Of a stretch of DNA of 64,000 nt, positions 1 through 64,000 are shown in pieces (positions within the stretch are counted from its first letter, which is position 1; every line of letters begins with the position of its first letter). The position numbers and the translations under genes are program-made. The notes under the pieces were generated by a model that did no database searches, was not told the origin of the DNA, and saw only the letters and a list, made by a program, of their open reading frames with translations. The DNA lies in the NCBI GenBank assembly GCA_913055805.1, contig CAJXLF010000003.1, positions 186,001 to 250,000 on the forward strand, in the 5' to 3' direction. This DNA comes from an uncultured Salinisphaerales bacterium (GTDB lineage: Bacteria; Pseudomonadota; Gammaproteobacteria; Nevskiales; CAJXLF01).

Positions 1-2
1 TG

Positions 3-620
3 ACAACGCCTGCCGAGAGCGGCTTCTCCCTGCAATTGCCGATTCACCTGAATTACGCAGGTATCACCCGGCAACTGAATGAGGAACATGCCGGAAAAAC
101 TTTTGAACTCGAACAGGGCACACTCACACCAAAGGAATTTCGCATATACGCTTCGGAAAGCGCACTGGTAGTGGCCGCCCGTATCAGCGCCAAGGCGCCC
201 ACCCGGCTACTGAACACCCATGGCTGGGTTTATCTGCTGGGCGAACCGCATTATGACCCGGAGAAGCGTTTCTTCTACGTCGACAATCTCGAATTCTCAC
301 GCCAGGTCGATAACCCGCTGGTCAGTGGCGCCACCTGGGTGCTGCAGGACGCCCTGCGTGAAAAGGTCGGCCGCGCCCTGCAATTCGATCTCAACGAACG
401 CATTGAGGAGATTCGCGTTTCGGCCAATGAACAGCTCAACCGCCCGCTGGGCGAAGGCTTCATGCTGCAGGGCACGCTGGATGAACTGAATCTGGCCTAT
501 ATCCTGCCCCAGGAAAAAGACCTGCTGCTGGTACTCAATGCCCGCGGACAACTGGCAATACGTTCCGTCCTGAATCAGGTACAACTCTCGGAAGACAGCA
601 AGAACGCAACACCACAATAA
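3..620 (+). CDS. DUF4403 family protein, C-terminal part (cut by window edge)
   Basis: The reading frame is open to the first base of the window, so only the last roughly 205 residues are visible. An in-frame TTG lies at 36, but the coding frame continues upstream of it without a stop. The visible part alternates short beta strands with an amphipathic segment (around LQDALREKVGRALQFDLNER) and a terminal strand-rich stretch. This pattern resembles the C-terminal half of DUF4403 proteins, a lipid-binding-like (SMP/BPI-type) envelope family of unknown function. No catalytic motif is visible. The stop codon lies inside a hairpin terminator, so this is the last gene of its transcript. The family call rests on overall pattern only; the N-terminus with any signal peptide is outside the window. 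Confidence 0.6.
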   Translation, partial: TTPAESGFSLQLPIHLNYAGITRQLNEEHAGKTFELEQGTLTPKEFRIYASESALVVAARISAKAPTRLLNTHGWVYLLGEPHYDPEKRFFYVDNLEFSRQVDNPLVSGATWVLQDALREKVGRALQFDLNERIEEIRVSANEQLNRPLGEGFMLQGTLDELNLAYILPQEKDLLLVLNARGQLAIRSVLNQVQLSEDSKNATPQ

Positions 621-637
621 CTACATATTGTGGTTTT
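611..637 (+). terminator. Rho-independent terminator of the DUF4403 gene
   Basis: A 9-bp perfect stem (ACCACAATA / TATTGTGGT) with a 6-nt loop is followed by TTTT. The left arm includes the TAA stop codon of the DUF4403 gene. Confidence 0.65.
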
Positions 638-687
638 CCTGATTCGTTTCTGCTATATGTAGATTAATCATGACTAGGGGGAATGTC

Positions 688-1083
688 ATGAACTGGCGAC
701 TTGCGCTCTTGCTGTTTGTTTTCGCGGCGGGCTTTTCGCCCCGCACCGGTGGTGAGCCACCCGGCCTGGATGTCATCGCCACTGCCTATAACTCCGTCGT
801 CGAGCAAACCGACGACACTCCCAACATCGCCGCCTGGGGCGACCCTCTGCATCCGGGAATGAAAGCCATCGCTGTTTCCCGTGATCTGATTCCGATGGGC
901 CTGACCCGCCGTACCCGCGTCACCATTGATGGCCTGGAAGGAGAATTCCTGGTGCTGGACAAGATGAACAAGCGCTGGAACCGACGCATTGACATCTACA
1001 TGGGCAACGACATTCAGGCGGCGCAGCAATGGGGTTCAAAAAAGGTTAGGATTCAGTGGCAAGTGGCCGATGCCAGTTACTGA
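688..1083 (+). CDS. Exported 3D (Asp-Asp-Asp) domain protein
   Basis: A 131-residue protein with a hydrophobic N-terminal signal segment (about residues 2-18) and one small double-psi beta-barrel 3D domain. The three conserved aspartates are visible in SRDLIPMG, VLDKMN and RRIDIYMG. In MltA-type lytic transglycosylases and related exported proteins this fold handles peptidoglycan. Here it is the only domain, so the activity is uncertain. The ATG at 688 is preferred over the in-frame ATG at 670 because an AGGGGGA ribosome site sits 5 nt upstream and the signal peptide begins right there. The rhodanese gene follows 9 bp after the stop, so the two may be co-transcribed. Confidence 0.75.
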   Translation: MNWRLALLLFVFAAGFSPRTGGEPPGLDVIATAYNSVVEQTDDTPNIAAWGDPLHPGMKAIAVSRDLIPMGLTRRTRVTIDGLEGEFLVLDKMNKRWNRRIDIYMGNDIQAAQQWGSKKVRIQWQVADASY

Positions 1084-1092
1084 GACCAACCG

Positions 1093-1461
1093 ATGAACAA
1101 ACAACATAGCCTGGGATTTCTTGATCTCGTTAAAGCCTCCAAGGCCCATATACGTGAAGTGCATGCCACCGACATGCCGGCCCTGCTGCAGCAACACCCG
1201 CAACTGACCCTGATTGATGTACGCGAAGACAGGGAATACGCTGCCGGTCATGTGCAGGGCGCCGAACATATCGGCAAGGGCGTCATCGAGCGCGACATCG
1301 AGAAGCTGCATCCCGACCGCAGCGAGCCTTTGTACCTATATTGTGGCGGCGGCTTCCGCTCCGCACTCGCGGCCGAAGCGCTGGTGAGAATGGGTTACGA
1401 AGAGGTCTATTCCATCGACGGCGGTTGGGGCGAACTCAGCCAGTTGCTACCCACCGAATAA
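1093..1461 (+). CDS. Single-domain rhodanese-like sulfurtransferase
   Basis: A 122-residue cytoplasmic protein made of one rhodanese domain. The CH2A-type segment LIDVREDREYAAGHVQGA (about residues 40-57) and the active-site loop YCGGGFRS with the catalytic cysteine at residue 84 are both intact. These proteins carry a persulfide on that cysteine and pass sulfur to acceptors such as thiols or cyanide; the loop alone does not give the acceptor. There is no signal peptide. It lies between the 3D-domain gene and the LexA-boxed radical SAM gene, which has its own operator, so it is probably not in the same regulon as the latter. Confidence 0.88.
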   Translation: MNKQHSLGFLDLVKASKAHIREVHATDMPALLQQHPQLTLIDVREDREYAAGHVQGAEHIGKGVIERDIEKLHPDRSEPLYLYCGGGFRSALAAEALVRMGYEEVYSIDGGWGELSQLLPTE

Positions 1462-1531
1462 CGCTCCAGCCTGCACGGTACTGCAGGTCTCTCAGCGGCC
1501 TTGCAAAGAGAAGATTTGCTGCTACCATCAA

Positions 1532-1551
1532 TACTGTAAATTTATACAGTG
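1532..1551 (+). promoter_or_regulatory. LexA (SOS) box
   Basis: TACTGTAAATTTATACAGTG matches the gammaproteobacterial LexA operator (CTGT-N8-ACAG with an AT-rich core) almost perfectly. It ends 5 nt before the start codon of the radical SAM gene. There is no Shine-Dalgarno sequence between box and ATG, so the transcript probably has a very short leader. From published knowledge, PA0069 of Pseudomonas aeruginosa, the namesake of this family, is a LexA target, which supports the assignment. Confidence 0.85.
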
Positions 1552-1556
1552 TTGAT

Positions 1557-3674
1557 ATGGCCGACATACCCAGCAAACCCATCAAGGGCCGAGGTGCCGT
1601 TTCCAACCTTGCCAACCGCTTCGAGAAGGTCCTCAGCGAGACCTTTGACGATGGCTGGTGGCGGGAAGAACTGGAAGACAGTGTCGCCACCCAGGTGCAA
1701 CCGGACCCGGCACGCAGCATTATCAGCCGCAACCAGTCGCCGGATATTCCCTTCAGCCAGTCAATCAATCCTTACAAAGGATGCGAGCACGGCTGTGTCT
1801 ACTGCCTGAGCGGCGACACACCCATCCTCTATGCGGACGGCACATACCGTCCTCTCAAAGACGTCAGAATAGGTGACAGGATTATCGGCACGGTTCGCGA
1901 GGGTTGGTATCGACGTTACGCAGAAACCGAAGTACAGAACCATTGGGCCACGAAAAAACCCGCTTATCGAATCACCCTGGCTGATGGAACACAACTGGTT
2001 TCCAGTGGCGATCATCGATTCCTGACTGAACGAGGATGGAAGTTCGTAACCCGTATTGGCCCGGGCCGTGCCCAGCGTCCTCACCTGACCATGAACAACA
2101 AACTCATGGGTACTGGCCAGTTTGTTTCACAACCCCGGGAAAACGAGGAATATCGACGCGGTTACTTATGCGGAATGATACGCGGCGACGGACATCTGGG
2201 AAGCTATCGATATTCACGTGCAGGACGCACGCAGGGCGATGTACATCGTTTCCGGTTGGCGCTGACAGACCTGGAAGCCTTGCATCGGTCCCGGGACTAC
2301 CTGACCGGGTTCGGCATTAACACTCGTGAATTCGTATTTCAGCCCGCAACCGAAGAACGCGGCCCCATGCATGCCATCCGCACTTCAGCCAGGCATCAGG
2401 TCGAATGCATAAAACAGTTGATCGCATTCCCCTCCGAAGCTTCAGATGATTGGCTCAAAGGCTTTCTGGCTGGCATCTACGATGCCGAAGGTCATCTGGC
2501 CAAAAAGAATATCGTCAGAATTTCAAATTCGGACGCCGAGATCATCCGCCACATTTGCATGGCCCTGGACCATTTCGGATTCGGATACGTCCTTGAACCC
2601 ATAGAGCGTAACGGACGGAAATCCTTAACGGTGGTGCGGCTCAATGGTGGCCTGGCGAAAATACTGACCTTTTTTCATTTAACCGGGCCAGCTATTCGCC
2701 GCAAATGCTCAATCACGGGCACAGCCATTAAAAGCGATGTGAATTTACGCGTGAGAAGCATCGAAGCCCTTGATTGTGTGATGACCATGTATGACATCAC
2801 CACCGGCACCGGTGACTTTATTGCCAATGGCGTTGTCAGCCATAACTGTTTTGCCCGCCCCACCCACAGCTACCTGGATCTGTCGCCAGGCCTGGATTTC
2901 GAAACAAAGCTGTTCTACAAGCAGAACGCCCCCGAACTGCTGCGCGAAGCTTTCAGGCGCCGCAGCTACCAATGCTCTCCCATCGCGCTGGGCATCAATA
3001 CCGACGCCTACCAACCCATCGAGCGCCAGTACCGCATTACACGCCAACTGCTGGAGGTTTTGCTGGAACACCGCCACCCGGTATCACTGCTGACCAAATC
3101 GGCGCTCATTGAGCGTGACCTGGACATTCTGAGCGAAATGGCGCAGCACCGGCTGGTGGCTGTCATGGTCAGCATGACCAGTCTGGATCCGGCCATCAAA
3201 CGCACCCTGGAACCGCGTACCGCCTCACCCCAGGCACGTCTGCGTGTTCTTAGATCGCTGAGCGAGGCCGGCATTCCCACCGGCGTCATGGTGGCGCCGG
3301 TGATTCCGGTCATCACCGATCCGGAAATGGAAAGCATCCTGGCCGCAGCCGCGGAGGCTGGCGCCGTGCGCGCCGGCTATGTGCTGCTGAGGCTACCCTG
3401 GGAAGTGAAAGACCTGTTCCGGCAATGGCTGGAAGCACATCACCCCCTCAAGACCAACCATGTGATGAGCATCATCCGCCAGAGTCGCGGCGGCAAGGAT
3501 TACGACAGTCGCTGGGGGCAGCGTGGAACCGGTACCGGCAAGTTCGCGGAATTACTGATGCGCCGTTTTTATCTGGCCTGCAAGAAGCTGGAACTCAACC
3601 GGGAAGGTTTCATTCTGGACATATCCCAATTCCAGCCACCGCCCCGGCCCGGCGACCAGATATCGCTGTTCTAG
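1557..3674 (+). CDS. PA0069 family radical SAM protein (SPL-like) containing an intein
   Basis: The full product is 705 residues: 82 residues of N-extein, a 348-residue intein and 275 residues of C-extein. The spliced product would be 357 residues, the usual size of the PA0069 family, which is related to spore photoproduct lyase. The radical SAM motif CX3CX2C is formed only after splicing: C76 and C80 (KGCEHGCVY) come from the N-extein, and the third cysteine is the first residue of the C-extein (CFARPTH). Without splicing the enzyme cannot assemble its [4Fe-4S] cluster correctly. The substrate is unknown; the LexA box suggests a DNA-damage role. The ATG at 1557 is chosen because it lies just after the operator and matches the family N-terminus (KGRGAVSNL). 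The stop codon overlaps the convergent parA-like gene by 4 bp. Confidence 0.92.
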   Translation: MADIPSKPIKGRGAVSNLANRFEKVLSETFDDGWWREELEDSVATQVQPDPARSIISRNQSPDIPFSQSINPYKGCEHGCVYCLSGDTPILYADGTYRPLKDVRIGDRIIGTVREGWYRRYAETEVQNHWATKKPAYRITLADGTQLVSSGDHRFLTERGWKFVTRIGPGRAQRPHLTMNNKLMGTGQFVSQPRENEEYRRGYLCGMIRGDGHLGSYRYSRAGRTQGDVHRFRLALTDLEALHRSRDYLTGFGINTREFVFQPATEERGPMHAIRTSARHQVECIKQLIAFPSEASDDWLKGFLAGIYDAEGHLAKKNIVRISNSDAEIIRHICMALDHFGFGYVLEPIERNGRKSLTVVRLNGGLAKILTFFHLTGPAIRRKCSITGTAIKSDVNLRVRSIEALDCVMTMYDITTGTGDFIANGVVSHNCFARPTHSYLDLSPGLDFETKLFYKQNAPELLREAFRRRSYQCSPIALGINTDAYQPIERQYRITRQLLEVLLEHRHPVSLLTKSALIERDLDILSEMAQHRLVAVMVSMTSLDPAIKRTLEPRTASPQARLRVLRSLSEAGIPTGVMVAPVIPVITDPEMESILAAAAEAGAVRAGYVLLRLPWEVKDLFRQWLEAHHPLKTNHVMSIIRQSRGGKDYDSRWGQRGTGTGKFAELLMRRFYLACKKLELNREGFILDISQFQPPPRPGDQISLF
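1803..2846 (+). mobile_element. Intein with LAGLIDADG homing endonuclease, in-frame
   Basis: A 348-residue class 1 intein. Block A is C1-LSGDTPIL; block B is around residues 60-71 (LADGT...SSGDH, with H71); block F/G is YDITTGTGDFIANGVVSHN with penultimate His347 and terminal Asn348; the +1 extein residue is Cys. Between the splicing blocks lies a two-motif LAGLIDADG endonuclease: LCGMIRGDG (residues 122-130, acid D129) and LAGIYDAEG (residues 222-230, acid E229). Both metal-binding acids are kept, so cleavage activity is plausible. The insertion is exact: removing 1803-2846 restores the CX3CX2C motif. Base composition is a little more AT-rich than the exteins, in keeping with transfer. Related inteins are known in the Rv2578c branch of this enzyme family. 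Confidence 0.93.
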
Positions 3675-4423
3675 TTCAGCTCGCCGTCTCTTTTGACGAT
3701 TTCCTTCCACAGACGGCGATAGGCTTCCGCTACCGGAGTACCAGGCGCATACATCTGTACCGGCGCGCGGTATTCGCCCATCTTCTCTACCACTGCCGAA
3801 TAGGGAATAACCGTACGCAACGGTTTTTTCAGTGACGGAGGCGGCGACGCCAGCCATTCCTTGTGCAAACGGCGGCGCATATCCACCATGGAATAGAACG
3901 GCAGTACTGTATCCGGATGCTTGTCCAGCTTCTTGAGCCGCTGCACCACCTGCTCATACGCGCGCAAGGAAAGATGGCTGGGAATGATGGGCATGATCAA
4001 TGTATTGGTCATGGCGAAAATAGTTTCGGCCAGGCGGGAAAGACTCGGCGGACAATCCACGATAACCAGCGAATACATTTCATCGCAGGGTTGCAGCAAG
4101 CGCCGGAACAGCCCGACATCCGCATCCCCCTTTTTCAGCATCACATCCAGATTCCGGTAGGCGAAGTCCGCCGGAATGATATCCAGGCCCTCATGCACGG
4201 TTGAACGGATCACCTGCCCAATCGCTTCCTTCTCGGCCACCAGATGTTTGGCCTTGATGCTGAGTTTGGGCTTGGCGCGAAAATACCAGGTGGAAGCCCC
4301 CTGCGGGTCCAGGTCCCAGAGCAGCACCTGATAACCGGCCTGCGTTGCAAGATAGGCCAGATTCACGGCGGTGGCGGTTTTGCCCACCCCGCCCTTCAGG
4401 TTGTAAACAGACCAGATCCGCAC
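3671..4423 (-). CDS. Orphan ParA-type ATPase
   Basis: A 250-residue ParA/MinD-family P-loop ATPase. The deviant Walker A motif is KGGVGKT at residues 10-16 with the signature lysine K10, followed by the A' region (LLWDLDPQG) and Walker B (LVIVDCPPS). No ParB gene or parS-like repeats are nearby, so it is not an obvious chromosome-partition pair; orphan ParA proteins often place other cellular cargo. The start is GTG at 4423 with GGGAG 8 nt upstream; this site overlaps the stop codon of the CHAD gene, so translation may be coupled. It is the last gene of an ADH-CHAD-ParA operon and overlaps the radical SAM gene tail to tail by 4 bp. Confidence 0.87.
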   Translation of the reverse strand: MRIWSVYNLKGGVGKTATAVNLAYLATQAGYQVLLWDLDPQGASTWYFRAKPKLSIKAKHLVAEKEAIGQVIRSTVHEGLDIIPADFAYRNLDVMLKKGDADVGLFRRLLQPCDEMYSLVIVDCPPSLSRLAETIFAMTNTLIMPIIPSHLSLRAYEQVVQRLKKLDKHPDTVLPFYSMVDMRRRLHKEWLASPPPSLKKPLRTVIPYSAVVEKMGEYRAPVQMYAPGTPVAEAYRRLWKEIVKRDGELN

Positions 4424-4435
4424 AGCATAGCTCCC

Positions 4436-5323
4436 TCAATCAGACGCACAGGCCTGCAAACATGTTTTTGTCCAGTCACCGGCAGGCTGCTCGAATAACT
4501 CGCCGCCGAGCCGCCAGCCCTGTTCACGCTGCCGATTCTGCAATGCAACCAGCGCTTCATGTATTTCGAGCATGCGCAGTTTACCTGCGATTTTCTCCTG
4601 CCCGGACGACAGGAAGTTTCGCAGCACAGTCAGGTCATGCTCGCGACCTATAATATCCGACAGGCTCTTGAGACTTCCGGCACGCCCACCCAGGTAGTCC
4701 GGCGCCAGCGGCTCCAGCAAACGGCAATGGTACCAGTGATACTTCACCCGCTTGCGCCAGTCGTGAATATGCTCATCCGACGGCTGCTCCAGACTGAGGC
4801 GGTAATAATCCCGCGCCTGCCTGTAGATATGTTGCAAGCCGTTTTTCACCAGCTCCAATCCCTGCTCCGGCAAAGACCAATCTGCAACTTGCCCGGCCAT
4901 GGCTTGCAGCCCATGCCTTGCTTCGAGAATGCGGCTCCGCATGTCACCCGAATGCGCGCGCAGGCTTTCGCGATGCCGCTGCAGGTAGCCCTCACATTGC
5001 TGTAACAGGGACAAATCAACGGGTTGCCCGGACAGCTGTATCCAGGCGAGGGTTTCCAGCATGACATCGGCATCCCGCACGCCGGACAGGCAGCGTGCGA
5101 CATCACGACACAAAACGTTGCCTTCGGCATATGCCGATCCCAGTGGACGACGCAGCAGCCGCAGCAGGCCACGCAGCTTCTTCATATGCTTGCGCACCTC
5201 ATGTACCGCTGCCTCGTCCACTGTTTGCGTGCTCAGGTAAGCAAGGGCCGCCTCGACTGCCTCGGCCGCGATACGCCTTGACTCGATAGCCGGGGAGACA
5301 CCGGGCTGAAAGGCGAAAGCCAT
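4436..5323 (-). CDS. CHAD domain protein
   Basis: A 295-residue, almost wholly alpha-helical protein with a CHAD (conserved histidine alpha-helical) domain. Typical basic His-containing helices are visible: VHEVRKHMKKLRGLLRLLR (about residues 60-79) and HDWRKRVKYHWYHCRLL (about 198-214). CHAD proteins bind inorganic polyphosphate and often sit with CYTH-type polyphosphate enzymes or on polyphosphate granules; no CYTH domain is present here. The ATG shares one base with the upstream ADH stop codon (TGATG), and the ParA-like gene follows after 12 bp. A link between polyphosphate granules and the neighbouring ParA ATPase is an attractive inference but not shown by sequence. Confidence 0.85.
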   Translation of the reverse strand: MAFAFQPGVSPAIESRRIAAEAVEAALAYLSTQTVDEAAVHEVRKHMKKLRGLLRLLRRPLGSAYAEGNVLCRDVARCLSGVRDADVMLETLAWIQLSGQPVDLSLLQQCEGYLQRHRESLRAHSGDMRSRILEARHGLQAMAGQVADWSLPEQGLELVKNGLQHIYRQARDYYRLSLEQPSDEHIHDWRKRVKYHWYHCRLLEPLAPDYLGGRAGSLKSLSDIIGREHDLTVLRNFLSSGQEKIAGKLRMLEIHEALVALQNRQREQGWRLGGELFEQPAGDWTKTCLQACASD

Positions 5324-6336
5324 CAGAATACCCCGGGAATCAGAACTGCAGCTCCTTCCAGCCGACCGCCGCGCAAATCGTCCAGTGCCTGGTTGGCCTG
5401 CGCCAAAGGATAAGTCCGCACATGCGTTTCCACCGGCACTTCCGGCGCCAGCACCATGAATTCTTCGCCATCCTGACGCGTGAGGTTAGCCACCGAGCAC
5501 AACACCCGCTCACCCCATAGCAGGTCATAAGGGAATTCGGGGATCGGACTCATGTGGATACCACCACAAACCACAACCCCGCCCTTGCGTACCGCCCGTA
5601 GGGCGGCCGGCACCAGCGCACCCACTGGCGCAAAGATGAGAGCCGCATCCAGGGATTCCGGCGGCATTTCATCCGAGCCACCTGCCCAGACAGCGCCCAG
5701 TCGGCGCGCGAAATCCGTCCCGGCGTTGTCACCGGGCCGGGCAAAGGCATACACCTGCTGACCTGCGTGCCGGGCAATCTGGATGGCGATATGTGCGGCC
5801 GCACCAAAGCCATAGAGGCCGAGACGACGCACCTCGCCCGCCTGGTCCACAGCGATACGCCAACTGCGATAGCCAATCAGGCCGGCACACAACAATGGCG
5901 CCGCATGCGCATCGTCGTAACTTTCGGGTATCGGAAAACAATAACGGTGATCCGCCTGCGTGTACTCCGCATAACCGCCGTCAAGCTGGTAACCGGTGAA
6001 GCCCGGCGTATCGCAGAGGTTCTCGCGATTCATGGCGCAAAAGCGGCACTGGCCGCAGGCATGACCCAGCCAGGGCACGCCCACGCGCTCACCTATGGCA
6101 AAACCGCTTACGCCCTCACCCACTGCCTCCACGCAACCAACAATTTCGTGACCGGGGATCAGCGGCAGCCTCGGTTCCGTCAGATCCCCGTCCACAATGT
6201 GCAAATCTGTCCGGCATACGCCACAGGCAAGCACCCGGATCAACAGCTTGCCCGGCGCCACCTGCGGACGCGGCACCCGGCGTTGCACCAGTGCCTGGCC
6301 AGCAGCCTCCAGAACCATGGCCTGCATCGATTCCAA
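5323..6336 (-). CDS. Zinc-dependent alcohol dehydrogenase
   Basis: A 337-residue medium-chain dehydrogenase/reductase. The catalytic zinc site is seen in CGVCRTDLH and PGHEIVG, the structural zinc lobe in CGQCRFCAMNRENLC, and the nucleotide-binding Rossmann glycines in GLYGFGAAAH. It should oxidise alcohols or reduce aldehydes with NAD(P); substrate is unknown. The TTG at 6336 is preferred because GGGAGG lies 8 nt upstream; the ATG at 6327 is the alternative and would shorten the protein by three residues. It heads the operon with CHAD and ParA and diverges from the SRPBCC gene. Confidence 0.87.
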   Translation of the reverse strand: MESMQAMVLEAAGQALVQRRVPRPQVAPGKLLIRVLACGVCRTDLHIVDGDLTEPRLPLIPGHEIVGCVEAVGEGVSGFAIGERVGVPWLGHACGQCRFCAMNRENLCDTPGFTGYQLDGGYAEYTQADHRYCFPIPESYDDAHAAPLLCAGLIGYRSWRIAVDQAGEVRRLGLYGFGAAAHIAIQIARHAGQQVYAFARPGDNAGTDFARRLGAVWAGGSDEMPPESLDAALIFAPVGALVPAALRAVRKGGVVVCGGIHMSPIPEFPYDLLWGERVLCSVANLTRQDGEEFMVLAPEVPVETHVRTYPLAQANQALDDLRGGRLEGAAVLIPGVF

Positions 6337-6425
6337 TGCGCTCACCTCCCGGGTTGCGAAAGCATGGACATCAAACAATACTGCAGAATCTTTCCGGCCA
6401 TCCACTGTTACAGGACACGACCGTC

Positions 6426-6869
6426 ATGCCCAGCCAACTGGTGAAGCTCAACTGCCATATCAAGGCAAGTCCCGAAGAGGTTTTCGATTTTTTCTGCGAC
6501 CATGAATCCTTTGGCCGCATCTGGCCCGGCAGGACAAGGCGCATCAAGGAAAGCAGCGACCCGGCGAATCCCAATGGCGTGGGCTCGATCAGGCAAATCT
6601 GCCTGGGTCCAATGTGCTTCGAGGAAACGCAGATCACCTGTGATCGCCCGGCGCTTATTGAATACACCGTTACGCGTGGCAGCCCCATCAAGAATCATCT
6701 GGGCCGCATTTGTCTTACAGCGGCCACTGACGGCGGCACCGACATCGATTACCGCATCAGCTTTGATCCCAGGATTCCGCTCACCGGCGCACTCATTGCC
6801 AATAGCCTGACCAAGGACTGGTCCAAAGGCATTGTCCCGATCATTCAGGAACTGGAGAGCGCCGGCTGA
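6426..6869 (+). CDS. SRPBCC (START-like) family protein
   Basis: A 147-residue cytoplasmic protein with the layout of the SRPBCC/polyketide-cyclase fold: an N-terminal strand and helix pair (HIKASPEEVFDFFCDHESFGRIWPG), a central run of strands, and a long C-terminal helix (ANSLTKDWSKGIVPIIQELE). Proteins of this fold bind hydrophobic ligands in a deep pocket; no ligand can be read from sequence. The longer open frame reaching back to 6291 is discarded because it overlaps the divergent ADH start and adds a non-homologous tail. It faces the DUF1329 gene, whose stop is 3 bp away. Confidence 0.75.
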   Translation: MPSQLVKLNCHIKASPEEVFDFFCDHESFGRIWPGRTRRIKESSDPANPNGVGSIRQICLGPMCFEETQITCDRPALIEYTVTRGSPIKNHLGRICLTAATDGGTDIDYRISFDPRIPLTGALIANSLTKDWSKGIVPIIQELESAG

Positions 6870-6872
6870 TCA

Positions 6873-8228
6873 TCAGTCTGATTTCTGCGTGGCGTAACGT
6901 TTCAGCTTGGCCGGCGTGAAGTAGGAGGGCGGTTCGTGCCAGTCGTATTCAATACGGCGTGGCTCCTCATTGGTCATGTTCAACACCACATAGCGCCGGC
7001 TTTGCAGGTCGTAATGCACCTGCACTGGGTTGGCCACGACCGGCACCTGATAGTAGGTCAGCGCATGTGATATGGCCGTGCGCCAGAATTCACCCCGCGC
7101 ATCGTACATATCCGCCAGCAGAATAAGCCAGGAATCCTCATCAATGTAGAACACCCGCTTGCTGTAGATATGCTTCATGCCGTCCAGCAAAGTGGCTTCC
7201 ACGACCCAGACACGATGCAACTCGTAACGGGGCAGTTCAGGGTTGATATGCCCCTTTTGAATGATGTCCCTGTACTTCACCCCGGAACCGTAAAGATCGT
7301 AAGAGTTATAGGGCACATAGACTTCGCGCTTGCCCAGCAACTTGAACTGGTAGCGATCCATGGGGCCATTAAACATGTCAACCTGATCATGCGTAATCAG
7401 GCCGTCGTACAGGGGGTTGTCATGACCCACCTCGCCAATGCGCCGCACTTTTCTCTGCCCGGGGTTATAGGTATAGACCAGGGTCTCATCCTTGACCCGG
7501 TCCAGCGGCACATGCAGCAGCGTCGCATCACCCGCCTTGCTGGCCGGCGCCACCACCTTGCCCAGCAGGTAGAGATACTTGTTGTTCAGATTCTCCGGCG
7601 TGGCTTCGGGATGGTTGTAATGAAAGGCCATTTCGAAATGCACGCGCTCAATGACATAGTCGCCACTGCTGGTGGTAATGGCCCGGTTGGCATACCCGCG
7701 CAAACCCTTTGTGACATAACGCGCCATGTGATTCCACAGTGCTTCACGCCCACTTTTGGGAACAGGGAAGGGAAAGCCACGTACCGTGCCGCTGAAGCCG
7801 TTACCCTCGTTGACCAACGACACGCGCGTGGCGTTCTTGACGGTTTCGTCGTACAGCCATTGCGGAAACACCGCAGAACGTCGGCTGGGGTAGACCTTCA
7901 TTTTGTAGGTTTCCGGATACTGCCGGAACAGGGCCATCTGCCCCTCGGTTAGTTGGGCGGCATGCTGCTGGTAATTTTGGCCGGTAATTTCAAGCAGGGG
8001 CTGGTCTTCGGCGAAGGGGTTGGGCAGCGGTTTGTCCGGGTCATAATCGCCCGGCATGTCTTTCAGACCGCCATCCCAGGGCGGAATACTGCCAGCCTCA
8101 TTGCCTGCTTTCTGCGCGCCAATCGGGCTCAGCGTTTGCCCCAGCTGCGCAGCCTCGTCGTCCGGCACCGCAGCATCGGCCGCAAACGCCGTCAGGGCCA
8201 GCAAAGCGGCCATGACATGCTTGTTCAA
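6873..8228 (-). CDS. DUF1329 exported protein (first copy)
   Basis: A 451-residue exported protein with a short signal peptide (MAALLALTAFAADA) and the DUF1329 signature at the mature N-terminus (LGQTLSPIGAQKAGNEAGSIPPWDGG). DUF1329 proteins are periplasmic/outer-membrane lipid-binding-like proteins, often encoded with DUF1302 and RND/MMPL proteins and implicated in export or uptake of hydrophobic compounds. This copy stands alone; a second copy (20748-22100) lies in an operon with DUF1302. Both share the phrases around VYNPGQRKVRR and DQVDMFNG, so they are paralogues. The start has no strong competitor. Confidence 0.88.
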   Translation of the reverse strand: MNKHVMAALLALTAFAADAAVPDDEAAQLGQTLSPIGAQKAGNEAGSIPPWDGGLKDMPGDYDPDKPLPNPFAEDQPLLEITGQNYQQHAAQLTEGQMALFRQYPETYKMKVYPSRRSAVFPQWLYDETVKNATRVSLVNEGNGFSGTVRGFPFPVPKSGREALWNHMARYVTKGLRGYANRAITTSSGDYVIERVHFEMAFHYNHPEATPENLNNKYLYLLGKVVAPASKAGDATLLHVPLDRVKDETLVYTYNPGQRKVRRIGEVGHDNPLYDGLITHDQVDMFNGPMDRYQFKLLGKREVYVPYNSYDLYGSGVKYRDIIQKGHINPELPRYELHRVWVVEATLLDGMKHIYSKRVFYIDEDSWLILLADMYDARGEFWRTAISHALTYYQVPVVANPVQVHYDLQSRRYVVLNMTNEEPRRIEYDWHEPPSYFTPAKLKRYATQKSD

Positions 8229-8306
8229 TGTCTGTCTCCTACATTGTGCTTATGTTTTAGACAGCGTCCGGCGGCAATGACTCCCTGTCAGCCGCTGTCA
8301 AGATAA

Positions 8307-8891
8307 TCAATTGAGATCGATACTGCCGCGAATATCCATTTCCTGTATCGGACCCAGCGGCCGCTTGGTCTTTTCAAGCTGGTTGATATTGGCATCACCA
8401 CCATCCAGGGTGTAAACGACGAGATCATCATGGATGACAATCAGGCCGTTGAAGCGCCAGCCGGTAATCCGCGTATTCCGCCGGAAACCGAAAATATCCA
8501 GGAACGCATTACCGTAGCGTTGCCGGTCGATGTAGCTGGGCGTGAATTGCAGGCCATAGCAGATTTCACGGGCCAGCAGGCATTGGCTCACCTGAGGATC
8601 GAGATCGTCCATCCGAATAGACTGATTCGGCAAAAAGCGGGCGAGCAGATCGATGTAAGTGATGTGGCTGATATTCGGTGTCAGATGCGGATCAAAACCC
8701 AGTTTGCTCAATTCCGGCACTGTGGTCTCACCCACAACGATCTGGTCAAAGCTGGCCTTGGCTTCATCGTAGGTTTGCCAGGGTGACAGGGTCTCCTCCT
8801 GGGCACGCGGCAATACATTGCCGCAACCGCTGATGACCAGGGTGGCGATCAGTAGTGCCGCTATCCGTCCCGAAGGGGGCCCCTCTCCCAT
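8307..8891 (-). CDS. Hypothetical lipoprotein
   Basis: A 194-residue protein with a basic N-terminus, a hydrophobic stretch and a lipobox VISGC, so it should be lipidated and anchored in the envelope. The mature part has no family I recognise; it contains the phrases FDQIVVGETTVPELSKLGFDP and GWRFNGLIVIHDDLVVYTLDGG, the former resembling the start of SmpA/BamE-type small lipoprotein domains. The ATG at 8891 with GAGGG 7 nt upstream is preferred to the GTG at 8897. It is 78 bp upstream of the DUF1329 gene on the same strand and may share its transcript. Confidence 0.65.
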   Translation of the reverse strand: MGEGPPSGRIAALLIATLVISGCGNVLPRAQEETLSPWQTYDEAKASFDQIVVGETTVPELSKLGFDPHLTPNISHITYIDLLARFLPNQSIRMDDLDPQVSQCLLAREICYGLQFTPSYIDRQRYGNAFLDIFGFRRNTRITGWRFNGLIVIHDDLVVYTLDGGDANINQLEKTKRPLGPIQEMDIRGSIDLN

Positions 8892-9003
8892 ACACACACC
8901 CTCAAAGATTATCTTATGAACGTCAGGCTATCCGCTTATGCTGTCGCCATCAACTGATACTGCGCTATTTTGCCCGGCACCGCCGGCCCACTAAACTAAC
9001 GCC

Positions 9004-9498
9004 ATGACGCCCGACTCAATATGGATACGATACAGCCTCGTTTTGCTGTTATGGACAGCTCTGGCCCTGCTGCTGGCCGGCATTGTCATGCCCATGCTCA
9101 ATCTCGAAAAATTCTATGTTTTCGATAACGAGGTATCGCTGCTCTCGGGCACCTGGGGACTGCTCAGCGAAGGCGAATGGTTCCTGGGCCTGGTATTACT
9201 GCTGTTTTCCATTCTGTTCCCGATTGCCAAGAATCTGCTGCTGATCGGCCTGCTGTTGCGCCTGCCCTGGCTACACGGACGGGCAGATGCGCTATGGCAT
9301 GCCCTTTCCGTGTTCGGGCGCTGGTCCATGCTCGACGTCTTTATCGTCGCCGTACTGGTGTGCAGCGTAAAACTGGGCATGCTGGCCCGGGCCGAGCTGT
9401 TGTCCGGCATCTATTTCTTTACCGCCTCGGTTCTCATCACGAACAGCATCTCCACCGGGCTGGATTTCCGAGGCCGGCGCGCCATTTCCGGCGACTAG
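9004..9498 (+). CDS. Single-domain PqiA (paraquat-inducible protein A) family membrane protein
   Basis: A 164-residue inner-membrane protein with four predicted transmembrane segments and the family hallmark GRWSMLDVFIVAVLV (about residues 108-122). PqiA-type proteins work with MCE (PqiB/YebT) proteins in lipid transport between membranes. Here there is only one PqiA domain, against two in E. coli PqiA, and no zinc-ribbon cysteines or adjacent MCE gene. Its stop overlaps the convergent DoxX-like gene by 4 bp. Confidence 0.85.
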   Translation: MTPDSIWIRYSLVLLLWTALALLLAGIVMPMLNLEKFYVFDNEVSLLSGTWGLLSEGEWFLGLVLLLFSILFPIAKNLLLIGLLLRLPWLHGRADALWHALSVFGRWSMLDVFIVAVLVCSVKLGMLARAELLSGIYFFTASVLITNSISTGLDFRGRRAISGD

Positions 9499-9899
9499 TC
9501 GCCCAGGGTAAACAGCGTATCGGCCTCACGCAGCATGAACAGGGCCAGACAGGCGGCCAGCATGGGCCAGGCAGTAAAAAACAGCAGGTGGTAGTCGGCA
9601 AAGGGTGTGAGGTACATCTCGTAACTCGACAGTGTCGAAACGGCGTGAAAAACCAGCACCGCACCATAACTGAGGGTACGGAACAGACCCAGCAGAAAGG
9701 CGCCCAGCACAATCAGCTCGGCAATGCCGATGAGCGTCATGGCCATGCTGTCCAGACCCTCGATGGCATAAAAGCGGGCGTAGACCGCTACCGCATGATC
9801 GGGATTGATGAACTTGTCGATCGTCCATAACAGCATCACGCCGAATACCGTCAGGCGCAAGAAGAACAGTGCAAGTGTCAGGCGATTGTCATCGTACAT
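9495..9899 (-). CDS. DoxX-like four-helix membrane protein
   Basis: A 134-residue protein with four hydrophobic helices and a DoxX/SURF4-like pattern (LFFLRLTVFGVMLLWTIDKF near the N-terminus; GIAELIVLGAFLLGLF in the middle). Members are thought to be quinol-linked or membrane-protective proteins; the role here is unknown. The 108-bp gap to tesB is a divergent promoter region in which I see no clear operator. Confidence 0.6.
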   Translation of the reverse strand: MYDDNRLTLALFFLRLTVFGVMLLWTIDKFINPDHAVAVYARFYAIEGLDSMAMTLIGIAELIVLGAFLLGLFRTLSYGAVLVFHAVSTLSSYEMYLTPFADYHLLFFTAWPMLAACLALFMLREADTLFTLGD

Positions 9900-10007
9900 A
9901 GAAGAAACTCCACTCTGTGGGCCGGCAACCGGGTCCTAGTCTCTACACCCCGCTGCCAGTAAACTGCAGGGCCACTGATTACCGAAGATATATACCGGAT
10001 CGGCACA

Positions 10008-10862
10008 ATGAATAAAATCTTGCAGGATCTTGTAAACGTACTCGACCTCGAGCCGCTTGAAGTCAACCTGTTTCGCGGGGAAAGCCGGGACCTGGGCGGC
10101 AAGAGTGTTTTCGGCGGACAGGTTCTGGGACAGGCGCTGATGGCCGCCTACGGCACGGTGGAAGCACAGATCATCCACTCCATCCATGCCTATTTTCTGC
10201 GCCCGGGCGACATGCAGGCCAATATTGTTTACGAAGTGGAACGGCTACGCGACGGCCGCAGTTTCGTCGCGCGGCGTGTGCACGCCATCCAGCATGGCCG
10301 CCCCATCTTCTCCATGATCGCCTCCTTTCAGGAGCCGGAGGACGGACTGGAACACCAGTCACCCATGCCGGATGTACCCGGCCCGGATGAACTGCAGTCG
10401 CAGACGGAATTACGCGAACAACTACTGCCTGACTGCCCCGAAAAACTGCGCAGCGGCTTCATGCGCGAACTGGCCATTGAATTCAAGCCCGTCAACCCGT
10501 TCAACCCTTTCCGGCCGGAACCCATGCCACCACATCAGGACATCTGGTTCCGCGCCGCCGGGCGTCTGCCCGACAACAAGCAGTTACATCACAGCGTGCT
10601 GGCCTATGCCTCCGACTTCAATTTTCTGGGCACGGCATTGCGGCCTCACGGTGTCAGCTGGTTCAACGAAAATATGGTCGTGGCCAGCCTGGATCATGCG
10701 CTGTGGCTCCACCGCCCCTTCCGTGCCGACGAATGGCTGCTCTATCACATGGACAGTCCCAGCAGCAGTGGCGCGCGCGGCCTCACGCGCGGAGAGATTT
10801 TCAACCAGGAGGGTGTACTGGTCGCCAGCGTGGCCCAGGAAAACCTCATGCGCATGGTATAA
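10008..10862 (+). CDS. tesB: Acyl-CoA thioesterase II
   Basis: A 284-residue double-hotdog thioesterase that hydrolyses medium and long acyl-CoA to free fatty acid and CoA in the cytoplasm. Family signatures are the N-terminal GGQVLGQAL motif and the C-terminal catalytic region: the Asp of AYASDFNFLGTAL, the SLDHALWLHRPFRADEWLLY strand pair, and the Gln of VASVAQENLMR correspond to the E. coli TesB Asp/Thr/Gln network. Length agrees with the family (about 286). It is monocistronic, ending in a strong terminator that starts at its own stop codon. Confidence 0.95.
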   Translation: MNKILQDLVNVLDLEPLEVNLFRGESRDLGGKSVFGGQVLGQALMAAYGTVEAQIIHSIHAYFLRPGDMQANIVYEVERLRDGRSFVARRVHAIQHGRPIFSMIASFQEPEDGLEHQSPMPDVPGPDELQSQTELREQLLPDCPEKLRSGFMRELAIEFKPVNPFNPFRPEPMPPHQDIWFRAAGRLPDNKQLHHSVLAYASDFNFLGTALRPHGVSWFNENMVVASLDHALWLHRPFRADEWLLYHMDSPSSSGARGLTRGEIFNQEGVLVASVAQENLMRMV

Positions 10863-10889
10863 AAAAGCCGGCTGACGCCGGCTTTTTTT
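10861..10889 (+). terminator. Rho-independent terminator, probably bidirectional
   Basis: An A6-GCCGGC stem, TGAC loop, GCCGGC and T7 run. It follows tesB directly and, read on the other strand, also ends the convergent hydrolase gene (10906). Confidence 0.9.
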
Positions 10890-10905
10890 CACAAGATATC
10901 AGAAC

Positions 10906-12288
10906 CTAGAGTTCATCCTTGTCCAGCAGGAAATAGGCGATGTGCTGCCCACCCTTGTTGAACCGGCTGCTCAGCTGACTGACCGAGAAGTAAACCTCGT
11001 TTTCACCTTCTGAGTACAGCGCAGTCTCCAGGCCGTCGATATCGACACCCGCCAGATCCAGCACGCTGTCCTCGGTGTGAATGGCCAGCACGCCCTGTAC
11101 GCTGCCACCGGTCATGGCTACCTGACTGTCATCAATGCGCATGCCCAGGCCACGGATGTGACTGTTCTCAATCACGACCTTGCCGTTGTAGACATCCAGT
11201 TCGCTGACATGCGAATTGCGGATGATCACATGCTCACAACCATTGATATCAATACGCTTGAAATCTCCCTCGTAGACCACTTCCGATGCCACGGCGTTGC
11301 ACTCGACCACTTCGGTGGCCTGATCGGAATAGCTGGGCAGCGCGTAGTTTTCTTCTATCGCCAGCCGCTCGAAATCTTCGTCGCTGCGGGTCAGTTCCTT
11401 GTAGAGCAACTTGTTGAAAGTCTCCGGACTTTCCAGCATGGGGCTATGGCCCATGCCCGGCAGCACCCGCAAACGCGAATTCCTGATCTTGCCGGCCAGT
11501 AGTTTACCGGTACGCAGTGGCGCAATCGGATCATCCTGGCCCCATAAAATCAGGGTCGGCGATTTCACCTGATTGATCACTGCGCTGTAATCCTCCAGCG
11601 CCAGGGCCAGGCCCGCGATACGGGTGGGGTTGGCCTGCAGCAGCTTGGCGCGGGCCGTCTCGCTCTCCAGCACTGCTCTGGCCTGCAAGGTGGTGCCCTC
11701 CAGGCGGCCCAGCGTGGTGCGCACGATGTTGCTCATGACCTCGGTCTGACGCGGATAGACCTCCGGAATAAGTTCAAAACCCAGGCTGCTCAGATGACCA
11801 CTGAATACCGCGCGATGCAGCACGCCGGCGGCATCGATCATCACCAGGCGTTCCACCTTGTCCGGATTCTCGGCTGCGAACTGCATGCTCAGCGTTGCGC
11901 CCATGGAATGCCCTACCAGGGCAAACGGCCGGTCCACGAACTTGCTGGTGACGTACTGGATAAAATCGACATAGGCGCGCGGCGAGTAGAGCCGGTTACC
12001 CTTGTCCGACGCGCCGAAGCCCGGCAGGTCGAAAGCCACAATGTGAAAGCGGTTGGAAAGCGCCTCAATCGTATCCTTCCAGATACGCGCGCCGTCCTGA
12101 CCCAGGCCATGAACCAGAACCAGCGTACGCTTGCGCTGCAGGCCGGTTTCATAGACTACCGCCTTGCCACCGAAAACCGGTTCGGCAATGGAGGTTTCCC
12201 GGCTGTCTTCAAGTTCCAGCCAGGGGACGATTTTTGCCTGGGCAGCCCAGGGGCTCAAAAACAGGAGAATCACCAGGAAATGTCGCAT
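10906..12288 (-). CDS. Exported alpha/beta hydrolase with C-terminal beta-helix-like domain
   Basis: A 460-residue protein with a signal peptide (MRHFLVILLFLSPWAAQA). Residues of roughly 45-300 form an alpha/beta hydrolase: oxyanion segment VLVHGLGQDG, nucleophile elbow GHSMG, acid in WGQDDPIAP and histidine in GMGHSPM. The last 130 residues are short repetitive strands (VIIRNSHVSELDVYNGKVVIENSHIRGL) like a right-handed beta-helix, unusual on this enzyme class. Substrate is unknown; the location should be periplasmic. The ATG at 12288 has GGAAAGG upstream and starts the signal peptide, so the longer frame to 12369 is not used. The DUF2845 gene diverges upstream. Confidence 0.82.
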   Translation of the reverse strand: MRHFLVILLFLSPWAAQAKIVPWLELEDSRETSIAEPVFGGKAVVYETGLQRKRTLVLVHGLGQDGARIWKDTIEALSNRFHIVAFDLPGFGASDKGNRLYSPRAYVDFIQYVTSKFVDRPFALVGHSMGATLSMQFAAENPDKVERLVMIDAAGVLHRAVFSGHLSSLGFELIPEVYPRQTEVMSNIVRTTLGRLEGTTLQARAVLESETARAKLLQANPTRIAGLALALEDYSAVINQVKSPTLILWGQDDPIAPLRTGKLLAGKIRNSRLRVLPGMGHSPMLESPETFNKLLYKELTRSDEDFERLAIEENYALPSYSDQATEVVECNAVASEVVYEGDFKRIDINGCEHVIIRNSHVSELDVYNGKVVIENSHIRGLGMRIDDSQVAMTGGSVQGVLAIHTEDSVLDLAGVDIDGLETALYSEGENEVYFSVSQLSSRFNKGGQHIAYFLLDKDEL

Positions 12289-12473
12289 CACTGCCTTTCC
12301 GGTACCAAAAAATTCCAATTTGTGGTGCATGGGGCTCCCCATCGTTAATCGCACACCAGATCGGGACATTACCGATTAATGCCCATATTACACCGCGAAA
12401 CGCAGCGCAAGTCGAACGTTCTGAGAATAAAATGCCTTGAGAACCTGTACTTTACCCTGTGGTCAGAGTCTCC

Positions 12474-13064
12474 ATGACCCTAACACGATGTTCCACGCGA
12501 ATGTGCCACGCTGCGCGACTGGCCGCTCTGGCGGCCATCATACTGTGCGCCGAGCCCGCCTGGGCACTGCGCTGCGACGGGAAAATCATCGATACACAGG
12601 AAACCGCCAGCCAGGTCCTGGCGCTCTGTGGCGAACCCGATTTGCGCGACGAATGGACCGACCATCACGGCTACATGACCCAGGAGCAGTGGTATTACAA
12701 CTTCGGCCCGCGGCGTCTGCTGCACATTCTGACCCTGCGCGGCGGACGTCTGGTAAAACTGGAAACCGATGGTTACGGCTTCATAGCCAACCGCGCCGAC
12801 ACCCCCGGATGCCGACCGAACGAAATCCAGACCGGCATGAACAAACTCTATCTTGACCACCTTTGCGGTAAACCCGAACAAATCCAGGTCTACGTCGGAT
12901 ATGGACACCCAACCGGATATCGACACGATTACCACCGCAGCCACAGCAGCCTGCTGAAACGGGAAGAGTGGCATTACAATTTCGGTCCGCGCCTGCTGCG
13001 GCGTACAGTGATCCTCGAGAACGGCCGGGTAACCTACATTGAATCCGAAGGCTATGGTGACTAG
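12474..13064 (+). CDS. DUF2845 exported protein (two repeats)
   Basis: A 196-residue exported protein with signal peptide (about residues 10-32). The mature part holds two copies of the DUF2845 unit: RCDGKIIDTQETASQVLALC...EEQWYYNFGPRRLLHILTL-like and NEIQTGMNKLYLDHLCGKPE...EEWHYNFGPRLLRRTVIL. Each copy has a Cys near the start of the Gly-rich turn and the W-x-YNFGPR strand. Function is unknown. The ATG at 12474 is used; GTG at 12459 and ATG at 12501 are possible, none with a clear ribosome site. It is 8 bp upstream of the methyltransferase-like gene, so they form an operon. Confidence 0.75.
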   Translation: MTLTRCSTRMCHAARLAALAAIILCAEPAWALRCDGKIIDTQETASQVLALCGEPDLRDEWTDHHGYMTQEQWYYNFGPRRLLHILTLRGGRLVKLETDGYGFIANRADTPGCRPNEIQTGMNKLYLDHLCGKPEQIQVYVGYGHPTGYRHDYHRSHSSLLKREEWHYNFGPRLLRRTVILENGRVTYIESEGYGD

Positions 13065-13072
13065 GAGCCAAC

Positions 13073-13924
13073 ATGATCCAGCAAACGCTTGCCGCTGCGC
13101 GAACCTACTGTGTATTACTGACCACCCTGCTAGCTGCATTGCCGGCCCTGCCCGCCGCTGCAGAACCGGCCACTGACTGCCAGGCTGAACAACGCCTGGA
13201 AGCCGTGCTGGCATCACCGCACCGCAGCGAGGCCAATCGCGCCCGTGACGTTTATCGACACCCCGCCGCCACCCTGCGCTTCTTTGACGTGGAGCCACAA
13301 ATGTCCGTGGTTGAAATCTGGCCGGGCGGTGGCGGCTGGTACACCGAAGTTCTGGCCCCCTACCTGAAGGGTTGCGGTAAATATTTTGCCGCCAGCTTCG
13401 ACCCTGACTCCGAAGTGCCCTTCTATCGCCTGAATGCGGAGAAATTCGCGCAAAAGCTGGCCGCCGATCCGGAACACTACAGCGAAGTGAAACTCATGGT
13501 GTTACAGCCACCAGACCAGATGGTTATTGCCGCACCCGGTAGCGTCGACCGGGTACTGACTTTCCGCAACGTGCACAATTGGATGAAAGCCGGCCACGCT
13601 GAAAAAGTGTTCGCTGCCATGTACCGCGCACTCAAGCCGGGCGGCATTCTCGGCGTGGTGGAACATCGCGCCGCGCCCGATACCGTCCAGGATATCCGGG
13701 CGGAATCCGGCTATGTCTCCGAAGCCCATGTGCTGCAACTGGCGACGCAAGCCGGCTTCAAACTCATGGACCGCAGTGAAATCAATGACAATCCGAAGGA
13801 CGACCGCGAGCATCCGGCTGGCGTATGGACCTTACCGCCTTCATTGCGCCTGGGTGACGAAGGTCGCGAGTATTATCTGGCTATCGGCGAAAGTGACCGC
13901 ATGACGCTGAAGTTCATTAAATAG
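13073..13924 (+). CDS. Exported class I SAM-methyltransferase-like protein
   Basis: A 283-residue protein with a cleavable signal peptide (LLTTLLAALPALPAAA, before about residue 31) in front of a Rossmann methyltransferase fold: VVEIWPGGGGWYTEVLAPYL is motif I, VDRVLTFRNVHNWM and ALKPGGILGVVEHRA are motif II/III-like. This is the COG4798 type of predicted exported methyltransferase. Enzymes using S-adenosylmethionine are not expected in the periplasm, so it may bind another ligand or act by a different route. It follows the DUF2845 gene by 8 bp and is followed by a weak hairpin terminator. Confidence 0.82.
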   Translation: MIQQTLAAARTYCVLLTTLLAALPALPAAAEPATDCQAEQRLEAVLASPHRSEANRARDVYRHPAATLRFFDVEPQMSVVEIWPGGGGWYTEVLAPYLKGCGKYFAASFDPDSEVPFYRLNAEKFAQKLAADPEHYSEVKLMVLQPPDQMVIAAPGSVDRVLTFRNVHNWMKAGHAEKVFAAMYRALKPGGILGVVEHRAAPDTVQDIRAESGYVSEAHVLQLATQAGFKLMDRSEINDNPKDDREHPAGVWTLPPSLRLGDEGREYYLAIGESDRMTLKFIK

Positions 13925-13965
13925 ACTGCAGCAGAGCGTCACTTTTGCAGCGTCCGATGTTAAAC

Positions 13966-13984
13966 TGCTGCTTTGCAGCATTTT
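13966..13984 (+). terminator. Weak hairpin terminator
   Basis: TGCTGC-TTT-GCAGCA followed by TTTT, 42 bp after the methyltransferase stop. The stem is only 6 bp. Confidence 0.45.
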
Positions 13985-13996
13985 CACCTGACGCGC

Positions 13997-15328
13997 ATGA
14001 GCACGCGAAAAAACACTTTCACCAGTAATCTCGGACACAGTCTCAAGGGCGGACTGCGCATCGGCCAGACCGTTGGCGTACTCACGCGCACCGGATTCGG
14101 CTGGCTGATGGGCCGGCGACCGCCGACTCCGCAACTGATGCGCGAAACCTTTGAGCGGCTGGGCACCACCTATATCAAGCTTGGCCAGTTCATTGCCAGC
14201 GCGCCTTCCGTATTCCCGGAAGCCTATGTCAAGGAATTCCAGCTCTGTCTGGACCGCGTTGAACCCCTGCCCTACAAGACGATCGAGAAAACCCTGCGCT
14301 CGGAATTCGACCAGCCGCTGGAAAACATCTTTGCCGAAATCGATCCCAAGCCACTGGCTTCGGCCTCCATTGCCCAGGTACATGCCGCAAAACTGGTGAC
14401 CGGTGAAGACGTCGTCATCAAGGTGCAAAAGCCCGGCGTACGCAACATCCTGCTGACTGATCTCAATTTCCTTTTTGTCACGGCCAAGATCCTGGAATGG
14501 CTGGCGCCCCACCTGGTGCACGCCTCGCTCTCCGATATCGTGGCCGAAATCCAGAACGGCATGCTGGCCGAGTGCGACTTCCTGCAGGAAGCAAAGAATA
14601 TTGAGACCTTTGACAAGTACCTCAAGGAAACCGGCAACACCGAGGCCGCGGTACCGCGGGTCTATCACCACGCCACTACCCTGCGCGTGCTGACCATGGA
14701 ACGCTTCTACGGCGTACCGCTGACGGATCTGGAAACCATACGCAAACATGCACGCGATCCGGAGTTCACGCTGCTGGCGGCCATGAACACCTGGATGGGC
14801 AGCCTGCTGCATTGCCAGTTCTTCCATGCAGACGTACATGCCGGCAACCTCATGGTGCTGGAAGACGGGCGCGTTGGCTTCATCGACTTCGGCATTGTTG
14901 GCAGCCTCAAGCCCGGCACCTGGGAAGCCCTGGTCTCCTTCATGACCGGCAAGGCGGCGGAAAGTTACACCGCCATGGCCGAAGCCCTGGTCAAGATCGG
15001 CGTGGCCGACCGCAAGGTGGAAATCAGCCGTCTGGCCTATGATCTCGAACAACTGGTGCAGAAGGCGCAGGCCATGGATGCGCGCATGATGAGCGGCCCC
15101 ATGGATCTGGATCATGCGGAAATGGACCAGTTCATGCTCTCAATCGTGGAAATCGGCAAGAAGCACGGCATCCGCTTCCCGCGGGAATTCGCCCTGCTAC
15201 TCAAGCAACTGCTGTATTTCGACCGCTACATCGAACTGCTGGCGCCGGGCATGGACATGTTCCGCGATGACCGCGTCATTCTGGATGGCGATTACGGCAA
15301 CATGCCGGGCATGGGCCTGCTGCACTAA
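13997..15328 (+). CDS. ABC1/UbiB-family atypical kinase-like protein
   Basis: A 443-residue ABC1/ADCK protein. The family KxGQ motif is in YIKLGQFIAS; the Ala-rich loop ASIAQVHAAKL, the ATP-binding lysine in DVVIKVQKPGV, the catalytic-loop HADVHAGNL and the metal-binding FIDFGIVG are all present. E. coli UbiB supports ubiquinone synthesis; many bacteria carry a second ABC1 protein with unclear lipid-linked function. There are no C-terminal membrane helices as in UbiB proper, so I do not call it ubiB. The ATG at 13997 is preferred over TTG at 13973, which lies inside the preceding hairpin. Confidence 0.9.
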   Translation: MSTRKNTFTSNLGHSLKGGLRIGQTVGVLTRTGFGWLMGRRPPTPQLMRETFERLGTTYIKLGQFIASAPSVFPEAYVKEFQLCLDRVEPLPYKTIEKTLRSEFDQPLENIFAEIDPKPLASASIAQVHAAKLVTGEDVVIKVQKPGVRNILLTDLNFLFVTAKILEWLAPHLVHASLSDIVAEIQNGMLAECDFLQEAKNIETFDKYLKETGNTEAAVPRVYHHATTLRVLTMERFYGVPLTDLETIRKHARDPEFTLLAAMNTWMGSLLHCQFFHADVHAGNLMVLEDGRVGFIDFGIVGSLKPGTWEALVSFMTGKAAESYTAMAEALVKIGVADRKVEISRLAYDLEQLVQKAQAMDARMMSGPMDLDHAEMDQFMLSIVEIGKKHGIRFPREFALLLKQLLYFDRYIELLAPGMDMFRDDRVILDGDYGNMPGMGLLH

Positions 15329-15342
15329 AGCGCGCCTCGAAA

Positions 15343-15678
15343 CTACTGCCTGGCCCGCAATGCGGCGGCAAAAGCCTCACCGGCCCATTCACTGAGCAAC
15401 TCACTGTCTTCCAGCGCTTCTTCGGGCGCGCGGTAATAGGACAGGCTCACCGGCCGGTTTTTCGCGGTATAGCTGAAGGGTTCCAGCCCGCGCGCCTCAT
15501 AGGCCGGCCGGTTCACCTCATCTACCTTGAGATACAACTCTTCCGCCGCCACCAGACCAAACATGAGGCCGTCCAGAAACAAACCGTAGCCGCCAAACAT
15601 ACGCCTGGCCCGGACCAGCCCCAGCGGCATCAACTGCTCCAGCAGATACTCGATATAAGCCTCATCAGGACGCGACAC
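15343..15678 (-). CDS. TfoX/Sxy N-terminal domain protein
   Basis: A 111-residue protein equal to the TfoX N-terminal domain: ARRMFGGYGLFLDGLMFGLV (about 24-43) and the strand ELYLKVDEVNRPAYEARG. The C-terminal helix-hairpin-like domain of full Sxy/TfoX competence regulators is absent, as in many standalone family members. Function is unknown. It follows the DUF6524 gene by 8 bp on the same strand and is convergent with the UbiB-like gene. Confidence 0.85.
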   Translation of the reverse strand: MSRPDEAYIEYLLEQLMPLGLVRARRMFGGYGLFLDGLMFGLVAAEELYLKVDEVNRPAYEARGLEPFSYTAKNRPVSLSYYRAPEEALEDSELLSEWAGEAFAAALRARQ

Positions 15679-15686
15679 GGACCGCG

Positions 15687-16103
15687 CTACTCCTCGACAT
15701 CATCCACATCGAGCTGACCCGACACCCGGCGCCGGATATGCGACCAGCTGATGCCGACCGCCAGCACCGAACCGAGTACAAACATCACGATATAGCTCAC
15801 GGCCCGCACGCTGTCGGCCGGCACCCAGCCCATGTCCACCAGCAGCCAGATGAACGTACCGAACAGGGCAATCGCCAGGCCGAGGCCCAGCCCACCCAGG
15901 GAACGCAGGGTTGCGCGCAGGTAGATGGTCCAGCCGATCAGCAGCACCACACCCACAAACAGCTTGAACACTGTGAAGTGTGGTGTATGGCTCACCACCC
16001 AGTCATAGTAGCTGTATCCTTCCGGGTTATAGGTAACTACTACCAGAATCACTGCAATCAACCATCGCAGGCCGAATCCACCCCAGGTAAGCTGAGACGC
16101 CAT
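15687..16103 (-). CDS. DUF6524 family membrane protein
   Basis: A 138-residue inner-membrane protein with four hydrophobic segments and the DUF6524 N-terminus (GGFGLRWLIAVILVVVTYNPEG). A short charged tail ends the protein. Function is unknown. It is the first gene of a pair with the TfoX-like gene and diverges from the MFS/spermidine-synthase gene. Confidence 0.7.
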   Translation of the reverse strand: MASQLTWGGFGLRWLIAVILVVVTYNPEGYSYYDWVVSHTPHFTVFKLFVGVVLLIGWTIYLRATLRSLGGLGLGLAIALFGTFIWLLVDMGWVPADSVRAVSYIVMFVLGSVLAVGISWSHIRRRVSGQLDVDDVEE

Positions 16104-16148
16104 GCCATTTCCCCTTATTCATTCACCAGGCCGTATGTTACGGCGCAC

Positions 16149-18845
16149 ATGAAGCCGGTGTCAGTGCCCGCTAACCCGGCCGCCCTGATTTACGGCCTGT
16201 TTTTCATCTCCGGCTGCGCCGGACTCATCCTGGAACTGGTCTGGTTCCGGCTCGCTGCGTTGAGTTTCGGCAGCACCGTCTGGGCCGCCACTGCTGTACT
16301 GAGCGCCTTCATGGGCGGGCTGGCGCTGGGCAACGGCCTGGCCGCGCGTTTTGCTGCCCGGCTCGGGCAACCACTACGCATTTACTCGCTGGCGGAATTC
16401 ACCGTCGCCGGTACCGGTCTTGCACTCTTGTGGATACTGCCGGGCATCGGCAGCGCACTCGGTCCATGGGCGCTCCCCATACTGGAAGCCGGCGGCGGCT
16501 GGCCGCTGCAGGGGCTGCGATTTGCGGCCGCTTTCCTGCTCATGCTGCTGCCCACCACTGCCATGGGCCTGACCCTGCCCCTGCTGGTACAACAACTCGA
16601 TACCGGGGAGGTAGCGAAATACAACATCCACCGGCTCTACGGCTGGAACACACTGGGCGCGCTCACAGGCATTCTGCTGGCCGAAACCCTGCTCATTCAG
16701 ATGACCGGTCTGGCAGGCAGTGCGCTGGCCGCCGCCCTGCTGTGCCTGGCGGCCGCGGCCGGCGCATGGCGACTGAATCGGCGCGGCACCGCTCCCGCAC
16801 CAGACAGCACACCCCGTCACCCGCTGGCCCTGAGACTGTGGCTGGCGGCGGGCCTGACGGGCCTGCTGATGCTGGCGCTGGAAGTGGTCTGGTTCCGCCT
16901 GCTGCTGCTGCACTTGCGCGGCACTGCCACCGCCTTTGCCGGCATGTTGGCGATCGTCCTGGGCAGCATGGCGCTCGGCAGCCTGCTGGCAGCGGCGCTC
17001 ATGAAACGGCGCCCGCCTTCCTGGCAGCTGGCTTTCTGGCTGGCCGCAGGCTGCGTCGCCAGCATCCCGCTGGGCTATGCCAGCCTCAACCTGCCCCTGC
17101 CTGTCTGGCTGCGGGCATGCCTGCTCATGGCGCCCTGTGCCCTGGCTTCCGGCGCGCTACTGCCTACCCTGGCAGCCCTGCACGTTCATCAGCATCAACA
17201 GGCCGCCAGTGCGGCGGGACGCCTGTGGCTGATCAACACCGCCGGCAGCGCCCTGGGGGCCGCGGTCTGCGGACTGTGGCTGCTGCCCACTGCGGGCATG
17301 GAAACCAGCCTGCTGATTCTGGGGCTGGGTTATGTTGCCGTAACTTTATGTCTGTTACCGCCGGGCCGTGCCTGGGGACTGGCCTCTCTTTGCCTGCTCA
17401 TGATGACGGGCTACGCCGCATTTCCCCAGGGGCTGATTCAGGCATACCTGGCGCAGGCCACTGCCGTCTATCAACAGCTGGACAACTCCCGGGTGCTGGC
17501 CCGGCGTGAGGGGCTGAATGAAACCGTGCAACTGCTGGAACGGCGCCTGTTCGGAGAACCCTTCAGCTACCGACTGGTGACCGACGGCTATTCCATGTCG
17601 GGCACCGAACGCGATTCGCAACGTTATATGAAACTGTTCGCCTGGCTGCCGCAGAGCCTGCACACCGCGCCGGAAAAAGCCCTGCTGATCAGCTATGGCG
17701 TCGGCACGACAGCACATGCGCTGCTGGACGATCCGGCATTACAGGCGCTGACCGTAGTCGACCTGTCAGCGGATGTGCTCGCCATGAGCCCGTTGATTCA
17801 TGGCAGCGATGATCCGCTGCAGGATGCACGTGTCAGCATAAAGATCGAGGATGGCCGGCAATTCCTGCTGCTGTCCAAAGAACGCTTTGATCTGATTACC
17901 GCCGAACCACCGCCACCGCGTATGAAAGGCGTGGTGAATCTCTACACGCGGGAATATTTTCAGCTGATCCATGAGCGCCTAAAACCCGGCGGACTGAGCA
18001 GCTACTGGCTGCCGGTGGATCAACTCACGCTCGGCTCGGCGCAGGCCATCACGTCCGCCTTCTGCGCAGTTTTCAAAGACTGCTCGCTGTGGGCCGGCAG
18101 CAATTACAACTGGATTCTGCTGGGCGGCAAACAAGCCTTTGAACCGGTCGCCGGAGATACGCTGGTCCGCCCCTGGACATTTGCAGCAGAAAACCTGAAA
18201 GCCCTTGGGCTGGAAGAACCCGCCCTGCTCGGCCTGACTTTTCTGGCCGATCACGAGCAGTTACACCGCTGGTACGGCGACACAGCACCGCTGACCGACC
18301 ACTGGCCCAAGCGTCTCTCCGAACAGCAGGCGTCGAAACCGGACATTCAGGCCTATGCCGCCTGGGCCGACAACCTGGTGACTCAACAGCGTTTTGCCGA
18401 ATCCCTGTGGATCCGCGAACGCTTCCCGGCGGCCTGGCGTCAACGAGCTCTGGCGCAATTCGATCTGCAGCCGATCTTCAACAATGAACTACCGCCCGAT
18501 CCGCTAGCCCGGCTGCCGCTGGTCAACGAACTACTGCAAAGCGCGCGCTATCAGACACCGGTGTACTGGCTGCTGGGCAGTGGCATGGCTGAACAGCGCC
18601 TGATTGATCAGCTACTGGAAAAGCAGGGCTACCGCAGTGAATTTGCCTACGATCTGGGTGTGCGTGCGCTGGTGCAGGAAAACTTCGGTGCCGCTGCCAG
18701 CCTTTTCCGCGAAGCGCTCAGCAACGGCGAAACACGGGCGCTGGGTCCGGCCATCTATAGCCTGTGCCGCAATAATATGGCCTTATCTGCACGGACCCTG
18801 GCACGGAAGCAAAACAAACATCTCCCGATAAAATGTTGGGATTAA
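16149..18845 (+). CDS. Fused MFS-like membrane / spermidine-synthase-like protein
   Basis: An 898-residue protein. Residues 1 to about 430 hold some ten to twelve membrane helices; about 500-720 form a spermidine-synthase-like Rossmann domain (LISYGVGTTAHALL, TVVDLSADVLAM, IEDGRQFLL); the remainder is helical and TPR-like. In place of the canonical catalytic Asp motif after strand 4 there is AEPPPPRMKGVVNLYTREYF, so true aminopropyl transfer is doubtful. This fused architecture is widespread and poorly understood. The ATG at 16149 begins the first helix region; the frame upstream overlaps the DUF6524 gene and is ignored. The last part becomes AT-richer as the next island begins. Confidence 0.83.
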   Translation: MKPVSVPANPAALIYGLFFISGCAGLILELVWFRLAALSFGSTVWAATAVLSAFMGGLALGNGLAARFAARLGQPLRIYSLAEFTVAGTGLALLWILPGIGSALGPWALPILEAGGGWPLQGLRFAAAFLLMLLPTTAMGLTLPLLVQQLDTGEVAKYNIHRLYGWNTLGALTGILLAETLLIQMTGLAGSALAAALLCLAAAAGAWRLNRRGTAPAPDSTPRHPLALRLWLAAGLTGLLMLALEVVWFRLLLLHLRGTATAFAGMLAIVLGSMALGSLLAAALMKRRPPSWQLAFWLAAGCVASIPLGYASLNLPLPVWLRACLLMAPCALASGALLPTLAALHVHQHQQAASAAGRLWLINTAGSALGAAVCGLWLLPTAGMETSLLILGLGYVAVTLCLLPPGRAWGLASLCLLMMTGYAAFPQGLIQAYLAQATAVYQQLDNSRVLARREGLNETVQLLERRLFGEPFSYRLVTDGYSMSGTERDSQRYMKLFAWLPQSLHTAPEKALLISYGVGTTAHALLDDPALQALTVVDLSADVLAMSPLIHGSDDPLQDARVSIKIEDGRQFLLLSKERFDLITAEPPPPRMKGVVNLYTREYFQLIHERLKPGGLSSYWLPVDQLTLGSAQAITSAFCAVFKDCSLWAGSNYNWILLGGKQAFEPVAGDTLVRPWTFAAENLKALGLEEPALLGLTFLADHEQLHRWYGDTAPLTDHWPKRLSEQQASKPDIQAYAAWADNLVTQQRFAESLWIRERFPAAWRQRALAQFDLQPIFNNELPPDPLARLPLVNELLQSARYQTPVYWLLGSGMAEQRLIDQLLEKQGYRSEFAYDLGVRALVQENFGAAASLFREALSNGETRALGPAIYSLCRNNMALSARTLARKQNKHLPIKCWD

Positions 18846-18968
18846 AGATGCGGTATGCCTTGGTCTGACATTAGGGCTACAATTCAGTCTTCATCATCAA
18901 ATAATGCAAAATAACAAAGACCTTTGTTCTTACATTCAAAGCGTTTGGAATGACGGGATCCTGGAGTC

Positions 18969-19913
18969 ATGCATAGAAAATTTGCCACATGGTTTGGCCG
19001 GAAACTCCATGACCCGCAAGAAAACCTGATTAAGCATGTGGAGGAAATTTCCACCTGTAGTCGTGCCAAAAACCTCTGCTTCTATTCGCATTACGACAAA
19101 GAAGGCATCATCGACGATTATGTGATTTTCAACCTGAATAAAATCAGGGAAGAACTGGATGCAGATATCGTCTTCATAACCACCTCGGAAGATATCCAAG
19201 ACTCCCAGCTTCAAAAAATATCCCACATAGTCCGAGAATTCATTGTCAGAAAAAATACGGGGCGTGACCTGGGGTCATTTCAGATCGCTTTTCAGCTCTT
19301 ACGAGAAAAAATTCAGCAATACCAATATCTGATTCATGCCAACGACAGTGTTTATGGTCCGGTTCATTCCTATGCACCGGTTCTGGACATGCTGAACCAG
19401 ACTGCACCAACTGTCTTTGGCATCACTGAGAGTTTTGAAATCGCTCATCATCTGCAAAGTTACTTCCTTGTTTTTAACCAACCCGCCTTTCGACACCCCA
19501 CCTTCGTCAGATTCTGGAGCAAACTGAATCTGACGCATGAAAAAATGAAATTGGTCAATATCGGTGAAGTGGGCCTGAGCCGTCGGCTTTCTGCCAAAGG
19601 CTATTCCCTCAGACCCCTTGTTACATACGAGTCAGCCAGCGCTTTATACACTCAGTCAAGCACTGATAATGCGGCGAGAAAATTGAAAGTCACAAAAAGA
19701 TCCAACCGGAATCCGACACATTACTTCTATAACGAACTCATCAAACTCGGAAGCCCATTTATCAAGGTGGACTTGTTTCGCGACAATCCCTCCCAGGCAG
19801 ATAATCTCCAACAGTTCCTGGAGTGCTTCGAACCCACGAATAACTTCGACAAAACTTTAATCGTTAAGCATCTGAACCGCTTACAGCATTGCGCCCGGCT
19901 TGCTACTGACTGA
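18969..19913 (+). CDS. Rhamnan synthesis F (RgpF)-like glycan protein
   Basis: A 314-residue protein with RgpF-family phrases: FYSHYDKEGIIDDYVIFNL near residue 40, RKNTGRDLGSF, and YLIHANDSVYGPVHSY. RgpF proteins act in assembly of rhamnose-containing or other surface polysaccharides, and many are glycosyltransferase-like. This one is short; full RgpF is usually about twice as long with a second domain. Codon and base use are more AT-rich than in flanking genes. It overlaps the convergent methyltransferase gene by 11 bp. No other glycan genes are present, so it would act with loci elsewhere. Confidence 0.75.
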   Translation: MHRKFATWFGRKLHDPQENLIKHVEEISTCSRAKNLCFYSHYDKEGIIDDYVIFNLNKIREELDADIVFITTSEDIQDSQLQKISHIVREFIVRKNTGRDLGSFQIAFQLLREKIQQYQYLIHANDSVYGPVHSYAPVLDMLNQTAPTVFGITESFEIAHHLQSYFLVFNQPAFRHPTFVRFWSKLNLTHEKMKLVNIGEVGLSRRLSAKGYSLRPLVTYESASALYTQSSTDNAARKLKVTKRSNRNPTHYFYNELIKLGSPFIKVDLFRDNPSQADNLQQFLECFEPTNNFDKTLIVKHLNRLQHCARLATD

Positions 19914-20634
19914 GTTCCTCTCTCACCCATTGCAATATGTTTTCTTCACTATCCAAGTTGAACAGATCATGATCTTCAAGCAAATCGAAATAACCAATAT
20001 CGGAGATAGTGCTTAACTTATTGTATTTCGGACTGAATGCCTTTCTAGGCCTGGATATCACTACCGTCTGCGGATTGCCTCCATCAGCAATGGTCCGAAA
20101 ATCCATATTGGGGAAAAAATCGTGGAGCGTGTATACGACTTTGTAAACATCACCGTGCCAGGACTCGTCGCCCGTCTTTCCGCTTAAACTTCGATAGTAA
20201 ATTGCCTTGTCTTGATCCGGGAGAGCGGAAAAAACATCCGAGGGAATCACATCATCAATAAGCCAAATAGTTTTTTCATGACAGTGTGCTAACGAGGAGC
20301 AGAAATCACGAAGCGTTTGTTCGTACGTATGCAACCCATCCACAAAGATAATGTCGAACTTGTCGCGCCGGCTGGCAATCTTCTGAAAGTAGAAATCCGA
20401 CTCAACCTCAAAAAAATGATTCCGTTCATTTTCCAGCGATTTGCAGTCAAACATGAACTTGGGATCCACGCCGGTTCGCGTTTCAATATCCACCCCAAAA
20501 AAAGTGGCGCCGTAGTTCACTCCTACTTCCAAGTAGGTCCTTGCGTCGTTTATCAAGGCTAATGAATTAATCCTGTGCGCGGATAAAGTGATTCGGGAAA
20601 ACATTTCAGTTTTCCTGCTGGTAAATAGACTCAT
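19903..20634 (-). CDS. Class I SAM-dependent methyltransferase (Methyltransf_24-like)
   Basis: A 243-residue cytoplasmic protein with a Rossmann motif I (YLEVGVNYGATFFGV), an acidic residue ending strand 2 (GVDPKFMF) and the family-typical strand 4 FDIIFVDGLHTYEQTLRDF, followed by WLIDDVIPSD. Members methylate sugars or small molecules and often sit in glycan clusters, in keeping with the RgpF neighbour. The ATG at 20634 is chosen over 20658, though no strong ribosome site is visible. AT-rich like the neighbour, so probably gained together. Confidence 0.78.
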   Translation of the reverse strand: MSLFTSRKTEMFSRITLSAHRINSLALINDARTYLEVGVNYGATFFGVDIETRTGVDPKFMFDCKSLENERNHFFEVESDFYFQKIASRRDKFDIIFVDGLHTYEQTLRDFCSSLAHCHEKTIWLIDDVIPSDVFSALPDQDKAIYYRSLSGKTGDESWHGDVYKVVYTLHDFFPNMDFRTIADGGNPQTVVISRPRKAFSPKYNKLSTISDIGYFDLLEDHDLFNLDSEENILQWVREELSQ

Positions 20635-20747
20635 CTGACACCCACAAAGCTGCAACACTCACAAACAGGCCTGTCAGCTGAATATTACCTTAAGATTTGC
20701 TTAACAGATCAACATATTATTCCTCATATCCGCCTGGATAACAGGAT

Positions 20748-22100
20748 TCACTGAATGCCGTGGCGGCGAATGGCGCTGGGGGTGAAGAAGCTGGCGTCCT
20801 CATACCAGGAAAAGTCGGGCATGGTCTCCTGGTTATCCAGACCGGCCACCACGTAGCGCCCGATCTCGAAGTCATAACCGACTTCCAGCGCGGCACTCAC
20901 GGCAGGCACGTCGTAGAAATTGATCAGATGCCCCTCCTGCATGCGCCATAGCTGGTCGCGCTGGTCGTAGCAGTCCACGGCAACGATGTGCCAGCTGTCC
21001 TCGTCCAGGTAGAACGTACGCCGCTTGTAGACATGATTCGTGCCCGGCAGCACGGTAGCGTCTACCACCCACACCCGGTGCAATTCATAGCGCGTCAGAT
21101 CCTGATTGATATGACCTGGCTGGATAATCTCGTCCGGATCGAGATCGCGCTTCTCCAGGGTATAGGCGTTATAGGGGATATAGATTTCCTTCTTACCGGC
21201 CAGCGTCCACTGATAGCGGTCCAGGGCGCCATTGAACATGTCGATCTGGTCATGTGTGCCCAGCGAGTCGGTGGCCAGGGTCGGATTGTCGTAACCCAGC
21301 TCAGGCGCCCGTCGCACGCGCCGCTGGCCGGGGTTGTAGACCCAGGCCATGTTCGGCTCCTTGAGCTGGTCGATCATCTGATGCACCAGCACGATGTTGC
21401 CGGCCAGGCGCGTCGGCGACAGCACATAGGTCAGGTAGTACAGGAACACATTGTCCTTCAGATCCTCGGGCTGGATACCGATCTGGTTGTACTTGAGCGA
21501 GACATAACGCAGCACACGGCTGATGAAATACTGACCGCTCTCACTGACCACGGCTGCGTTGTAATACCCCTTGATACCGCGCGAGACGTATTTGGTCTTG
21601 TGGTTCCATAGCGCCTCGGCACCGCTCTGCGGAATCGGAAAGGCCGGCCCGGTGACCGCGCCACTCAACGAATCCGTGCCGCTGAGCTCGGCATTCTGAG
21701 CATTGGCTTTAACCGCGTCGTAAACGCCTTGCGGATAGGAAGCGGTGCGATGGCTGGGATACACCGGCATCCTGTAACCGCTGCGGTACTCGAACATCTT
21801 CTTCTGGCCGGGCGTGAGGTGTTCGCTGTATTCCTGCACATTTTCGGCAGTGATCACGAACAGCGGCTTTTCATCAGCAAAGGGATGCACATAGCCCTCT
21901 TCGGGCGTGACCGCCTTGTGCTCCAGCCCCCCTTCCCAGGCAGGAATACTGCCATCGGCATTCGCTGCCTGCGTTGCGCCCATCGGCGTGAGGTCCTGAC
22001 CCAGCCGCGCCACTTCTTCAGGCGGCGCCTTGGCCTGCGCGGCAACGCCGGCCAGCAGCAGGGTTGTCAGCAGGCTGAGGGGAAATACTCTACGGAACAT
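20748..22100 (-). CDS. DUF1329 exported protein (second copy)
   Basis: A 450-residue exported protein with signal peptide (LSLLTTLLLAGVAAQA) and the DUF1329 mature start (LGQDLTPMGATQAANADGSIPAWEGG). It resembles the copy at 6873-8228 across its length (VYNPGQRRVRRAPELGYDNP, DQIDMFNGALDRYQW). It is the last gene of a four-gene operon (hydroxylase, membrane protein, DUF1302, DUF1329), 14 bp after DUF1302. The pair DUF1302-DUF1329 is a recurrent unit in lipid- and sterol-active Proteobacteria, with DUF1302 likely in the outer membrane and DUF1329 periplasmic. Confidence 0.9.
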   Translation of the reverse strand: MFRRVFPLSLLTTLLLAGVAAQAKAPPEEVARLGQDLTPMGATQAANADGSIPAWEGGLEHKAVTPEEGYVHPFADEKPLFVITAENVQEYSEHLTPGQKKMFEYRSGYRMPVYPSHRTASYPQGVYDAVKANAQNAELSGTDSLSGAVTGPAFPIPQSGAEALWNHKTKYVSRGIKGYYNAAVVSESGQYFISRVLRYVSLKYNQIGIQPEDLKDNVFLYYLTYVLSPTRLAGNIVLVHQMIDQLKEPNMAWVYNPGQRRVRRAPELGYDNPTLATDSLGTHDQIDMFNGALDRYQWTLAGKKEIYIPYNAYTLEKRDLDPDEIIQPGHINQDLTRYELHRVWVVDATVLPGTNHVYKRRTFYLDEDSWHIVAVDCYDQRDQLWRMQEGHLINFYDVPAVSAALEVGYDFEIGRYVVAGLDNQETMPDFSWYEDASFFTPSAIRRHGIQ

Positions 22101-22114
22101 GTCTCTCTCCAGGC

Positions 22115-24010
22115 CTAGAACAGGTACTTCACGCCAACCGCATAGTTGTCGCGGTCCTGCAATTGATTGGTAATTCTGTAATCGTCGCCACGGCCGAAAA
22201 ACGCCTGATAGTTCAGTTCGAACTGCCAGCGCTGAAGATAGCCGAACTTCAGCGACAAACTGGCCGACATGCGGTCCTCGATGAAGTTACGCGCCGGCCC
22301 GGCAGGCGTGCCCTTGGGGTCCCAGCCGAACGTGGCAACCGGGTTCATCGACCAGCTGGTGCCAAACAGATTGGGATAGGCCAGGAAGGTGATAAAGCGC
22401 ATCCCCCAGCCAAAATCATCGGCGTAATACTCTTCCACTGCATCGGCCGTGCCGCCCTTGGCATTGGTGCCCGGTGCCTCAAAACGCAGCTCGCTACGAT
22501 CGGGCATATCGATCACCTGGGTCGCGCCCACTTCACCGGCGATCACCCACTGCGAAGCGCCGAATGGGTTACGCGGACCGACCAGATAACTGGCGGTGAA
22601 CTGCAGCTGGGCCATATCCATGCGCCGGTAGCCCGGGAAATAGGAACCGGGCTGGTTATTGGTGCCAATCTGGTTGGGCGTGATGATGGTGCCGTACACC
22701 GTGCCACCCACCGGGCCAGCCAGCTGCCGGATAGGATCCAGTGCGTAATACACGAGTTCGTATTCGTCGATCTGGAACGGCTGATCCTTGCGATAACTCA
22801 GCTCACCCTGCAGGGCGATACCGAACGGCATGGAGGCATTGAAGCTGACACCGAATATCTGGATGTCCTCCAGATATTCCAGGCGGTAACCGCCCAGGCC
22901 GCGCTCGATGCTGTCGAGTTTGGCAATCTGGTCGTCATTGATACTGTCCGGATTCAGCAGCCCTGCCACCAGCAGCAGACCCGTCACACCGGTCGGATCC
23001 TGCAGGCCGGTGCCGGTCTGGCCCACTGTGATTTCGTTAAGCTGCTCCCATTCCGCCTGACTCAGTGAAAAGCCGCTGGTCACCGGCAGATGGCTATGGA
23101 TGTTCTGATAGAAAAAGCCCACCTCGGCGTCCAGCGCGGGCAGGAACCAACTGAAGCCAATACCGTACTGACCGCTCTTGGGCGCCTTCAGATCCGGCCG
23201 GCGAAAGGTCTTGTAGCCGTTGGGTAGTTCGTTCTGGCTGAAACGCTTGCTCTCCAGGGCAAAGAAGTCCCCGCCGATGGACTGGCCGTCGGTCTGGCCG
23301 AAGAAGCTGCCACGCGGCTCCAGCACGATCTCCTGATGATCCAGCTTGTAATACAGCTCGATACCCAGATTCTCACTCAACTCCATCTGCAGGAAAGCCA
23401 GATTCTCGGGCAGGAATACGTTTTTCAGTTCCAACCCCGGCAGGTTCAGCTTGTTCAGGTCAAAGGTATTGATGGAATTCACCCCGAACTGGATGAAGGT
23501 GCTCTCCCCCCAGCTCAGTACCTGACGACCCAGGCGAAAGGTATAGGGTCGCTCGAAAACCTCACCGTTGTAGTAGACATAGGCGTCCAGCAGATCGATG
23601 TCCTGGCCGATTTCATCCTTGATGTCGGAGGTGCGTTTCTGACCCACGACATCGGCCTCATCGAAGTCCACATTGACCGGATCGTAGTAGACCAGTGTAC
23701 GGATGAAGGCGCCCGAGTTGTTCCGCCAGCGCAGACTCAGGTCACCGTTGTAGTAGATGGGGGCATAGGTAATGTCGCCCTTGTCGTAGTTCAGGTTGCC
23801 GTCGTCGAAGTTGCTGCTCAGTCCTTCCCCGCCATTGCCGCGGCTGAACAGTAGCGGATCCCGGTCCTCGGCGCGGAAGGCAATACCCATGGTCAAGGTG
23901 CTGTTGAGCTGAGCCTCGAAGTCGCCCGCGGTCCAGCGATACTCAGCCAGAGACAGACCGGGCTGCAGCAACAGCATTGCCGCGATTGCATACCTTGTCT
24001 GGCGCTTCAT
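22115..24010 (-). CDS. DUF1302 outer-membrane protein
   Basis: A 631-residue protein with a signal peptide ending near AEYRWT and the DUF1302 pattern of amphipathic strands rich in aromatic residues, such as FRLGRQVLSWGESTFIQFGVNSIN. The final residue is Phe (YAVGVKYLF), as expected of an outer-membrane beta-barrel. DUF1302 proteins are FadL-like in context and are proposed to move hydrophobic substrates. Its start codon overlaps the preceding membrane-protein gene by 4 bp (ATGA), so they are translationally coupled. Confidence 0.88.
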   Translation of the reverse strand: MKRQTRYAIAAMLLLQPGLSLAEYRWTAGDFEAQLNSTLTMGIAFRAEDRDPLLFSRGNGGEGLSSNFDDGNLNYDKGDITYAPIYYNGDLSLRWRNNSGAFIRTLVYYDPVNVDFDEADVVGQKRTSDIKDEIGQDIDLLDAYVYYNGEVFERPYTFRLGRQVLSWGESTFIQFGVNSINTFDLNKLNLPGLELKNVFLPENLAFLQMELSENLGIELYYKLDHQEIVLEPRGSFFGQTDGQSIGGDFFALESKRFSQNELPNGYKTFRRPDLKAPKSGQYGIGFSWFLPALDAEVGFFYQNIHSHLPVTSGFSLSQAEWEQLNEITVGQTGTGLQDPTGVTGLLLVAGLLNPDSINDDQIAKLDSIERGLGGYRLEYLEDIQIFGVSFNASMPFGIALQGELSYRKDQPFQIDEYELVYYALDPIRQLAGPVGGTVYGTIITPNQIGTNNQPGSYFPGYRRMDMAQLQFTASYLVGPRNPFGASQWVIAGEVGATQVIDMPDRSELRFEAPGTNAKGGTADAVEEYYADDFGWGMRFITFLAYPNLFGTSWSMNPVATFGWDPKGTPAGPARNFIEDRMSASLSLKFGYLQRWQFELNYQAFFGRGDDYRITNQLQDRDNYAVGVKYLF

Positions 24011-24600
24011 GCGGCTGCTCCCTTATCCGCCGCCGCGGATGGCCGCCAACTCCAGAATGACAACGCCAGGATGACGATCAGTCCGGCATGGATTGCGGTC
24101 AGGCGGATCTCCAGCGGCCAGACCTCAACGCCGCGGACCCAGGCCATCAGGAACATGAGCAACGGCAATAACAACAGAGGTAGCCAGGGCCGCGGTGAAA
24201 GCAGCAGAGCAAACAGGGGCAGCAGGATGGCCAGTACTCCCGCATGCAGCCTTGTGGTCAGTATCCCGATAGCGAGCACCAACAGCAGCAACAGCAACTG
24301 CACTGCCCGACCCGCCTTTTGCGGCAGCCAACCACTGTGGGCCACGCGTGCATTGACCACAGCGAGCATGAGCAATGGCAGACCCATTAACGCTCCCAGA
24401 TTCGATGCATGGACATGTATCCGGGTGAACGTCTCCAGGCCGGCGAAACGCAGAGCGCCCAGCAGCGCAGCGACCGAGATGATCAAAAGGCCGACCAGTG
24501 CGGGCCCGCGCACCCATGCATCCGCGGGCGCTGAACGCCATAGCCGAACCATGGCATATACGCCTGCCAGTGCCAGCACAGCATCAGAAACTGCCAGCAT
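24007..24600 (-). CDS. Hypothetical multi-pass membrane protein
   Basis: A 197-residue, very hydrophobic protein with about six membrane helices (for example VQLLLLLLVLAIGILTTRLH and a Leu-rich stretch near residue 145). Two histidines sit in the second helix pair (RIHVHASNL), a possible metal or haem site, but no family is recognised. A strong ribosome site (GGGAGGAG) precedes the ATG at 24600. It lies between the hydroxylase (22 bp) and DUF1302 (4-bp overlap) and so belongs to the same function. Confidence 0.7.
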   Translation of the reverse strand: MLAVSDAVLALAGVYAMVRLWRSAPADAWVRGPALVGLLIISVAALLGALRFAGLETFTRIHVHASNLGALMGLPLLMLAVVNARVAHSGWLPQKAGRAVQLLLLLLVLAIGILTTRLHAGVLAILLPLFALLLSPRPWLPLLLLPLLMFLMAWVRGVEVWPLEIRLTAIHAGLIVILALSFWSWRPSAAADKGAAA

Positions 24601-24622
24601 GTCTCCTCCCTCGTGACTGTTG

Positions 24623-25504
24623 TTATCCGCCTGCCGGCTCTTGTTGTATATCCTTTTTGGCCGCCTGCGTGCGCAGCGACCACCAGTCCGGCGGCATGGT
24701 CAATATGCCCAATACATCCCCCGGGCTCCGCGCCTGCCTCAGGTCACGCCCGATCAGCAGGAAATGATTCACCGCAATGCGCAGCGGATTGAAGTCGGGC
24801 ATGTCCTTGGTCAGGCCGAACTTCACCCTCTCCTCTTCTGGCTCGAAGGTGCCAAGCAGGCGATCCCAGATAATGAAAATCCCCGCATAGTTACGATCAA
24901 TATATTGCGGGTTGGCGCCATGATGTACGCGGTGATGCGACGGCGTGTTCATGAACCATTCCAGCAACCCCAGCTTGCCGACACTCTCGGTGTGCAGGAA
25001 GAACTGATAGATCAGGCTGATGGACTGAATGGTGATAATGACCAGCGGATGGAATCCGAGGAAAGCCATCGGCAGGAAAAAGGAATAGCTGTACAGCGGC
25101 GTGGTCCAGGACTGCCGCAACGCCGTGGTCAGATTGCAGTATTGGCTGGAATGATGGTTCTCATGCGCGGCCCACAGCAATCGCACACGGTGACTGGCGC
25201 GGTGGTAGACATAGAAGCAGAAGTCCTGCAGGAAAAGACCTGCCACCCAGACCCAGACCAGTTCCGGATTCAGATCGAACAGGCGGTATTGATAGGCCCA
25301 GGCATAAAGCGCCAGCCAGCCGCCCTTGAGCGAACCGCTGATGATGACATTGCCCACGCCCATGCCCAGGCTGGCAAGGGCGTCTTCCCGCCGATACCAT
25401 CCCTTGTGACGCACCGTCGATATCACCGCTTCCAGCAAAACCAGAAACAGGAACATCGGAATGGCGTATATCACCAGCTTGTCGTTACCGATTGTCTCCA
25501 CCAT
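24623..25504 (-). CDS. Sterol desaturase / fatty acid hydroxylase family protein
   Basis: A 293-residue membrane di-iron enzyme. The eight-histidine pattern is visible: HRASHR (about residues 101-106), HENHHSS (about 114-120) and HHRVHHG (about 190-196), between membrane helices. Such enzymes hydroxylate or desaturate sterols, hopanoids or fatty acyl chains using O2 and reduced cytochrome or ferredoxin. It is the first gene of the operon with DUF1302 and DUF1329, and faces a divergent AraC regulator 65 bp away, so that regulator is the likely controller. Confidence 0.9.
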   Translation of the reverse strand: MVETIGNDKLVIYAIPMFLFLVLLEAVISTVRHKGWYRREDALASLGMGVGNVIISGSLKGGWLALYAWAYQYRLFDLNPELVWVWVAGLFLQDFCFYVYHRASHRVRLLWAAHENHHSSQYCNLTTALRQSWTTPLYSYSFFLPMAFLGFHPLVIITIQSISLIYQFFLHTESVGKLGLLEWFMNTPSHHRVHHGANPQYIDRNYAGIFIIWDRLLGTFEPEEERVKFGLTKDMPDFNPLRIAVNHFLLIGRDLRQARSPGDVLGILTMPPDWWSLRTQAAKKDIQQEPAGG

Positions 25505-25569
25505 GGAATCAACTCGCTGTCTGTATAGCGGTAAGATTGACCCATGACCCCCGCAGCCGTCTTGACCCG

Positions 25570-26607
25570 ATGCACAACGAATTGACCAACCACGCCAGCC
25601 CGGCCGGGGACTATGTCTACATGGCCTATGCCCGCGGGCTGCTGGATTACATGGAGGAACAGGGCTGTGCTGCCACCGTGCTGCTGGCCGCGGCGCATAT
25701 CGACCCCGGCCTGCTCGAGGACTCGCAGGCGATGCTCACGGGCGAGCAATATTGCCTGCTGTGGGATGAGGCCGTGCGCCACAGCGGCGATGACGACCTG
25801 GGTCTGCATGTTGGCGAAGTGGTGCGTCCGGGCAAGTACGGCATCCTCGGTTACGCCATGATGAGCAGTTCCACCCTGCTGGATGCCCTGGATCGCCAGC
25901 GCCGTTACCAGGATCTGGTGGGCAAGGTGGGCCGCTCCGAGCTGATCTGTGAGGGCGACATGGCCACCCTGCAATGGGACTCACCGCTGGCCCAGCGTTC
26001 ACGCCATGCCGGCGAGGAACATCTGGCCAGCTGGATGTCTTTCGCGCGCGCCATGCTCGGCACGGGTAAGCGCGCCTTCACGGCCAGCTTTGTACACGCG
26101 CAGCCGGCAGACATCTCTGAACATGAGCGGATCTTTGACTGTGAACTGCTGTTCGAGCAGCCCTGCACCGCCGTCAGCTTTCCGCGTGAATACCTGAGCA
26201 TTTCCCTGCGTGAGAAGAATCCGGGCCTGCAACAACTGCTCGACAGCCACGCCGAACAACTGCTGCAGCAACTGGCGCCGACCGACGACCATGCCATCGA
26301 TCAGGTGCGCAAGGTCATCAGTGACTTTCTGATTGAAGGCACGCCCACCATCGAACAGGTGGCCGAAACGCTGGACACCGCGCCGCGCAGCCTGCAGCGC
26401 AAACTGTCAGCGGCTGGATGGAGTTACAAGGAATTGCTGGACGAAGTACGCAAGAAACTGGCCATTGAGTACATGCGCGACGGCCAGCTCAGCATTCTGG
26501 ATATTGCCTATGCCCTGGGCTTCTCCGAACAGAGCCCCTTCCAGCGTGCCTTCAAGCGCTGGACCGGGCAGACACCCGGCCAGTACCGCAGTCAGCTTGG
26601 CGCCTGA
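25570..26607 (+). CDS. AraC family transcriptional regulator (OruR/ArgR-like type)
   Basis: A 345-residue regulator with an N-terminal Arabinose_bd-type ligand domain (about 20-200; the phrase GILGYAMMSSSTLLDAL is typical) and a C-terminal double helix-turn-helix (about 245-340) including VAETLDTAPRSLQRKL and IAYALGFSEQSPFQRAFKRW. This subtype commonly senses fatty-acid-like or small hydrophobic ligands. The ATG at 25570 is used; the upstream in-frame start at 25492 would overlap the divergent hydroxylase gene. It most likely controls the divergent lipid operon. Confidence 0.88.
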   Translation: MHNELTNHASPAGDYVYMAYARGLLDYMEEQGCAATVLLAAAHIDPGLLEDSQAMLTGEQYCLLWDEAVRHSGDDDLGLHVGEVVRPGKYGILGYAMMSSSTLLDALDRQRRYQDLVGKVGRSELICEGDMATLQWDSPLAQRSRHAGEEHLASWMSFARAMLGTGKRAFTASFVHAQPADISEHERIFDCELLFEQPCTAVSFPREYLSISLREKNPGLQQLLDSHAEQLLQQLAPTDDHAIDQVRKVISDFLIEGTPTIEQVAETLDTAPRSLQRKLSAAGWSYKELLDEVRKKLAIEYMRDGQLSILDIAYALGFSEQSPFQRAFKRWTGQTPGQYRSQLGA

Positions 26608-28065
26608 TTACTCCGGCAGGAATCCGCACTGACTCGGCGATGCCGACAGCGAAAAGGCTTCGCTGAGCACACGCCCGTCAAAACCGTTCTGCGACATGCC
26701 CAGCAACCAGGCCACGGTCGGCGCCACATCTACGTTCTCCGACTGGCCCGGCCGCCGCTCCAGGTGACTGACCGGCTCGTCAGCTTCGGCGATCGTCTGC
26801 GCCTTGATGAAGGACGCGCCACCACCTATCAGGAAGGTATTGTGCAGGGTCACTTCATGGCCATGGTTGCCGGGAATCGGGTTGTCCTGCGGACCGGGGT
26901 CGGAAAAGCGGTAGCCATCCTCGGCCGAGAGCACCAGGTCGCCGATGTTTTCATGCGCAGAATCGAACACCGAGGACAGCTGCTTTTCGCTGCCCGGATC
27001 TTCCGGGTTGGGTTCCACATACCAGACATCGGCCACCCCCGTCACCCCGAGCAGAGCATCACGCGCGGCCTTGAGACGCTGGTGACCGGCGGTGGTGCCG
27101 CGCTCGCTCTGGTCGGTGAGAAATATACTGTCGGTACCGCCTGACTGAATCGCCGCCAACCCGCCAATACCATCCAGCGTAGCCTGGGCGTTGATGAAAT
27201 CCAGTGGCAGGGACCAGTCCATACCGTGATCGCTGACGATGAACAGCACCGTATCCTCCCAGCGCCCCTGAGCCTGCAGTTCATCGATCAGCATGCTGAT
27301 GCGGATATCGGTTTCCAGCAGCACGGTATTACGCAGCAGGGGCACACCCAGATTGCCGGTTTCGTCGGCATGACCGGTGCGGTCCACCTGGCCGAGATTC
27401 ACGAACATGAAGTCCACATCGGGTAATGCCGTCAGGGCCTGACCCATGGTGGTCAGGTCCGGCGTCAGCCCTGCAGGTGATGGAAGAAAAGTCAGATCGC
27501 CCGTCGGATCGAAGTGAATATCCGGCTCGACATTACGGCCGCAATCCTCGCCCGAAAAACCGCAACCCGAGAAGACCTCATACAGATAATCCTTGGACAT
27601 GATCGCCGCCGTCCGAAGATTTGGACATTCGTTCTTGATGCGGGTGAACAGGTTATCCACCTCGACCTCGGTCGGCAGGGACAGATCGCGGTCTTCCAGC
27701 GCACCCATGCGGTTCCAGTAGGTATTGGTGGGAATGCCGTTACTGCCCGGATAGACCCCGGTCATCATGGCCACGTGGTTGGGGATGGTTTCAGCGGAAA
27801 ACACCGAACGGCTTTCATTGTAAAAAGTCCCGCTGTCGCGCAACCCGACCAGGGCGGGCGTGGGGGTAAGCGCCGCGCCAATCTCTTCGGGCATGAGGCT
27901 GTCGATCACCACCACCAGCACCGTGAGTTTGCTTTCACCCACCTGGCCACCGCCATTGCCGCCACCGAAATCGTCGTCGTTATCGCTGCCGCAAGCCGAC
28001 AACCCCAGCATCATCACCGGCAGCAACCACCTGTATGCCTTCAATACCACCCAAAGCCTGCTCAT
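26608..28065 (-). CDS. Alkaline-phosphatase-superfamily (type I phosphodiesterase) lipoprotein
   Basis: A 485-residue lipoprotein with lipobox LSAC followed by GSDNDDDFGGGNGGG, an acidic/Gly tether. The catalytic domain has the phosphodiesterase/nucleotide pyrophosphatase layout: first metal Asp in VVVIDSLMPEE, nucleophile Thr in AETIPNHVAMMTGVYP, then D..H in VNLGQVDRTGHAD, SDHGMDWSLP and the late His in GNHGHEVTLHN. It should cleave phosphodiester or phosphate-ester bonds outside the inner membrane. The ATG at 28065 has GGAGAGGG upstream. Its stop abuts the AraC gene stop with no gap (convergent). Confidence 0.85.
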   Translation of the reverse strand: MSRLWVVLKAYRWLLPVMMLGLSACGSDNDDDFGGGNGGGQVGESKLTVLVVVIDSLMPEEIGAALTPTPALVGLRDSGTFYNESRSVFSAETIPNHVAMMTGVYPGSNGIPTNTYWNRMGALEDRDLSLPTEVEVDNLFTRIKNECPNLRTAAIMSKDYLYEVFSGCGFSGEDCGRNVEPDIHFDPTGDLTFLPSPAGLTPDLTTMGQALTALPDVDFMFVNLGQVDRTGHADETGNLGVPLLRNTVLLETDIRISMLIDELQAQGRWEDTVLFIVSDHGMDWSLPLDFINAQATLDGIGGLAAIQSGGTDSIFLTDQSERGTTAGHQRLKAARDALLGVTGVADVWYVEPNPEDPGSEKQLSSVFDSAHENIGDLVLSAEDGYRFSDPGPQDNPIPGNHGHEVTLHNTFLIGGGASFIKAQTIAEADEPVSHLERRPGQSENVDVAPTVAWLLGMSQNGFDGRVLSEAFSLSASPSQCGFLPE

Positions 28066-28195
28066 GCACCCTCTCCCGCCTGCATCGTTATATAGTGGCT
28101 CTATGTTACCCCCTTGACCGTCGCTGGCAATGCCGGGGGAAAGCAACACAGATGAGCGGCCCGCATGTCAGAATGATGTTTACGGGAGGCGCAAA

Positions 28196-29539
28196 ATGCA
28201 GGAAGTCGTCGCAATTTTTGAATTTCTGAGTTCGGTGATCGCCACCTTCAATGGTCAGGCGGTACTCACCGTGATTTCACTCGGCATGGGCCTGGCCTTC
28301 TATGCCGCCGACCCGCAGTCTCCCACCAGCAAATACCTGGCATTGTTCTTCCTTGGCGTGGGCGCTTCCATTGCCCTGAATACCAGCTTCTACCACCTCT
28401 ATACCCAGGAAACCGTTCCGCACTGGACCGGCATCTCCGGCGTTGCCGACATGGTTGCCGCAGTGGGTGGTTTTGAATGGATTCTGCGCATACGCCGCAC
28501 CATTCCCTCACATGATCTGCGTACCACAACAGGTGACAACGTTCTGCGCGTGGCCCAGGCACTGATGCTGTTCTATGCGGTCATGGGTTTCATCTACCCC
28601 ACGGTGAAGGCGCATGAATTTTTCGGTTCCTTTGCCACCCCTAATGAAGCGCTGTTCGACAAGGGCTTCTGGCTGTTTGCCCTGCCCATGGAAGCTTCCA
28701 TGACACTGGGGGCTTTTTCGGTACTGCTGATTCTCAATCGGCGCCCGGAGGTACAGGAAAGTATCCGTCTGATCGCCTTCGTCATTGCCGTGCCCTTCCT
28801 GGCGGCCGGGCTGGTGCTGCCGACGCATATGGCCTCCATTTCCTCTTCGATTGGCCTGATGATTTTTCTGATCGGCGCCATTCAGTACCACATTCATCAG
28901 GGCCGGCGCGGTCTGTTCATGAGTCGCTTCCTGTCACCCCAGGTACTGGAAATGGTGCGCCAGAGCGGCATGGATGCCACGCTCAAGGATCAGAATCAGG
29001 AAATCAGCGTGGTCGCCTGCGACCTGCGCGGCTTTACGGCGTTTTCCGAAGCCAACAGTTCGCAGCGGGTGATTACCGTACTGCGTGAATACTATGATGC
29101 CGTTGGTGAAATCGTCGCCTCGCACGGCGCCACCATCAAGGACTATGCCGGGGACGGCATCCTCATTCTGGTCGGCGCACCGCTGGCCTATGACGACCAT
29201 GCCCCCAAGGCCCTGCACATCGCCCAACATATCGTGGAACGTGTCACTATCCTCGCCCAGAGCTGGTCACAGAACGGACCGCAGCTAGGTGTGGGTGTAG
29301 GCATCGCCAGCGGGCCCGTCACCGTCGGGGTGATCGGCGGCGAGGGCCGCATGGAATACGCGGCAGTCGGCTCGGCAGTGAATCTGGCTTCCCGCCTATG
29401 CGAAAACGCCAAGAATCGTGAAGTCCTGCTCGATGGCCGCACAAGGGAATTACTCGGGTCGGAGGTTACGCAGCTGGATTCACGCGAGGGCCTGAACCTG
29501 AAGGGTTTCGGCAACAACGTGCCGCACTGGGCGCTGTAG
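28196..29539 (+). CDS. Membrane-bound class III nucleotide cyclase
   Basis: A 447-residue protein with a six- to seven-helix membrane domain (residues about 1-240) and a C-terminal class III adenylate/guanylate cyclase catalytic domain (about 275-440). Both metal-binding aspartates are visible, in ACDLRGFTAF and YAGDGILILVG, and the late motif AAVGSAVNLASRLCENA includes the transition-state Asn and Arg. It should make cAMP (or cGMP) in response to a membrane signal. The ATG at 28196 follows GGGAGG by 6 nt. It ends directly against dusB (no gap, convergent). Confidence 0.88.
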   Translation: MQEVVAIFEFLSSVIATFNGQAVLTVISLGMGLAFYAADPQSPTSKYLALFFLGVGASIALNTSFYHLYTQETVPHWTGISGVADMVAAVGGFEWILRIRRTIPSHDLRTTTGDNVLRVAQALMLFYAVMGFIYPTVKAHEFFGSFATPNEALFDKGFWLFALPMEASMTLGAFSVLLILNRRPEVQESIRLIAFVIAVPFLAAGLVLPTHMASISSSIGLMIFLIGAIQYHIHQGRRGLFMSRFLSPQVLEMVRQSGMDATLKDQNQEISVVACDLRGFTAFSEANSSQRVITVLREYYDAVGEIVASHGATIKDYAGDGILILVGAPLAYDDHAPKALHIAQHIVERVTILAQSWSQNGPQLGVGVGIASGPVTVGVIGGEGRMEYAAVGSAVNLASRLCENAKNREVLLDGRTRELLGSEVTQLDSREGLNLKGFGNNVPHWAL

Positions 29540-30526
29540 TCAGGCAGCCCGGGGCAAGACCGCCTGCTCGAAGAATGCAGCCAGACTGGTCTTCTGATCC
29601 GCCGCTGACTCCGCGCGCAAGATTCTCTGCCGCCAGTTAACCGAAGCCTGCCGTGCATCCAGATACCAGGCGACGTGCTTGCGCGTGATTTTCACGGCCA
29701 GACGCTCACCGTAAAAGGCGTAGAGATTATCCAGATGCTCATTCAGCACCTGGTATTGAAATTCATCGGCGGGATCATCCAGCTGCTCTCCTGTCTCCAG
29801 ATAATGCGCCACCTGCCCATAGATCCAGGGCCGGCCCTGCGCTGCCCGGCCAATCATCAGGCCATCGGCTCCGGTATGCCGGAGCACCTGTAGCGCCTTC
29901 TGCGGCGAGTCGATATCGCCGTTGGCGATCACCGGAATGTCTACCGCCTGTTTGACTGCCGCAATCGTGTCGTACTCGGCCTCGCCCTTGTAGGCATCCG
30001 CGCGGGTGCGGCCATGCAGCGTGAGGGCGGCAATACCGGCATCCTCGGCCATACGCGCAATGCTCAGGGCATTGCGATTGCCCCGGTGCGGCCCGGTGCG
30101 AAACTTCAGTGTCACCGGCACATCCACGGCGCCCGCGGTGGCCCGCAGAATCTCGCCCACCAGTTTCTCGTCGGCCAGCAGGGCCGAACCGGCAGCGCGT
30201 TTGCAGACTTTCTTGGCCGGGCAGCCCATGTTGATATCGATGATCTGCGCGCCCCGCGCCACGTTGTAACGCGCCGCCTCCGCCATCATTTCCGGCGCCC
30301 AGCCGGCGATCTGGATCACCCGTGGTTCGACCTCGCCGTCATGATTGCTGCGCCGGCGATGCTTGTCCGTGCCCCACAGCGCGGGGTTGGCGGCCACCAT
30401 TTCAGACACGGCCATGCCCGCACCCAGACGTTTGCACATCTGCCGGAACGGCCGGTCAGTGACACCCGCCATGGGCGCCACCACCAACCGGTTAGGCAAC
30501 AGATACGGGCCGATGCGCAGGGACAT
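29540..30526 (-). CDS. dusB: tRNA-dihydrouridine synthase B
   Basis: A 328-residue FMN enzyme reducing uridines in the tRNA D-loop. Signatures are APMAGVTDRPFR at the N-terminus, the catalytic cysteine in NMGCPAKKVC (about residue 100), the KFRTG strand, and GRAAQGRPWI. Many gammaproteobacteria have fis after dusB; here no fis follows, and the opposite-strand cyclase gene abuts instead. A small helical-protein gene lies 6 bp upstream on the same strand, so the two are co-transcribed. Confidence 0.93.
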   Translation of the reverse strand: MSLRIGPYLLPNRLVVAPMAGVTDRPFRQMCKRLGAGMAVSEMVAANPALWGTDKHRRRSNHDGEVEPRVIQIAGWAPEMMAEAARYNVARGAQIIDINMGCPAKKVCKRAAGSALLADEKLVGEILRATAGAVDVPVTLKFRTGPHRGNRNALSIARMAEDAGIAALTLHGRTRADAYKGEAEYDTIAAVKQAVDIPVIANGDIDSPQKALQVLRHTGADGLMIGRAAQGRPWIYGQVAHYLETGEQLDDPADEFQYQVLNEHLDNLYAFYGERLAVKITRKHVAWYLDARQASVNWRQRILRAESAADQKTSLAAFFEQAVLPRAA

Positions 30527-30532
30527 GGACGT

Positions 30533-30802
30533 TTAGCCTTCCTCGCCCTGTCCCAGACGGCGCAGCGCCTCATCAGCCAGCTCGCCCACGCGGGCGTTCA
30601 CTTCACGGATGGTGTCATAGACGGTGCCAACGGTTTCGTCGTGCAGGTCACGGGCCTTGCCCACCATGCCTTCGATGGCGGCAATCTTTTCCAGCTGGTC
30701 GAAGGGCAGTGCAGCCACACGCTGATGCACTTCTTCCACCGTGGTGGCGCCATGATCAATGGCATCTTCCACCAGATCCTTGAGGTCCTGAATACGTCCC
30801 AT
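30533..30802 (-). CDS. Small helical protein of unknown function
   Basis: An 89-residue, charged, wholly helical protein with an amphipathic pattern (MGRIQDLKDLVEDAIDHGAT at the start; KARDLHDETVGTVYDTIREV in the middle). It has no membrane segment or cysteine. A perfect ribosome site (GGAGG, 7 nt from the ATG) sets the start at 30802; the longer frame to 31105 overlaps the divergent transporter and is a shadow. It is co-transcribed with dusB. Confidence 0.7.
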   Translation of the reverse strand: MGRIQDLKDLVEDAIDHGATTVEEVHQRVAALPFDQLEKIAAIEGMVGKARDLHDETVGTVYDTIREVNARVGELADEALRRLGQGEEG

Positions 30803-30919
30803 GGTGATCCTCCTTTGGTTTGAAGCGCGTATTTTGGGGCAGCATGCCGCAGGCAACAAGCAAGGGCCATGACGCTTGGGCATAATGCGGGACGGAGACA
30901 TTAACAAGATTACCCAGCA

Positions 30920-33253
30920 ATGATTACGCAGGAACAGATCCTCCGGGTATTGATCCCGCTCATATATGGCCGCCGCAAACTGGCCATGGCGATCCTCGTG
31001 CTGTTCACGGGAGTGATGCTCTACCAGTCCATGCAGGTCGGTATCGATGCCGGGTTCGAGAAACAGATTCCGCTCGAACACCCCTATATGCAGACCTTCA
31101 AGCAATATGAAGAAGCCTTTGGCGGCGCCAACCTGATTTCCGTGGTCCTCATGAATGAGGATGGCGACATCTACAACGAACAGTTCCTGGAAACCCTGCG
31201 CAAGGTCACGGACGAGGTCTTCTTCCTGCCCGGTGTGGACCGCGCCAGTGTGCGTTCACTGTTCACACCGGGCGTGCGCTACATCGAGATCGTGGAAGAC
31301 GGCTTCTCCGGAGACGACGTGGTGCCACGGGACTACCAGCCTGACCCGGCCATGTTCGAGAAGATTCGCAACAACGTCGGCAAGGCGGGTGTCATCGGAC
31401 GGCTGGTGGCCAACAACCAGGACGGCGCCATGGTGGTGGCCGAGTTACTGGAATGGCACCCGGTGACCGGCGAGAAACTCGACTACCGCGAAGTGGCGGA
31501 AAAACTGGAAGCCATCCGTCAGGAATTTGAAGGCGAAGGCATCCGCATTCATATCATCGGCTTTGCCAAGATCATTGGCGATGTCACCGATGCCGCGCTC
31601 GAAGTCGTGTCCTTCTTTGCCGTGGCCCTGCTGCTGTCCATGCTGCTGTTATGGGCCTTCTGCGGTTCCTTCCGTCTGTCGCTACTGCCACTGGGCGCGG
31701 CGATCGTGGCTGTGGTGTGGGAGTTCGGCCTGCTGCACAGCGCCGGCATGGGACTCGACCCCTTCGCTATCCTGGTGCCCTTCCTGGTGCTGTCCATCGG
31801 CGTCAGCCATGGGGTGCAGTACATCAATGCCTGGGGCAATGAAGTCGCCGAGAACGGCCTCAACAGTTACGACGCATCGGTAGAAACCTTCCGGCGCCTG
31901 GCCATTCCCGGCACCACGGCCCTGATTACCGATGTCATCGGTTTTGCCACGATTGCCCTCATTGAGATCGATATCGTGCAGGAAATGGCGGTCAATGCCG
32001 CCCTGGGCATGGCCGCGATCATCATTACCAACAAGGCCATGCTGCCCATCGTCCTGACCTGGGTCCACCTGGCCGATGTCGACAAGTTCCGGCAACGTCA
32101 GCATCAACGCAAGGAACTGGGCGATCGTCTGTGGAAAATTCTGGCTGTGCTCACGGACGTCCGCTGGGCCAGCCTGACCTTGCTGATCTGCGCCGCATTC
32201 CTGGCGGGGAGTATCTGGAAGTATCAGGACCTCAAGATCGGGGATCTGCAGGTCGGCGTACCCGAGCTGCGCCCGGACAGCCGCTACAACATCGACTCGC
32301 AAGCCATTGCACAGAACTTCTACCTCGGTGTCGATCTGCTCAAGGTGATTGTCGAAACCGATGCCGAGGCCTGTATTCGCCACGATGTGATGGAAACCAT
32401 CGACCGTTATGCCTGGCATATGCAGAACACCACCGGGGTGCAACTGGTCGTATCCCTGCCCCAGGTCGGCAAACGCATCCGTGGCGAATGGAACGAGGGA
32501 AACCTGGCCTGGCGCACCCTGCCCCGCAACCAGTTCGAGCTGGTCCAGGCCATCAATCCGGTGCCGACGTCCGCCGGCCTGAAAAACCCGGACTGCAGCG
32601 TCATGCCGGTGCTGATTTTCACCACTGACCACCGGGCAGAAACCATTTCCCGAATCGTGCAGGCCACCAAGGATTTCAATGCCGGCATCCCCGAAAGCGT
32701 GCCCGTGAATCTGGCACTGGCTTCCGGCAATGTCGGCGTCATGGCCGCCACCAACGAGGAGATCAAGGCCAAGGAAGTCGAGGTTGTGCTCTGGGTCTAT
32801 GCGGTCTTGCTGCTGTTCATCTGGCTCTCGTTCCGCAGCGTTCCCAGCATTATCTGTATTGTCGGCCCGCTGGCGCTGGTCTCGATGATGACCTACGCCT
32901 TCATGGCGCTGATGGATATCGGTCTGAAATCCGCCACCCTGCCCGTGGTGGCCTTCGGGGTGGGCATCGGCGTCGACGACGGCATCTACCTGTGGAGTGT
33001 GCTGCAGAAATACCTGGATGCCGGCAAACCGTTACGCACGGCCTGGTATGGCACCCTGCAGCACACCGGCAAGGCCGTGATCTTTACCTCGGTCGCCCTG
33101 CTGGTCAGCGTAAGCACCTGGTTGTTTTCCGGCCTGCAATTCCAGGCCGACATGGGCCTGCTGCTGGTGTTCATGTTTACCGCCAACCTGTTCGGCGCCA
33201 TTCTGGTATTGCCGGCCATAGCCCACTTTCTGGTCCGGCCCAGGGCCGGCTAG
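30920..33253 (+). CDS. RND-superfamily MMPL-type transporter
   Basis: A 777-residue inner-membrane protein with the two-fold RND layout: helix 1 (about 20-40), an extracytoplasmic loop, helices 2-6 (about 225-390), helix 7 (about 418), a second large loop and helices 8-12 (about 625-770). Proton-relay-like acidic residues occur in GVGIGVDDGIYLW. The first loop is shorter than in drug-efflux RND pumps, as in hydrophobe/lipid-type MMPL transporters. Such proteins recur beside DUF1302/DUF1329 genes, and both are in this region, so export or retrieval of lipids or sterol-like molecules is likely. No membrane-fusion or TolC gene is adjacent. Confidence 0.87.
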   Translation: MITQEQILRVLIPLIYGRRKLAMAILVLFTGVMLYQSMQVGIDAGFEKQIPLEHPYMQTFKQYEEAFGGANLISVVLMNEDGDIYNEQFLETLRKVTDEVFFLPGVDRASVRSLFTPGVRYIEIVEDGFSGDDVVPRDYQPDPAMFEKIRNNVGKAGVIGRLVANNQDGAMVVAELLEWHPVTGEKLDYREVAEKLEAIRQEFEGEGIRIHIIGFAKIIGDVTDAALEVVSFFAVALLLSMLLLWAFCGSFRLSLLPLGAAIVAVVWEFGLLHSAGMGLDPFAILVPFLVLSIGVSHGVQYINAWGNEVAENGLNSYDASVETFRRLAIPGTTALITDVIGFATIALIEIDIVQEMAVNAALGMAAIIITNKAMLPIVLTWVHLADVDKFRQRQHQRKELGDRLWKILAVLTDVRWASLTLLICAAFLAGSIWKYQDLKIGDLQVGVPELRPDSRYNIDSQAIAQNFYLGVDLLKVIVETDAEACIRHDVMETIDRYAWHMQNTTGVQLVVSLPQVGKRIRGEWNEGNLAWRTLPRNQFELVQAINPVPTSAGLKNPDCSVMPVLIFTTDHRAETISRIVQATKDFNAGIPESVPVNLALASGNVGVMAATNEEIKAKEVEVVLWVYAVLLLFIWLSFRSVPSIICIVGPLALVSMMTYAFMALMDIGLKSATLPVVAFGVGIGVDDGIYLWSVLQKYLDAGKPLRTAWYGTLQHTGKAVIFTSVALLVSVSTWLFSGLQFQADMGLLLVFMFTANLFGAILVLPAIAHFLVRPRAG

Positions 33254-33261
33254 TCAGCTAG

Positions 33262-34023
33262 TCAGGCAGCCTGCAACTCAGTACGCAGTATGTCCGGGGT
33301 ATCGGTGAACACGCCATCCACCCCCATGGCCATGAGCTGTCTGAGACGCGGCATTTCGTTCACGGTGTAGGGAAACACCTTGGCGCCGATGTGATGCATG
33401 GCCTGCACCAGCTCAGCCGTGGTCTGCACATGCCAGGGATGCAGGGAATAGGCCCGCAAGCTTTCACAGACCACGACCGGGTCAAAGTCGGTCAGGGGCC
33501 GCCGAAAAATCAGGCCCAGACGCATGTCCGGATCGAGTTCGCGGATATATTCCAGCAGGTAGAAATTCACGCTGGACAGAATCACCTGCTCGCGCAGCCC
33601 GCGCTCATCCAGCAGGGTCATCAGACGTGACAGGGCTGCCTGCATGCGTCCCGACTGATTCAGGGGAAAGAACGGCTTGACCTCGATATTGAGGTCAATG
33701 CGCCCGGCGATTTTTTCCAGCACCTCGTCCAGCGCAGGCACATGGATGCTGTCCGGCTGCGAGCCGAACCAGTGCCCGGCATCCATCTCCACAATTTCGT
33801 CGCTCGGATAGTGGCAGACAAAGCCGGAACTGTCGGTGGTGCGCATGAGCGTGTCGTCATGAATGACGACGAACGCCCCGTCACTGCTCAGGGCAATGTC
33901 CAGTTCGATCATGTCGGCGCCGGCCTGCACTGCCGCCTCAAAGGCCGGCATGGTGTTTTCCGGGTACTGGCGACTCATGCCCCGGTGGGCAATGAGCAGA
34001 GGAACTTTTTTCTCCCAGGGCAT
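33262..34023 (-). CDS. Glycerophosphodiester phosphodiesterase
   Basis: A 253-residue GDPD-type TIM-barrel enzyme without signal peptide, like cytosolic UgpQ. It releases sn-glycerol 3-phosphate from glycerophosphodiesters. The catalytic and metal residues are visible in AHRGMSRQYPENT, MIELDIALSSDG, FVVIHDDTL and LNIEVKP. The ATG at 34023 is preferred; the longer frame reaches a GTG at 34050 that lies inside the 20-bp repeat described next and is likely not a true start. It converges on the RND gene with an 8-bp gap. Confidence 0.88.
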   Translation of the reverse strand: MPWEKKVPLLIAHRGMSRQYPENTMPAFEAAVQAGADMIELDIALSSDGAFVVIHDDTLMRTTDSSGFVCHYPSDEIVEMDAGHWFGSQPDSIHVPALDEVLEKIAGRIDLNIEVKPFFPLNQSGRMQAALSRLMTLLDERGLREQVILSSVNFYLLEYIRELDPDMRLGLIFRRPLTDFDPVVVCESLRAYSLHPWHVQTTAELVQAMHHIGAKVFPYTVNEMPRLRQLMAMGVDGVFTDTPDILRTELQAA

Positions 34024-34044
34024 ACAGCACTCGCAAAGACGTGT

Positions 34045-34075
34045 ATCCACAGATTACACAGATTCTCACAGATTA
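34045..34075 (+). repeat. Third copy of the GxxExxY-cassette end sequence
   Basis: The 20 bp ATCCACAGATTACACAGATT at 34045-34064 are identical to the terminal repeats at 44937-44956 and 45349-45368, and the following TCACAGATTA also matches the left end of that cassette. No cassette gene or opposite end is found here, so this is a solo or left-over end. Confidence 0.9.
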
Positions 34076-34108
34076 GAACTGGCAGATTAGAACTGGCAGA
34101 TTGGAACT
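34067..34108 (+). repeat. 14-bp tandem repeat, three units
   Basis: Units CACAGATTAGAACT, GGCAGATTAGAACT and GGCAGATTGGAACT follow each other; units differ at one to three bases. The first unit grows out of the cassette-end repeat, so the tandem probably arose by slippage there. Confidence 0.85.
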
Positions 34109-34148
34109 GGGAAATCGTTACAGTGCTGAGGCAAGAACCGTCATCGAC

Positions 34149-34160
34149 GTTACATGTAAC
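34149..34160 (+). promoter_or_regulatory. Palindrome upstream of the mazEF remnant
   Basis: GTTACATGTAAC is a perfect 12-bp palindrome 53 bp before the remnant's ATG, in the place where a toxin-antitoxin autorepressor operator would be. Function inferred only from position. Confidence 0.4.
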
Positions 34161-34212
34161 AAAGTGCAGAATACCAGTATCAAGTTATTTGTCATTCCCA
34201 TGGAGTCTGTTG

Positions 34213-34455
34213 ATGGCAACTCATGTATCAGAACGGGTACGCAAGCGCCGTAACGCCTTTAAAATCATCACCGTGCCGCGGGAGCAGGTCACCGGCAGCA
34301 TAGGCGAGATTGATCAGAAAACCTTGATCGAAGTGAACAGGCGACTCGCGATTTTCCTGGGAATAGCCAGCCAACGCTTGCCTTTACGCATTCCGGAAAA
34401 TCCCGAAGGGATTTATCCGGAATCCAAACCTACTTCAAATCGAAAGTGGCGCTGA
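34213..34455 (+). pseudogene. mazEF toxin-antitoxin remnant, internally deleted
   Basis: An 80-codon frame that joins two parts. Residues 1-16 (MATHVSERVRKRRNAF) match the start of DUF3018/MazE-type antitoxins. Residues from about 18 (IITVPREQVTGSIGEIDQKT to VNRRLAIFLGIA) match the C-terminal end of MazF-type mRNA interferases. All of the antitoxin body and most of the toxin, including its catalytic N-terminal half, are missing, so one deletion has fused the two genes in frame. The tail after FLGIA, where MazF normally ends, is read-through into the 3' end of the next (opposite) gene, which it overlaps by 26 bp. GGAG lies 8 nt before the ATG, so the chimera may be translated but cannot be a functional toxin. 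Confidence 0.8.
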
Positions 34456-35155
34456 CATTGGTTGTGAAACGAATCTGGCCGCTTTCATAGGTCTGCTCGG
34501 CAGCCATGTCGCCCGCAGCCTCCATCTTCATGGCGGCCATGCGGTAAACCGGCTGAGGGTGGTACACCTCGTTCTGGGCTGAAATCTGGCGCACCTCGCC
34601 CAGTTTGGCGTCCAGCGCCTTGGCCAGCACTTCGGCATTGGCCTGTGCGTCCTCGGCTGCCCTGGCCAGCGCCTGACGGCGCAATTCCCGCTCCTGCGTG
34701 GAGCGCAACTGCGGTGGCGACACCTGGTTTACCCCGGATTCAACAGCGCGGTGCAGCAAGGCGCCCAGCTTATCCAGATCACGCAGGTCCACCTGCAACT
34801 GGCGATCCACGTAATAGCCGATGTGGTGCCGCTTGCGGGCCTTGTCATCCCACTCGTATTCCGGGCGGACATTCTTGCCCACGGTCTTCACGAACTTGCG
34901 GTCGATATCCAGATCATCCACCAGCTTCAGGAAGCTCTTGACCTTGCCGTCCACCTCATCCTGGGCTGCGGACAGATTCTTGTGACGCGCCTCGATGGCC
35001 ATGCTGATGTAGGCCGCGTCGGGGGTTGCCTCGACCTCGCCGACACCGGAAACCGATACGCTGCGTGGTTGAGGTTCCTGCGCATCGGCGCTTGGGCCAG
35101 AGCCACAAGCCACCAGAAATACGGCTGCCAGACCCAAGACAACAGATTTATTCAT
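34430..35155 (-). CDS. SIMPL (DUF541) domain lipoprotein
   Basis: A 241-residue lipoprotein with lipobox LVAC and one SIMPL domain: VSVSGVGEVEATPDAAYISM near the mature start, a central helix set, and C-terminal strand IRFTTNVSATFDLK. SIMPL proteins occur in the envelope in oxidative-stress or outer-membrane contexts; no enzyme activity is known. The ATG at 35155 has GGAG 7 nt upstream. It follows the Ig-like lipoprotein gene by 86 bp, with an inverted repeat between them. Confidence 0.85.
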   Translation of the reverse strand: MNKSVVLGLAAVFLVACGSGPSADAQEPQPRSVSVSGVGEVEATPDAAYISMAIEARHKNLSAAQDEVDGKVKSFLKLVDDLDIDRKFVKTVGKNVRPEYEWDDKARKRHHIGYYVDRQLQVDLRDLDKLGALLHRAVESGVNQVSPPQLRSTQERELRRQALARAAEDAQANAEVLAKALDAKLGEVRQISAQNEVYHPQPVYRMAAMKMEAAGDMAAEQTYESGQIRFTTNVSATFDLK

Positions 35156-35178
35156 TATTAACTCCGGTGCATACGAAT

Positions 35179-35212
35179 GAACCGCTTGGACTCCGAGAAA
35201 TCCAAGCGGTTC
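35179..35212 (-). terminator. Perfect 12-bp inverted repeat, possible terminator or attenuator
   Basis: GAACCGCTTGGA and TCCAAGCGGTTC, separated by 10 nt, between the Ig-like gene (stop at 35242) and the SIMPL gene. No good U-run follows on either strand, so termination would be incomplete. Confidence 0.5.
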
Positions 35213-35241
35213 AAAAACTCGCTTAAATAACACTCTTGTTG

Positions 35242-37671
35242 CTATGGACTCGCTGGAGGCACGCATGACAAGCTTTCGGTTACGGAAGTCTCGCCTGCGG
35301 AGAACGTTACGGTCGGTGTTGTCCCGCCTGTCGAAACGTTACAGTGCACAAAGAACGTGACCTCGCCGTTTACATCGGTCACCAACTCGAACTTGGTTGC
35401 TGCAGGATCACCGAACTCTCCCGCAACCGTATCGTTATCGGCCCCGTCGTTAGTCCATTCATCATCATCGTCACAATTTATTTCGTTTTCATTGGACTGA
35501 CAGGTCACAGTAATGAATGGCAGGCGCAAGCCCTCACCTTCATCACCGTTATCACGTACCGTCACTTTTACTTCGACGACATCACCCTCAAACAAACTAC
35601 CCACCTGCGGCGGTACCCGCACCAACTGCAGGGGCAGAATTACGGAGAAACAAAAGCCCTCACTAACTGCAGTAGCACCCGAATCACTGGAACTCGCTGC
35701 GACCACAACCTGCCTAGAACGTGGCGGCCCGGGAATACGCACATCCACGTTCGAATCGCCATAACAACCGAGCAATGTCGTACCATTTATCCCATCACTG
35801 ACAGGATACTGAATTACAAACTCAGCAATACTGTTTTCAGTCACACCCGTGCCTGGCGTCAGATCCCCGTCGGCGTTAAAACCGGCGATGGTACTACTGA
35901 AGAAAGTACGACCAATCACAAAATCCAGCTCCGTATCATCGGTGCCCGGACTACTGACTTCGTAATCACGATTGGTAGTCACGTCATCTACCGATACACC
36001 GCTGACAAACCTTCCCTTATTTACTGCAGCACCCTGCAACAGAAGGACACGGGATCCTGAGTCCACCGTGAAGGTTGTACCATTTCGAATGAGCATGGCA
36101 GTACCGACATCGGTTGCGTTGTTCGCCGAATTGCCATTGGCGTAGAAGTCGTCATCATCATCCGGACTAACGATGAGATTAGGTCCAGAACCGGCAAGCA
36201 CAGGGTCCCCATCCGTTATATCACCACCATCGACTTCGTCACGCACGAAGATCGAATCCATCATGCCGAAGTTGATAAGAGTACCGTCCGGCACGTTGTT
36301 ACCCCAGCGATCCGAAATCACTGCCGTACCCTTGCGTTGATATACTGCGCCGGCAACTTTACTGATGGCATCGGTCAGCGGTGCAGTGATCACGATGCTC
36401 TCCGGCGGTCCAGAAGCAACTGAAATCTGAGCCACCAGGACCGTTACGGCAGCAGGATCAGCACAGCTGGTAGCGTCGTAATCTAGAACGCTGAGGCGCA
36501 ATTCGACCACACCCGGCAACGTTCCCGAATCAAAACCGATGGTGGCCAAACCGCCGGTTGTACGCAGAGCCAGGGGCTGGCCATCGTCCGTGGTATTTAC
36601 ATTATCGCCGGTCGCATTGTTCCCGGAAACCTCTTCACCGCCATTGGGCCTCGCCTGGAAACGGATACACAGATTGTTGATATTTGCGACATCGTAATTG
36701 GATTCGTCTATCGGATTACCCGATTGGTCTCTGACCGTTACGGAGATATCGGCATGTGAGTTCTGTCCTACTCCCCTTACAGAAACTCGCGGCTCATCAA
36801 CTGTCGTCTGAATACTTGCAGGAGGTGGTGGCTCACCAGTACTAACCACGCCAAAATTCACGGTCGCACTGGGGCCTGGGACTCCAAAAAGGCTAAGCAC
36901 TGCCTGACCGGAAGAATTCGGCGCCTGCAACGTGAATTCCGCACGCCCCAGACTTGTGGTTTGAGTCACACTCGAAGTAATCGTTCCAAATGTCGTTTGC
37001 AAACTGACCGAGGTTCCGTCTGCAACCGGGTTACCATCTGCATCTAGCAGTAGAACAGTAATCGTGCTGGTAGACGTCCCATCAGCCGGCAGGCTGGCGG
37101 GGTTTGCTGTGATGATGGAATTCCCCCCATCCGTAGGCCCGGATACGAAATCCAACGTGGTGGTTTCGGTGAACGTCCCAAGATCATCATCAGTAATACT
37201 CGCCGTAATCACAGCAGAACCGGCCAGTGACGGCGAGGTAATATTGAGTTCCGCTATACCATCGCTGCCGGTACTTTGAGGATTCGTGCCACTCAGCGTA
37301 CCGTTGTTGGTGTCAAAGGTAACTTCAACACCTGAAACCGCTGAACCGCTGGTGTCTGTCAGTGTGGCGCGCACCACTGTTGAAGACGTGCCATTGGCAA
37401 TAATTTCAGAATTCAGGGTCGTCAGGGAAAATGTGCCCACGCGCTGGGGCGACGTATCAGTGTCTCCGTCACCGCCGGTATCGCCGTCGCCACCATCGCC
37501 GTCGCCACCGTCGCCATCACCATCGCCACCATCACCACAATCACCAAAGGAGGATTCATCCACACAACCACCATCATCGCCTCCACCGCCTCCGCCACAG
37601 GAAGAAAGTCCCATAACGAGGAAAGTGGTCAACAGAATGAGCAGAAAAGGGCGCAAGTGGTTGGCGATCAT
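35242..37671 (-). CDS. Surface lipoprotein with bacterial Ig-like repeats
   Basis: An 809-residue lipoprotein with lipobox LSSC, then a Gly/Asp tether (GGGGGGDDGG and further GDGDGDGG runs to about residue 75), then Ig-like (Big_1/invasin type) domains. The repeated start phrase is seen as EIIANGTSSTVVRATLTDTS (about 88) and LPADGTSTSTITVLLLDADG (about 195). Later parts carry more strand-rich modules and cysteine pairs. Such proteins are displayed on the cell surface and act in adhesion or structure. The gene is AT-richer than its neighbours, common in large repeat proteins. No secretion partner is adjacent. Confidence 0.82.
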   Translation of the reverse strand: MIANHLRPFLLILLTTFLVMGLSSCGGGGGGDDGGCVDESSFGDCGDGGDGDGDGGDGDGGDGDTGGDGDTDTSPQRVGTFSLTTLNSEIIANGTSSTVVRATLTDTSGSAVSGVEVTFDTNNGTLSGTNPQSTGSDGIAELNITSPSLAGSAVITASITDDDLGTFTETTTLDFVSGPTDGGNSIITANPASLPADGTSTSTITVLLLDADGNPVADGTSVSLQTTFGTITSSVTQTTSLGRAEFTLQAPNSSGQAVLSLFGVPGPSATVNFGVVSTGEPPPPASIQTTVDEPRVSVRGVGQNSHADISVTVRDQSGNPIDESNYDVANINNLCIRFQARPNGGEEVSGNNATGDNVNTTDDGQPLALRTTGGLATIGFDSGTLPGVVELRLSVLDYDATSCADPAAVTVLVAQISVASGPPESIVITAPLTDAISKVAGAVYQRKGTAVISDRWGNNVPDGTLINFGMMDSIFVRDEVDGGDITDGDPVLAGSGPNLIVSPDDDDDFYANGNSANNATDVGTAMLIRNGTTFTVDSGSRVLLLQGAAVNKGRFVSGVSVDDVTTNRDYEVSSPGTDDTELDFVIGRTFFSSTIAGFNADGDLTPGTGVTENSIAEFVIQYPVSDGINGTTLLGCYGDSNVDVRIPGPPRSRQVVVAASSSDSGATAVSEGFCFSVILPLQLVRVPPQVGSLFEGDVVEVKVTVRDNGDEGEGLRLPFITVTCQSNENEINCDDDDEWTNDGADNDTVAGEFGDPAATKFELVTDVNGEVTFFVHCNVSTGGTTPTVTFSAGETSVTESLSCVPPASP

Positions 37672-37783
37672 GACGGCGTCCGTGTTTTCATATACAGATT
37701 TGGGCCAGACTAGGACAAAATGCGAGCATTGGCAAGCAGTTAAGGCATAAACCTGATAAGTGGCTGAAGCTTTGCGCCTTGGC

Positions 37784-38683
37784 TCAGCTGTCGAGGAATT
37801 TCTTGAGTCCGCGAACGAATTTCACGGGTTCATCCAGAAACGGCACATGCCCGGAACGGTTGAAGCGCATGACTCGGGCGTGCGGCACCAGTTCCTTGAT
37901 ATGCAACTGCCCTTCGGCCGGGTACATGCGTGACTGCATGCCCACCATGAGAGTCATGGGTTTGTTCATTTCCGCCAGGCTCTGACGCATGTCGTAATCC
38001 CGCTCCACATAGGCACGCATGCAACGCACGTAGCTGTACCAGTTCTCGGTAGGCAGGGCGAAGCTGGCCAGTTTTTCACTGGAAAACAAGCCCTTAACAA
38101 ACCATTGATGGCTGCGTTTGGACATGGCGTAGCAGACAAAGCCGCTGAAAGCGCCTCGCACATCCTTGCGAAAGTCTTCCGGCAGATCGCTGAATTGCGT
38201 TTCCGGTCCGTATGCCTCGCTGCGGGCCAGCATTTGGCGGAATTGCTCGAATTCCTTGCTCTGCGAGCTGCCAAACAAGCCATGTGTCCAGTCCTGTCCA
38301 TTGATGGCGCGGGGTGCCTGGTCAATATGCAGATACTTGCTGACGCGTTTGAAACCGGTGAGCTTGTGGAACTGCAGGCTGGTGTAAGCCCCCATGGAAA
38401 TGCCGCCGAGCGCAACTTCGTCGAGATCCATGGCATCAAGAATGTCATCCAGATCTTCGGCGTAATTGCTCATGATGCAATCGTTGTTGTGATTGACCCG
38501 ATGAGAGGCGCCGAAACCCCGCATATCCGGCAAAATGAACCGATAGCGACGACTCAATGGCAGCACATAAGGCAGCCAGTGGTTGGAATTCATGGCAAAG
38601 CCGTGCAGCATCACCACCGGTTGTCCGCGGCCGACCACGCGGACATGTAATTTCGCGCCATCGCGCGCTGTGACGTAAGGCAT
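37784..38683 (-). CDS. Alpha/beta hydrolase
   Basis: A 299-residue cytoplasmic alpha/beta hydrolase. VVMLHGFAMNSNHW is the oxyanion region, GGISMGAYTS the nucleophile elbow (about residues 93-102), and RSGHVPFLDEP the catalytic histidine. Substrate is unknown. The start has GGGAGA 5 nt upstream. It lies 39 bp downstream of the cyclopropane-synthase-like gene on the same strand and is likely co-transcribed, suggesting a lipid-ester role. Confidence 0.85.
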   Translation of the reverse strand: MPYVTARDGAKLHVRVVGRGQPVVMLHGFAMNSNHWLPYVLPLSRRYRFILPDMRGFGASHRVNHNNDCIMSNYAEDLDDILDAMDLDEVALGGISMGAYTSLQFHKLTGFKRVSKYLHIDQAPRAINGQDWTHGLFGSSQSKEFEQFRQMLARSEAYGPETQFSDLPEDFRKDVRGAFSGFVCYAMSKRSHQWFVKGLFSSEKLASFALPTENWYSYVRCMRAYVERDYDMRQSLAEMNKPMTLMVGMQSRMYPAEGQLHIKELVPHARVMRFNRSGHVPFLDEPVKFVRGLKKFLDS

Positions 38684-38722
38684 GAGTCTCCCTTTTATGT
38701 AATGCCATGCCCTGGCAATAGT

Positions 38723-39955
38723 CTAGATACTAATGTAATCCCTCGTTTGCGGCACGCTGCGGCGGCTGCGTGTGATCTGTAGCTGAAAAACAGTTTGCCC
38801 CACGGTATTGAAGGCCACCCTGCACAGGGCCAGATAGAACTCCCACATGCGGAAGAAACGCTCGTCGTACATCTCGACAATCGTGTCACGGTTCTCGTGC
38901 ATGCGCTGCAACCAGTCCCTGAGAGTATGGACATAGTGCAGGCGCCAGACTTCCACATCAGACACCCATAAGCCGGCCTTTTCGATGGCCGCAATGGTTT
39001 CCGAAAGCGACGGCGTATAGCCACCGGGGAAGATATATTTGTTCAACCAGGGATCGGAAGCACCGGGCTTGCTCATGCGGCCACTGAACTGCAGCACACA
39101 GACCCCCTGCCGGTTGAGCAGGCGGCGGATCTGTTGAAAGTATTCTACAAAGTGCTGTGGACCCACATGCTCGAACATCTCAATCGAGGCAATGCGGTCA
39201 TATTCCCCCTGCACGTGCCGGTAATCCTGCAAGGCGTAATGCGTCTGCGCCTCCAGGTTGGCCGCCTGCCGCTCCTGCATGCAGACATCCAGCTGCTCCT
39301 GCGACAGCGTGATGCCATCCACCTTCGCCCCATACTGGGTGGCGAAAAACCGGCTCAGGCCACCCCAGCCACAGCCGATGTCCAGCAATTTCAGATCCGG
39401 CCTGTCCAGCATGAGCTTGCCGGCCAGATAGCGCATCTTGTTGAGCTGGGCGGTTTCCAGATCATCGTTCACGCTGCGGTAATAGCCGCAGGAATATTGC
39501 AGGTTACGATCGAGAAAAAGCCGGAAGAAGTCACGGGACAATTCGTAATGTCCGGCGTTGTCACGGGCACGGTCCGGGGGGTTGTAGGTCGCCAGACCGC
39601 GTATCCATACGCGTCCCATATGCAGGACTTTGGCGAATTTGCTGTGCTTGCGTAACGCGGACCGGTTACGCGCCAGCAGACTGAGGAAATCGAACAGATC
39701 GCCTTCCAGCAGCTCAATACGGCCATCCATGTAGGCTTCGCCGATACCCAGGCGGGGATGTCGCAACAGCTGCCATTGCACTGCCGAATCCGGCAGGCGG
39801 ATCACCACGGGTTTTTGATCGATCTGGCCGAAGTCGTGCTGCCGACCTTCCCAGTCGATAACCCGCAGATGTCCCTTGTAGAAAATAGCATCCATCAATT
39901 CGAACAGCGGCGCACGTTTGCCACGCTGCACGTCTGATGCCTTGCTTGCTGCCAT
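38723..39955 (-). CDS. Cyclopropane-fatty-acyl-phospholipid synthase family methyltransferase
   Basis: A 410-residue enzyme that adds a methylene from SAM to unsaturated phospholipid acyl chains. The SAM site is LLDIGCGWGGLSRFFA; other family marks are SIEMFEHVG, the LNKYIFPGGYTPSL segment and the C-terminal FYLALC region. The N-terminal domain (about 1-130) is the lipid-binding part seen in E. coli Cfa. The annotated ATG lies one base past the U-run of a terminator for the upstream degV gene and has no ribosome site; internal ATG (residue 21) would be the next choice. Confidence 0.88.
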   Translation of the reverse strand: MAASKASDVQRGKRAPLFELMDAIFYKGHLRVIDWEGRQHDFGQIDQKPVVIRLPDSAVQWQLLRHPRLGIGEAYMDGRIELLEGDLFDFLSLLARNRSALRKHSKFAKVLHMGRVWIRGLATYNPPDRARDNAGHYELSRDFFRLFLDRNLQYSCGYYRSVNDDLETAQLNKMRYLAGKLMLDRPDLKLLDIGCGWGGLSRFFATQYGAKVDGITLSQEQLDVCMQERQAANLEAQTHYALQDYRHVQGEYDRIASIEMFEHVGPQHFVEYFQQIRRLLNRQGVCVLQFSGRMSKPGASDPWLNKYIFPGGYTPSLSETIAAIEKAGLWVSDVEVWRLHYVHTLRDWLQRMHENRDTIVEMYDERFFRMWEFYLALCRVAFNTVGQTVFQLQITRSRRSVPQTRDYISI

Positions 39956-39956
39956 G

Positions 39957-39983
39957 AAAAAGCCCTTCTGGATTCAGAAGGGC
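39957..39983 (-). terminator. Rho-independent terminator between degV-like and cfa-like genes
   Basis: On the minus strand: GCCCTTCTG, loop AATC, CAGAAGGGC, then TTTTT. The U-run ends one base before the ATG of the downstream gene at 39955. Confidence 0.9.
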
Positions 39984-40020
39984 ATTCTACTTGAGCCGTC
40001 GTTCAGGTGTGTACCGGCCT

Positions 40021-40965
40021 TTACTCCATCGGCGCCATTGCCCCGGCATAGGCCACCGTCAGGCAATTGCGTCCGGCATTCACGGCAATGGTGGCGCTCA
40101 TGATGCTCAGCATGAGTTCCACCTTGGCGTCCTCGCAGGCCTGCTCCAGTTCGGCATAACCAGGCATGCTGCGCACGGTGTCGGGATGGCCGCCATAACT
40201 CAGGCAGACATAACGCGACATCAGATCACCGTTGCGTACCCGCTCGGCCACATGCTTGAGCATTTTTTCCACGGCCGGCTCATAACCACGCAGTTTGGCG
40301 ACCGGCTTGGTCTCGCCATGATAGGCAGAAAGAATCGGCTTGATATCCAGCGCGCCCGCAAGGACGGCGCTGACCAGGCCCACACTCTTCTCACCCTTTT
40401 TCTTGGCTCGCGTGCGAATGTAATAAAGGTCATCGGGCACCATGTAGCCAATGGTGTTTTCCACGATGTTGTCCAGATGCTGACGGATTTCGTTAGGCGT
40501 AAAACCCTGTTCGGCCAGACCGCAGGCCTCGGCGGCAACCACCGCCGTGCCGGCCATCATTGTCTTGCTGTCGATGACGCGCATGGAAAAGGGGCCACTG
40601 ACCCCGGCCTCCTTACGTATGCGGCGGTAACCACTCAGGATAGAGAACGAAGCCTTCGTAGCATTGGCGAAAATGGGACTTCGGCCGGCATGCACTGTGA
40701 TGCAGAAAACGAAATCGAAATCCAGCACCAGGCGCTCCAGGAAGACTTCCTGAATCTGCTGCACTGTGAAAGGCGCCGACTCCGCGTTATGCCCCCGGTC
40801 GGCCAGGTCGGCGTCATAAAAAGCCAGCGTTGCCTGCGGATCACGTTCGTCCACCAGATGATCGTTGTCCAGGTGTAATGTGATCGGCAGAATCCGTATA
40901 TTGTGTTTTTCGATGAACTCCTGCGGCAAGTCACAAGTCGAATCGACCACAACGCCAATACGCAT
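40021..40965 (-). CDS. DegV family fatty-acid-binding protein
   Basis: A 314-residue DegV/FakB-type protein. The N-terminal VVVDSTCDLP loop, the SAPFTVQQIQEVF segment and the central FCITVHAGRSPIFANA region are typical. FakB proteins present exogenous fatty acids to the FakA kinase; no FakA is nearby, and in gammaproteobacteria the role is not defined. The length is slightly above the family mean (about 280). The ATG at 40965 has GGAGGAG upstream. A terminator follows. Confidence 0.87.
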   Translation of the reverse strand: MRIGVVVDSTCDLPQEFIEKHNIRILPITLHLDNDHLVDERDPQATLAFYDADLADRGHNAESAPFTVQQIQEVFLERLVLDFDFVFCITVHAGRSPIFANATKASFSILSGYRRIRKEAGVSGPFSMRVIDSKTMMAGTAVVAAEACGLAEQGFTPNEIRQHLDNIVENTIGYMVPDDLYYIRTRAKKKGEKSVGLVSAVLAGALDIKPILSAYHGETKPVAKLRGYEPAVEKMLKHVAERVRNGDLMSRYVCLSYGGHPDTVRSMPGYAELEQACEDAKVELMLSIMSATIAVNAGRNCLTVAYAGAMAPME

Positions 40966-41084
40966 CCCTAACTCCTCCTACCCACCCTTTGGGCGCTTGT
41001 ACTTCTGATGTTTCATGACCTGAAAAACCAGAGCAAATTATGGCTGTCCACTATACTAGTGTTTTGTTTTCAACGTGAGCACCC

Positions 41085-41636
41085 ATGATTACCTCGAATA
41101 GCGAACTGGTCACCACCAGCCGCGACTTTATTGCCGTGCTGGTTCCGCAGGGCGACAAGGTACATATTCCCGAAGGGACGGAATGCCATATCACCCAGGC
41201 GCTGGGTGGCAGTTACACCATTTATATACAGGGCCGGTTGTTCCGTGTGGACGGCATGGATGCCGATGCGCTGGGCAAGGAACAGGTAGCCGGGCCCGAG
41301 TTGCCGCCCGACGCCAGCGATGAGGACGTGGAGAAACTGGTCTGGGACCAGATGCGCACCTGCTTCGATCCCGAAATTCCCGTGGATATTGTCGAACTCG
41401 GCCTGATCTACGAGTGCGAGATTCACCAGGAAGAAGACGGGCAACGCAACATTGATATCCAGATGACGCTCACCGCACCCGGCTGCGGCATGGGCGACAT
41501 TCTGGTTGACGATGTCAAAGCCAAGGTATCAAAGGTTCCCACGGTCAAGAACGTTGCCGTGGAACTGGTCTTTGACCCGCCCTGGAATCAGGGCATGATG
41601 ACCGATGCCGCAAAATTGCAGCTCGGCATGATGTAG
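41085..41636 (+). CDS. sufT: SufT-type Fe-S assembly protein (DUF59/MIP18 domain)
   Basis: A 183-residue cytoplasmic protein with the SufT N-terminal part (about 1-75) and a MIP18/DUF59 domain (about 80-175): DPEIPVDIVELGLIYECEI and the cysteine of MTLTAPGCGMGDIL are intact. SufT helps mature Fe-S proteins under high demand. No suf operon is near; genes for MAPEG and a small exported protein follow at 14 and 12 bp, forming a likely three-gene operon. Confidence 0.9.
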   Translation: MITSNSELVTTSRDFIAVLVPQGDKVHIPEGTECHITQALGGSYTIYIQGRLFRVDGMDADALGKEQVAGPELPPDASDEDVEKLVWDQMRTCFDPEIPVDIVELGLIYECEIHQEEDGQRNIDIQMTLTAPGCGMGDILVDDVKAKVSKVPTVKNVAVELVFDPPWNQGMMTDAAKLQLGMM

Positions 41637-41650
41637 CCCCGGGAGACCAC

Positions 41651-42085
41651 ATGCTAAACCTCAGCGTCGACTTTGGCGTCCTGTATCCAGCAGCAGTGAT
41701 GGCGCTGTGGACCCTGACACTGTATTTCATACTCGGCTTTCTACGCACACGGGCCATCGGACGCCGCGAAATCCATCCGAATTATTTCCGTGCCTATGTC
41801 GGCGAGGAACCTGAACGTCTGCGCGTGGTGTCCCGGCATGTGGTCAATCAGTTCGAAATGCCGATGCTGTTCCATGTCATCTGCATTATTGTTTTTGTCA
41901 CCGGCTTAAGCAGCGACGCCATGCTGATACTGGCCTGGAGCTATGTCGGCCTGCGTCTGCTGCATAGCGCCATTCATCTCACGTTTAACAATGTGTTGTA
42001 TCGTTTCCGTGTGTTTATTCTGAGCTGGCTGGTGCTGATCGCCATGTGGGTGCTCTGGCTTTACCAGGCCATCCAGCTGAATTGA
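41651..42085 (+). CDS. MAPEG family membrane protein
   Basis: A 144-residue protein with four membrane helices and the MAPEG pattern, including NQFEMPMLFHVICI (about 66-79) and the R-x-x-HSAIHLTFN segment. MAPEG members are glutathione- or eicosanoid-related membrane enzymes in eukaryotes; bacterial members are mostly uncharacterised. It lies in the sufT transcript. Confidence 0.85.
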   Translation: MLNLSVDFGVLYPAAVMALWTLTLYFILGFLRTRAIGRREIHPNYFRAYVGEEPERLRVVSRHVVNQFEMPMLFHVICIIVFVTGLSSDAMLILAWSYVGLRLLHSAIHLTFNNVLYRFRVFILSWLVLIAMWVLWLYQAIQLN

Positions 42086-42097
42086 TAGAGGAATGTC

Positions 42098-42454
42098 ATG
42101 AAAAAACTCTCCCTGGTTTTACTGATGGGTCTGGGCGCCATAACCATGACCGCTCAGGGTGAGGATGCGGAAAAGAAAAGCGGATTGTTGCCCAAGAAGG
42201 TAGACAAGCCCATTCCCGATACCTACGAACCGCTGGATGGCGCCGACTGGAATCACCGTCTTTCGCCGGAACTGCAGACGCTGCGCGAATACCAGGATCA
42301 GCAGGCGGAAGAACAGGAAAGCGAGGAACGCCAGAAACTGCGCGAGAAGCTGGAAGTCCGCATTCAGGAACCGGGTGCCGATGCCCCGACCGTTCCTGCC
42401 GAACCCGAGATCGAGGAAACCGGTGACGGGATGCGGATCGGCGATCCGCAATAG
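42098..42454 (+). CDS. Small exported protein, charged, of unknown function
   Basis: A 118-residue protein with a clear signal peptide (MKKLSLVLLMGLGAITMTAQG) and a very charged Glu/Gln/Arg-rich helix (LREYQDQQAEEQESEERQKL, about 62-81) followed by a Pro/Glu tail. Probably periplasmic; no family recognised. The start is fixed by GAGG 8 nt upstream. Confidence 0.7.
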   Translation: MKKLSLVLLMGLGAITMTAQGEDAEKKSGLLPKKVDKPIPDTYEPLDGADWNHRLSPELQTLREYQDQQAEEQESEERQKLREKLEVRIQEPGADAPTVPAEPEIEETGDGMRIGDPQ

Positions 42455-42479
42455 AACCTCATCCCGCCAGAGCCTGAAT

Positions 42480-42524
42480 GGGTGAGTGGCGAAACCTCAA
42501 GCGTTGAGATTCCTCCACTCACCC
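42480..42524 (+). terminator. Bulged hairpin between convergent genes, possible terminator
   Basis: GGGTGAGTGG and CCACTCACCC form a 10-bp outer stem, and CTCAA / TTGAG an inner stem. It lies 26 bp after the small exported-protein gene and before the end of the convergent membrane-protein gene. The tail (GTTTCATT) is a weak U-run. Confidence 0.5.
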
Positions 42525-42553
42525 GTTTCATTCGCTTGCTCGAAATGATCTGA

Positions 42554-42847
42554 TCAGGCCTTGGCCGACTCCCGCCGTATCAGATACCACAGCGGCGCAA
42601 TACTGCCAATAAAGAAGGTCGCAATCACGTACGGCCAGGCATTGGCGCCGCGCTTCCTGGCGTCAATCAGCATCCAGGTGCAGACCAGCAGCAAGGCGAT
42701 GACCAGGTCCAGAAACACCTGCAAGTTCCACAGGCTGGAAATCGCCATGGGTATGAAAGCGAAATACCCGTCCTGCCAGACCACATAGCCGGTATAGGCC
42801 ACAAAGTCGATAAAAACAAACCACAGAATCAATAGCTTGGCATTCAT
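42554..42847 (-). CDS. Small membrane protein, DUF2834-like
   Basis: A 97-residue protein with three predicted membrane helices and the DUF2834-like pattern of an acidic residue in helix 2 (LVIALLLVCTWMLIDARKRG) and a WPYVIATFFIGSIAPLWYL end. AAGGAG lies 7 nt before the ATG at 42847. It diverges from the XRE regulator gene, which may control it. Function is unknown. Confidence 0.65.
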   Translation of the reverse strand: MNAKLLILWFVFIDFVAYTGYVVWQDGYFAFIPMAISSLWNLQVFLDLVIALLLVCTWMLIDARKRGANAWPYVIATFFIGSIAPLWYLIRRESAKA

Positions 42848-42978
42848 GATGTTTACTCCTTCTGTCTGACTCGGCATCCATCATCTGCCCCTCACGTAAA
42901 CCCGGCAATTACCCGTCAGGTAATGGCATTCCCATCAGCCGCTGCCATACTGCACACAGACCCAAGCAGGAGACCGCC

Positions 42979-43803
42979 ATGGAAGCCGTCGCCACGCGCA
43001 ACAACCCTTTCGGACAATTACTCAAATCCTGGCGAGGCTCCCGCAAGCTGAGCCAGCTGGATCTGGCCGTGGAAGCCGAGGTTTCCCAACGCCACCTCAG
43101 TTTCCTGGAATCCGGCCGCGCGCAGCCGAGCCGCGATATGGTGCTGTTACTGGCCGAAGCGCTGGATGTCCCCTTGCGTGAACGCAACACCCTGCTGGGC
43201 TCCGCGGGGTTCGCGCCCCTCTATCGCGAACGGGAGCTAGACGGGCCGGACATGAAACCGGTGCGGCAGGCCCTGGAGATGACCCTGAAACATCACGAGC
43301 CCTACCCCGCGATCGTGGTCAACCGTGACTGGGATCTGATCATGGGCAACGAGGCGGCCCATCGCATGTACGCCTCGCTGGGTGACCCGGAGGAGGTCTG
43401 GCAACGCATTGACCCGAGCGGTCACCAGAACACGCTGCGGCTCATTTTCCATCCTCAGGGCATGCAGCCCCTGATCCGTAACTGGGATCAGGTGGTCACC
43501 CACATGCTCAACCGGCTGCAACGCGAGGCGGCTACCGAACCCGGTGACAGCAGTCTGAAAAAACTGCTGGATGAAATCAGTCAGTATCCCGGTGTACCGG
43601 ATGCCGAATCCGCCATCTGGCAAACGCCGCCGCCCCCCATCATGCCCGTGGAAATGGACATGGGCGGTATGGTGTTGAAGACTTTCACCATGATTTCCAC
43701 CTTCGGCACACCGCAGGACATCACCACCGACGAACTGCGAATCGAGACCTTTTTCCCGGCCGACGATTTCACCAGGGAAGTGTTCCAGAAACTGGCAGGC
43801 TAG
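42979..43803 (+). CDS. XRE-family regulator with MmyB-like ligand domain
   Basis: A 274-residue regulator. The N-terminal helix-turn-helix (about 11-66) shows LKSWRGSRKLSQLDLAVEAE and SQRHLSFLESGRAQPSRDM. The C-terminal MmyB-like domain (about 95-270) is PAS-related and is proposed to bind fatty-acid-like ligands. The neighbouring divergent small membrane protein is the probable target. The stop is 70 bp before metH. Confidence 0.88.
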   Translation: MEAVATRNNPFGQLLKSWRGSRKLSQLDLAVEAEVSQRHLSFLESGRAQPSRDMVLLLAEALDVPLRERNTLLGSAGFAPLYRERELDGPDMKPVRQALEMTLKHHEPYPAIVVNRDWDLIMGNEAAHRMYASLGDPEEVWQRIDPSGHQNTLRLIFHPQGMQPLIRNWDQVVTHMLNRLQREAATEPGDSSLKKLLDEISQYPGVPDAESAIWQTPPPPIMPVEMDMGGMVLKTFTMISTFGTPQDITTDELRIETFFPADDFTREVFQKLAG

Positions 43804-43815
43804 TTTTATTATGCG

Positions 43816-43837
43816 CTTATCCGGATAAGTGTATAAT
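43816..43837 (+). promoter_or_regulatory. Probable metH promoter with palindromic operator
   Basis: CTTATCCGGATAAG (43816-43829) is a perfect 14-bp palindrome, and TATAAT (43832-43837) is a consensus -10 element two bases later. The palindrome would fill the spacer between -35 and -10 elements, a typical repressor position. The metH N-terminal gene begins 35 bp downstream. The -35 element is not clear. Confidence 0.55.
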
Positions 43838-43872
43838 ATTCAGCCTGTTTTCTCGGCCTGTATGATCCGCAC

Positions 43873-44931
43873 ATGAGCGCTATCGACAAATCCCCGGAAC
43901 TGAATGCCTTGCTGGCCAGCCGCATCCTCATTCTCGATGGCGGCATGGGCACACAGATCCAGCAGCACAAGCTGGACGAAGCTGCCTATCGTGGCGAACG
44001 ATTCAAGGACTGGCCGCAGGATGTGAAAGGCAATAACGATCTGCTCACCCTGAGCCAGCCGGATATCATCCGCGACATCCACAAAGCCTACCTGCAAGCC
44101 GGCGCCGATATCGTCGAGACCAACACCTTCAACTCCACCTCCATTGCCCAGGCCGATTACGGCATGCAGGAGCTGGTATACGAACTCAACAAGCGCGGCT
44201 CCGAGCTGGCGCGGGAGGCCTGCGATGCCGTGGCCACGCCTGACAAGCCACGCTTCGTGGCCGGCGTGCTTGGCCCGACCAACCGCACGGCGTCCATTTC
44301 GCCGGACGTCAACGACCCCGGTTTCCGCAACGTCAGTTTCAATGAACTGGTCGAGAGCTATACCGAAGCGGTGGACGGCCTGCTGGCCGGCGGCGCGGAC
44401 ATTCTGCTGGTGGAAACCATCTTCGACACCCTCAACGCCAAGGCCGCCATCTTCGCCATTGAGAAATACTTCGACGATCACAACGTCAAGGTTCCGATCA
44501 TGATCAGCGGCACCATCACTGATGCCTCCGGCCGCACCCTGTCCGGCCAGACCACGGAAGCCTTCTACAACTCGCTGCGCCACGCCCGGCCCATGTTCTT
44601 TGGCCTGAACTGCGCACTGGGCCCGGATGCCCTGCGCCAGTACGTGGCCGAGCTGTCGCGCATCGCCGAATGCCATGTCACCGCCCACCCCAACGCCGGC
44701 CTGCCCAACGAATTCGGCGAATACGACCTGGGCCCGGAAGAAATGGCCGAACAGATCAGTGAATGGGCTGAGGCCGGCCTGCTGAACGTCATCGGCGGCT
44801 GCTGCGGCACCACGCCCGACCACATCCGCGCCATGGCCGAAGCAGTCAGTGGCAAAGCGCCCCGCAAGCTGCCTGAATTGAAGCCTGCGCTCAGACTATC
44901 CGGCCTGGAGCCATTCAACACGACGGCTTAG
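43873..44931 (+). CDS. metH: Cobalamin-dependent methionine synthase, homocysteine-binding part
   Basis: A 352-residue protein equal to the first domain of E. coli MetH. The three zinc ligands C247 (GLNCALG), C310 and C311 (GGCCGTT) even have the E. coli numbering. It activates homocysteine for methyl transfer. The protein ends at [13 protein letters not shown], exactly at the linker where full-length MetH continues into the folate domain. Split metH genes are known in several Proteobacteria. The partner half (45372-48035) lies beyond an inserted GxxExxY cassette. Confidence 0.92.
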
Positions 44932-44936
44932 TATTG

Positions 44937-44967
44937 ATCCACAGATTACACAGATTTCACAGATTAA
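44937..44967 (+). repeat. Left terminal repeat of the cassette
   Basis: The 20-bp repeat is followed by TCACAGATTAA, a partial second copy of the CACAGATT core, so the end contains three CACAGATT-like units. Confidence 0.85.
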
Positions 44968-44980
44968 TAATGAGAAGGAA

Positions 44981-45349
44981 ATGCACGACAGTGATCAGGA
45001 AACCTTTGCGGTTATAGGTGCAGCGATAGAGGTTCATAAGGAACTTGGATGTGGCTTTCTGGAACCGGTATATCAGGAAGCGATGGCACATGAATTAAGT
45101 CACAGGAGCATCCCTTTCCAAAGGGAGGTTCCGCTGAATATCAAGTACAAGGGAACCCTGTTGAAAACAGGCTACCGTGCAGATTTTGTTTGTTTCAATT
45201 CGACAATCGTTGAATTGAAGGCATTAACAAATCTGTCAGGAAATGAAGCAGCTCAGGTACTGAATTATCTGAAGGCCGCGAAACTGAAAAAGGCCTTACT
45301 GATTAACTTCGGAGAACGTAGCCTGCGCTATAAACGATTCATGAATTGA
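44981..45349 (+). CDS. GxxExxY protein (PD-(D/E)xK nuclease-like)
   Basis: A 122-residue protein with the name-giving motif G25-FLE-PV-Y31, then the nuclease-like residues D68 (YRADFVC) and E78-x-K80 (TIVELKA), and the conserved end LLINFGERSLRYKRF. The fold is that of PD-(D/E)xK enzymes, and the acids and lysine are all kept, but no biological role has been shown for the family to my knowledge. AAGGA is 5 nt before the ATG. The gene is more AT-rich than metH and uses different codons, indicating foreign origin. Confidence 0.9.
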   Translation: MHDSDQETFAVIGAAIEVHKELGCGFLEPVYQEAMAHELSHRSIPFQREVPLNIKYKGTLLKTGYRADFVCFNSTIVELKALTNLSGNEAAQVLNYLKAAKLKKALLINFGERSLRYKRFMN

Positions 45350-45368
45350 ATCTGTGTAATCTGTGGAT
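45349..45368 (-). repeat. Right terminal repeat of the cassette
   Basis: Exact inverted copy of the left 20 bp. It covers the last base of the GxxExxY stop codon and a GTG at 45363 that would add three residues to the downstream metH part; that GTG is not taken as the start. Confidence 0.9.
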
Positions 45369-45371
45369 GAT

Positions 45372-48035
<2,664 letters not shown>

Positions 48036-48046
48036 CGGCCCACACA

Positions 48047-49330
48047 ATGCGAATACTGGTAACCGGAGCTAACGGCTTTATCGGCTCGCATATCGTCGCA
48101 GCATTAAAACAGACTGGGCACACTGTATTCACTGGCATTCGCGAATCCTCACAAAGCCCGCAGACCCGAACGTTCAACATTGACTTCAACAAAGATACAG
48201 AAGTCGAAATCTGGCTCGAGCGGCTACAGGAAATTGATGTGGTCGTGAACTGCGTGGGCATCCTGCGTGAAAACCACCGGACCCGATTTGAACGGGTATT
48301 ACGGGATGCACCCATCGCACTATTCAAGGCCTGCTCACAGGCGAACGTGAAAAAAGTCATCCAGATATCCGCCTTGGGAGGGCCGTCCACACATCCCTTC
48401 CTCAAATACCGTTACGAGGCCGACGCATATCTCAGGCAGCAGAATATAGACTCTGTAATCCTACGTCCTTCCATGGTGTACTCGCCACATGGCTCCTATG
48501 GCGGCAGTTCGCTGCTGCGTGCTCTTGCGGCCCTGCCATTCCTGATCCCGGTACCTGGTACTGGCCGGCAGGAGATTCAACCCATTACACTGGAAGACTT
48601 GGGCAGAGCGGTCGTCACTGCAGTGGAGAACCCTACGAATGGCTGTATCGAAATCGATGCCGTGGGCCCTGATCCAATGCAGCTGATCACCTTTCTTCTG
48701 AGTACGCGACACTGGCTTGGCTTCCGAAAGCCCATGATTCTGCCTGTACCCCGTGTTCTGTTACGCGCCTTGGGACATATCGGCGAGTGGTTGGGAAGGG
48801 GGCCTATAGGAACAACCCTGACCACACTTATGCAACATCCGAACATTGGCGCACCGGGCGCGTCCAATCACTTTCATGAAACACTGGGCTTCTCAGCACG
48901 CAGCGTTGAACAGGCTTATCAAGCAGCCCCGAGTCAGGTTCAGGACCGATGGCATGCGCGCCTCTATTTCGTTTTTCCGCTTCTGACTTTCTGCCTAGCT
49001 TTTCTATGGATAGTGTCAGGTATCAGCGGACTGGTTACACCGTTGCCGGAGAGTCTGGCACTCCTTGAGCAGAGCGGGGTAAAGCCAACACTGGGCGGAC
49101 CGCTGATTATCACCGCCAGCTTATTCGACCTCGTGATTGGTTTTGCAGTACTGATCCGGTATCGACCGATCCTGGTTGGTAACTTGATGTTATTGTCACT
49201 ACTGGCCTACACCCTGTTCCTCGGAGTTTTCTTACCTTCGCTTTGGCTGGAACCATTTGGCGCCCTGATAAAGAATATTCCTATGATCCCGGCCATACTC
49301 ACCTACATGGTGTTGCAAGACCCCCGATGA
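48047..49330 (+). CDS. SDR-like (NDUFA9-type) protein fused to DoxX-like membrane domain
   Basis: A 427-residue protein. The N-terminal part (about 1-290) is an atypical short-chain dehydrogenase: nucleotide motif TGANGFIGS (residues 6-14), but the catalytic YxxxK is not found (FLKYRYEADAYL stands in the place), so it may bind NAD(P) without catalysis. The C-terminal part (about 308-425) holds four membrane helices of the DoxX_3 type. It starts 11 bp after metH. Codon use is more AT-rich than in metH, hinting at a different history. Confidence 0.83.
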   Translation: MRILVTGANGFIGSHIVAALKQTGHTVFTGIRESSQSPQTRTFNIDFNKDTEVEIWLERLQEIDVVVNCVGILRENHRTRFERVLRDAPIALFKACSQANVKKVIQISALGGPSTHPFLKYRYEADAYLRQQNIDSVILRPSMVYSPHGSYGGSSLLRALAALPFLIPVPGTGRQEIQPITLEDLGRAVVTAVENPTNGCIEIDAVGPDPMQLITFLLSTRHWLGFRKPMILPVPRVLLRALGHIGEWLGRGPIGTTLTTLMQHPNIGAPGASNHFHETLGFSARSVEQAYQAAPSQVQDRWHARLYFVFPLLTFCLAFLWIVSGISGLVTPLPESLALLEQSGVKPTLGGPLIITASLFDLVIGFAVLIRYRPILVGNLMLLSLLAYTLFLGVFLPSLWLEPFGALIKNIPMIPAILTYMVLQDPR

Positions 49331-49797
49331 GCCTTTACCTGACCGTTAAGCTGATCCATGTGGTGTCCTCAACGATTCTGTTCGGCACAGGCCTGGGCTC
49401 AGCGTTCTATATGTGGCGCACACACCGCAGCGGCAATATCAGCGCCATTGCCAACGTATCGCGGAATGTGGTACTCGCGGACTGGCTCTTCACCACGCCC
49501 GCCATCCTTATTCAGCCCGCGACAGGGCTGTGGCTGGCAACACAAGCTCAGTGGACCCTGGACCAAGCGTGGATATCCACTTCAATAGGTCTGTATCTGG
49601 TCGCCGTTGCCTGCTGGCTGCCGGTAGTCTGGATACAAATGCGGGTGCGTGATCTGGCAGCTGATACGGTCATCCGGGACGAGCAACTCAGCCCGAAGTA
49701 TTTCAAGTTGATGCGTATCTGGTTCTTGCTGGGCTGGCCTGCTTTCGCATCGGTCGCAGTTATTTTTTACCTTATGGTTGCCAAACCAGCTGCCTGA
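49327..49797 (+). CDS. DUF2269 family membrane protein
   Basis: A 156-residue protein with four membrane helices and the DUF2269 start (LTVKLIHVVSSTILFGTGLG, with the helix-1 histidine). Its ATG overlaps the stop of the SDR-DoxX gene by 4 bp (ATGA), so they are coupled and probably act together in the membrane. Too short for the 432-residue neighbour that follows to be in the same frame or family. Function is unknown. Confidence 0.85.
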   Translation: MSLYLTVKLIHVVSSTILFGTGLGSAFYMWRTHRSGNISAIANVSRNVVLADWLFTTPAILIQPATGLWLATQAQWTLDQAWISTSIGLYLVAVACWLPVVWIQMRVRDLAADTVIRDEQLSPKYFKLMRIWFLLGWPAFASVAVIFYLMVAKPAA

Positions 49798-49876
49798 GGC
49801 TATCGAAGCATCAAGGACATGATTGTGAGACGAGCACCATCAAAGCAGTTAGCATAGAAGCGTTGGTCTATCGCGT

Positions 49877-51175
49877 ATGGAGTGTCCCTTGAAGAATTAC
49901 CTCGACCCCAACCTGATCAAACTGCCCAAGTCTCTGGAGTCCGTGACGGATATCAAGGACGACGAGGTTGACCCCAGAGATGCCGGACTCAAGGATGCGA
50001 CAATTCAGAAAGTCTGGCAGTCGGTCGAAAAACTCTATCGCAGCCGCACCATGCCCGGCATCAGCCTGGCCGTACGTCACAAGGGCCAGTTGGTGATCAA
50101 CCGCGCCATTGGTCACGCCCACGGCAATGGCCCCAAGGACTCTGGCATCGATGCCATGCCCATGAAAGCGGATACCCCGGTCTGCCTGTTCTCGGCTTCC
50201 AAGGCCATCACCGCCATGATGGTGCACAAGCTGGCCGAAGAAGGCCTCATTCACCTGCATGATCCGGTGGCCGAATACATTCCTGAATTTGCGGTACGCG
50301 GCAAGCAGTACATCACGGTCGGTCAGGTGCTGTCGCACAAGGGCGGCATCCCCACCCTGAAACAGGATGACCTCGACCCCAGCATCCTCTGGGATTGGGA
50401 TGCCTGCGTAGATCTGCTCTGCCAGGCCTGGCCGCGCAAGGATGCCGGCACCGCCCAGGCCTATCACGCCATTACGGGTGGTTTCGTACTGGGCGAAGTC
50501 ATGCGCCGGGCCTCTGGCCAGGAACTGCCTGACATTCTCAGGAGCAGGGTGGCCGGGCCACTGGGCGCCAGACACATGACCTTTGGCATACCCGAAGGTG
50601 AGCGCGACCATGCAGCGCTGAACTATTTCATCGGCCGTCCGGAACCTTTCCCGCTGGACCTTGTAGTAAAACGTGCATTGGGGGCTACCTTTGACCGGGT
50701 CTGCGAAGTCTCCAACAGCCCGGAGTTCATGGACGCGGTGATCCCGGCCGGCAACATCTACGCCACCGCCGAGGAAGCCTGCAATTTCTTCCAGTGCCTG
50801 CTGAACAGTGGCAGCTACAACGGCAAACGCCTGTTCGAGCGCGCCACGGTAGTGCGGGCGATCAGTGAAGCCTCGGCCCGGCAGTTCGACCGTACCCTGC
50901 TGGTGCCGCTGCGTACCAGCGAAGGTTTCATGCTGGGCGACTATCCGTTTGGCATGTATGGCCCGCGCACCAGCGAGGCCTTTGGCCATCTGGGCTTCAT
51001 CAGTATCTTTTGCTGGGCCGACCCTTCACGCGACATTTCGGTGGCCCTGCTCACCACGGGCAAACCCCTGATCGCCCCGCACCTGGTGCCACTCATGGGA
51101 TTCTTGCGGACGATTAATAACGCCTTCCCCAAGTTCGAGGAGCCGGCGCAACGGACAGCCTCTGCTGCCGGCTGA
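49877..51175 (+). CDS. Serine hydrolase of the beta-lactamase class C fold
   Basis: A 432-residue cytoplasmic-looking protein (no signal peptide) of the class C beta-lactamase/esterase family. The nucleophile motif SxxK is S106-A-S-K109, the tyrosine motif is AYHAITGG (about residue 199), and the third motif is replaced by FGHLGF (HxG), as in EstB-type esterases and lipid-ester hydrolases. Antibiotic hydrolysis is unlikely without export. The ATG at 49877 and the TTG at 49889 (with GGAG 6 nt upstream) are both possible starts. Confidence 0.87.
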   Translation: MECPLKNYLDPNLIKLPKSLESVTDIKDDEVDPRDAGLKDATIQKVWQSVEKLYRSRTMPGISLAVRHKGQLVINRAIGHAHGNGPKDSGIDAMPMKADTPVCLFSASKAITAMMVHKLAEEGLIHLHDPVAEYIPEFAVRGKQYITVGQVLSHKGGIPTLKQDDLDPSILWDWDACVDLLCQAWPRKDAGTAQAYHAITGGFVLGEVMRRASGQELPDILRSRVAGPLGARHMTFGIPEGERDHAALNYFIGRPEPFPLDLVVKRALGATFDRVCEVSNSPEFMDAVIPAGNIYATAEEACNFFQCLLNSGSYNGKRLFERATVVRAISEASARQFDRTLLVPLRTSEGFMLGDYPFGMYGPRTSEAFGHLGFISIFCWADPSRDISVALLTTGKPLIAPHLVPLMGFLRTINNAFPKFEEPAQRTASAAG

Positions 51176-51183
51176 GGTCTCGA

Positions 51184-51594
51184 CTACAGGCGGGAACTGA
51201 CCACGCTGGCCAGGAACAGCGCCAGTGACGTGCTTATGCCGGCCCAGGGTACGCTGAACCAGTATTTCCAGCCCAGCAGAAAATAGCCGCCCAGCATCGC
51301 AGCGCCGACCCCCAGCAGAAACGGCGAAGAGAAAAGCAGTCCTGGATGTGAGTACGCCAGGTAGCCGAAGATCAGCCCGAAAAGGATGGCGCCCATGCTA
51401 TGGCTGGCGTTGAAGCCTATCCAGGCCCGCCACATGCTGGTTTCCCGGGTAATCACCGGCGAGACTGCCTGCATGTGATCTTGCAGTGCCGTATCCCGTG
51501 GCGTGAGTTTTGGCCCGTAAAAGGTATAGACAAGATGGGCCACACCCAGCAGCAGGATAATCCCTGCGCTGCCCATCATCAGGTAACGCGCCAT
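51184..51594 (-). CDS. Hypothetical four-helix membrane protein
   Basis: A 136-residue protein with four membrane helices and a charged loop (YGPKLTPRDTALQDHMQAVS, about 26-45). The phrase WRAWIGFNASHSMGAILFGL recurs in a widespread uncharacterised family. It is the third gene of the FAD-oxidoreductase, NTF2, membrane-protein operon. Confidence 0.7.
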   Translation of the reverse strand: MARYLMMGSAGIILLLGVAHLVYTFYGPKLTPRDTALQDHMQAVSPVITRETSMWRAWIGFNASHSMGAILFGLIFGYLAYSHPGLLFSSPFLLGVGAAMLGGYFLLGWKYWFSVPWAGISTSLALFLASVVSSRL

Positions 51595-51605
51595 TTCGTG
51601 GCCGC

Positions 51606-51995
51606 CTACTTCATCGCGGCCAGCATGGCAGCCATTTTTTCGTGAATGAGATTGATCGCTTTCAGCGGGCGGATCATGACCTTGAAGTCGGTGATCTGGC
51701 CCTGATCATTCCAGCTGATGATATCGACGCCATTCAGCTGGATGCCGTCCAGTTCCACCATGAACTCCAGCACCGCATCGTTCGCGCCAACCACCTCGCG
51801 CACGTAGCGAAAGTCGGGCGTACCCAGCACAGATAGCGCGGCACTCAGATAGGCCGTCGTGATGGCTCGACCCTTCTGCGGTGTATGCACCACCGGCGAG
51901 TGAAATACCACATCCTCGGCCAGCAGCGCCTGCAAGGCCGCCGCATCCCGGCTTTTCACCACTTCATGCCAGCGTTCGATCACGGTTGCGCTCAT
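51606..51995 (-). CDS. NTF2/SnoaL-like family protein
   Basis: A 129-residue cytoplasmic protein with the NTF2 cone fold: helix WHEVVKSRDAAALQALLAED, then VVFHSPV and a run of strands ending FKVMIRPLKA. Such proteins are ligand-binding pockets, isomerases or ester cyclases. The gene lies 15 bp after the FAD oxidoreductase and 11 bp before the membrane protein, so it is in the PadR-controlled operon. Confidence 0.83.
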   Translation of the reverse strand: MSATVIERWHEVVKSRDAAALQALLAEDVVFHSPVVHTPQKGRAITTAYLSAALSVLGTPDFRYVREVVGANDAVLEFMVELDGIQLNGVDIISWNDQGQITDFKVMIRPLKAINLIHEKMAAMLAAMK

Positions 51996-52010
51996 TTCCG
52001 ACTTCCTGCT

Positions 52011-53666
52011 TTATCCGCTCTGGGTAATACCCCGCATAGCGGCTGTCGTTTCCCCGACCGGCTGCCATTCCTTGAGCATGCGATTGACCTTGCCGAATTC
52101 CTTCAATCCCACCATCGCGCCTGTCGTCAGCAAGCCCGCCATCAGCGCGCCACCCACACCGGCGGTGACCACATCCTGACCGGTCATATACAGGCCCTTG
52201 ACCGGTGACACCGGATGCAGCCAGTCCTGGTCGAAGCGGCCAGGATCATGATCCAGCCCGTAGATTTCACCGCGGTCATAGAGATGGAACCATTCGGTGG
52301 ACAACGGCGTGGCCAACTCACAGAAATCCAGCGCGCCTTCCAGCTGCGGCATGTGCTTGTACAGCACCTTCAGCAGCCGCTGGGTCAATTCTTCCTTGAG
52401 TGCTTCGTAATCTTCGCCACGCTGTTTCCAGGTGGTGCCCGACCATTTCTCGAACCACTCATAGGGCGCCATGGTGATGGCCTGCACCGTGCTCTTGCCG
52501 GGATAGTGTTGCTCCCATTCCGGGTCCTTGGCCGAGGGGAAGGAGATGTAGACCAGCGGAAACTCGCTGTTTCTGTCGGCCTGGAATTTCTCCACGTTGC
52601 CCTCGTGGTTGGCCGAGGGATATATCCACAGATTGGTCTTGGGCAGATTCAGATCCCTGGCGGAACCCTTGAAGCCCATGAACAGACAGAGGCTCGAGCC
52701 GGAAGGCTTCACGGTTTCCAGTTTCTCTTCATAGCGGTGCTTCCTGCGCTCGGCTTCGGGCAACAGCTTGTTGTAGGTCATGCGCGCACCCACCGAACTG
52801 ACGATCTTGTCGGCACGCAGCACATCGCCGTTCTCCAGCCGCACGCCACAGGCGCGCCCGTTCTCCACCACAATTTCATCGACCTTGGCGTAGGTAAACA
52901 CCTCGCCGCCCGAGGCGCGAATGACGGGAATAATGGTTTCGGAAATTTTCCAGGAACCGCCGACCGGATAGTTACCGCCGGCAAAATAATGCTTGGCTAC
53001 CGAGGCATGCATGAGGAAGGTGCCTTCCGAAGGCACCATGCCGTAGTCGCCCCACTGGCCGGTCAGCACGCCGATCAGCTCCTGATTGGAGGTCAGCGAC
53101 TCCAGCACCTCGCGGACGGTCATGGTGCATTCCTTCGGTACCAGGAAGCGGCGCAGGGAACGATGCAGCTTGCCGATCACCGGCGAGGTGGCCTGCCCGA
53201 AGAAGAAGGAACGCATGGACTGCGATACCTTATCGACCAGCCGCACGTATTCGTCGATCGCTTCAGCCTCTTCGGGGAAGCGTTCCTTGAGCATGCTCTT
53301 GAACTGCTCACGCCCCACGCGGAAATCGTATTCACGATCTTCGATGATGATGCGGTCATAGCATTCATCCATCGGCGACCATTTCAACTGGCCGTCAGTG
53401 ATGACATCGAAGATGCGCCGCAGGGGTGAATGCGGCTTGTGCACGTCACCGATGTAATGCACGCCCACATCCCATTCATAACCGCCGTTCTCATAGGTAT
53501 GCGTAAAGCCGCCTGCAGTGTAGTGCTGCTCCAGCACACAAACCTTTTTGCCCAGTTTGGACAACAGTGCGGCATTGGTCAGCCCGCCGATACCGGAGCC
53601 GATGACAATGACATCGTAATGATCCGCGGCGCGGCCTGTGCGATAACGTTTTCCGGTGCGTTTCAT
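52011..53666 (-). CDS. FAD-dependent oxidoreductase, phytoene desaturase / retinol saturase type
   Basis: A 551-residue flavoprotein. The dinucleotide motif VIVIGSGIGGLTNAALL starts near residue 20 with the closing acid in CVLEQHYTAGGFTH; the C-terminal FAD phrase YMTGQDVVTAGVGGALMAG is present. This layout is shared by CrtI-type carotenoid desaturases/isomerases and all-trans-retinol 13,14-reductases. No carotenoid genes are adjacent, so the substrate may be another polyunsaturated lipid. The ATG at 53666 has AGGAGA 7 nt upstream. It faces padR, with the twin operators between. Confidence 0.88.
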   Translation of the reverse strand: MKRTGKRYRTGRAADHYDVIVIGSGIGGLTNAALLSKLGKKVCVLEQHYTAGGFTHTYENGGYEWDVGVHYIGDVHKPHSPLRRIFDVITDGQLKWSPMDECYDRIIIEDREYDFRVGREQFKSMLKERFPEEAEAIDEYVRLVDKVSQSMRSFFFGQATSPVIGKLHRSLRRFLVPKECTMTVREVLESLTSNQELIGVLTGQWGDYGMVPSEGTFLMHASVAKHYFAGGNYPVGGSWKISETIIPVIRASGGEVFTYAKVDEIVVENGRACGVRLENGDVLRADKIVSSVGARMTYNKLLPEAERRKHRYEEKLETVKPSGSSLCLFMGFKGSARDLNLPKTNLWIYPSANHEGNVEKFQADRNSEFPLVYISFPSAKDPEWEQHYPGKSTVQAITMAPYEWFEKWSGTTWKQRGEDYEALKEELTQRLLKVLYKHMPQLEGALDFCELATPLSTEWFHLYDRGEIYGLDHDPGRFDQDWLHPVSPVKGLYMTGQDVVTAGVGGALMAGLLTTGAMVGLKEFGKVNRMLKEWQPVGETTAAMRGITQSG

Positions 53667-53706
53667 ACTGGTCTCCTGCACCCTGCCCGGGCGCTTCCGG
53701 CTGTTT

Positions 53707-53724
53707 TATGCAATAAGTTGCATA
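53707..53724 (+). promoter_or_regulatory. PadR operator, copy 1
   Basis: TATGCAATAAGTTGCATA is an inverted repeat with 7-bp arms (TATGCAA / TTGCATA) around 4 bp. It lies 41 bp upstream of the oxidoreductase start. Confidence 0.75.
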
Positions 53725-53746
53725 TGTATAGCGCATCTCGCAAATA

Positions 53747-53764
53747 TATGCAATAGTTTGCATA
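53747..53764 (+). promoter_or_regulatory. PadR operator, copy 2
   Basis: TATGCAATAGTTTGCATA repeats the first operator, with 16 of 18 bases equal, 40 bp away (about four helical turns). Its last base is the first base of the padR start codon, so the regulator should repress itself. Confidence 0.75.
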
Positions 53765-54321
53765 TGAGTCTCAAGCACGCCATTCTCGTTCTGCTCGACC
53801 GTGAACCCGGTTCCGGCTACGACCTGACCCAGCGCTTCGCCAAGGGTATCGGCCATTTCTGGCAGGCCAGCCATCAGCAAATCTATCAGCAGTTGAAAAA
53901 ACTCGACGAGGAAAAGCTGGTGCGTTTTGAAACCCAGGCGCAGGCCGGCAAACCGGATCGCAAGCTGTATCGCATTACGCCGCAGGGTCAGAAAGTGCTG
54001 AAGCGCTGGATCAAGGCAAGCGACAAGCCGCCGGTAGTACGTGACGCGCTACTGATCAAGGTATTCGCCGCACAACCCGAGGACTACCCCGCTCTACTGG
54101 CCGAACTCGACCGCCATCTGCAGATTCACCGCGAAACGCTGGCAAGCCACTTGGCGCAGGAAGCCGGCTATTTCGAACTGGATGAAGCCCATCAACGGCG
54201 GATTCGCCTGCCTTACCTCACCCTGCGCCGCGGCATCCGCTACGAACGCGAATGGATCGAATGGCTGCAGGAAACCCGCGACCTCATCGCCGAAGACCGC
54301 CTGCCTGAACAGGGCGCCTGA
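53764..54321 (+). CDS. PadR family transcriptional regulator
   Basis: A 185-residue regulator with the PadR winged helix (about 1-85; LKHAILVLLDREPGSGYDLT, FWQASHQQIYQQLKKLDEE and KLYRITPQGQKVL) and a C-terminal Vir-like dimerisation helix bundle (about 95-180). It should bind the two TATGCAA-type palindromes in its own promoter and so control itself and the divergent FAD-oxidoreductase operon, perhaps responding to a phenolic or hydrophobic compound. There is no ribosome site since operator 2 runs into the ATG. Confidence 0.9.
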   Translation: MSLKHAILVLLDREPGSGYDLTQRFAKGIGHFWQASHQQIYQQLKKLDEEKLVRFETQAQAGKPDRKLYRITPQGQKVLKRWIKASDKPPVVRDALLIKVFAAQPEDYPALLAELDRHLQIHRETLASHLAQEAGYFELDEAHQRRIRLPYLTLRRGIRYEREWIEWLQETRDLIAEDRLPEQGA

Positions 54322-54390
54322 CCCCCTAACCTTACTTACCCCGTCAAGTCACAGGGCCAATACCCGAGCGATATCGGTCATAAGCACGGC

Positions 54391-54413
54391 TTCCCCCTTA
54401 AGTTAAGGGGGAA
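54391..54413 (+). repeat. Near-perfect palindrome
   Basis: TTCCCCCTTAA-G-TTAAGGGGGAA, 11-bp arms around one base, between padR and the beta-helix gene. Not followed by a U-run; possibly a structural or protein-binding site. Confidence 0.6.
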
Positions 54414-54446
54414 CAAAAGGGGGTTGTGGAAACAAGGGTGGTAACC

Positions 54447-54474
54447 AAAAAAAGAGGCCGCACCAGGTGCGGCC
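54447..54474 (-). terminator. Rho-independent terminator of the beta-helix/cytochrome gene
   Basis: On the minus strand GGCCGCACC and GGTGCGGCC form the stem (effective loop in ACCTGGT), followed by TCTTTTTTT. Confidence 0.88.
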
Positions 54475-54487
54475 ATCCTCACTCCGA

Positions 54488-54508
54488 TGACCCCGGAAAC
54501 CGGGGTCA
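54488..54508 (-). terminator. Accessory hairpin before the terminator
   Basis: TGACCCCGG and CCGGGGTCA with a 3-nt loop, lying 18 bp from the stop of the beta-helix gene and upstream of its main terminator. No U-run. Confidence 0.6.
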
Positions 54509-54525
54509 CTCCCTCCCCCTGTCTG

Positions 54526-57500
54526 TTACGGGAACGGCAGGCCGGGCAGACCGCCGCCACTGTCGCCGCCACCACAGGCGTCGGCATTGGCGTAGCTGTC
54601 GTCCACCACTTCGTTGATCCAGCGCGTCACCAGATTAAAGGCTTCGGTGTCCACCACGCTGCGAGCCAGCGGCGGCATGCGCGCTGCCAGGGTGTCGGCT
54701 TCCGGCCCGATGCGGTAAGGCAGTATAGACGCTGCTGCATCACCGGGTACGATGTCGTATTCACGGCCACCGCGGCCTTCGGTGCCACTGGCTGTCGGGC
54801 CCTTGCAGATACCGTAGGTATCGTTCACATCGCGGAAGACATCCAGATAGAAGCCGGTGTTCTGCGCCAGACCACGATTGTTATGGCAATGGGCACAGTT
54901 CACTTCCAGGTAGGAACGCACGCGCGCTTCGATATCCGCGCCGCTGTCGGCCGTTTCACCGGAATCACCCGGCACGTTGAAGATCGGGTTGCGTTCCACT
55001 TCAGTCAGATACTGGGTGGTGGCATCCAGACTCAGGTCCGCCGGACAGTTGGTCATCAGGCCATTCTGGCACCAGTACAGAATCTGGTTCATGCCATTGA
55101 CCGGATGATTGTCGATACCTGAAGCCACCGGCGACTCGGAAGCAAACGGACGATTCAGGTTACGCGCCTTGGGACCGATGGGTGCAGAACCGGTTTCAGC
55201 ATCATCATTCGAGTGGCAGCTCTTGCACTGGTTGGCGTTCGGCAGCAAGTAGTGATCGGTGGAGCCCGCATAGTGCGCCCCGCTGTTCACATCGTTGTAG
55301 TCCCAGCTCACAATGGCGGCACCGCCACCCTGTGCAAGACGGGCTACCTTCTTGCCGTTCTCTTCTCCCCAGATATATTCCAGGCCGTCCCAGTACAACT
55401 GGCCACCGCTGGTCTGACGCTTGATCAACAGGCGCGTTTCCACCACATCCTCCGTGCCTGCGGATTCATCGGCAAACGCAAAGGTCTTGGCAATGATGGT
55501 GCCCAGCGGGAACAGGATGGCGGCATTTACGCCGTCCTGGCCATCACGGTAGGCGGCCTGCTGGCCATCAGGGATATAGACCACACGGTACTTGGTGGAA
55601 TAATCCGAGAACAGCTTGCTGTTCAGCACGAAAGGCACACCACGGCCGTTTGGCAGGCTGCGCGGGTCTTCGGCATCACTGAACAGGTTGTACTGATCCA
55701 GGGTCGGGCAGTTCACCTCATAGGCATCGGCATTGATTTCGCCATCAGCCACCGATGCGTTACACAACTGGTTCACCAGCTCCTCGGAAGGCGCCGGATC
55801 GATATTGCCGGAAGGCACGAACTCCGGAATCACCACCGGCGGCAGCGGCGGCAGGTTGCTGCCGTATTGCGCCACACAGTCATGCGGTGACATATCGGTA
55901 CTGGACGGGAAACTTGGCAGACTGCTGAGAGTTTCCTGCACAGCGCCCAACAGCCCTACCGGATCGCTCGGGTCCAGGCCCAGCAGCAGCTCCAGCCCTT
56001 CCAGACCATGGAAGTTGGCATAGGTGAGGCTGTCGGCATTGAACTCGTTGTCCGCATCAATACAGGAAGACCACCACAACGGCTTGATGCGCTCACCCTC
56101 GTCATCAAACTTGTAGGCGTTGTAGCGGCAGTCGGGATTCGGATACTGGTTGCCCTGAATCGGCTTGCCGTTCTCGTCGTGAGGAATCGGCTGCCCCTCG
56201 GCATCCGTGGGATACGGACAGTCACTCAGATCATCCAGGTAACCGTCCCAGATGATGTGACCGCCACGATAACCGGCGCCACCGGCCAGGTTCTTGAGGC
56301 CCACGATCATGGGAAAGGCCGAGGTCACCTGCTCGCCGCCAGTGGCCAGAATGGTGGCCACATCCGGCTGCGGCAGATCATTACCGTTGTTGCGGAAGGT
56401 ATTGTTGTAAATGTGCACGCCTTCCGTGTAGAGATCCAGGCGGCGGTCACCGGGCACACCCAGCACTTCGTAGCTGGTGTGAACAATACCGGCCGTACCA
56501 TGATCCTCGAAGATATTGTCGAAGACTTCGATCTGGTCATAGGCCAGGGTAATCATGCCGACGCCGCGCGGCACGTTGGAAACAATGCTGCCCGGTTCGG
56601 CGAAGTTGTAGGTGTTGTTGTTACGCGCATGGTTACGGTACATGCGGGTCTTGCTGCCGTAACGGGTCAGGCCGTCCAGGTCGTAGACCAGGAAACCACC
56701 GGTGTTACATTCGGCCAGATTGTCGACGTATTCACCACTGCGCACATTCTCGATTTCGAAGCCGAAAACGTTAAAGGCCGCACGACTGGTGCGGATAATG
56801 GCATTGTCGGTCTGGCCGACATAGATACCGGCATCAGAAGCGCCGACGGACTCGGAACCTTCCACCAGGATGTTCTGCGAATTCACCGGATAGATGCCAT
56901 AACGGCCGGACTTCACGCTCACCGTGTAATCAGGCGAGGTGTTGTCTGTTTCCAGCGGATTGGGGTTGGACGGATTGTGACGCGCCGGATCGGTACAGGC
57001 CACGTGCAGCTTGTCCTGGTAGTTATCCGCGGTGACCGTATCCTCGTTTTCCATCAGGCGGCCGCTGGACCAGAAGGCGCGCACACGGCGCAGGGTACCG
57101 TGATCCACGCCCTGCAGCTTGAAGGCATCGCCCGGGGAATCCAGAACCGTCAGGTCTTCAACCGTGATACCACGCACGGTAGTGGCAAGAAAGCCTTCCT
57201 GCGAAGTGCTGTTCTTGAACGACAGCACGGTCTTGTCCATGCCCTGGCCCTTGACCAGGATATCTTCGGTGCCGGAAATCTGGATGCCCGAAGACAATTC
57301 AAAATATCCCTCGGCGAATTCGATCACGTCCTTGGGCTTGGCATCGATCATGGCCGCCACCATCTCGGTGGTGGCATTGGGACCCGGCTCAATAACAAAA
57401 GTACGGCCCGTGGTACTGCCGCCGGAACCGCCGTCTCCGTCGCCATCACCGTCGCCGTCGCCATCCCCGTCGCCGGCAACCGGCGTGGTGGCGTCATCGT

Positions 57501-57579
57501 CGCTGTCGCTGCCGCAGCCCGTCAGTCCGACGCCAAGCGCCAGCAACAGTGCGAGCATTATTGACCACTTGCTATTCAT
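54526..57579 (-). CDS. Lipoprotein fusing a parallel beta-helix domain to an SO2930-type diheme cytochrome c
   Basis: A 1017-residue lipoprotein. Lipobox LTGC is followed by GSDSDDD and a (GD)n tether (about 37-50). Residues of about 60-530 form a parallel beta-helix with right-handed repeats (DNAIIRTSRAAFNVFGFEIE, VHIYNNTFRNNG). Residues of about 630-1000 match the SO2930 diheme cytochrome family: FVLNSKLFSDYSTKYR, then C785-KSCH789 and C895-AHCH899, and the end MPPLARSVV. In other genomes these two parts are usually separate neighbouring genes. The protein should sit on the outer envelope and carry electrons or oxidise something bound by the helix. A terminator follows. Confidence 0.88.
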   Translation of the reverse strand: MNSKWSIMLALLLALGVGLTGCGSDSDDDATTPVAGDGDGDGDGDGDGDGGSGGSTTGRTFVIEPGPNATTEMVAAMIDAKPKDVIEFAEGYFELSSGIQISGTEDILVKGQGMDKTVLSFKNSTSQEGFLATTVRGITVEDLTVLDSPGDAFKLQGVDHGTLRRVRAFWSSGRLMENEDTVTADNYQDKLHVACTDPARHNPSNPNPLETDNTSPDYTVSVKSGRYGIYPVNSQNILVEGSESVGASDAGIYVGQTDNAIIRTSRAAFNVFGFEIENVRSGEYVDNLAECNTGGFLVYDLDGLTRYGSKTRMYRNHARNNNTYNFAEPGSIVSNVPRGVGMITLAYDQIEVFDNIFEDHGTAGIVHTSYEVLGVPGDRRLDLYTEGVHIYNNTFRNNGNDLPQPDVATILATGGEQVTSAFPMIVGLKNLAGGAGYRGGHIIWDGYLDDLSDCPYPTDAEGQPIPHDENGKPIQGNQYPNPDCRYNAYKFDDEGERIKPLWWSSCIDADNEFNADSLTYANFHGLEGLELLLGLDPSDPVGLLGAVQETLSSLPSFPSSTDMSPHDCVAQYGSNLPPLPPVVIPEFVPSGNIDPAPSEELVNQLCNASVADGEINADAYEVNCPTLDQYNLFSDAEDPRSLPNGRGVPFVLNSKLFSDYSTKYRVVYIPDGQQAAYRDGQDGVNAAILFPLGTIIAKTFAFADESAGTEDVVETRLLIKRQTSGGQLYWDGLEYIWGEENGKKVARLAQGGGAAIVSWDYNDVNSGAHYAGSTDHYLLPNANQCKSCHSNDDAETGSAPIGPKARNLNRPFASESPVASGIDNHPVNGMNQILYWCQNGLMTNCPADLSLDATTQYLTEVERNPIFNVPGDSGETADSGADIEARVRSYLEVNCAHCHNNRGLAQNTGFYLDVFRDVNDTYGICKGPTASGTEGRGGREYDIVPGDAAASILPYRIGPEADTLAARMPPLARSVVDTEAFNLVTRWINEVVDDSYANADACGGGDSGGGLPGLPFP

Positions 57580-57884
57580 GCCTTTTCTCTCCTGCGGGTC
57601 GGACAGGGTGATCCCCTGCCCTCGTAAATTCTTAGCCGAATCTTGCCAGCTTTATAGATAAGCCGCTCATTCTGAATGGAAAACACCAGGACAAGCAGAG
57701 CAGAAACACGCAATAGTGTAGTAAAAATTACGTAACCCGGATTCAGGGTACAGCCCGACAGTTTGCGAATAACCCCTGAATCCGTTGATTTTCCCGAAAT
57801 ATCAGGGTTGCCGGGAGAGAGTTCGCGCACATTGCAGGCTTGATCTACACTCTGAGGCCTGATTTACGCCACGAGGATGCCGCC
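57580..57884. other. Intergenic region, 305 bp, divergent promoters
   Basis: AT-rich region between the beta-helix/cytochrome gene and the P450 gene. It holds an inverted repeat GGATTCAGGG (57739-57748) / CCCTGAATCC (57774-57783) with a 25-bp spacer, about 100 bp before the P450 start, perhaps an operator. I see no gene in it; short frames on both strands lack ribosome sites. Confidence 0.6.
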
Positions 57885-59321
57885 GTGAGCTCAGTGGAAG
57901 ATAATAAATCCCTGGAATTCAAAGACCTGCCAGGCCCGCGCGGCCTGCCTTGGCTGGGCAACGCACTGCAGCTCGACCCCGCCCGCATGCAAGAGGTGAT
58001 TGAGAACTGGGCCGATCAGTATGGTACGCCCTACCGCATCCAGATCGGCAGCCGCAAAGCCGTCGTCATCGCCGACGCCGACATGGCCCGCCAGGCCTTC
58101 CGGGAGCGGCCCGATACCTTCCGGCGCTACCGTCCGCTGGAAGCCATTGCCCAGGAAATGAACATCCTGGGCCTGTTCCCCGCCGAAGGTGATGACTGGC
58201 GCCGGCAGCGGCGGGCCTGGATGCAGGCCCTGAACTTTCATCAGGTCAAACCGTTTTTCGCCAGCCTCACTGAAACCACAGAACGCCTGCGCAAACGCTG
58301 GCAAAAGGCCGCCATCAACGGCGAGCCCGTGGATGTGCAGGCCGACTTGATGCGCTATACCGTGGACGTCACCACCCAGTTCGCGTTCGGCCACGACTCC
58401 AACACCCTGGAGCAGGATGGCGATGTCATCCAGCAGCATCTCGGCAAGGTCTTCCATATGATCAACCGCCGCCTGGCCATGCCCATTCCCTACTGGCGCT
58501 GGTTCAAGCTGCCAAGCGACCGGGATCTGGAGAAATCACTGCTGGCCGTGCGCGAATTCGCGCATGAAATGATTGAGCGCTCACGTCAGCGCATAGCCGC
58601 CAATCCGGAGCTGGCCAAACACCCCACCAATCTGATTGAAGCGCTGCTCGTGTCACGGGACGAGGACGGCTCCACCTACAGCGACGATGAAATCTACGGC
58701 AATGCCATCGTTGCCCTGCTGGCTGGCGAGGACACCACCGCCAACACCATCGCCTGGATGATTCACATGCTCACCCTGCATCCGGGAGCCCAGCAACGCA
58801 TGCAGCAGGAGATCGACCAGGCATTGGGGGGAAATCTGCTCTGGCAACAGCTGGAGGATGCTGACCGTCTGACTTATATCGACGCCGTCACCAATGAAAC
58901 ACTCAGACTCAAACCCGTTGCCCCCCTTATATTCCTCTGCGCCAACGAAGACACCATGTTGGGCAACCTGCGTCTGAAAGAAGGTACCAACGTGATCATG
59001 GCGCTGCGGCATTTATCCACACGCAGCGAAGAATTCAGCGATCCGGACGCGTTTGATCCGGACCGATGGCTACAGGGCGGCAAACAGCAACGCGGTGAAA
59101 ACCTGCCGCCCATGCCCTTCGGCGGCGGCCCGCGCATGTGCCCGGGGCGCAACCTTGCCCAGATGGAAATCAAATCCGTCATGGCCATGCTGGCCCGTAA
59201 TTTCCAGGTTGAAGCCTGGGATGAGCAGCCGGTTACGGAAAAATTCTCCTTCACCCTCATGCCCAAGAACCTGCGCGCCCGTTTCAGCCCCCGCAGCCAC
59301 GAACAACGACGCGTGGCCTGA
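57885..59321 (+). CDS. Cytochrome P450
   Basis: A 478-residue monooxygenase with all family marks: proline-rich start LPGPRGLPWLG (so no membrane anchor is needed), I-helix oxygen motif LLAGEDTTANT (about residue 285), K-helix ETLRL (ExxR), and heme loop FGGGPRMCPGR with the cysteine ligand. The layout resembles fatty-acid or CYP102/CYP4-like type P450s more than class I soluble bacterial ones. No redox partner gene is adjacent. The GTG at 57885 is chosen because GAGG lies 8 nt upstream. The GST gene follows by 19 bp. Confidence 0.92.
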   Translation: MSSVEDNKSLEFKDLPGPRGLPWLGNALQLDPARMQEVIENWADQYGTPYRIQIGSRKAVVIADADMARQAFRERPDTFRRYRPLEAIAQEMNILGLFPAEGDDWRRQRRAWMQALNFHQVKPFFASLTETTERLRKRWQKAAINGEPVDVQADLMRYTVDVTTQFAFGHDSNTLEQDGDVIQQHLGKVFHMINRRLAMPIPYWRWFKLPSDRDLEKSLLAVREFAHEMIERSRQRIAANPELAKHPTNLIEALLVSRDEDGSTYSDDEIYGNAIVALLAGEDTTANTIAWMIHMLTLHPGAQQRMQQEIDQALGGNLLWQQLEDADRLTYIDAVTNETLRLKPVAPLIFLCANEDTMLGNLRLKEGTNVIMALRHLSTRSEEFSDPDAFDPDRWLQGGKQQRGENLPPMPFGGGPRMCPGRNLAQMEIKSVMAMLARNFQVEAWDEQPVTEKFSFTLMPKNLRARFSPRSHEQRRVA

Positions 59322-59340
59322 CCATGCAAAGGATCAAACA

Positions 59341-60006
59341 ATGATCACTGTCCACCACCTGGAGAACTCCCGCTCCCAGCGCGTGCTGTGGCTGCTGGAA
59401 GAACTGGGCATCGATTACGAGATCAGGCATTACAAACGCAATGCCAAGACCAGTCTGGCCCCGCCCGAACTCAAGGCGGTGCACCCCCTGGGAAAATCCC
59501 CGGTAATTACGGACGGCGACCTGACCATCGCCGAATCCGGCGCCATTACCGAGTACCTGATTGATAATTATGGCGAGGGGCGTTTCAAGCCCGCGGCCGG
59601 TTCTGCCGAAGCGCTGCGCAACAGCTACTGGATGCACTATGCCGAAGGTACGTTGATGCCCCTGATGGTGATGTCACTGATTTTCAGCCGAATAGAACAG
59701 GCGCCGCTGCTGGTGCGCCCCATCGCCAAGGCCATCGCCGGCCAGGTGAAAAAGGCCTACCTTGGCCCCAATATCCGGAACAACCTCGCTTTTGTCGAAG
59801 CAGAGCTGGGCAAAAGCACCTGGTTCGCCGGCGAAGAACTCAGCGGATCCGACTTTCAGATGATCTTCCCGCTGGAAGCCGCCTTGCTGCGTGTCGGTTC
59901 GGGTGGTGAGCTGCCCAATATGAGGGCCTATGTGGACCGCGTCCATGCCCGGCCAGCCTACCAGCGTGGACTGGAAAAGGGTGGCCCCTACAACCTGCTG
60001 AGCTGA
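59341..60006 (+). CDS. Glutathione S-transferase family protein
   Basis: A 221-residue cytosolic GST. The N-terminal thioredoxin-like domain shows SRSQRVLWLLEELGI with the catalytic-serine region, HPLGKSPVI (cis-proline) and the glutathione-binding ESGAI; the C-terminal domain is helical. It is transcribed with the P450, so it may conjugate or reduce its electrophilic products. The start is fixed by an AAGGATC site 7 nt before the ATG. Confidence 0.92.
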   Translation: MITVHHLENSRSQRVLWLLEELGIDYEIRHYKRNAKTSLAPPELKAVHPLGKSPVITDGDLTIAESGAITEYLIDNYGEGRFKPAAGSAEALRNSYWMHYAEGTLMPLMVMSLIFSRIEQAPLLVRPIAKAIAGQVKKAYLGPNIRNNLAFVEAELGKSTWFAGEELSGSDFQMIFPLEAALLRVGSGGELPNMRAYVDRVHARPAYQRGLEKGGPYNLLS

Positions 60007-60009
60007 CTC

Positions 60010-60030
60010 CCGGCGCCCATCAGGCGCCGG
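60010..60030 (+). terminator. Hairpin between convergent genes
   Basis: CCGGCGCC and GGCGCCGG with a 5-nt loop, just after the GST stop and covering the stop of the convergent membrane-protein gene. No U-run on either strand, so termination is uncertain. Confidence 0.45.
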
Positions 60031-61498
60031 CCTGAATGGGCTGCGACAGAATCCACAGGCCAACGGTAGTGAAGGCCACCATCAGAATCAGCATGGGTAC
60101 CTGACTGAGCACCGCCAGACGGTGGCCTGGAAACAGACGCAACGCCAGCCGATGGGCAAGATAAACGCTGACCACATGCCCCAGCACAATCAGCACCACC
60201 TGCACATGCCACACCGTCATTGCATCAGGAATGATGCTGCGTTGTAACCAGTACCGGGTACCAAACAGATTCCATCCCCAGCCAAAGGGGTCCGAAGCCA
60301 GCGAGACAATCTTCACACCCTGAGTCTGGATCAGGGTGTAGTAATGCGTAACGTTGTACACCAGCGCAATAGGCAACAACGTATAGGCAAACTGCAGCGC
60401 CATCTGCCGGGTAGAGAGCGTCACCCCGGGCAGACAACGGGTACAGAGCATGCATAACCAATAGGCGGCCAGATATAGCCAGGGCGAAGCCAGTAACCAG
60501 GCCGCCTGCCAGTACATGTACCACTCCCGCATCTGCGGAAACGCCGCCAGCGGATTGGTCCCGGCCCATTCCGACAATTTCCATTTATAAAGATCCGCCC
60601 AGAACAGGCGGTACCAGGTTACCGTTTCGCGCCAACCGTCAAAGGCCGTTGAAGACAGCATGAACAGCACGAACAGCAACAGACTCAGACTGGTGGCCGG
60701 CGCTTCGATGAGCCCCAGGAAGGGCGGCCGCCAGTAAATTCTAAGGCGGCCATCCGGATCATCACGGCGATAGTGCAGCGGCGCCATTTTCGCGATCAGC
60801 CGGAAGAACAGCCCCAGGAACTCGCAGTAACGGAACCAGTCACGCAAACCGAACAGGCCGGCACCCGCAAAGTTGATGAAGCTGTAGATCAGCAACATCA
60901 CGGCCAGTGAATGCGGCGTATTGCGCAGGAACAGTTCGATCCAGATGAAGGCCATGTAGAAACCCAGGGCGGGCCAATATGCCAGCCAGCGGGGATAAGT
61001 CAGCAGGCCGCCGCCTTGCCGCGGCAGCCAGCGCCGGATCACCGACAGCAATGTGCGCCAGGGATTGATCTGGTCGTAAAGGTTTCCCGTCAGCGCGGTC
61101 AGGTAGCCGAAACCAAGCAGGAAAATGATCCAGAAAAAGGTCATGTTGAAGTTGCCGTAGGGACTGTTCACGCCCCACAGACCGGTCGCAATACAGAGCA
61201 GCAAAGCGGCCACGGCCAGCACACGCAGGCAGACAATCAGCCCACTGGCCCAACGCCGGGAACGCTGCCCGGTGATCTCCCGGCCTTGACCGGAAATGTC
61301 CTGACCATCCTCGTTAGGCTTGCTCGTAACGAAGAACCCCAGCATGAGAAAAGACAGCACCAGGGTAGCCGCCGCCCCCCAGCCATAGAGCCAGAACGGC
61401 ACCGGCAGATTGAACACCTGACCAAAGGAATGCGCCGCGGAAACAACCGGCCACAACGCCCCGGCAGTCAGCAGTACAAGCGCCCGGAGATATCTCAT
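60020..61498 (-). CDS. Large multi-pass membrane protein of unknown function
   Basis: A 492-residue protein with about twelve membrane helices and conserved Trp/Tyr/His-rich loops (VNSPYGNFNMTFFWIIFLLG, VYNVTHYYTLIQTQGVKIVS). Similar proteins are often labelled 'fenitrothion hydrolase' on weak grounds; nothing here suggests hydrolysis. Its ATG overlaps the preceding cupredoxin-like gene by 4 bp (ATGA), so the two work together, perhaps with copper or electron transfer. Confidence 0.7.
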   Translation of the reverse strand: MRYLRALVLLTAGALWPVVSAAHSFGQVFNLPVPFWLYGWGAAATLVLSFLMLGFFVTSKPNEDGQDISGQGREITGQRSRRWASGLIVCLRVLAVAALLLCIATGLWGVNSPYGNFNMTFFWIIFLLGFGYLTALTGNLYDQINPWRTLLSVIRRWLPRQGGGLLTYPRWLAYWPALGFYMAFIWIELFLRNTPHSLAVMLLIYSFINFAGAGLFGLRDWFRYCEFLGLFFRLIAKMAPLHYRRDDPDGRLRIYWRPPFLGLIEAPATSLSLLLFVLFMLSSTAFDGWRETVTWYRLFWADLYKWKLSEWAGTNPLAAFPQMREWYMYWQAAWLLASPWLYLAAYWLCMLCTRCLPGVTLSTRQMALQFAYTLLPIALVYNVTHYYTLIQTQGVKIVSLASDPFGWGWNLFGTRYWLQRSIIPDAMTVWHVQVVLIVLGHVVSVYLAHRLALRLFPGHRLAVLSQVPMLILMVAFTTVGLWILSQPIQAGA

Positions 61499-61908
61499 TG
61501 CGGCATGACTTCAATCACACCCAGCACCGCGTGATGACCCGCCCCCTGACCATGCAGCTCATATTCAAAACGGCCACTGTGCTCGGCCAGCAAGGACATT
61601 TCCGCCGGCACCCCCGCGTCGAGATGCAGATGCCTGTCGTAGCCATGCAGATGCAATTCTGCCGGCTGATCACTCACAAAACGCAGTATGACCTGCTCGC
61701 CTTGCGAAACCTTCACCACCTCGGGTCCCGCGACGCGATGTCCGGCCTGCAGGGTGATCTGCACGACCGCGGGCCTCTCTGCCTGAGGCACCGCCTCACT
61801 CGTGACCTCATTCCCGACCACCTCCGGTATCTCGGGTCGCAGCACCCAGAACAGGCTTCCCGCCAGGAGGAAACCCAGCACAATGAATATCCAGGCAGTT
61901 TTTTGCAT
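61495..61908 (-). CDS. Membrane-anchored cupredoxin-like protein
   Basis: A 137-residue protein with one N-terminal membrane segment (WIFIVLGFLLAGSLFWVL) and a small beta-sandwich rich in histidines: LHLHGYDRHLHLDAG (about 87-101) and LHGQGAGHHAVLGVIEV at the end. The pattern resembles cupredoxin-like domains, though the classical Cys ligand is absent, so copper binding would be through His and Met only. The ATG at 61908 has GAAGGG upstream. It leads the pair with the large membrane protein. Confidence 0.72.
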   Translation of the reverse strand: MQKTAWIFIVLGFLLAGSLFWVLRPEIPEVVGNEVTSEAVPQAERPAVVQITLQAGHRVAGPEVVKVSQGEQVILRFVSDQPAELHLHGYDRHLHLDAGVPAEMSLLAEHSGRFEYELHGQGAGHHAVLGVIEVMPQ

Positions 61909-62076
61909 GGCAGGACCCTTCACAAGGAGATAAATACGGCTGACTAAGTATTTTTTACCATATACCTTGCCTTGCATTACGATTACCCTGACTTATTGAG
62001 AAAAACCGATACGCAAAAAATCGGTTGTAAATAACCGGCCGACCCTGCCAGGCCGGGCCATGCGCAGGAGACAAAC

Positions 62077-64000
62077 ATGCATAAGTTCGCCTTTTTTCTA
62101 TTGGGCCTAATTCTGTTCGCCGGCCTGACCGCCTGTGGCGGTTCCGACGATGACGATAACCGGATCGCTGCCTGCAGCGACCAGATCGATAATGACAACG
62201 ACGGCCTGACGGACTTCCCCAACGATCCCGGCTGCGACAGCGCCAGCGACAACAACGAAACCGATCCGGATGCGTTGCCGGCCTGCGCCGACGGGCTCGA
62301 CAATGACAACGACGGCGACATCGACTTCCCGTTTGATCCGGGCTGCGACAGCGCCTCTGATGTCGATGAAACCAATCCGGCCACCACGCCCGCCTGCAGC
62401 GACAGCCTGGACAATGACAACGACGGAAAAACCGACTTCCCGAATGATCCTGGCTGCACCAGCAGCGCTGACAACGACGAAACCGACCCTGCCAATGCGC
62501 CGGCCTGCAGCGACGGCAATGACAACGATGGCGACACCCTGACCGACTTCCCGGCCGATCCCGGCTGCCAGAGCGCTTCAGACGACGATGAAACCGATGT
62601 GCCGCCACCTGCCACTCCGGCCTGCAGCGACGGCCTGGACAATGACGGTGACGGCCTGATCGACCATCCGGCTGACCCGGGCTGCAGCAGCGCGGATGAC
62701 AACAACGAAACCGATCCGGTGGCTGCCAACAGCCGCACGCGTTATGCCATGGCCAATGCCTGCTGGGCCATCAAGGCCAACGGCAATGGCAACTACCTGG
62801 TGAGAAACAGTGGCGGCTATGCAGCCACGGCCGCCAGCAAGGCCAATGCCGAGCCCTTCTATCTGAAACCCTCGGCACTGGGCAACTACCTGCTCTACAA
62901 CCGCAACCGTGAGCTGATATCCAGTAATGGTTCGGCCCTGTCCAATGTGGCCAGTGCGGACGCCACGGACAATGCGGAATGGACCGTGCTCGGGGTAGGC
63001 GACAGCACCGAATATCCAGCGGCACCCCAATACAATGTGGAACCCACGGCCGATGAAGTCGCCAGCTACATGAGCTTCGTTGACCCCAACCTGGAATTCT
63101 CCGAGTTCACGGTCAACTCCGGCGTCAGCGGCAGCCAGCTCGCGATTGCTTCCGGTGGCGCGCTGACCACGGTGGCCGCCGGCTCGGATCCTGACAACAG
63201 CAGCTTCACCTTCGAAGCCGTATCCGGCTGCTCCGAATACCCCGAAGCACAGAGCAACTTCAGCGGCACACCCTTCAAGGGCACCCTGCCGGACGGACGT
63301 GTGCTGGGCCACGCTGATGTACATGTACACATCAGTTCCAGCGAATTCCTGGGCGGCGGCCAGTGGGGCCACGCCTACCATAAGTTCGGCATAGAACATG
63401 CTCTGGGCGACTGTGACGCTGCGCATGGACCCACCGGACACCTGGACCTCATCGGCGGCCTGTTTACCCAGGATACGGACGGCCATGCTACCGATGGCTA
63501 TCCCACGTTCACGGAATGGCCGTCCCGCGGACACCTGACCCACGAAGCCATTTACTGGAAGTGGCTGGAACGCGCCTGGGCCGCCGGACTGAGGGTGGTG
63601 GTCAACGATCTGGTCGACAATGAAACCCTCTGCGAATTGCAGCGCAACGCCAGTGGTGATCCGCTGCGCGACTGCAATTCCATGAACAATGCCGGCCGCC
63701 AGGCCGGCACCATGTACGGCATGATGGACTACATTGATGCGCAGTACGGTGGCCGTGGCGATGGTTTCTTCCAGATCGTGCATGATCCGGCCGCCGCCCG
63801 TGAAGTCATTGCCGATGGCAAGATCGCCGTGGTGCTGGGCATCGAGATTTCCAACCTGTTCAACTGCAAACTCACCTACGGCCCGCTGCGCATGCAGCCA
63901 CCGGAGACTGAAGACGGCTCCGGCGGCATTGAAAACGCCTATGGCTGCACCACACAGGAAGGTCTGCCCAACTCCATTCTCACCCAGATGGAAAGACTGC
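62077..64000 (+). CDS. Lipoprotein with calcium-type repeats and an HxH metal-hydrolase-like domain (cut by right edge)
   Basis: The frame is open to the end of the window (641 residues visible). It has lipobox LTAC followed by GGSDDDDN, then five tandem 37-39 residue repeats (about 32-218), then a larger domain. In that domain GHADVHVHISSSEF carries an HxH pair, and GHLDLIGG, GHLTHEAIYWKWLE and VVVNDLVDNE follow, like a metal-dependent amidohydrolase or PHP-type hydrolase. GGAG lies 8 nt before the ATG. It should be a surface-exposed enzyme. The family could not be named, and the C-terminal part is not visible. Confidence 0.75.
   Translation, partial: MHKFAFFLLGLILFAGLTACGGSDDDDNRIAACSDQIDNDNDGLTDFPNDPGCDSASDNNETDPDALPACADGLDNDNDGDIDFPFDPGCDSASDVDETNPATTPACSDSLDNDNDGKTDFPNDPGCTSSADNDETDPANAPACSDGNDNDGDTLTDFPADPGCQSASDDDETDVPPPATPACSDGLDNDGDGLIDHPADPGCSSADDNNETDPVAANSRTRYAMANACWAIKANGNGNYLVRNSGGYAATAASKANAEPFYLKPSALGNYLLYNRNRELISSNGSALSNVASADATDNAEWTVLGVGDSTEYPAAPQYNVEPTADEVASYMSFVDPNLEFSEFTVNSGVSGSQLAIASGGALTTVAAGSDPDNSSFTFEAVSGCSEYPEAQSNFSGTPFKGTLPDGRVLGHADVHVHISSSEFLGGGQWGHAYHKFGIEHALGDCDAAHGPTGHLDLIGGLFTQDTDGHATDGYPTFTEWPSRGHLTHEAIYWKWLERAWAAGLRVVVNDLVDNETLCELQRNASGDPLRDCNSMNNAGRQAGTMYGMMDYIDAQYGGRGDGFFQIVHDPAAAREVIADGKIAVVLGIEISNLFNCKLTYGPLRMQPPETEDGSGGIENAYGCTTQEGLPNSILTQMERL
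62170..62730 (+). repeat. Five tandem 37-39 codon repeats (Ca-binding type)
   Basis: Each unit follows ACSDGLDNDNDG-x2-DFP-x-DPGC-x-SASDNDETDP, with one Cys at position 2 and one at 22 and a DxDxDG loop, like thrombospondin type 3 or dockerin-like calcium sites with a disulfide. Units 1, 2, 3 and 5 have 37 residues, unit 4 has 39. Unit 4 has a disordered loop (DNDGDTLTD). Confidence 0.85.

Follow-up and report, generated by a model that had tools for sequence, protein, structure and literature searches.

The locus raises the question of why a membrane-bound hydroxylase should be encoded together with a predicted outer-membrane barrel and a predicted periplasmic protein beside a divergent regulator, and what this combination might do for the cell. 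The window analyzed is a stretch of 64,000 nucleotides from an uncultured Salinisphaerales bacterium, in which an AraC-family gene faces away from an operon of four genes (Table 1). The hydroxylase gene is followed after 22 bp by the gene of a small membrane protein, which overlaps the DUF1302 gene by 4 bp; a further 14-bp gap leads to the DUF1329 gene. The open reading frames and the tight spacing of this unit are as an earlier note on this DNA had described them, and Pfam agrees with the assignments of the hydroxylase, DUF1302, DUF1329 and AraC proteins. Repeated GGTCAA-like words are visible by eye in the divergent intergenic region.

Table 1. Features of the window considered in this analysis, with positions counted from the first nucleotide of the window.
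Feature	Position	Strand	Basis and remarks
FA_hydroxylase (PF04116), short-form AGMO-like di-iron membrane hydroxylase, 293 aa	24623-25504	-	First operon gene; Pfam 99.5 bits
Seven-helix membrane protein, 197 aa, divergent DUF6962 relative	24007-24600	-	No Pfam match; H62 and H171 invariant
DUF1302, predicted outer-membrane beta-barrel, 631 aa	22115-24010	-	Pfam 455 bits; signal peptide by eye; C-terminal Phe
DUF1329, predicted periplasmic LolA-like protein, 450 aa	20748-22100	-	Pfam 450 bits, LolA_like 34.5 bits; signal peptide by eye
Divergent AraC-family regulator, GliR/QhpR-like	25570-26607	+	Likely ATG at 25570; Arabinose_bd 158.5 bits and HTH_18; conserved in L042 and L043
Divergent intergenic region, 65 bp, presumed regulator/promoter site	25505-25569	.	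Between the hydroxylase and AraC starts
Lone MMPL/RND protein, possible partner in trans, outside the conserved cassette	30920-33253	+	Subfamily of the DUF1302-DUF1329-YCF48-MMPL clusters
Second DUF1329, outside the conserved cassette	6873-8228		Real ORF

The genome to which the window belongs (3.38 Mb in 21 contigs) contains 23 matches to DUF1302 and nine to the hydroxylase. Since both families are common in this genome, adjacency by itself could be due to chance. The complete arrangement, with a divergent AraC gene and successive genes for the hydroxylase, a small membrane protein, DUF1302 and DUF1329, is found in the same order and orientation in genomes G061 (locus L042) and G018 (locus L043). 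The three cassette genomes represent two families of the window's order. Identities of the window proteins to those of G061/G018 are 57/57% for the hydroxylase, 56/57% for DUF1302, 69/68% for DUF1329 and 52/52% for AraC, and a membrane protein of about 200 residues sits at the matching position in both loci. Comparison of the window ORFs with the 17–18 kb stretches of L042 and L043 revealed no shared genes beyond the cassette, a cross-match of the window's second DUF1329 to the cassette DUF1329 of both loci, and shadow ORFs. Because only the cassette genes are common to all three loci, the cassette is a conserved unit, and the operon is real and beyond chance. The Dus, GDPD, MMPL and polysaccharide-type genes around it lie outside this unit. 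The earlier note's proposal that a membrane lipid oxygenase, an outer-membrane barrel (here predicted) and a periplasmic protein belong together in one AraC-linked unit is supported. A match of about 56% identity to the cassette DUF1302 was found in only two of 117 relatives; six further matches in relatives at E 1e-60 or better share 34–38% identity (9/117 with the own genome included). Best identities in the class and phylum samples are 34–43%, and 10/369 and 8/398 genomes, respectively, reach E 1e-60, the own genome among them.

The chemistry of the operon is suggested mainly by its first gene. Nine histidines and six other residues (Gln, Asp, Asn, Tyr, Trp and Asp) are listed as essential in human alkylglycerol monooxygenase (AGMO) in PMC7911779, and this list was turned into a 15-residue pattern of spacings in which one interval was allowed to vary slightly. 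Residues 101–214 of the hydroxylase (P0002) carry all 15 residues, including 9/9 histidines, at matching spacing, the sole difference from the human enzyme being one extra residue between the Gln and the sixth His. Human Q162, D233, N235, Y236, W243 and D244, as numbered in a figure legend of PMC7911779, correspond to Q131, D203, N205, Y206, W213 and D214 of P0002. The signature is not matched by L059 and L060, two distant FA_hydroxylase paralogues in the own genome, and many relatives from Bacteroidota and Myxococcota have a His in place of the signature Tyr. The AGMO C-terminal domain (PF24858) has no match in P0002 at E 1; several long-form bacterial relatives of 400 residues match it below the cut-off. 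Because the 15 residues are present and the C-terminal domain is absent, P0002 is best described as AGMO-like, short form, and is not classed as AGMO. It resembles animal AGMO (TMEM195) in its FA_hydroxylase domain and essential residues, but it lacks PF24858 and TM6–9 in its 293 residues, and its gene shares an operon with genes for envelope transport. The earlier designation of a sterol-desaturase-like hydroxylase holds as regards a membrane oxygenase, and AGMO-like fits better in view of the signature. The AlphaFold model of P0002 has a pLDDT of 94, and its best solved match by VIA-align is the yeast hydroxylase Scs7p (Z 6.5, rmsd 6.5, 174 residues aligned). No sequence in the PDB matched the hydroxylase, and Foldseek gave no significant match for the model of either the hydroxylase or the membrane protein.

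The second protein of the operon (P0001) matches no Pfam family, and no match to DUF6962 (PF22285, gathering score 27 bits) was obtained even at E 10. A DUF6962 search of the own genome returned chance-level matches only, as it did in 7 of 14 control genomes, all below the cut-off. A profile built from four homologues (A2) matches 5/117 relatives and 2/369 class genomes, with the own genome included in both; one of the five, a partial match of 17 bits in G076, was not counted as a homologue. The homologue L228 of genome G195 (E 6e-14 with A2) reaches 32.0 bits against DUF6962 over its full length and so meets the cut-off, and on account of this homologue the window protein, itself without a match, is regarded as a divergent relative of DUF6962. 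L228 is solitary, with no adjoining AGMO-like gene; thus the seven-helix protein also exists alone. Across eight homologues only L9, A44, A45, G48, H62, H171 and L174 are invariant. The model of P0001 has seven helices and a pLDDT of 65 and, with no more than two usable sequences behind it, is weak. In a comparison made with the seven-helix families of rhodopsin, GPCR and AdipoR in mind, its best structural match is a designed bundle (Z 14.7, rmsd 3.7, 189 residues aligned), with natural chains at about 13 and below, and VIA-align returned generic seven-helix bundles only; the lack of a better match for a two-sequence model is no evidence for a new fold. In this low-confidence model H62 and H171 lie close to where helices 3 and 7, two helices of the same orientation, begin; this placement would suit a pair of cofactor-binding or active-site residues but proves nothing. 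The conservation of both histidines in the eight homologues may nevertheless keep alive, unproven, the suggestion of the earlier note that this protein is an electron donor.

The idea that the 197-residue protein is the separate C-terminal domain of a split AGMO was rejected, as no motif common to it and the long-form C-termini was seen by eye. This idea is further disfavored by the same membrane protein following long-form AGMO-like genes that already bear a C-terminal extension.

Linkage was counted over 134 distinct AGMO-like loci, of which 129 have at least 700 bp downstream and 90 have full flanks; loci with flanks of about 1.5 kb (e.g. L012–L040, and L147–L173 except L151) were left out, as were the plasmid loci L258 and L259, which were judged from annotation only. 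A seven-helix gene follows the AGMO-like gene in 7/129 loci, comprising 7 of the 38 signature-complete and none of the 91 signature-incomplete loci (Fisher p 1.3e-4, with related loci counted separately). The seven pairs fall into two clades, the window clade (4/4 loci; local support 94, and 96 in an earlier tree) and a long-form clade (3/5 loci; support 97). DUF1302/DUF1329 genes lie within 4 kb of the AGMO-like gene in 4/90 full-flank loci, namely the window, L042, L043 and the Pseudomonas aeruginosa plasmid pPAMH19. They also lie beside an AGMO-like gene in L185, where the arrangement is different, the contig end is near and the signature is incomplete. Co-occurrence of the hydroxylase with DUF1302/DUF1329, on which the earlier note had made its proposal depend, was therefore found in the three cassette genomes and in two contexts besides the cassette, L185 and pPAMH19. 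Most AGMO-like loci have neither partner. The closest AGMO-like relative, from Sinimarinibacterium flocculans (hydroxylase 73% identical), is accompanied by a seven-helix gene, with no DUF1302/DUF1329 or AraC gene nearby, and the transport linkage is thus dispensable. Taken with the clade counts, this locus indicates that in the window clade the oxygenase is tied more stably to the seven-helix protein than to DUF1302/DUF1329, whose recurrent association with it is less constant.

Outside the cassette, DUF1302 has its nearest relatives in L202–L209 (35–43% identity), where they sit with DUF1329 genes, and an MMPL gene is within reach in seven of these eight loci; none is seen in L207, where the contig ends 2 kb downstream. 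The intervening ORFs of the two loci checked, L208 and L204, are YCF48-like. As in such DUF1302-DUF1329-YCF48-MMPL clusters (e.g. AmeABCD), the cassette DUF1302, which forms a related but distinct subfamily, is immediately followed by DUF1329. In contrast to these clusters, the cassette has no adjacent YCF48 or MMPL gene, and the pair is preceded by the AGMO-like and seven-helix genes. No YCF48 was found among the window ORFs scanned, and no MMPL within 6 kb of DUF1302 in the window, L042 or L043. The window, alone among the cassette loci, contains a lone MMPL gene 4.3 kb beyond the AraC gene, whose product shares 48–53% identity, across most of its length, with the six cluster MMPLs that are complete or nearly so, and 45% with a fragment. 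Since it belongs to the cluster subfamily, the partnership with the cassette that the earlier note suggested is plausible, although the linkage is absent from the fetched flanks of L042 and L043. The second DUF1329, which was likewise proposed as a pathway member from its position at 6.9 kb, lies outside the conserved cassette, and no support for such membership was found.

Reports on related systems bear on the kind of molecule handled. P. putida PP_0765/PP_0766 (DUF1302/DUF1329) are reported to be essential for growth on Tween20, and their assembly into a transport complex has been predicted and modelled (PMC10866462), Castellaniella AmeAB acts in monoterpene metabolism and is described together with an RND efflux protein (PMC6394551), and deletion of a Delftia DUF1329 gene impairs growth on phenanthrene, as cited in PMC13101534. 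By analogy, these reports support a general role of DUF1302/DUF1329 in moving hydrophobic molecules, whether inward or outward. The cassette shares the DUF1302/DUF1329 pair with P. putida but differs in its AGMO-like gene, of which the account of the P. putida pair in the relevant parts of PMC10866462 makes no mention; loci related to PP_0765/PP_0766 on other records have acyl-CoA ligase and thiolase genes adjoining the pair in its place.

The surroundings of AGMO-like genes were also examined in 18 of the 55 plasmid records with a match, a biased sample for plasmid frequencies, as DUF1302 or AGMO matches had guided the choice of the initial two records from P. aeruginosa. On P. aeruginosa pF076 and Delftia pKV29, a long-form AGMO-like gene overlaps by 4 bp a following gene for a 196-residue protein of the seven-helix family, and pairs of this type on Pseudomonas and Delftia plasmids lie near transposases. 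A seven-helix gene also follows the AGMO-like gene in genome G101 (L194). Neither the membrane protein itself nor L228 matched anything when searched against plasmids, and it was only by inspection of the genes beside AGMO-like genes that the plasmid pairs came to light. On pPAMH19, the AGMO-like gene lies in a Tn3-associated, mer-carrying region together with FadL/TodX-type, SDR, DUF1302, DUF1329, YCF48 and MMPL genes.

Two outward-directed readings may be weighed against these data. In one, the hydroxylase would modify an endogenous membrane lipid, which DUF1329 and DUF1302 would carry outward to the outer membrane. Relatives of the FA_hydroxylase family such as OlsE do modify membrane lipids (P0002 scores 53.2 bits against the OlsE NCBIfam equivalog, a weak match under the cut-off of 475), DUF1329 has LolA_like similarity, and AmeABCD is described as an efflux system (PMC6394551). 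Such making or remodelling of envelope lipids is nevertheless unlikely, given the patchy distribution across the genomes sampled, the plasmid pairs near transposases, and a ligand-binding AraC protein and catabolic-gene clustering in relatives that better fit substrate-induced catabolism. In the other, which appears the least probable of the readings considered, a hydrophobic toxicant would be oxidized and then exported with the nearby MMPL as pump; the lone cluster-subfamily MMPL, the AmeD efflux precedent (PMC6394551) and the mercury-resistance genes adjoining the pPAMH19 cluster are in keeping with it, but the MMPL linkage is not kept in L042/L043 and the P. putida fitness data concern growth on a carbon source (PMC10866462).

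The regulator and the cofactor context were also considered. The models nearest to the AraC protein are GliR and QhpR, and it is below both equivalog cut-offs (250.4 bits against GliR, cut-off 570). GliR (PA3027) of P. aeruginosa activates glycerolipid genes, with PA3026-PA3024 as target operon (PMC8151288). The likeness, which extends to the divergent orientation but not to the target genes, PA3026-PA3024 being another gene set, is suggestive only as a hint to a glycerolipid link. AraC genes divergent from or adjoining AGMO-like genes recur (e.g. L057, L193, L200, L248, L250 and L252). The own genome encodes a pterin-4a-carbinolamine dehydratase (PF01329), and no aromatic amino-acid hydroxylase (PF00351) was found in its assembly, which is 95.7% complete. 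This combination might leave room for another pterin enzyme; the argument is weak because of that completeness and because the dehydratase is also present in 7/14 control genomes. The dehydratase gene lies between rsgA-like and orn-like genes, which we take to be an ordinary location.

From these observations we infer a direction of transport, a substrate class, a cofactor, a role for the seven-helix protein and a mode of regulation. The operon is tentatively read, at somewhat short of an even chance, as an inducible catabolic cassette for the uptake and oxidation of a hydrophobic compound, most likely a glycerol ether (alkylglycerol-like). DUF1302 would be the outer-membrane entry barrel, and the LolA-like DUF1329 protein would carry the molecule through the periplasm to the inner membrane. 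The AGMO-like di-iron enzyme in that membrane would hydroxylate the molecule with O2 and a reductant (tetrahydropterin in animal AGMO), so that an ether would be split into a fatty aldehyde and a glycerol derivative. Next to the oxygenase, the seven-helix protein could act as its inner-membrane partner, either as a substrate acceptor replacing YCF48/MMPL or as a heme- or metal-binding electron donor, and the AraC protein would sense the compound or its product. Counted in favor of this reading are the conservation of the cassette amid unrelated flanks, the AGMO residues, the recurrence of the seven-helix and DUF1302/DUF1329 genes beside AGMO-like genes, the gene neighborhood on pPAMH19, the acyl-CoA ligase and thiolase genes and the reported growth phenotypes of related DUF1302/DUF1329 pairs, and the pterin dehydratase. 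Against it stand the absence of aldehyde dehydrogenase and glycerol genes from the cassette, the description of AmeABCD, which shares DUF1302/DUF1329, as efflux (PMC6394551), the short form without the AGMO C-terminal domain, the dispensable transport linkage in Sinimarinibacterium, the many AGMO-like loci with neither partner, the ordinary location of the dehydratase gene, and the 23 DUF1302 matches in the own genome, which imply that broad non-ether roles of this family are common.

Uptake and oxidation may also hold for a substrate other than an ether, in which case the AGMO-like enzyme would hydroxylate a terpene, a sterol, an alkane or a long-chain alcohol. The FA_hydroxylase superfamily covers a broad range of chemistry, and the many bacterial AGMO-like proteins have varied neighbors. 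DUF1302/DUF1329 systems have moreover been reported with monoterpenes, phenanthrene and Tween20 (PMC6394551, PMC13101534, PMC10866462). This alternative is a serious one but less probable, since the AGMO-essential residues are all kept, which is true of only 45 of the 145 distinct AGMO-like ORFs, and the cassette contains no sterol- or terpene-degradation genes. The ether lipid is thus the leading but unproven substrate, and the earlier proposal of an envelope pathway for a lipid or sterol-like molecule is supported in part, with sterol not specifically indicated. A bolder form of the ether-lipid reading, which is improbable as it stands, is a bacterial import-and-cleave module in which the barrel and carrier feed a two-subunit AGMO-type oxygenase; the two histidines of the seven-helix partner would bind heme or metal and supply electrons, making the enzyme independent of pterin, and the pieces would travel on plasmids.

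The literature searched contained no paper joining DUF1302 with a sterol desaturase, no relevant paper joining alkylglycerol monooxygenase, sterol desaturase and Pseudomonas, and nothing relevant on alkylglycerol growth. The operon combines known parts in a new way and adds one poorly known partner. It gives a concrete substrate hypothesis for DUF1302 and DUF1329, which are widespread domains without an assigned function, and for the DUF6962-like protein. AGMO is described as the only known alkylglycerol-degrading enzyme and as too labile for reproducible purification (PMC7911779); a tractable model would be offered by a small AGMO-like protein of bacteria that has a candidate partner in the membrane. 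The most interesting claim to emerge is that of the seven-helix protein as a putative functional subunit of AGMO-type oxygenases.

Many bacterial FA_hydroxylase proteins resembling human alkylglycerol monooxygenase (AGMO) carry D-x-N-H in place of D-x-N-Y (many of the loci L066–L140), with a histidine at the position of a tyrosine reported to be essential in human AGMO.

The other window genes include a second DUF1329 gene, which has no adjoining DUF1302 gene; among the surrounding ORFs, one resembles zinc alcohol dehydrogenases and another encodes a CHAD domain. The ORF of the radical SAM protein matches the Pfam families Radical_SAM and LAGLIDADG_3, with Intein_splicing below the cut-off.

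Other features of the window
Feature	Positions	Strand	Remark
Radical SAM protein split by an intein, which has a LAGLIDADG-like domain	1341-3674	+	Pfam
Second DUF1329 gene	6873-8228	-	45% identity to the operon's DUF1329
1035-aa protein, spermine/spermidine-synthase domain in second half	15738-18845	+	

AGMO-like genes are also found on plasmids. Locus 162-24748 of Pseudomonas aeruginosa pPAMH19 (L239) contains FadL/TodX-type, AGMO-like, SDR, DUF1302, DUF1329, YCF48, MMPL and mercury-resistance genes, in a region associated with Tn3 and IS elements. On a Sphingopyxis macrogoltabida plasmid (L247), the AGMO-like gene is accompanied by genes for a TonB receptor, an adenylate-forming enzyme, a GMC oxidoreductase, MaoC and an aldehyde dehydrogenase, a set that we take to resemble polyether-degradation clusters. 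In the annotation of a Mycobacterium dioxanotrophicus plasmid (L258), MmpS and MMPL genes lie immediately downstream of the AGMO-like match, which, at the level of annotation, is a separate association between RND-type transporters and AGMO-like genes.

The order AraC, AGMO-like, DUF4345 recurs on Acinetobacter (L245), Cupriavidus (L248) and, by annotation only, Marinobacter (L259) plasmids; Tn3-family transposases are annotated on both sides of the Marinobacter set. DUF4345 is another small membrane protein partnered with AGMO-like genes.

Follow-up and report, generated by a model that had tools for sequence, protein, structure and literature searches.

A GxxExxY gene and its flanking repeats, located between metH-N and metH-C in the 64,000-nucleotide stretch of DNA analysed here (hereafter, the window), probably represent a widespread two-part intragenomic system of the REPIN/RAYT kind, composed of GxxExxY genes with their own arrays and of gene-less elements, and built on a different enzyme. 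One part of this system would be the gene of a small nuclease of the Cas4/RecB-like PD-(D/E)xK type, present at low copy number and enclosed by inverted arrays in which three units of 8-10 bp are typical, and the other would be short, intergenic, gene-less elements carrying the same arrays as inverted pairs. Because the brackets are matched to the lineage of the gene and the same repeats are dispersed in the same genome, the gene seems to form the centre of a family of small, spreading DNA elements that had not been recognised. GxxExxY proteins (TIGR04256) occur in many phyla and have hitherto had no assigned function.

In the window, the GxxExxY gene (122 aa, 44981-45349, + strand) is enclosed by perfect 20-bp inverted repeats to form a 432-bp unit, with ATCCACAGATTACACAGATT present without mismatch at 44937-44956 (+) and 45349-45368 (-). 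This pair was matched in none of 100 dinucleotide-preserving shuffles of the window, even with 3 mismatches tolerated, and a chance origin of the inverted repeats was rejected by the window shuffles, a genome-wide reversed control and displaced-window controls. The initial annotation, made from the letters of the window, had placed the reading frame and the perfect pair correctly, both being far above chance by shuffles and profile matches. Its further remarks that the right repeat touches the stop codon and that the unit lacks a transposase were also borne out: the repeat shares the final base of the TGA codon (45347-45349), and no transposase gene was found between the two repeats. The description of the ends as 20-bp repeats held for the perfect pair and fell short of the full arms, since the left arm (44937-44965, +) consists of AT followed by three tandem 9-bp units, CCACAGATT-ACACAGATT-TCACAGATT, and the right arm (45349-45368, -) of two 9-bp units in inverted orientation. 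The insertion site is bordered on the left by the open reading frame of metH-N (43873-44931, +) and on the right by metH-C (45372-48035, +), for which an alternative GTG start at 45363 would fall within the right arm. MetH is encoded by two adjacent genes here (43873-48035) and in several families of the order, whereas family f2 has one long reading frame of over 1250 aa; the split occurs both with and without the GxxExxY element. The outer edges of the arms, e.g., TATCCACAG at 44936-44945, resemble a DnaA box (TTATCCACA), possibly by coincidence.

The protein matched the family profiles TIGR04256 (E 3e-42, 143.6 bits, cut-off 35) and PF13366 (E 6e-40, 136.6 bits, cut-off 22). Its conserved residues were located with alignment A1, all on the + strand: E28, the acidic residue of the GxxExxY motif (45062-45064); D68, the PD-(D/E)xK aspartate (45182-45184); E78-L79-K80, the ExK motif (45212-45220); and Q92 to Y96, the QxxxY motif (45254-45268). 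Across 54 aligned sequences, D68, K80, Q92 and Y96 were invariant, and E28 and E78 were near-invariant. The D..ExK..QxxxY set, and the name QxxxY itself, belong to RecB/Cas4-like nucleases. A confident minimal PD-(D/E)xK fold was predicted by AlphaFold2 (pLDDT 93.8), with Cas4 SSO0001 as the best fold match (Foldseek E 1e-4; VIA-align Z 9.9, rmsd 3.3, 98 aligned), followed in Foldseek by lambda and alkaline exonucleases, and with I-Bth0305I as a weak fold match; a sequence search of the PDB with the protein gave no hit. There are two cysteines, C24 and C71, so that the four-Cys Fe-S cluster of Cas4 proper is lacking. The gene is under purifying selection, with dN/dS of 0.02-0.16 in seven closely related pairs, in some of which dS was high; the values for L086/L095 and L081/L115 were left out because frameshifts or gaps spoil the pairing. 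Such strong selection fits a role in the host as well as it fits mobility.

The repeat is not confined to the metH site. Its 18-mer core was found 43 times in forward and 37 times in reverse orientation in the 3.38-Mb genome to which the window belongs (up to 2 mismatches), vs 0 in the reversed control, giving about 80 matches of CACAGATT. About 20 elements of approximately 70-430 bp have inverted ends made of tandem 9-mers (CCACAGATT-NCACAGATT-NCACAGATT) and are intergenic as far as can be judged from sequence; the only one with a GxxExxY gene is that of the window. Their interiors are mostly unrelated (7 of 19 share anything), unlike those of a classical MITE. A solitary arm of the same family is located in the window itself at 34045-34064 (+), followed by degenerate CAGATT copies and with no clear partner arm. 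REP-like palindromes of the GTCATTCCCGC..GGAATGAC kind were observed inside several CACAGATT-ended elements (L033, L038, L049 and L051), indicating a nesting of two repeat families. In this genome, the second GxxExxY gene (C10) is bracketed by arms built on a different unit, ACGCAAAGG. A lone cassette that jumped recently was not supported, in view of that second gene and its different repeat, of the presence of GxxExxY at the metH junction in three GTDB families and of purifying selection, and a cassette unique to metH was rejected on the basis of the genome-wide repeat family and of bracketed GxxExxY genes elsewhere.

The generality of the layout was assessed with 80 relatives from many phyla, chosen by protein similarity alone and not by repeats, and with a motif-free inverted-repeat score applied to 98 GxxExxY genes with enough flank on both sides (at least 12 phyla); the study in depth covered one host order. 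An inverted-repeat bracket was detected around 82 of the 98 genes, vs 0/88 and 0/86 for control windows shifted by 700 and 1000 bp, and around 19 of 28 genes in an independent phylum-wide sample of the family (controls, 0/24); arms were not detectable for the remaining 16 of the 98. The suggested cassette structure is real and general, being shared by GxxExxY genes of many phyla, with gene-less kin dispersed in the genome; an absence of repeats beside other GxxExxY genes, named beforehand as a ground for refuting the cassette proposal, was not what the survey showed. Within 250 bp of the gene the motif density was 3.4/kb, compared with 0.10/kb in the remainder of these loci, and the bracketed elements had a median size of 461 bp (5-95%, 414-589). 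Arms usually comprised three tandem units at 8-10-bp spacing with the core CRCNRA, the three-unit form being the commonest in the family. Within an arm the units are direct repeats, and inversion occurs only between the two arms, so that the arms are not palindromic REPs like those of REPIN/RAYT systems; terminal inverted repeats and dispersed copies, as in MITEs and insertion sequences, were both present. No GxxExxY relative was found in phage records or by a scan of IMG/VR, and eight hits were obtained in plasmid or chromid records. Two of five plasmid or chromid copies were bracketed (Bacteroides finegoldii and Sphingomonas parapaucimobilis); in a third, a short pair of 11 bp was seen. Across 64 element loci, no GxxExxY remnant was found inside a gene-less element, and the sole copy to score was the decayed one at the metH site of genome G013.

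The unit of the arms follows the lineage of the protein. When mapped on the protein tree, the repeat unit required 20 changes, compared with a mean of 46 after shuffling, and none of 200 shuffles was as low; AAAG genes form one clade (100/86), Salinisphaera AAAT genes another, and GATG genes largely one. Host relatedness may account for part of this clustering. Dispersed repeats of the AAAG class (CGCAAAG) were present in all eight genomes with an AAAG gene (5-92 sites each) and in 3 of 53 others (p=6e-8), those of the AAAT class in 4/5 genomes with an AAAT gene and 1/56 others (p=5e-5), and those of the GATT class in 5/8 genomes with a GATT gene and 3/33 others (p=0.003). The match of a gene class to its own dispersed repeat class, which characterizes REPIN/RAYT, was thus found for GxxExxY. 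Many arrays occur without a matching gene (GATT in G022 and G009; AAAG in G026, G340 and G357). In G009, 9-bp GATT ends enclose inner elements with 10-bp GATG-type ends (L191, L193, L194, L195 and L202); its own GxxExxY genes are of the GATG and AAAT types, and a GATT gene was not found there. Two arms of one element resemble each other no more closely than do arms taken from different elements of that genome, as is expected if the unit is set by a trans-acting factor. In comparisons across species, similarity was much higher for arms of one and the same gene-bearing element than for arms of other loci in that class. Such a pattern is consistent with a recogniser that acts in trans and whose preference depends on species and class, and it argues against an RNA stem.

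Size variation at the metH site, set beforehand as a test of the cassette proposal, was found, the junction being empty in several relatives; by family, the site is occupied in some and empty or decayed in others. Without the element, the distance from metH-N to metH-C is -2 nt in G008 and G016, in which the two genes overlap, 14-15 nt in G002, G011 and G015, and 22 nt in G021; it is 441-709 nt in the eight genomes with a GxxExxY gene and readable ends (G000, G003, G009, G012, G027, G029, G031 and G039). In G013 the gene is decayed and the right arm intact, and G019 retains an arm remnant. At the metH site of G031 and G339 (L163 and L164), the left arm is no longer detectable and the gene has a dN/dS of 0.15; a selected gene beside decayed arms hints at a role beyond its own brackets. 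The metH-site proteins are spread over several parts of the tree (7 changes) and their units differ, even among those of Salinisphaera, pointing to more than one event of insertion or replacement at metH; an origin in one clade was not rejected by the tree test (AU p 0.21).

Presence and absence were also observed at other sites. Two composite dispersed sites of 440 and 786 bp in Salinisphaera japonica (G009) correspond to 24 and 110 bp in G039, and an element lies between fabD and fabG in Sphingomonas parapaucimobilis, these genes adjoining directly, with no element, in S. paeninsulae and Sinorhizobium meliloti. In these empty sites (metH, Salinisphaera and Sphingomonas) the flanks are too divergent for the junctions to be placed, and a target-site duplication or an excision product is not demonstrable at this divergence of the compared genomes. 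Related gene-less families, in part nested and in tandem, were found in G005 and G009. At G005:C10:36356-37604 (L208), an element unit of about 250 bp is repeated five times head-to-tail, a recent local amplification.

GxxExxY might instead be a domesticated host nuclease for genome maintenance, repair or defence, with the arrays as its working or binding sites and not as mobile ends. The low dN/dS (down to 0.02), a position at the metH junction that is conserved in three families and the near absence from records of phages (0 hits) and plasmids (8 hits) would agree with such a nuclease, but it is an unlikely explanation of elements that one species has and another lacks at the homologous site, of a copy number that ranges within one genus from 0 to over 100 matches, and of inverted array pairs that bound gene-less DNA, the interiors being related in G005 and G009. 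Spread of the arrays by a RAYT or IS transposase unrelated to GxxExxY, which would then be a passenger, would account for arrays without a matching GxxExxY gene in some genomes and for the REP-like palindromes inside several elements; it is improbable, however, because the repeat unit changes with the GxxExxY clade, class-specific copies accompany class-specific genes, and a passenger would not be the sole gene within such ends across many phyla.

In size and layout the unit matches the 428-nt intervening sequence of Coxiella, which has inverted ends and tandem heptamers around an S23p ORF (PMC4990558); this raises the further alternative that the inverted ends work as an RNA stem cut by RNase III, as in intervening sequences of 23S rRNA, and that the protein is incidental. 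The studied elements, however, sit between protein genes and not in rRNA, mismatches between arms showed no excess of G-U over A-C (7/13, 24/40 and 36/39), and arm-to-arm matching within a genome was not above that between elements. Selection on an RNA stem was rejected on the last two grounds, no within-genome covariation of the arms being seen, and this alternative is very improbable as a whole. It is scarcely credible that the gene of the metH unit is old and was inherited vertically, with the repeats landing beside it independently: the tree test would allow a single origin of the metH copies (AU p 0.21), but properly oriented arms flank most GxxExxY genes at other sites in many phyla, and displaced controls gave none.

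In the favoured two-part system, GxxExxY would bind, on either side of an element, the arrays that belong to its class, at about one helical turn per unit, bring the ends together and nick or cut there; host repair and replication would then copy or move the element, and gene-less elements would be served in trans. The action of GxxExxY on the arrays is well supported by indirect evidence; that it binds and cleaves DNA, moves the elements and causes their spread is inferred. A bolder proposal, made tentatively, is that the lone Cas4/RecB-like nuclease itself recognises the inverted three-unit arrays and drives the copying of what lies between them, as a mobile element without transposase or integrase, in which the gene-less pairs would be non-autonomous kin and S23p/TIGR02436 a second lineage with another protein.

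In a search of the open literature, no description of this system was found, the abstracts and passages retrieved for GxxExxY, PF13366 and TIGR04256 being silent on repeats; the repeat strings themselves were found in open papers only within unrelated primers. If GxxExxY acts on the arrays, its function, DNA target and partner sequences would be known at once for each class. The two-part system, if true, would be a second one of the REPIN/RAYT kind, enzymatically unrelated to the first, would explain interspersed repeats of the CRCAGATT, CGCAAAG, CACAGAG and CACGAAG types in many environmental genomes, and would provide an example of mobile-like DNA that relies on a Cas4-like nuclease and has no integrase.

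Among known systems, the Cas4/RecB-like nucleases, including solo Cas4, share the fold and the D..ExK..QxxxY motif set, whereas GxxExxY has only about 120 aa, two cysteines and no adjoining Cas1 or helicase partner. The PD-(D/E)xK homing endonucleases I-Bth0305I and I-SspI are likewise small nucleases of the same superfamily and the sole gene of an inserted unit, but here there is no intron or intein and there are many gene-less copies. Inverted ends, dispersed gene-less copies and empty sites are shared with MITEs and insertion sequences, from which the present elements differ in having no transposase in the unit, no target-site duplication seen (the flanks being divergent) and ends of tandem units. 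The Coxiella intervening sequence has 428 nt, an S23p ORF, inverted ends and three tandem GACAGAT heptamers adjoining the ORF (PMC4990558). It resembles the window unit in its length of about 430 bp, its one small ORF (S23p/TIGR02436), inverted ends and short tandem units, and differs in protein fold, in units of 7 bp instead of 8-10 bp, and in its location in 23S rRNA with excision by RNase III, GxxExxY lying here between metH-N and metH-C. Six of 12 loci of TIGR02436 (S23p-type four-helix bundle) in this order (L176, L177, L179, L180, L181 and L185) have inverted brackets of tandem 7-bp units, of the GTGAGGC, CGGGACT and TAGTAGA types, and TIGR02436 may be another protein family with this element architecture. 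Of the systems described so far, the nearest is REPIN/RAYT, in which REP doublets are combined with REP-associated tyrosine transposases (PMC3116915). Shared with it are a low-copy, nuclease-like and mostly species-congruent gene that adjoins its own repeat class, intergenic dispersed inverted doublets, and several distinct classes of gene and repeat that seemingly co-evolve (PMC3116915). The REPIN/RAYT enzyme is an HUH/Y1 transposase and its ends are palindromic hairpins, whereas here the enzyme is of the PD-(D/E)xK type, the ends consist of tandem 8-10-bp units, and the gene itself is enclosed by the inverted ends.
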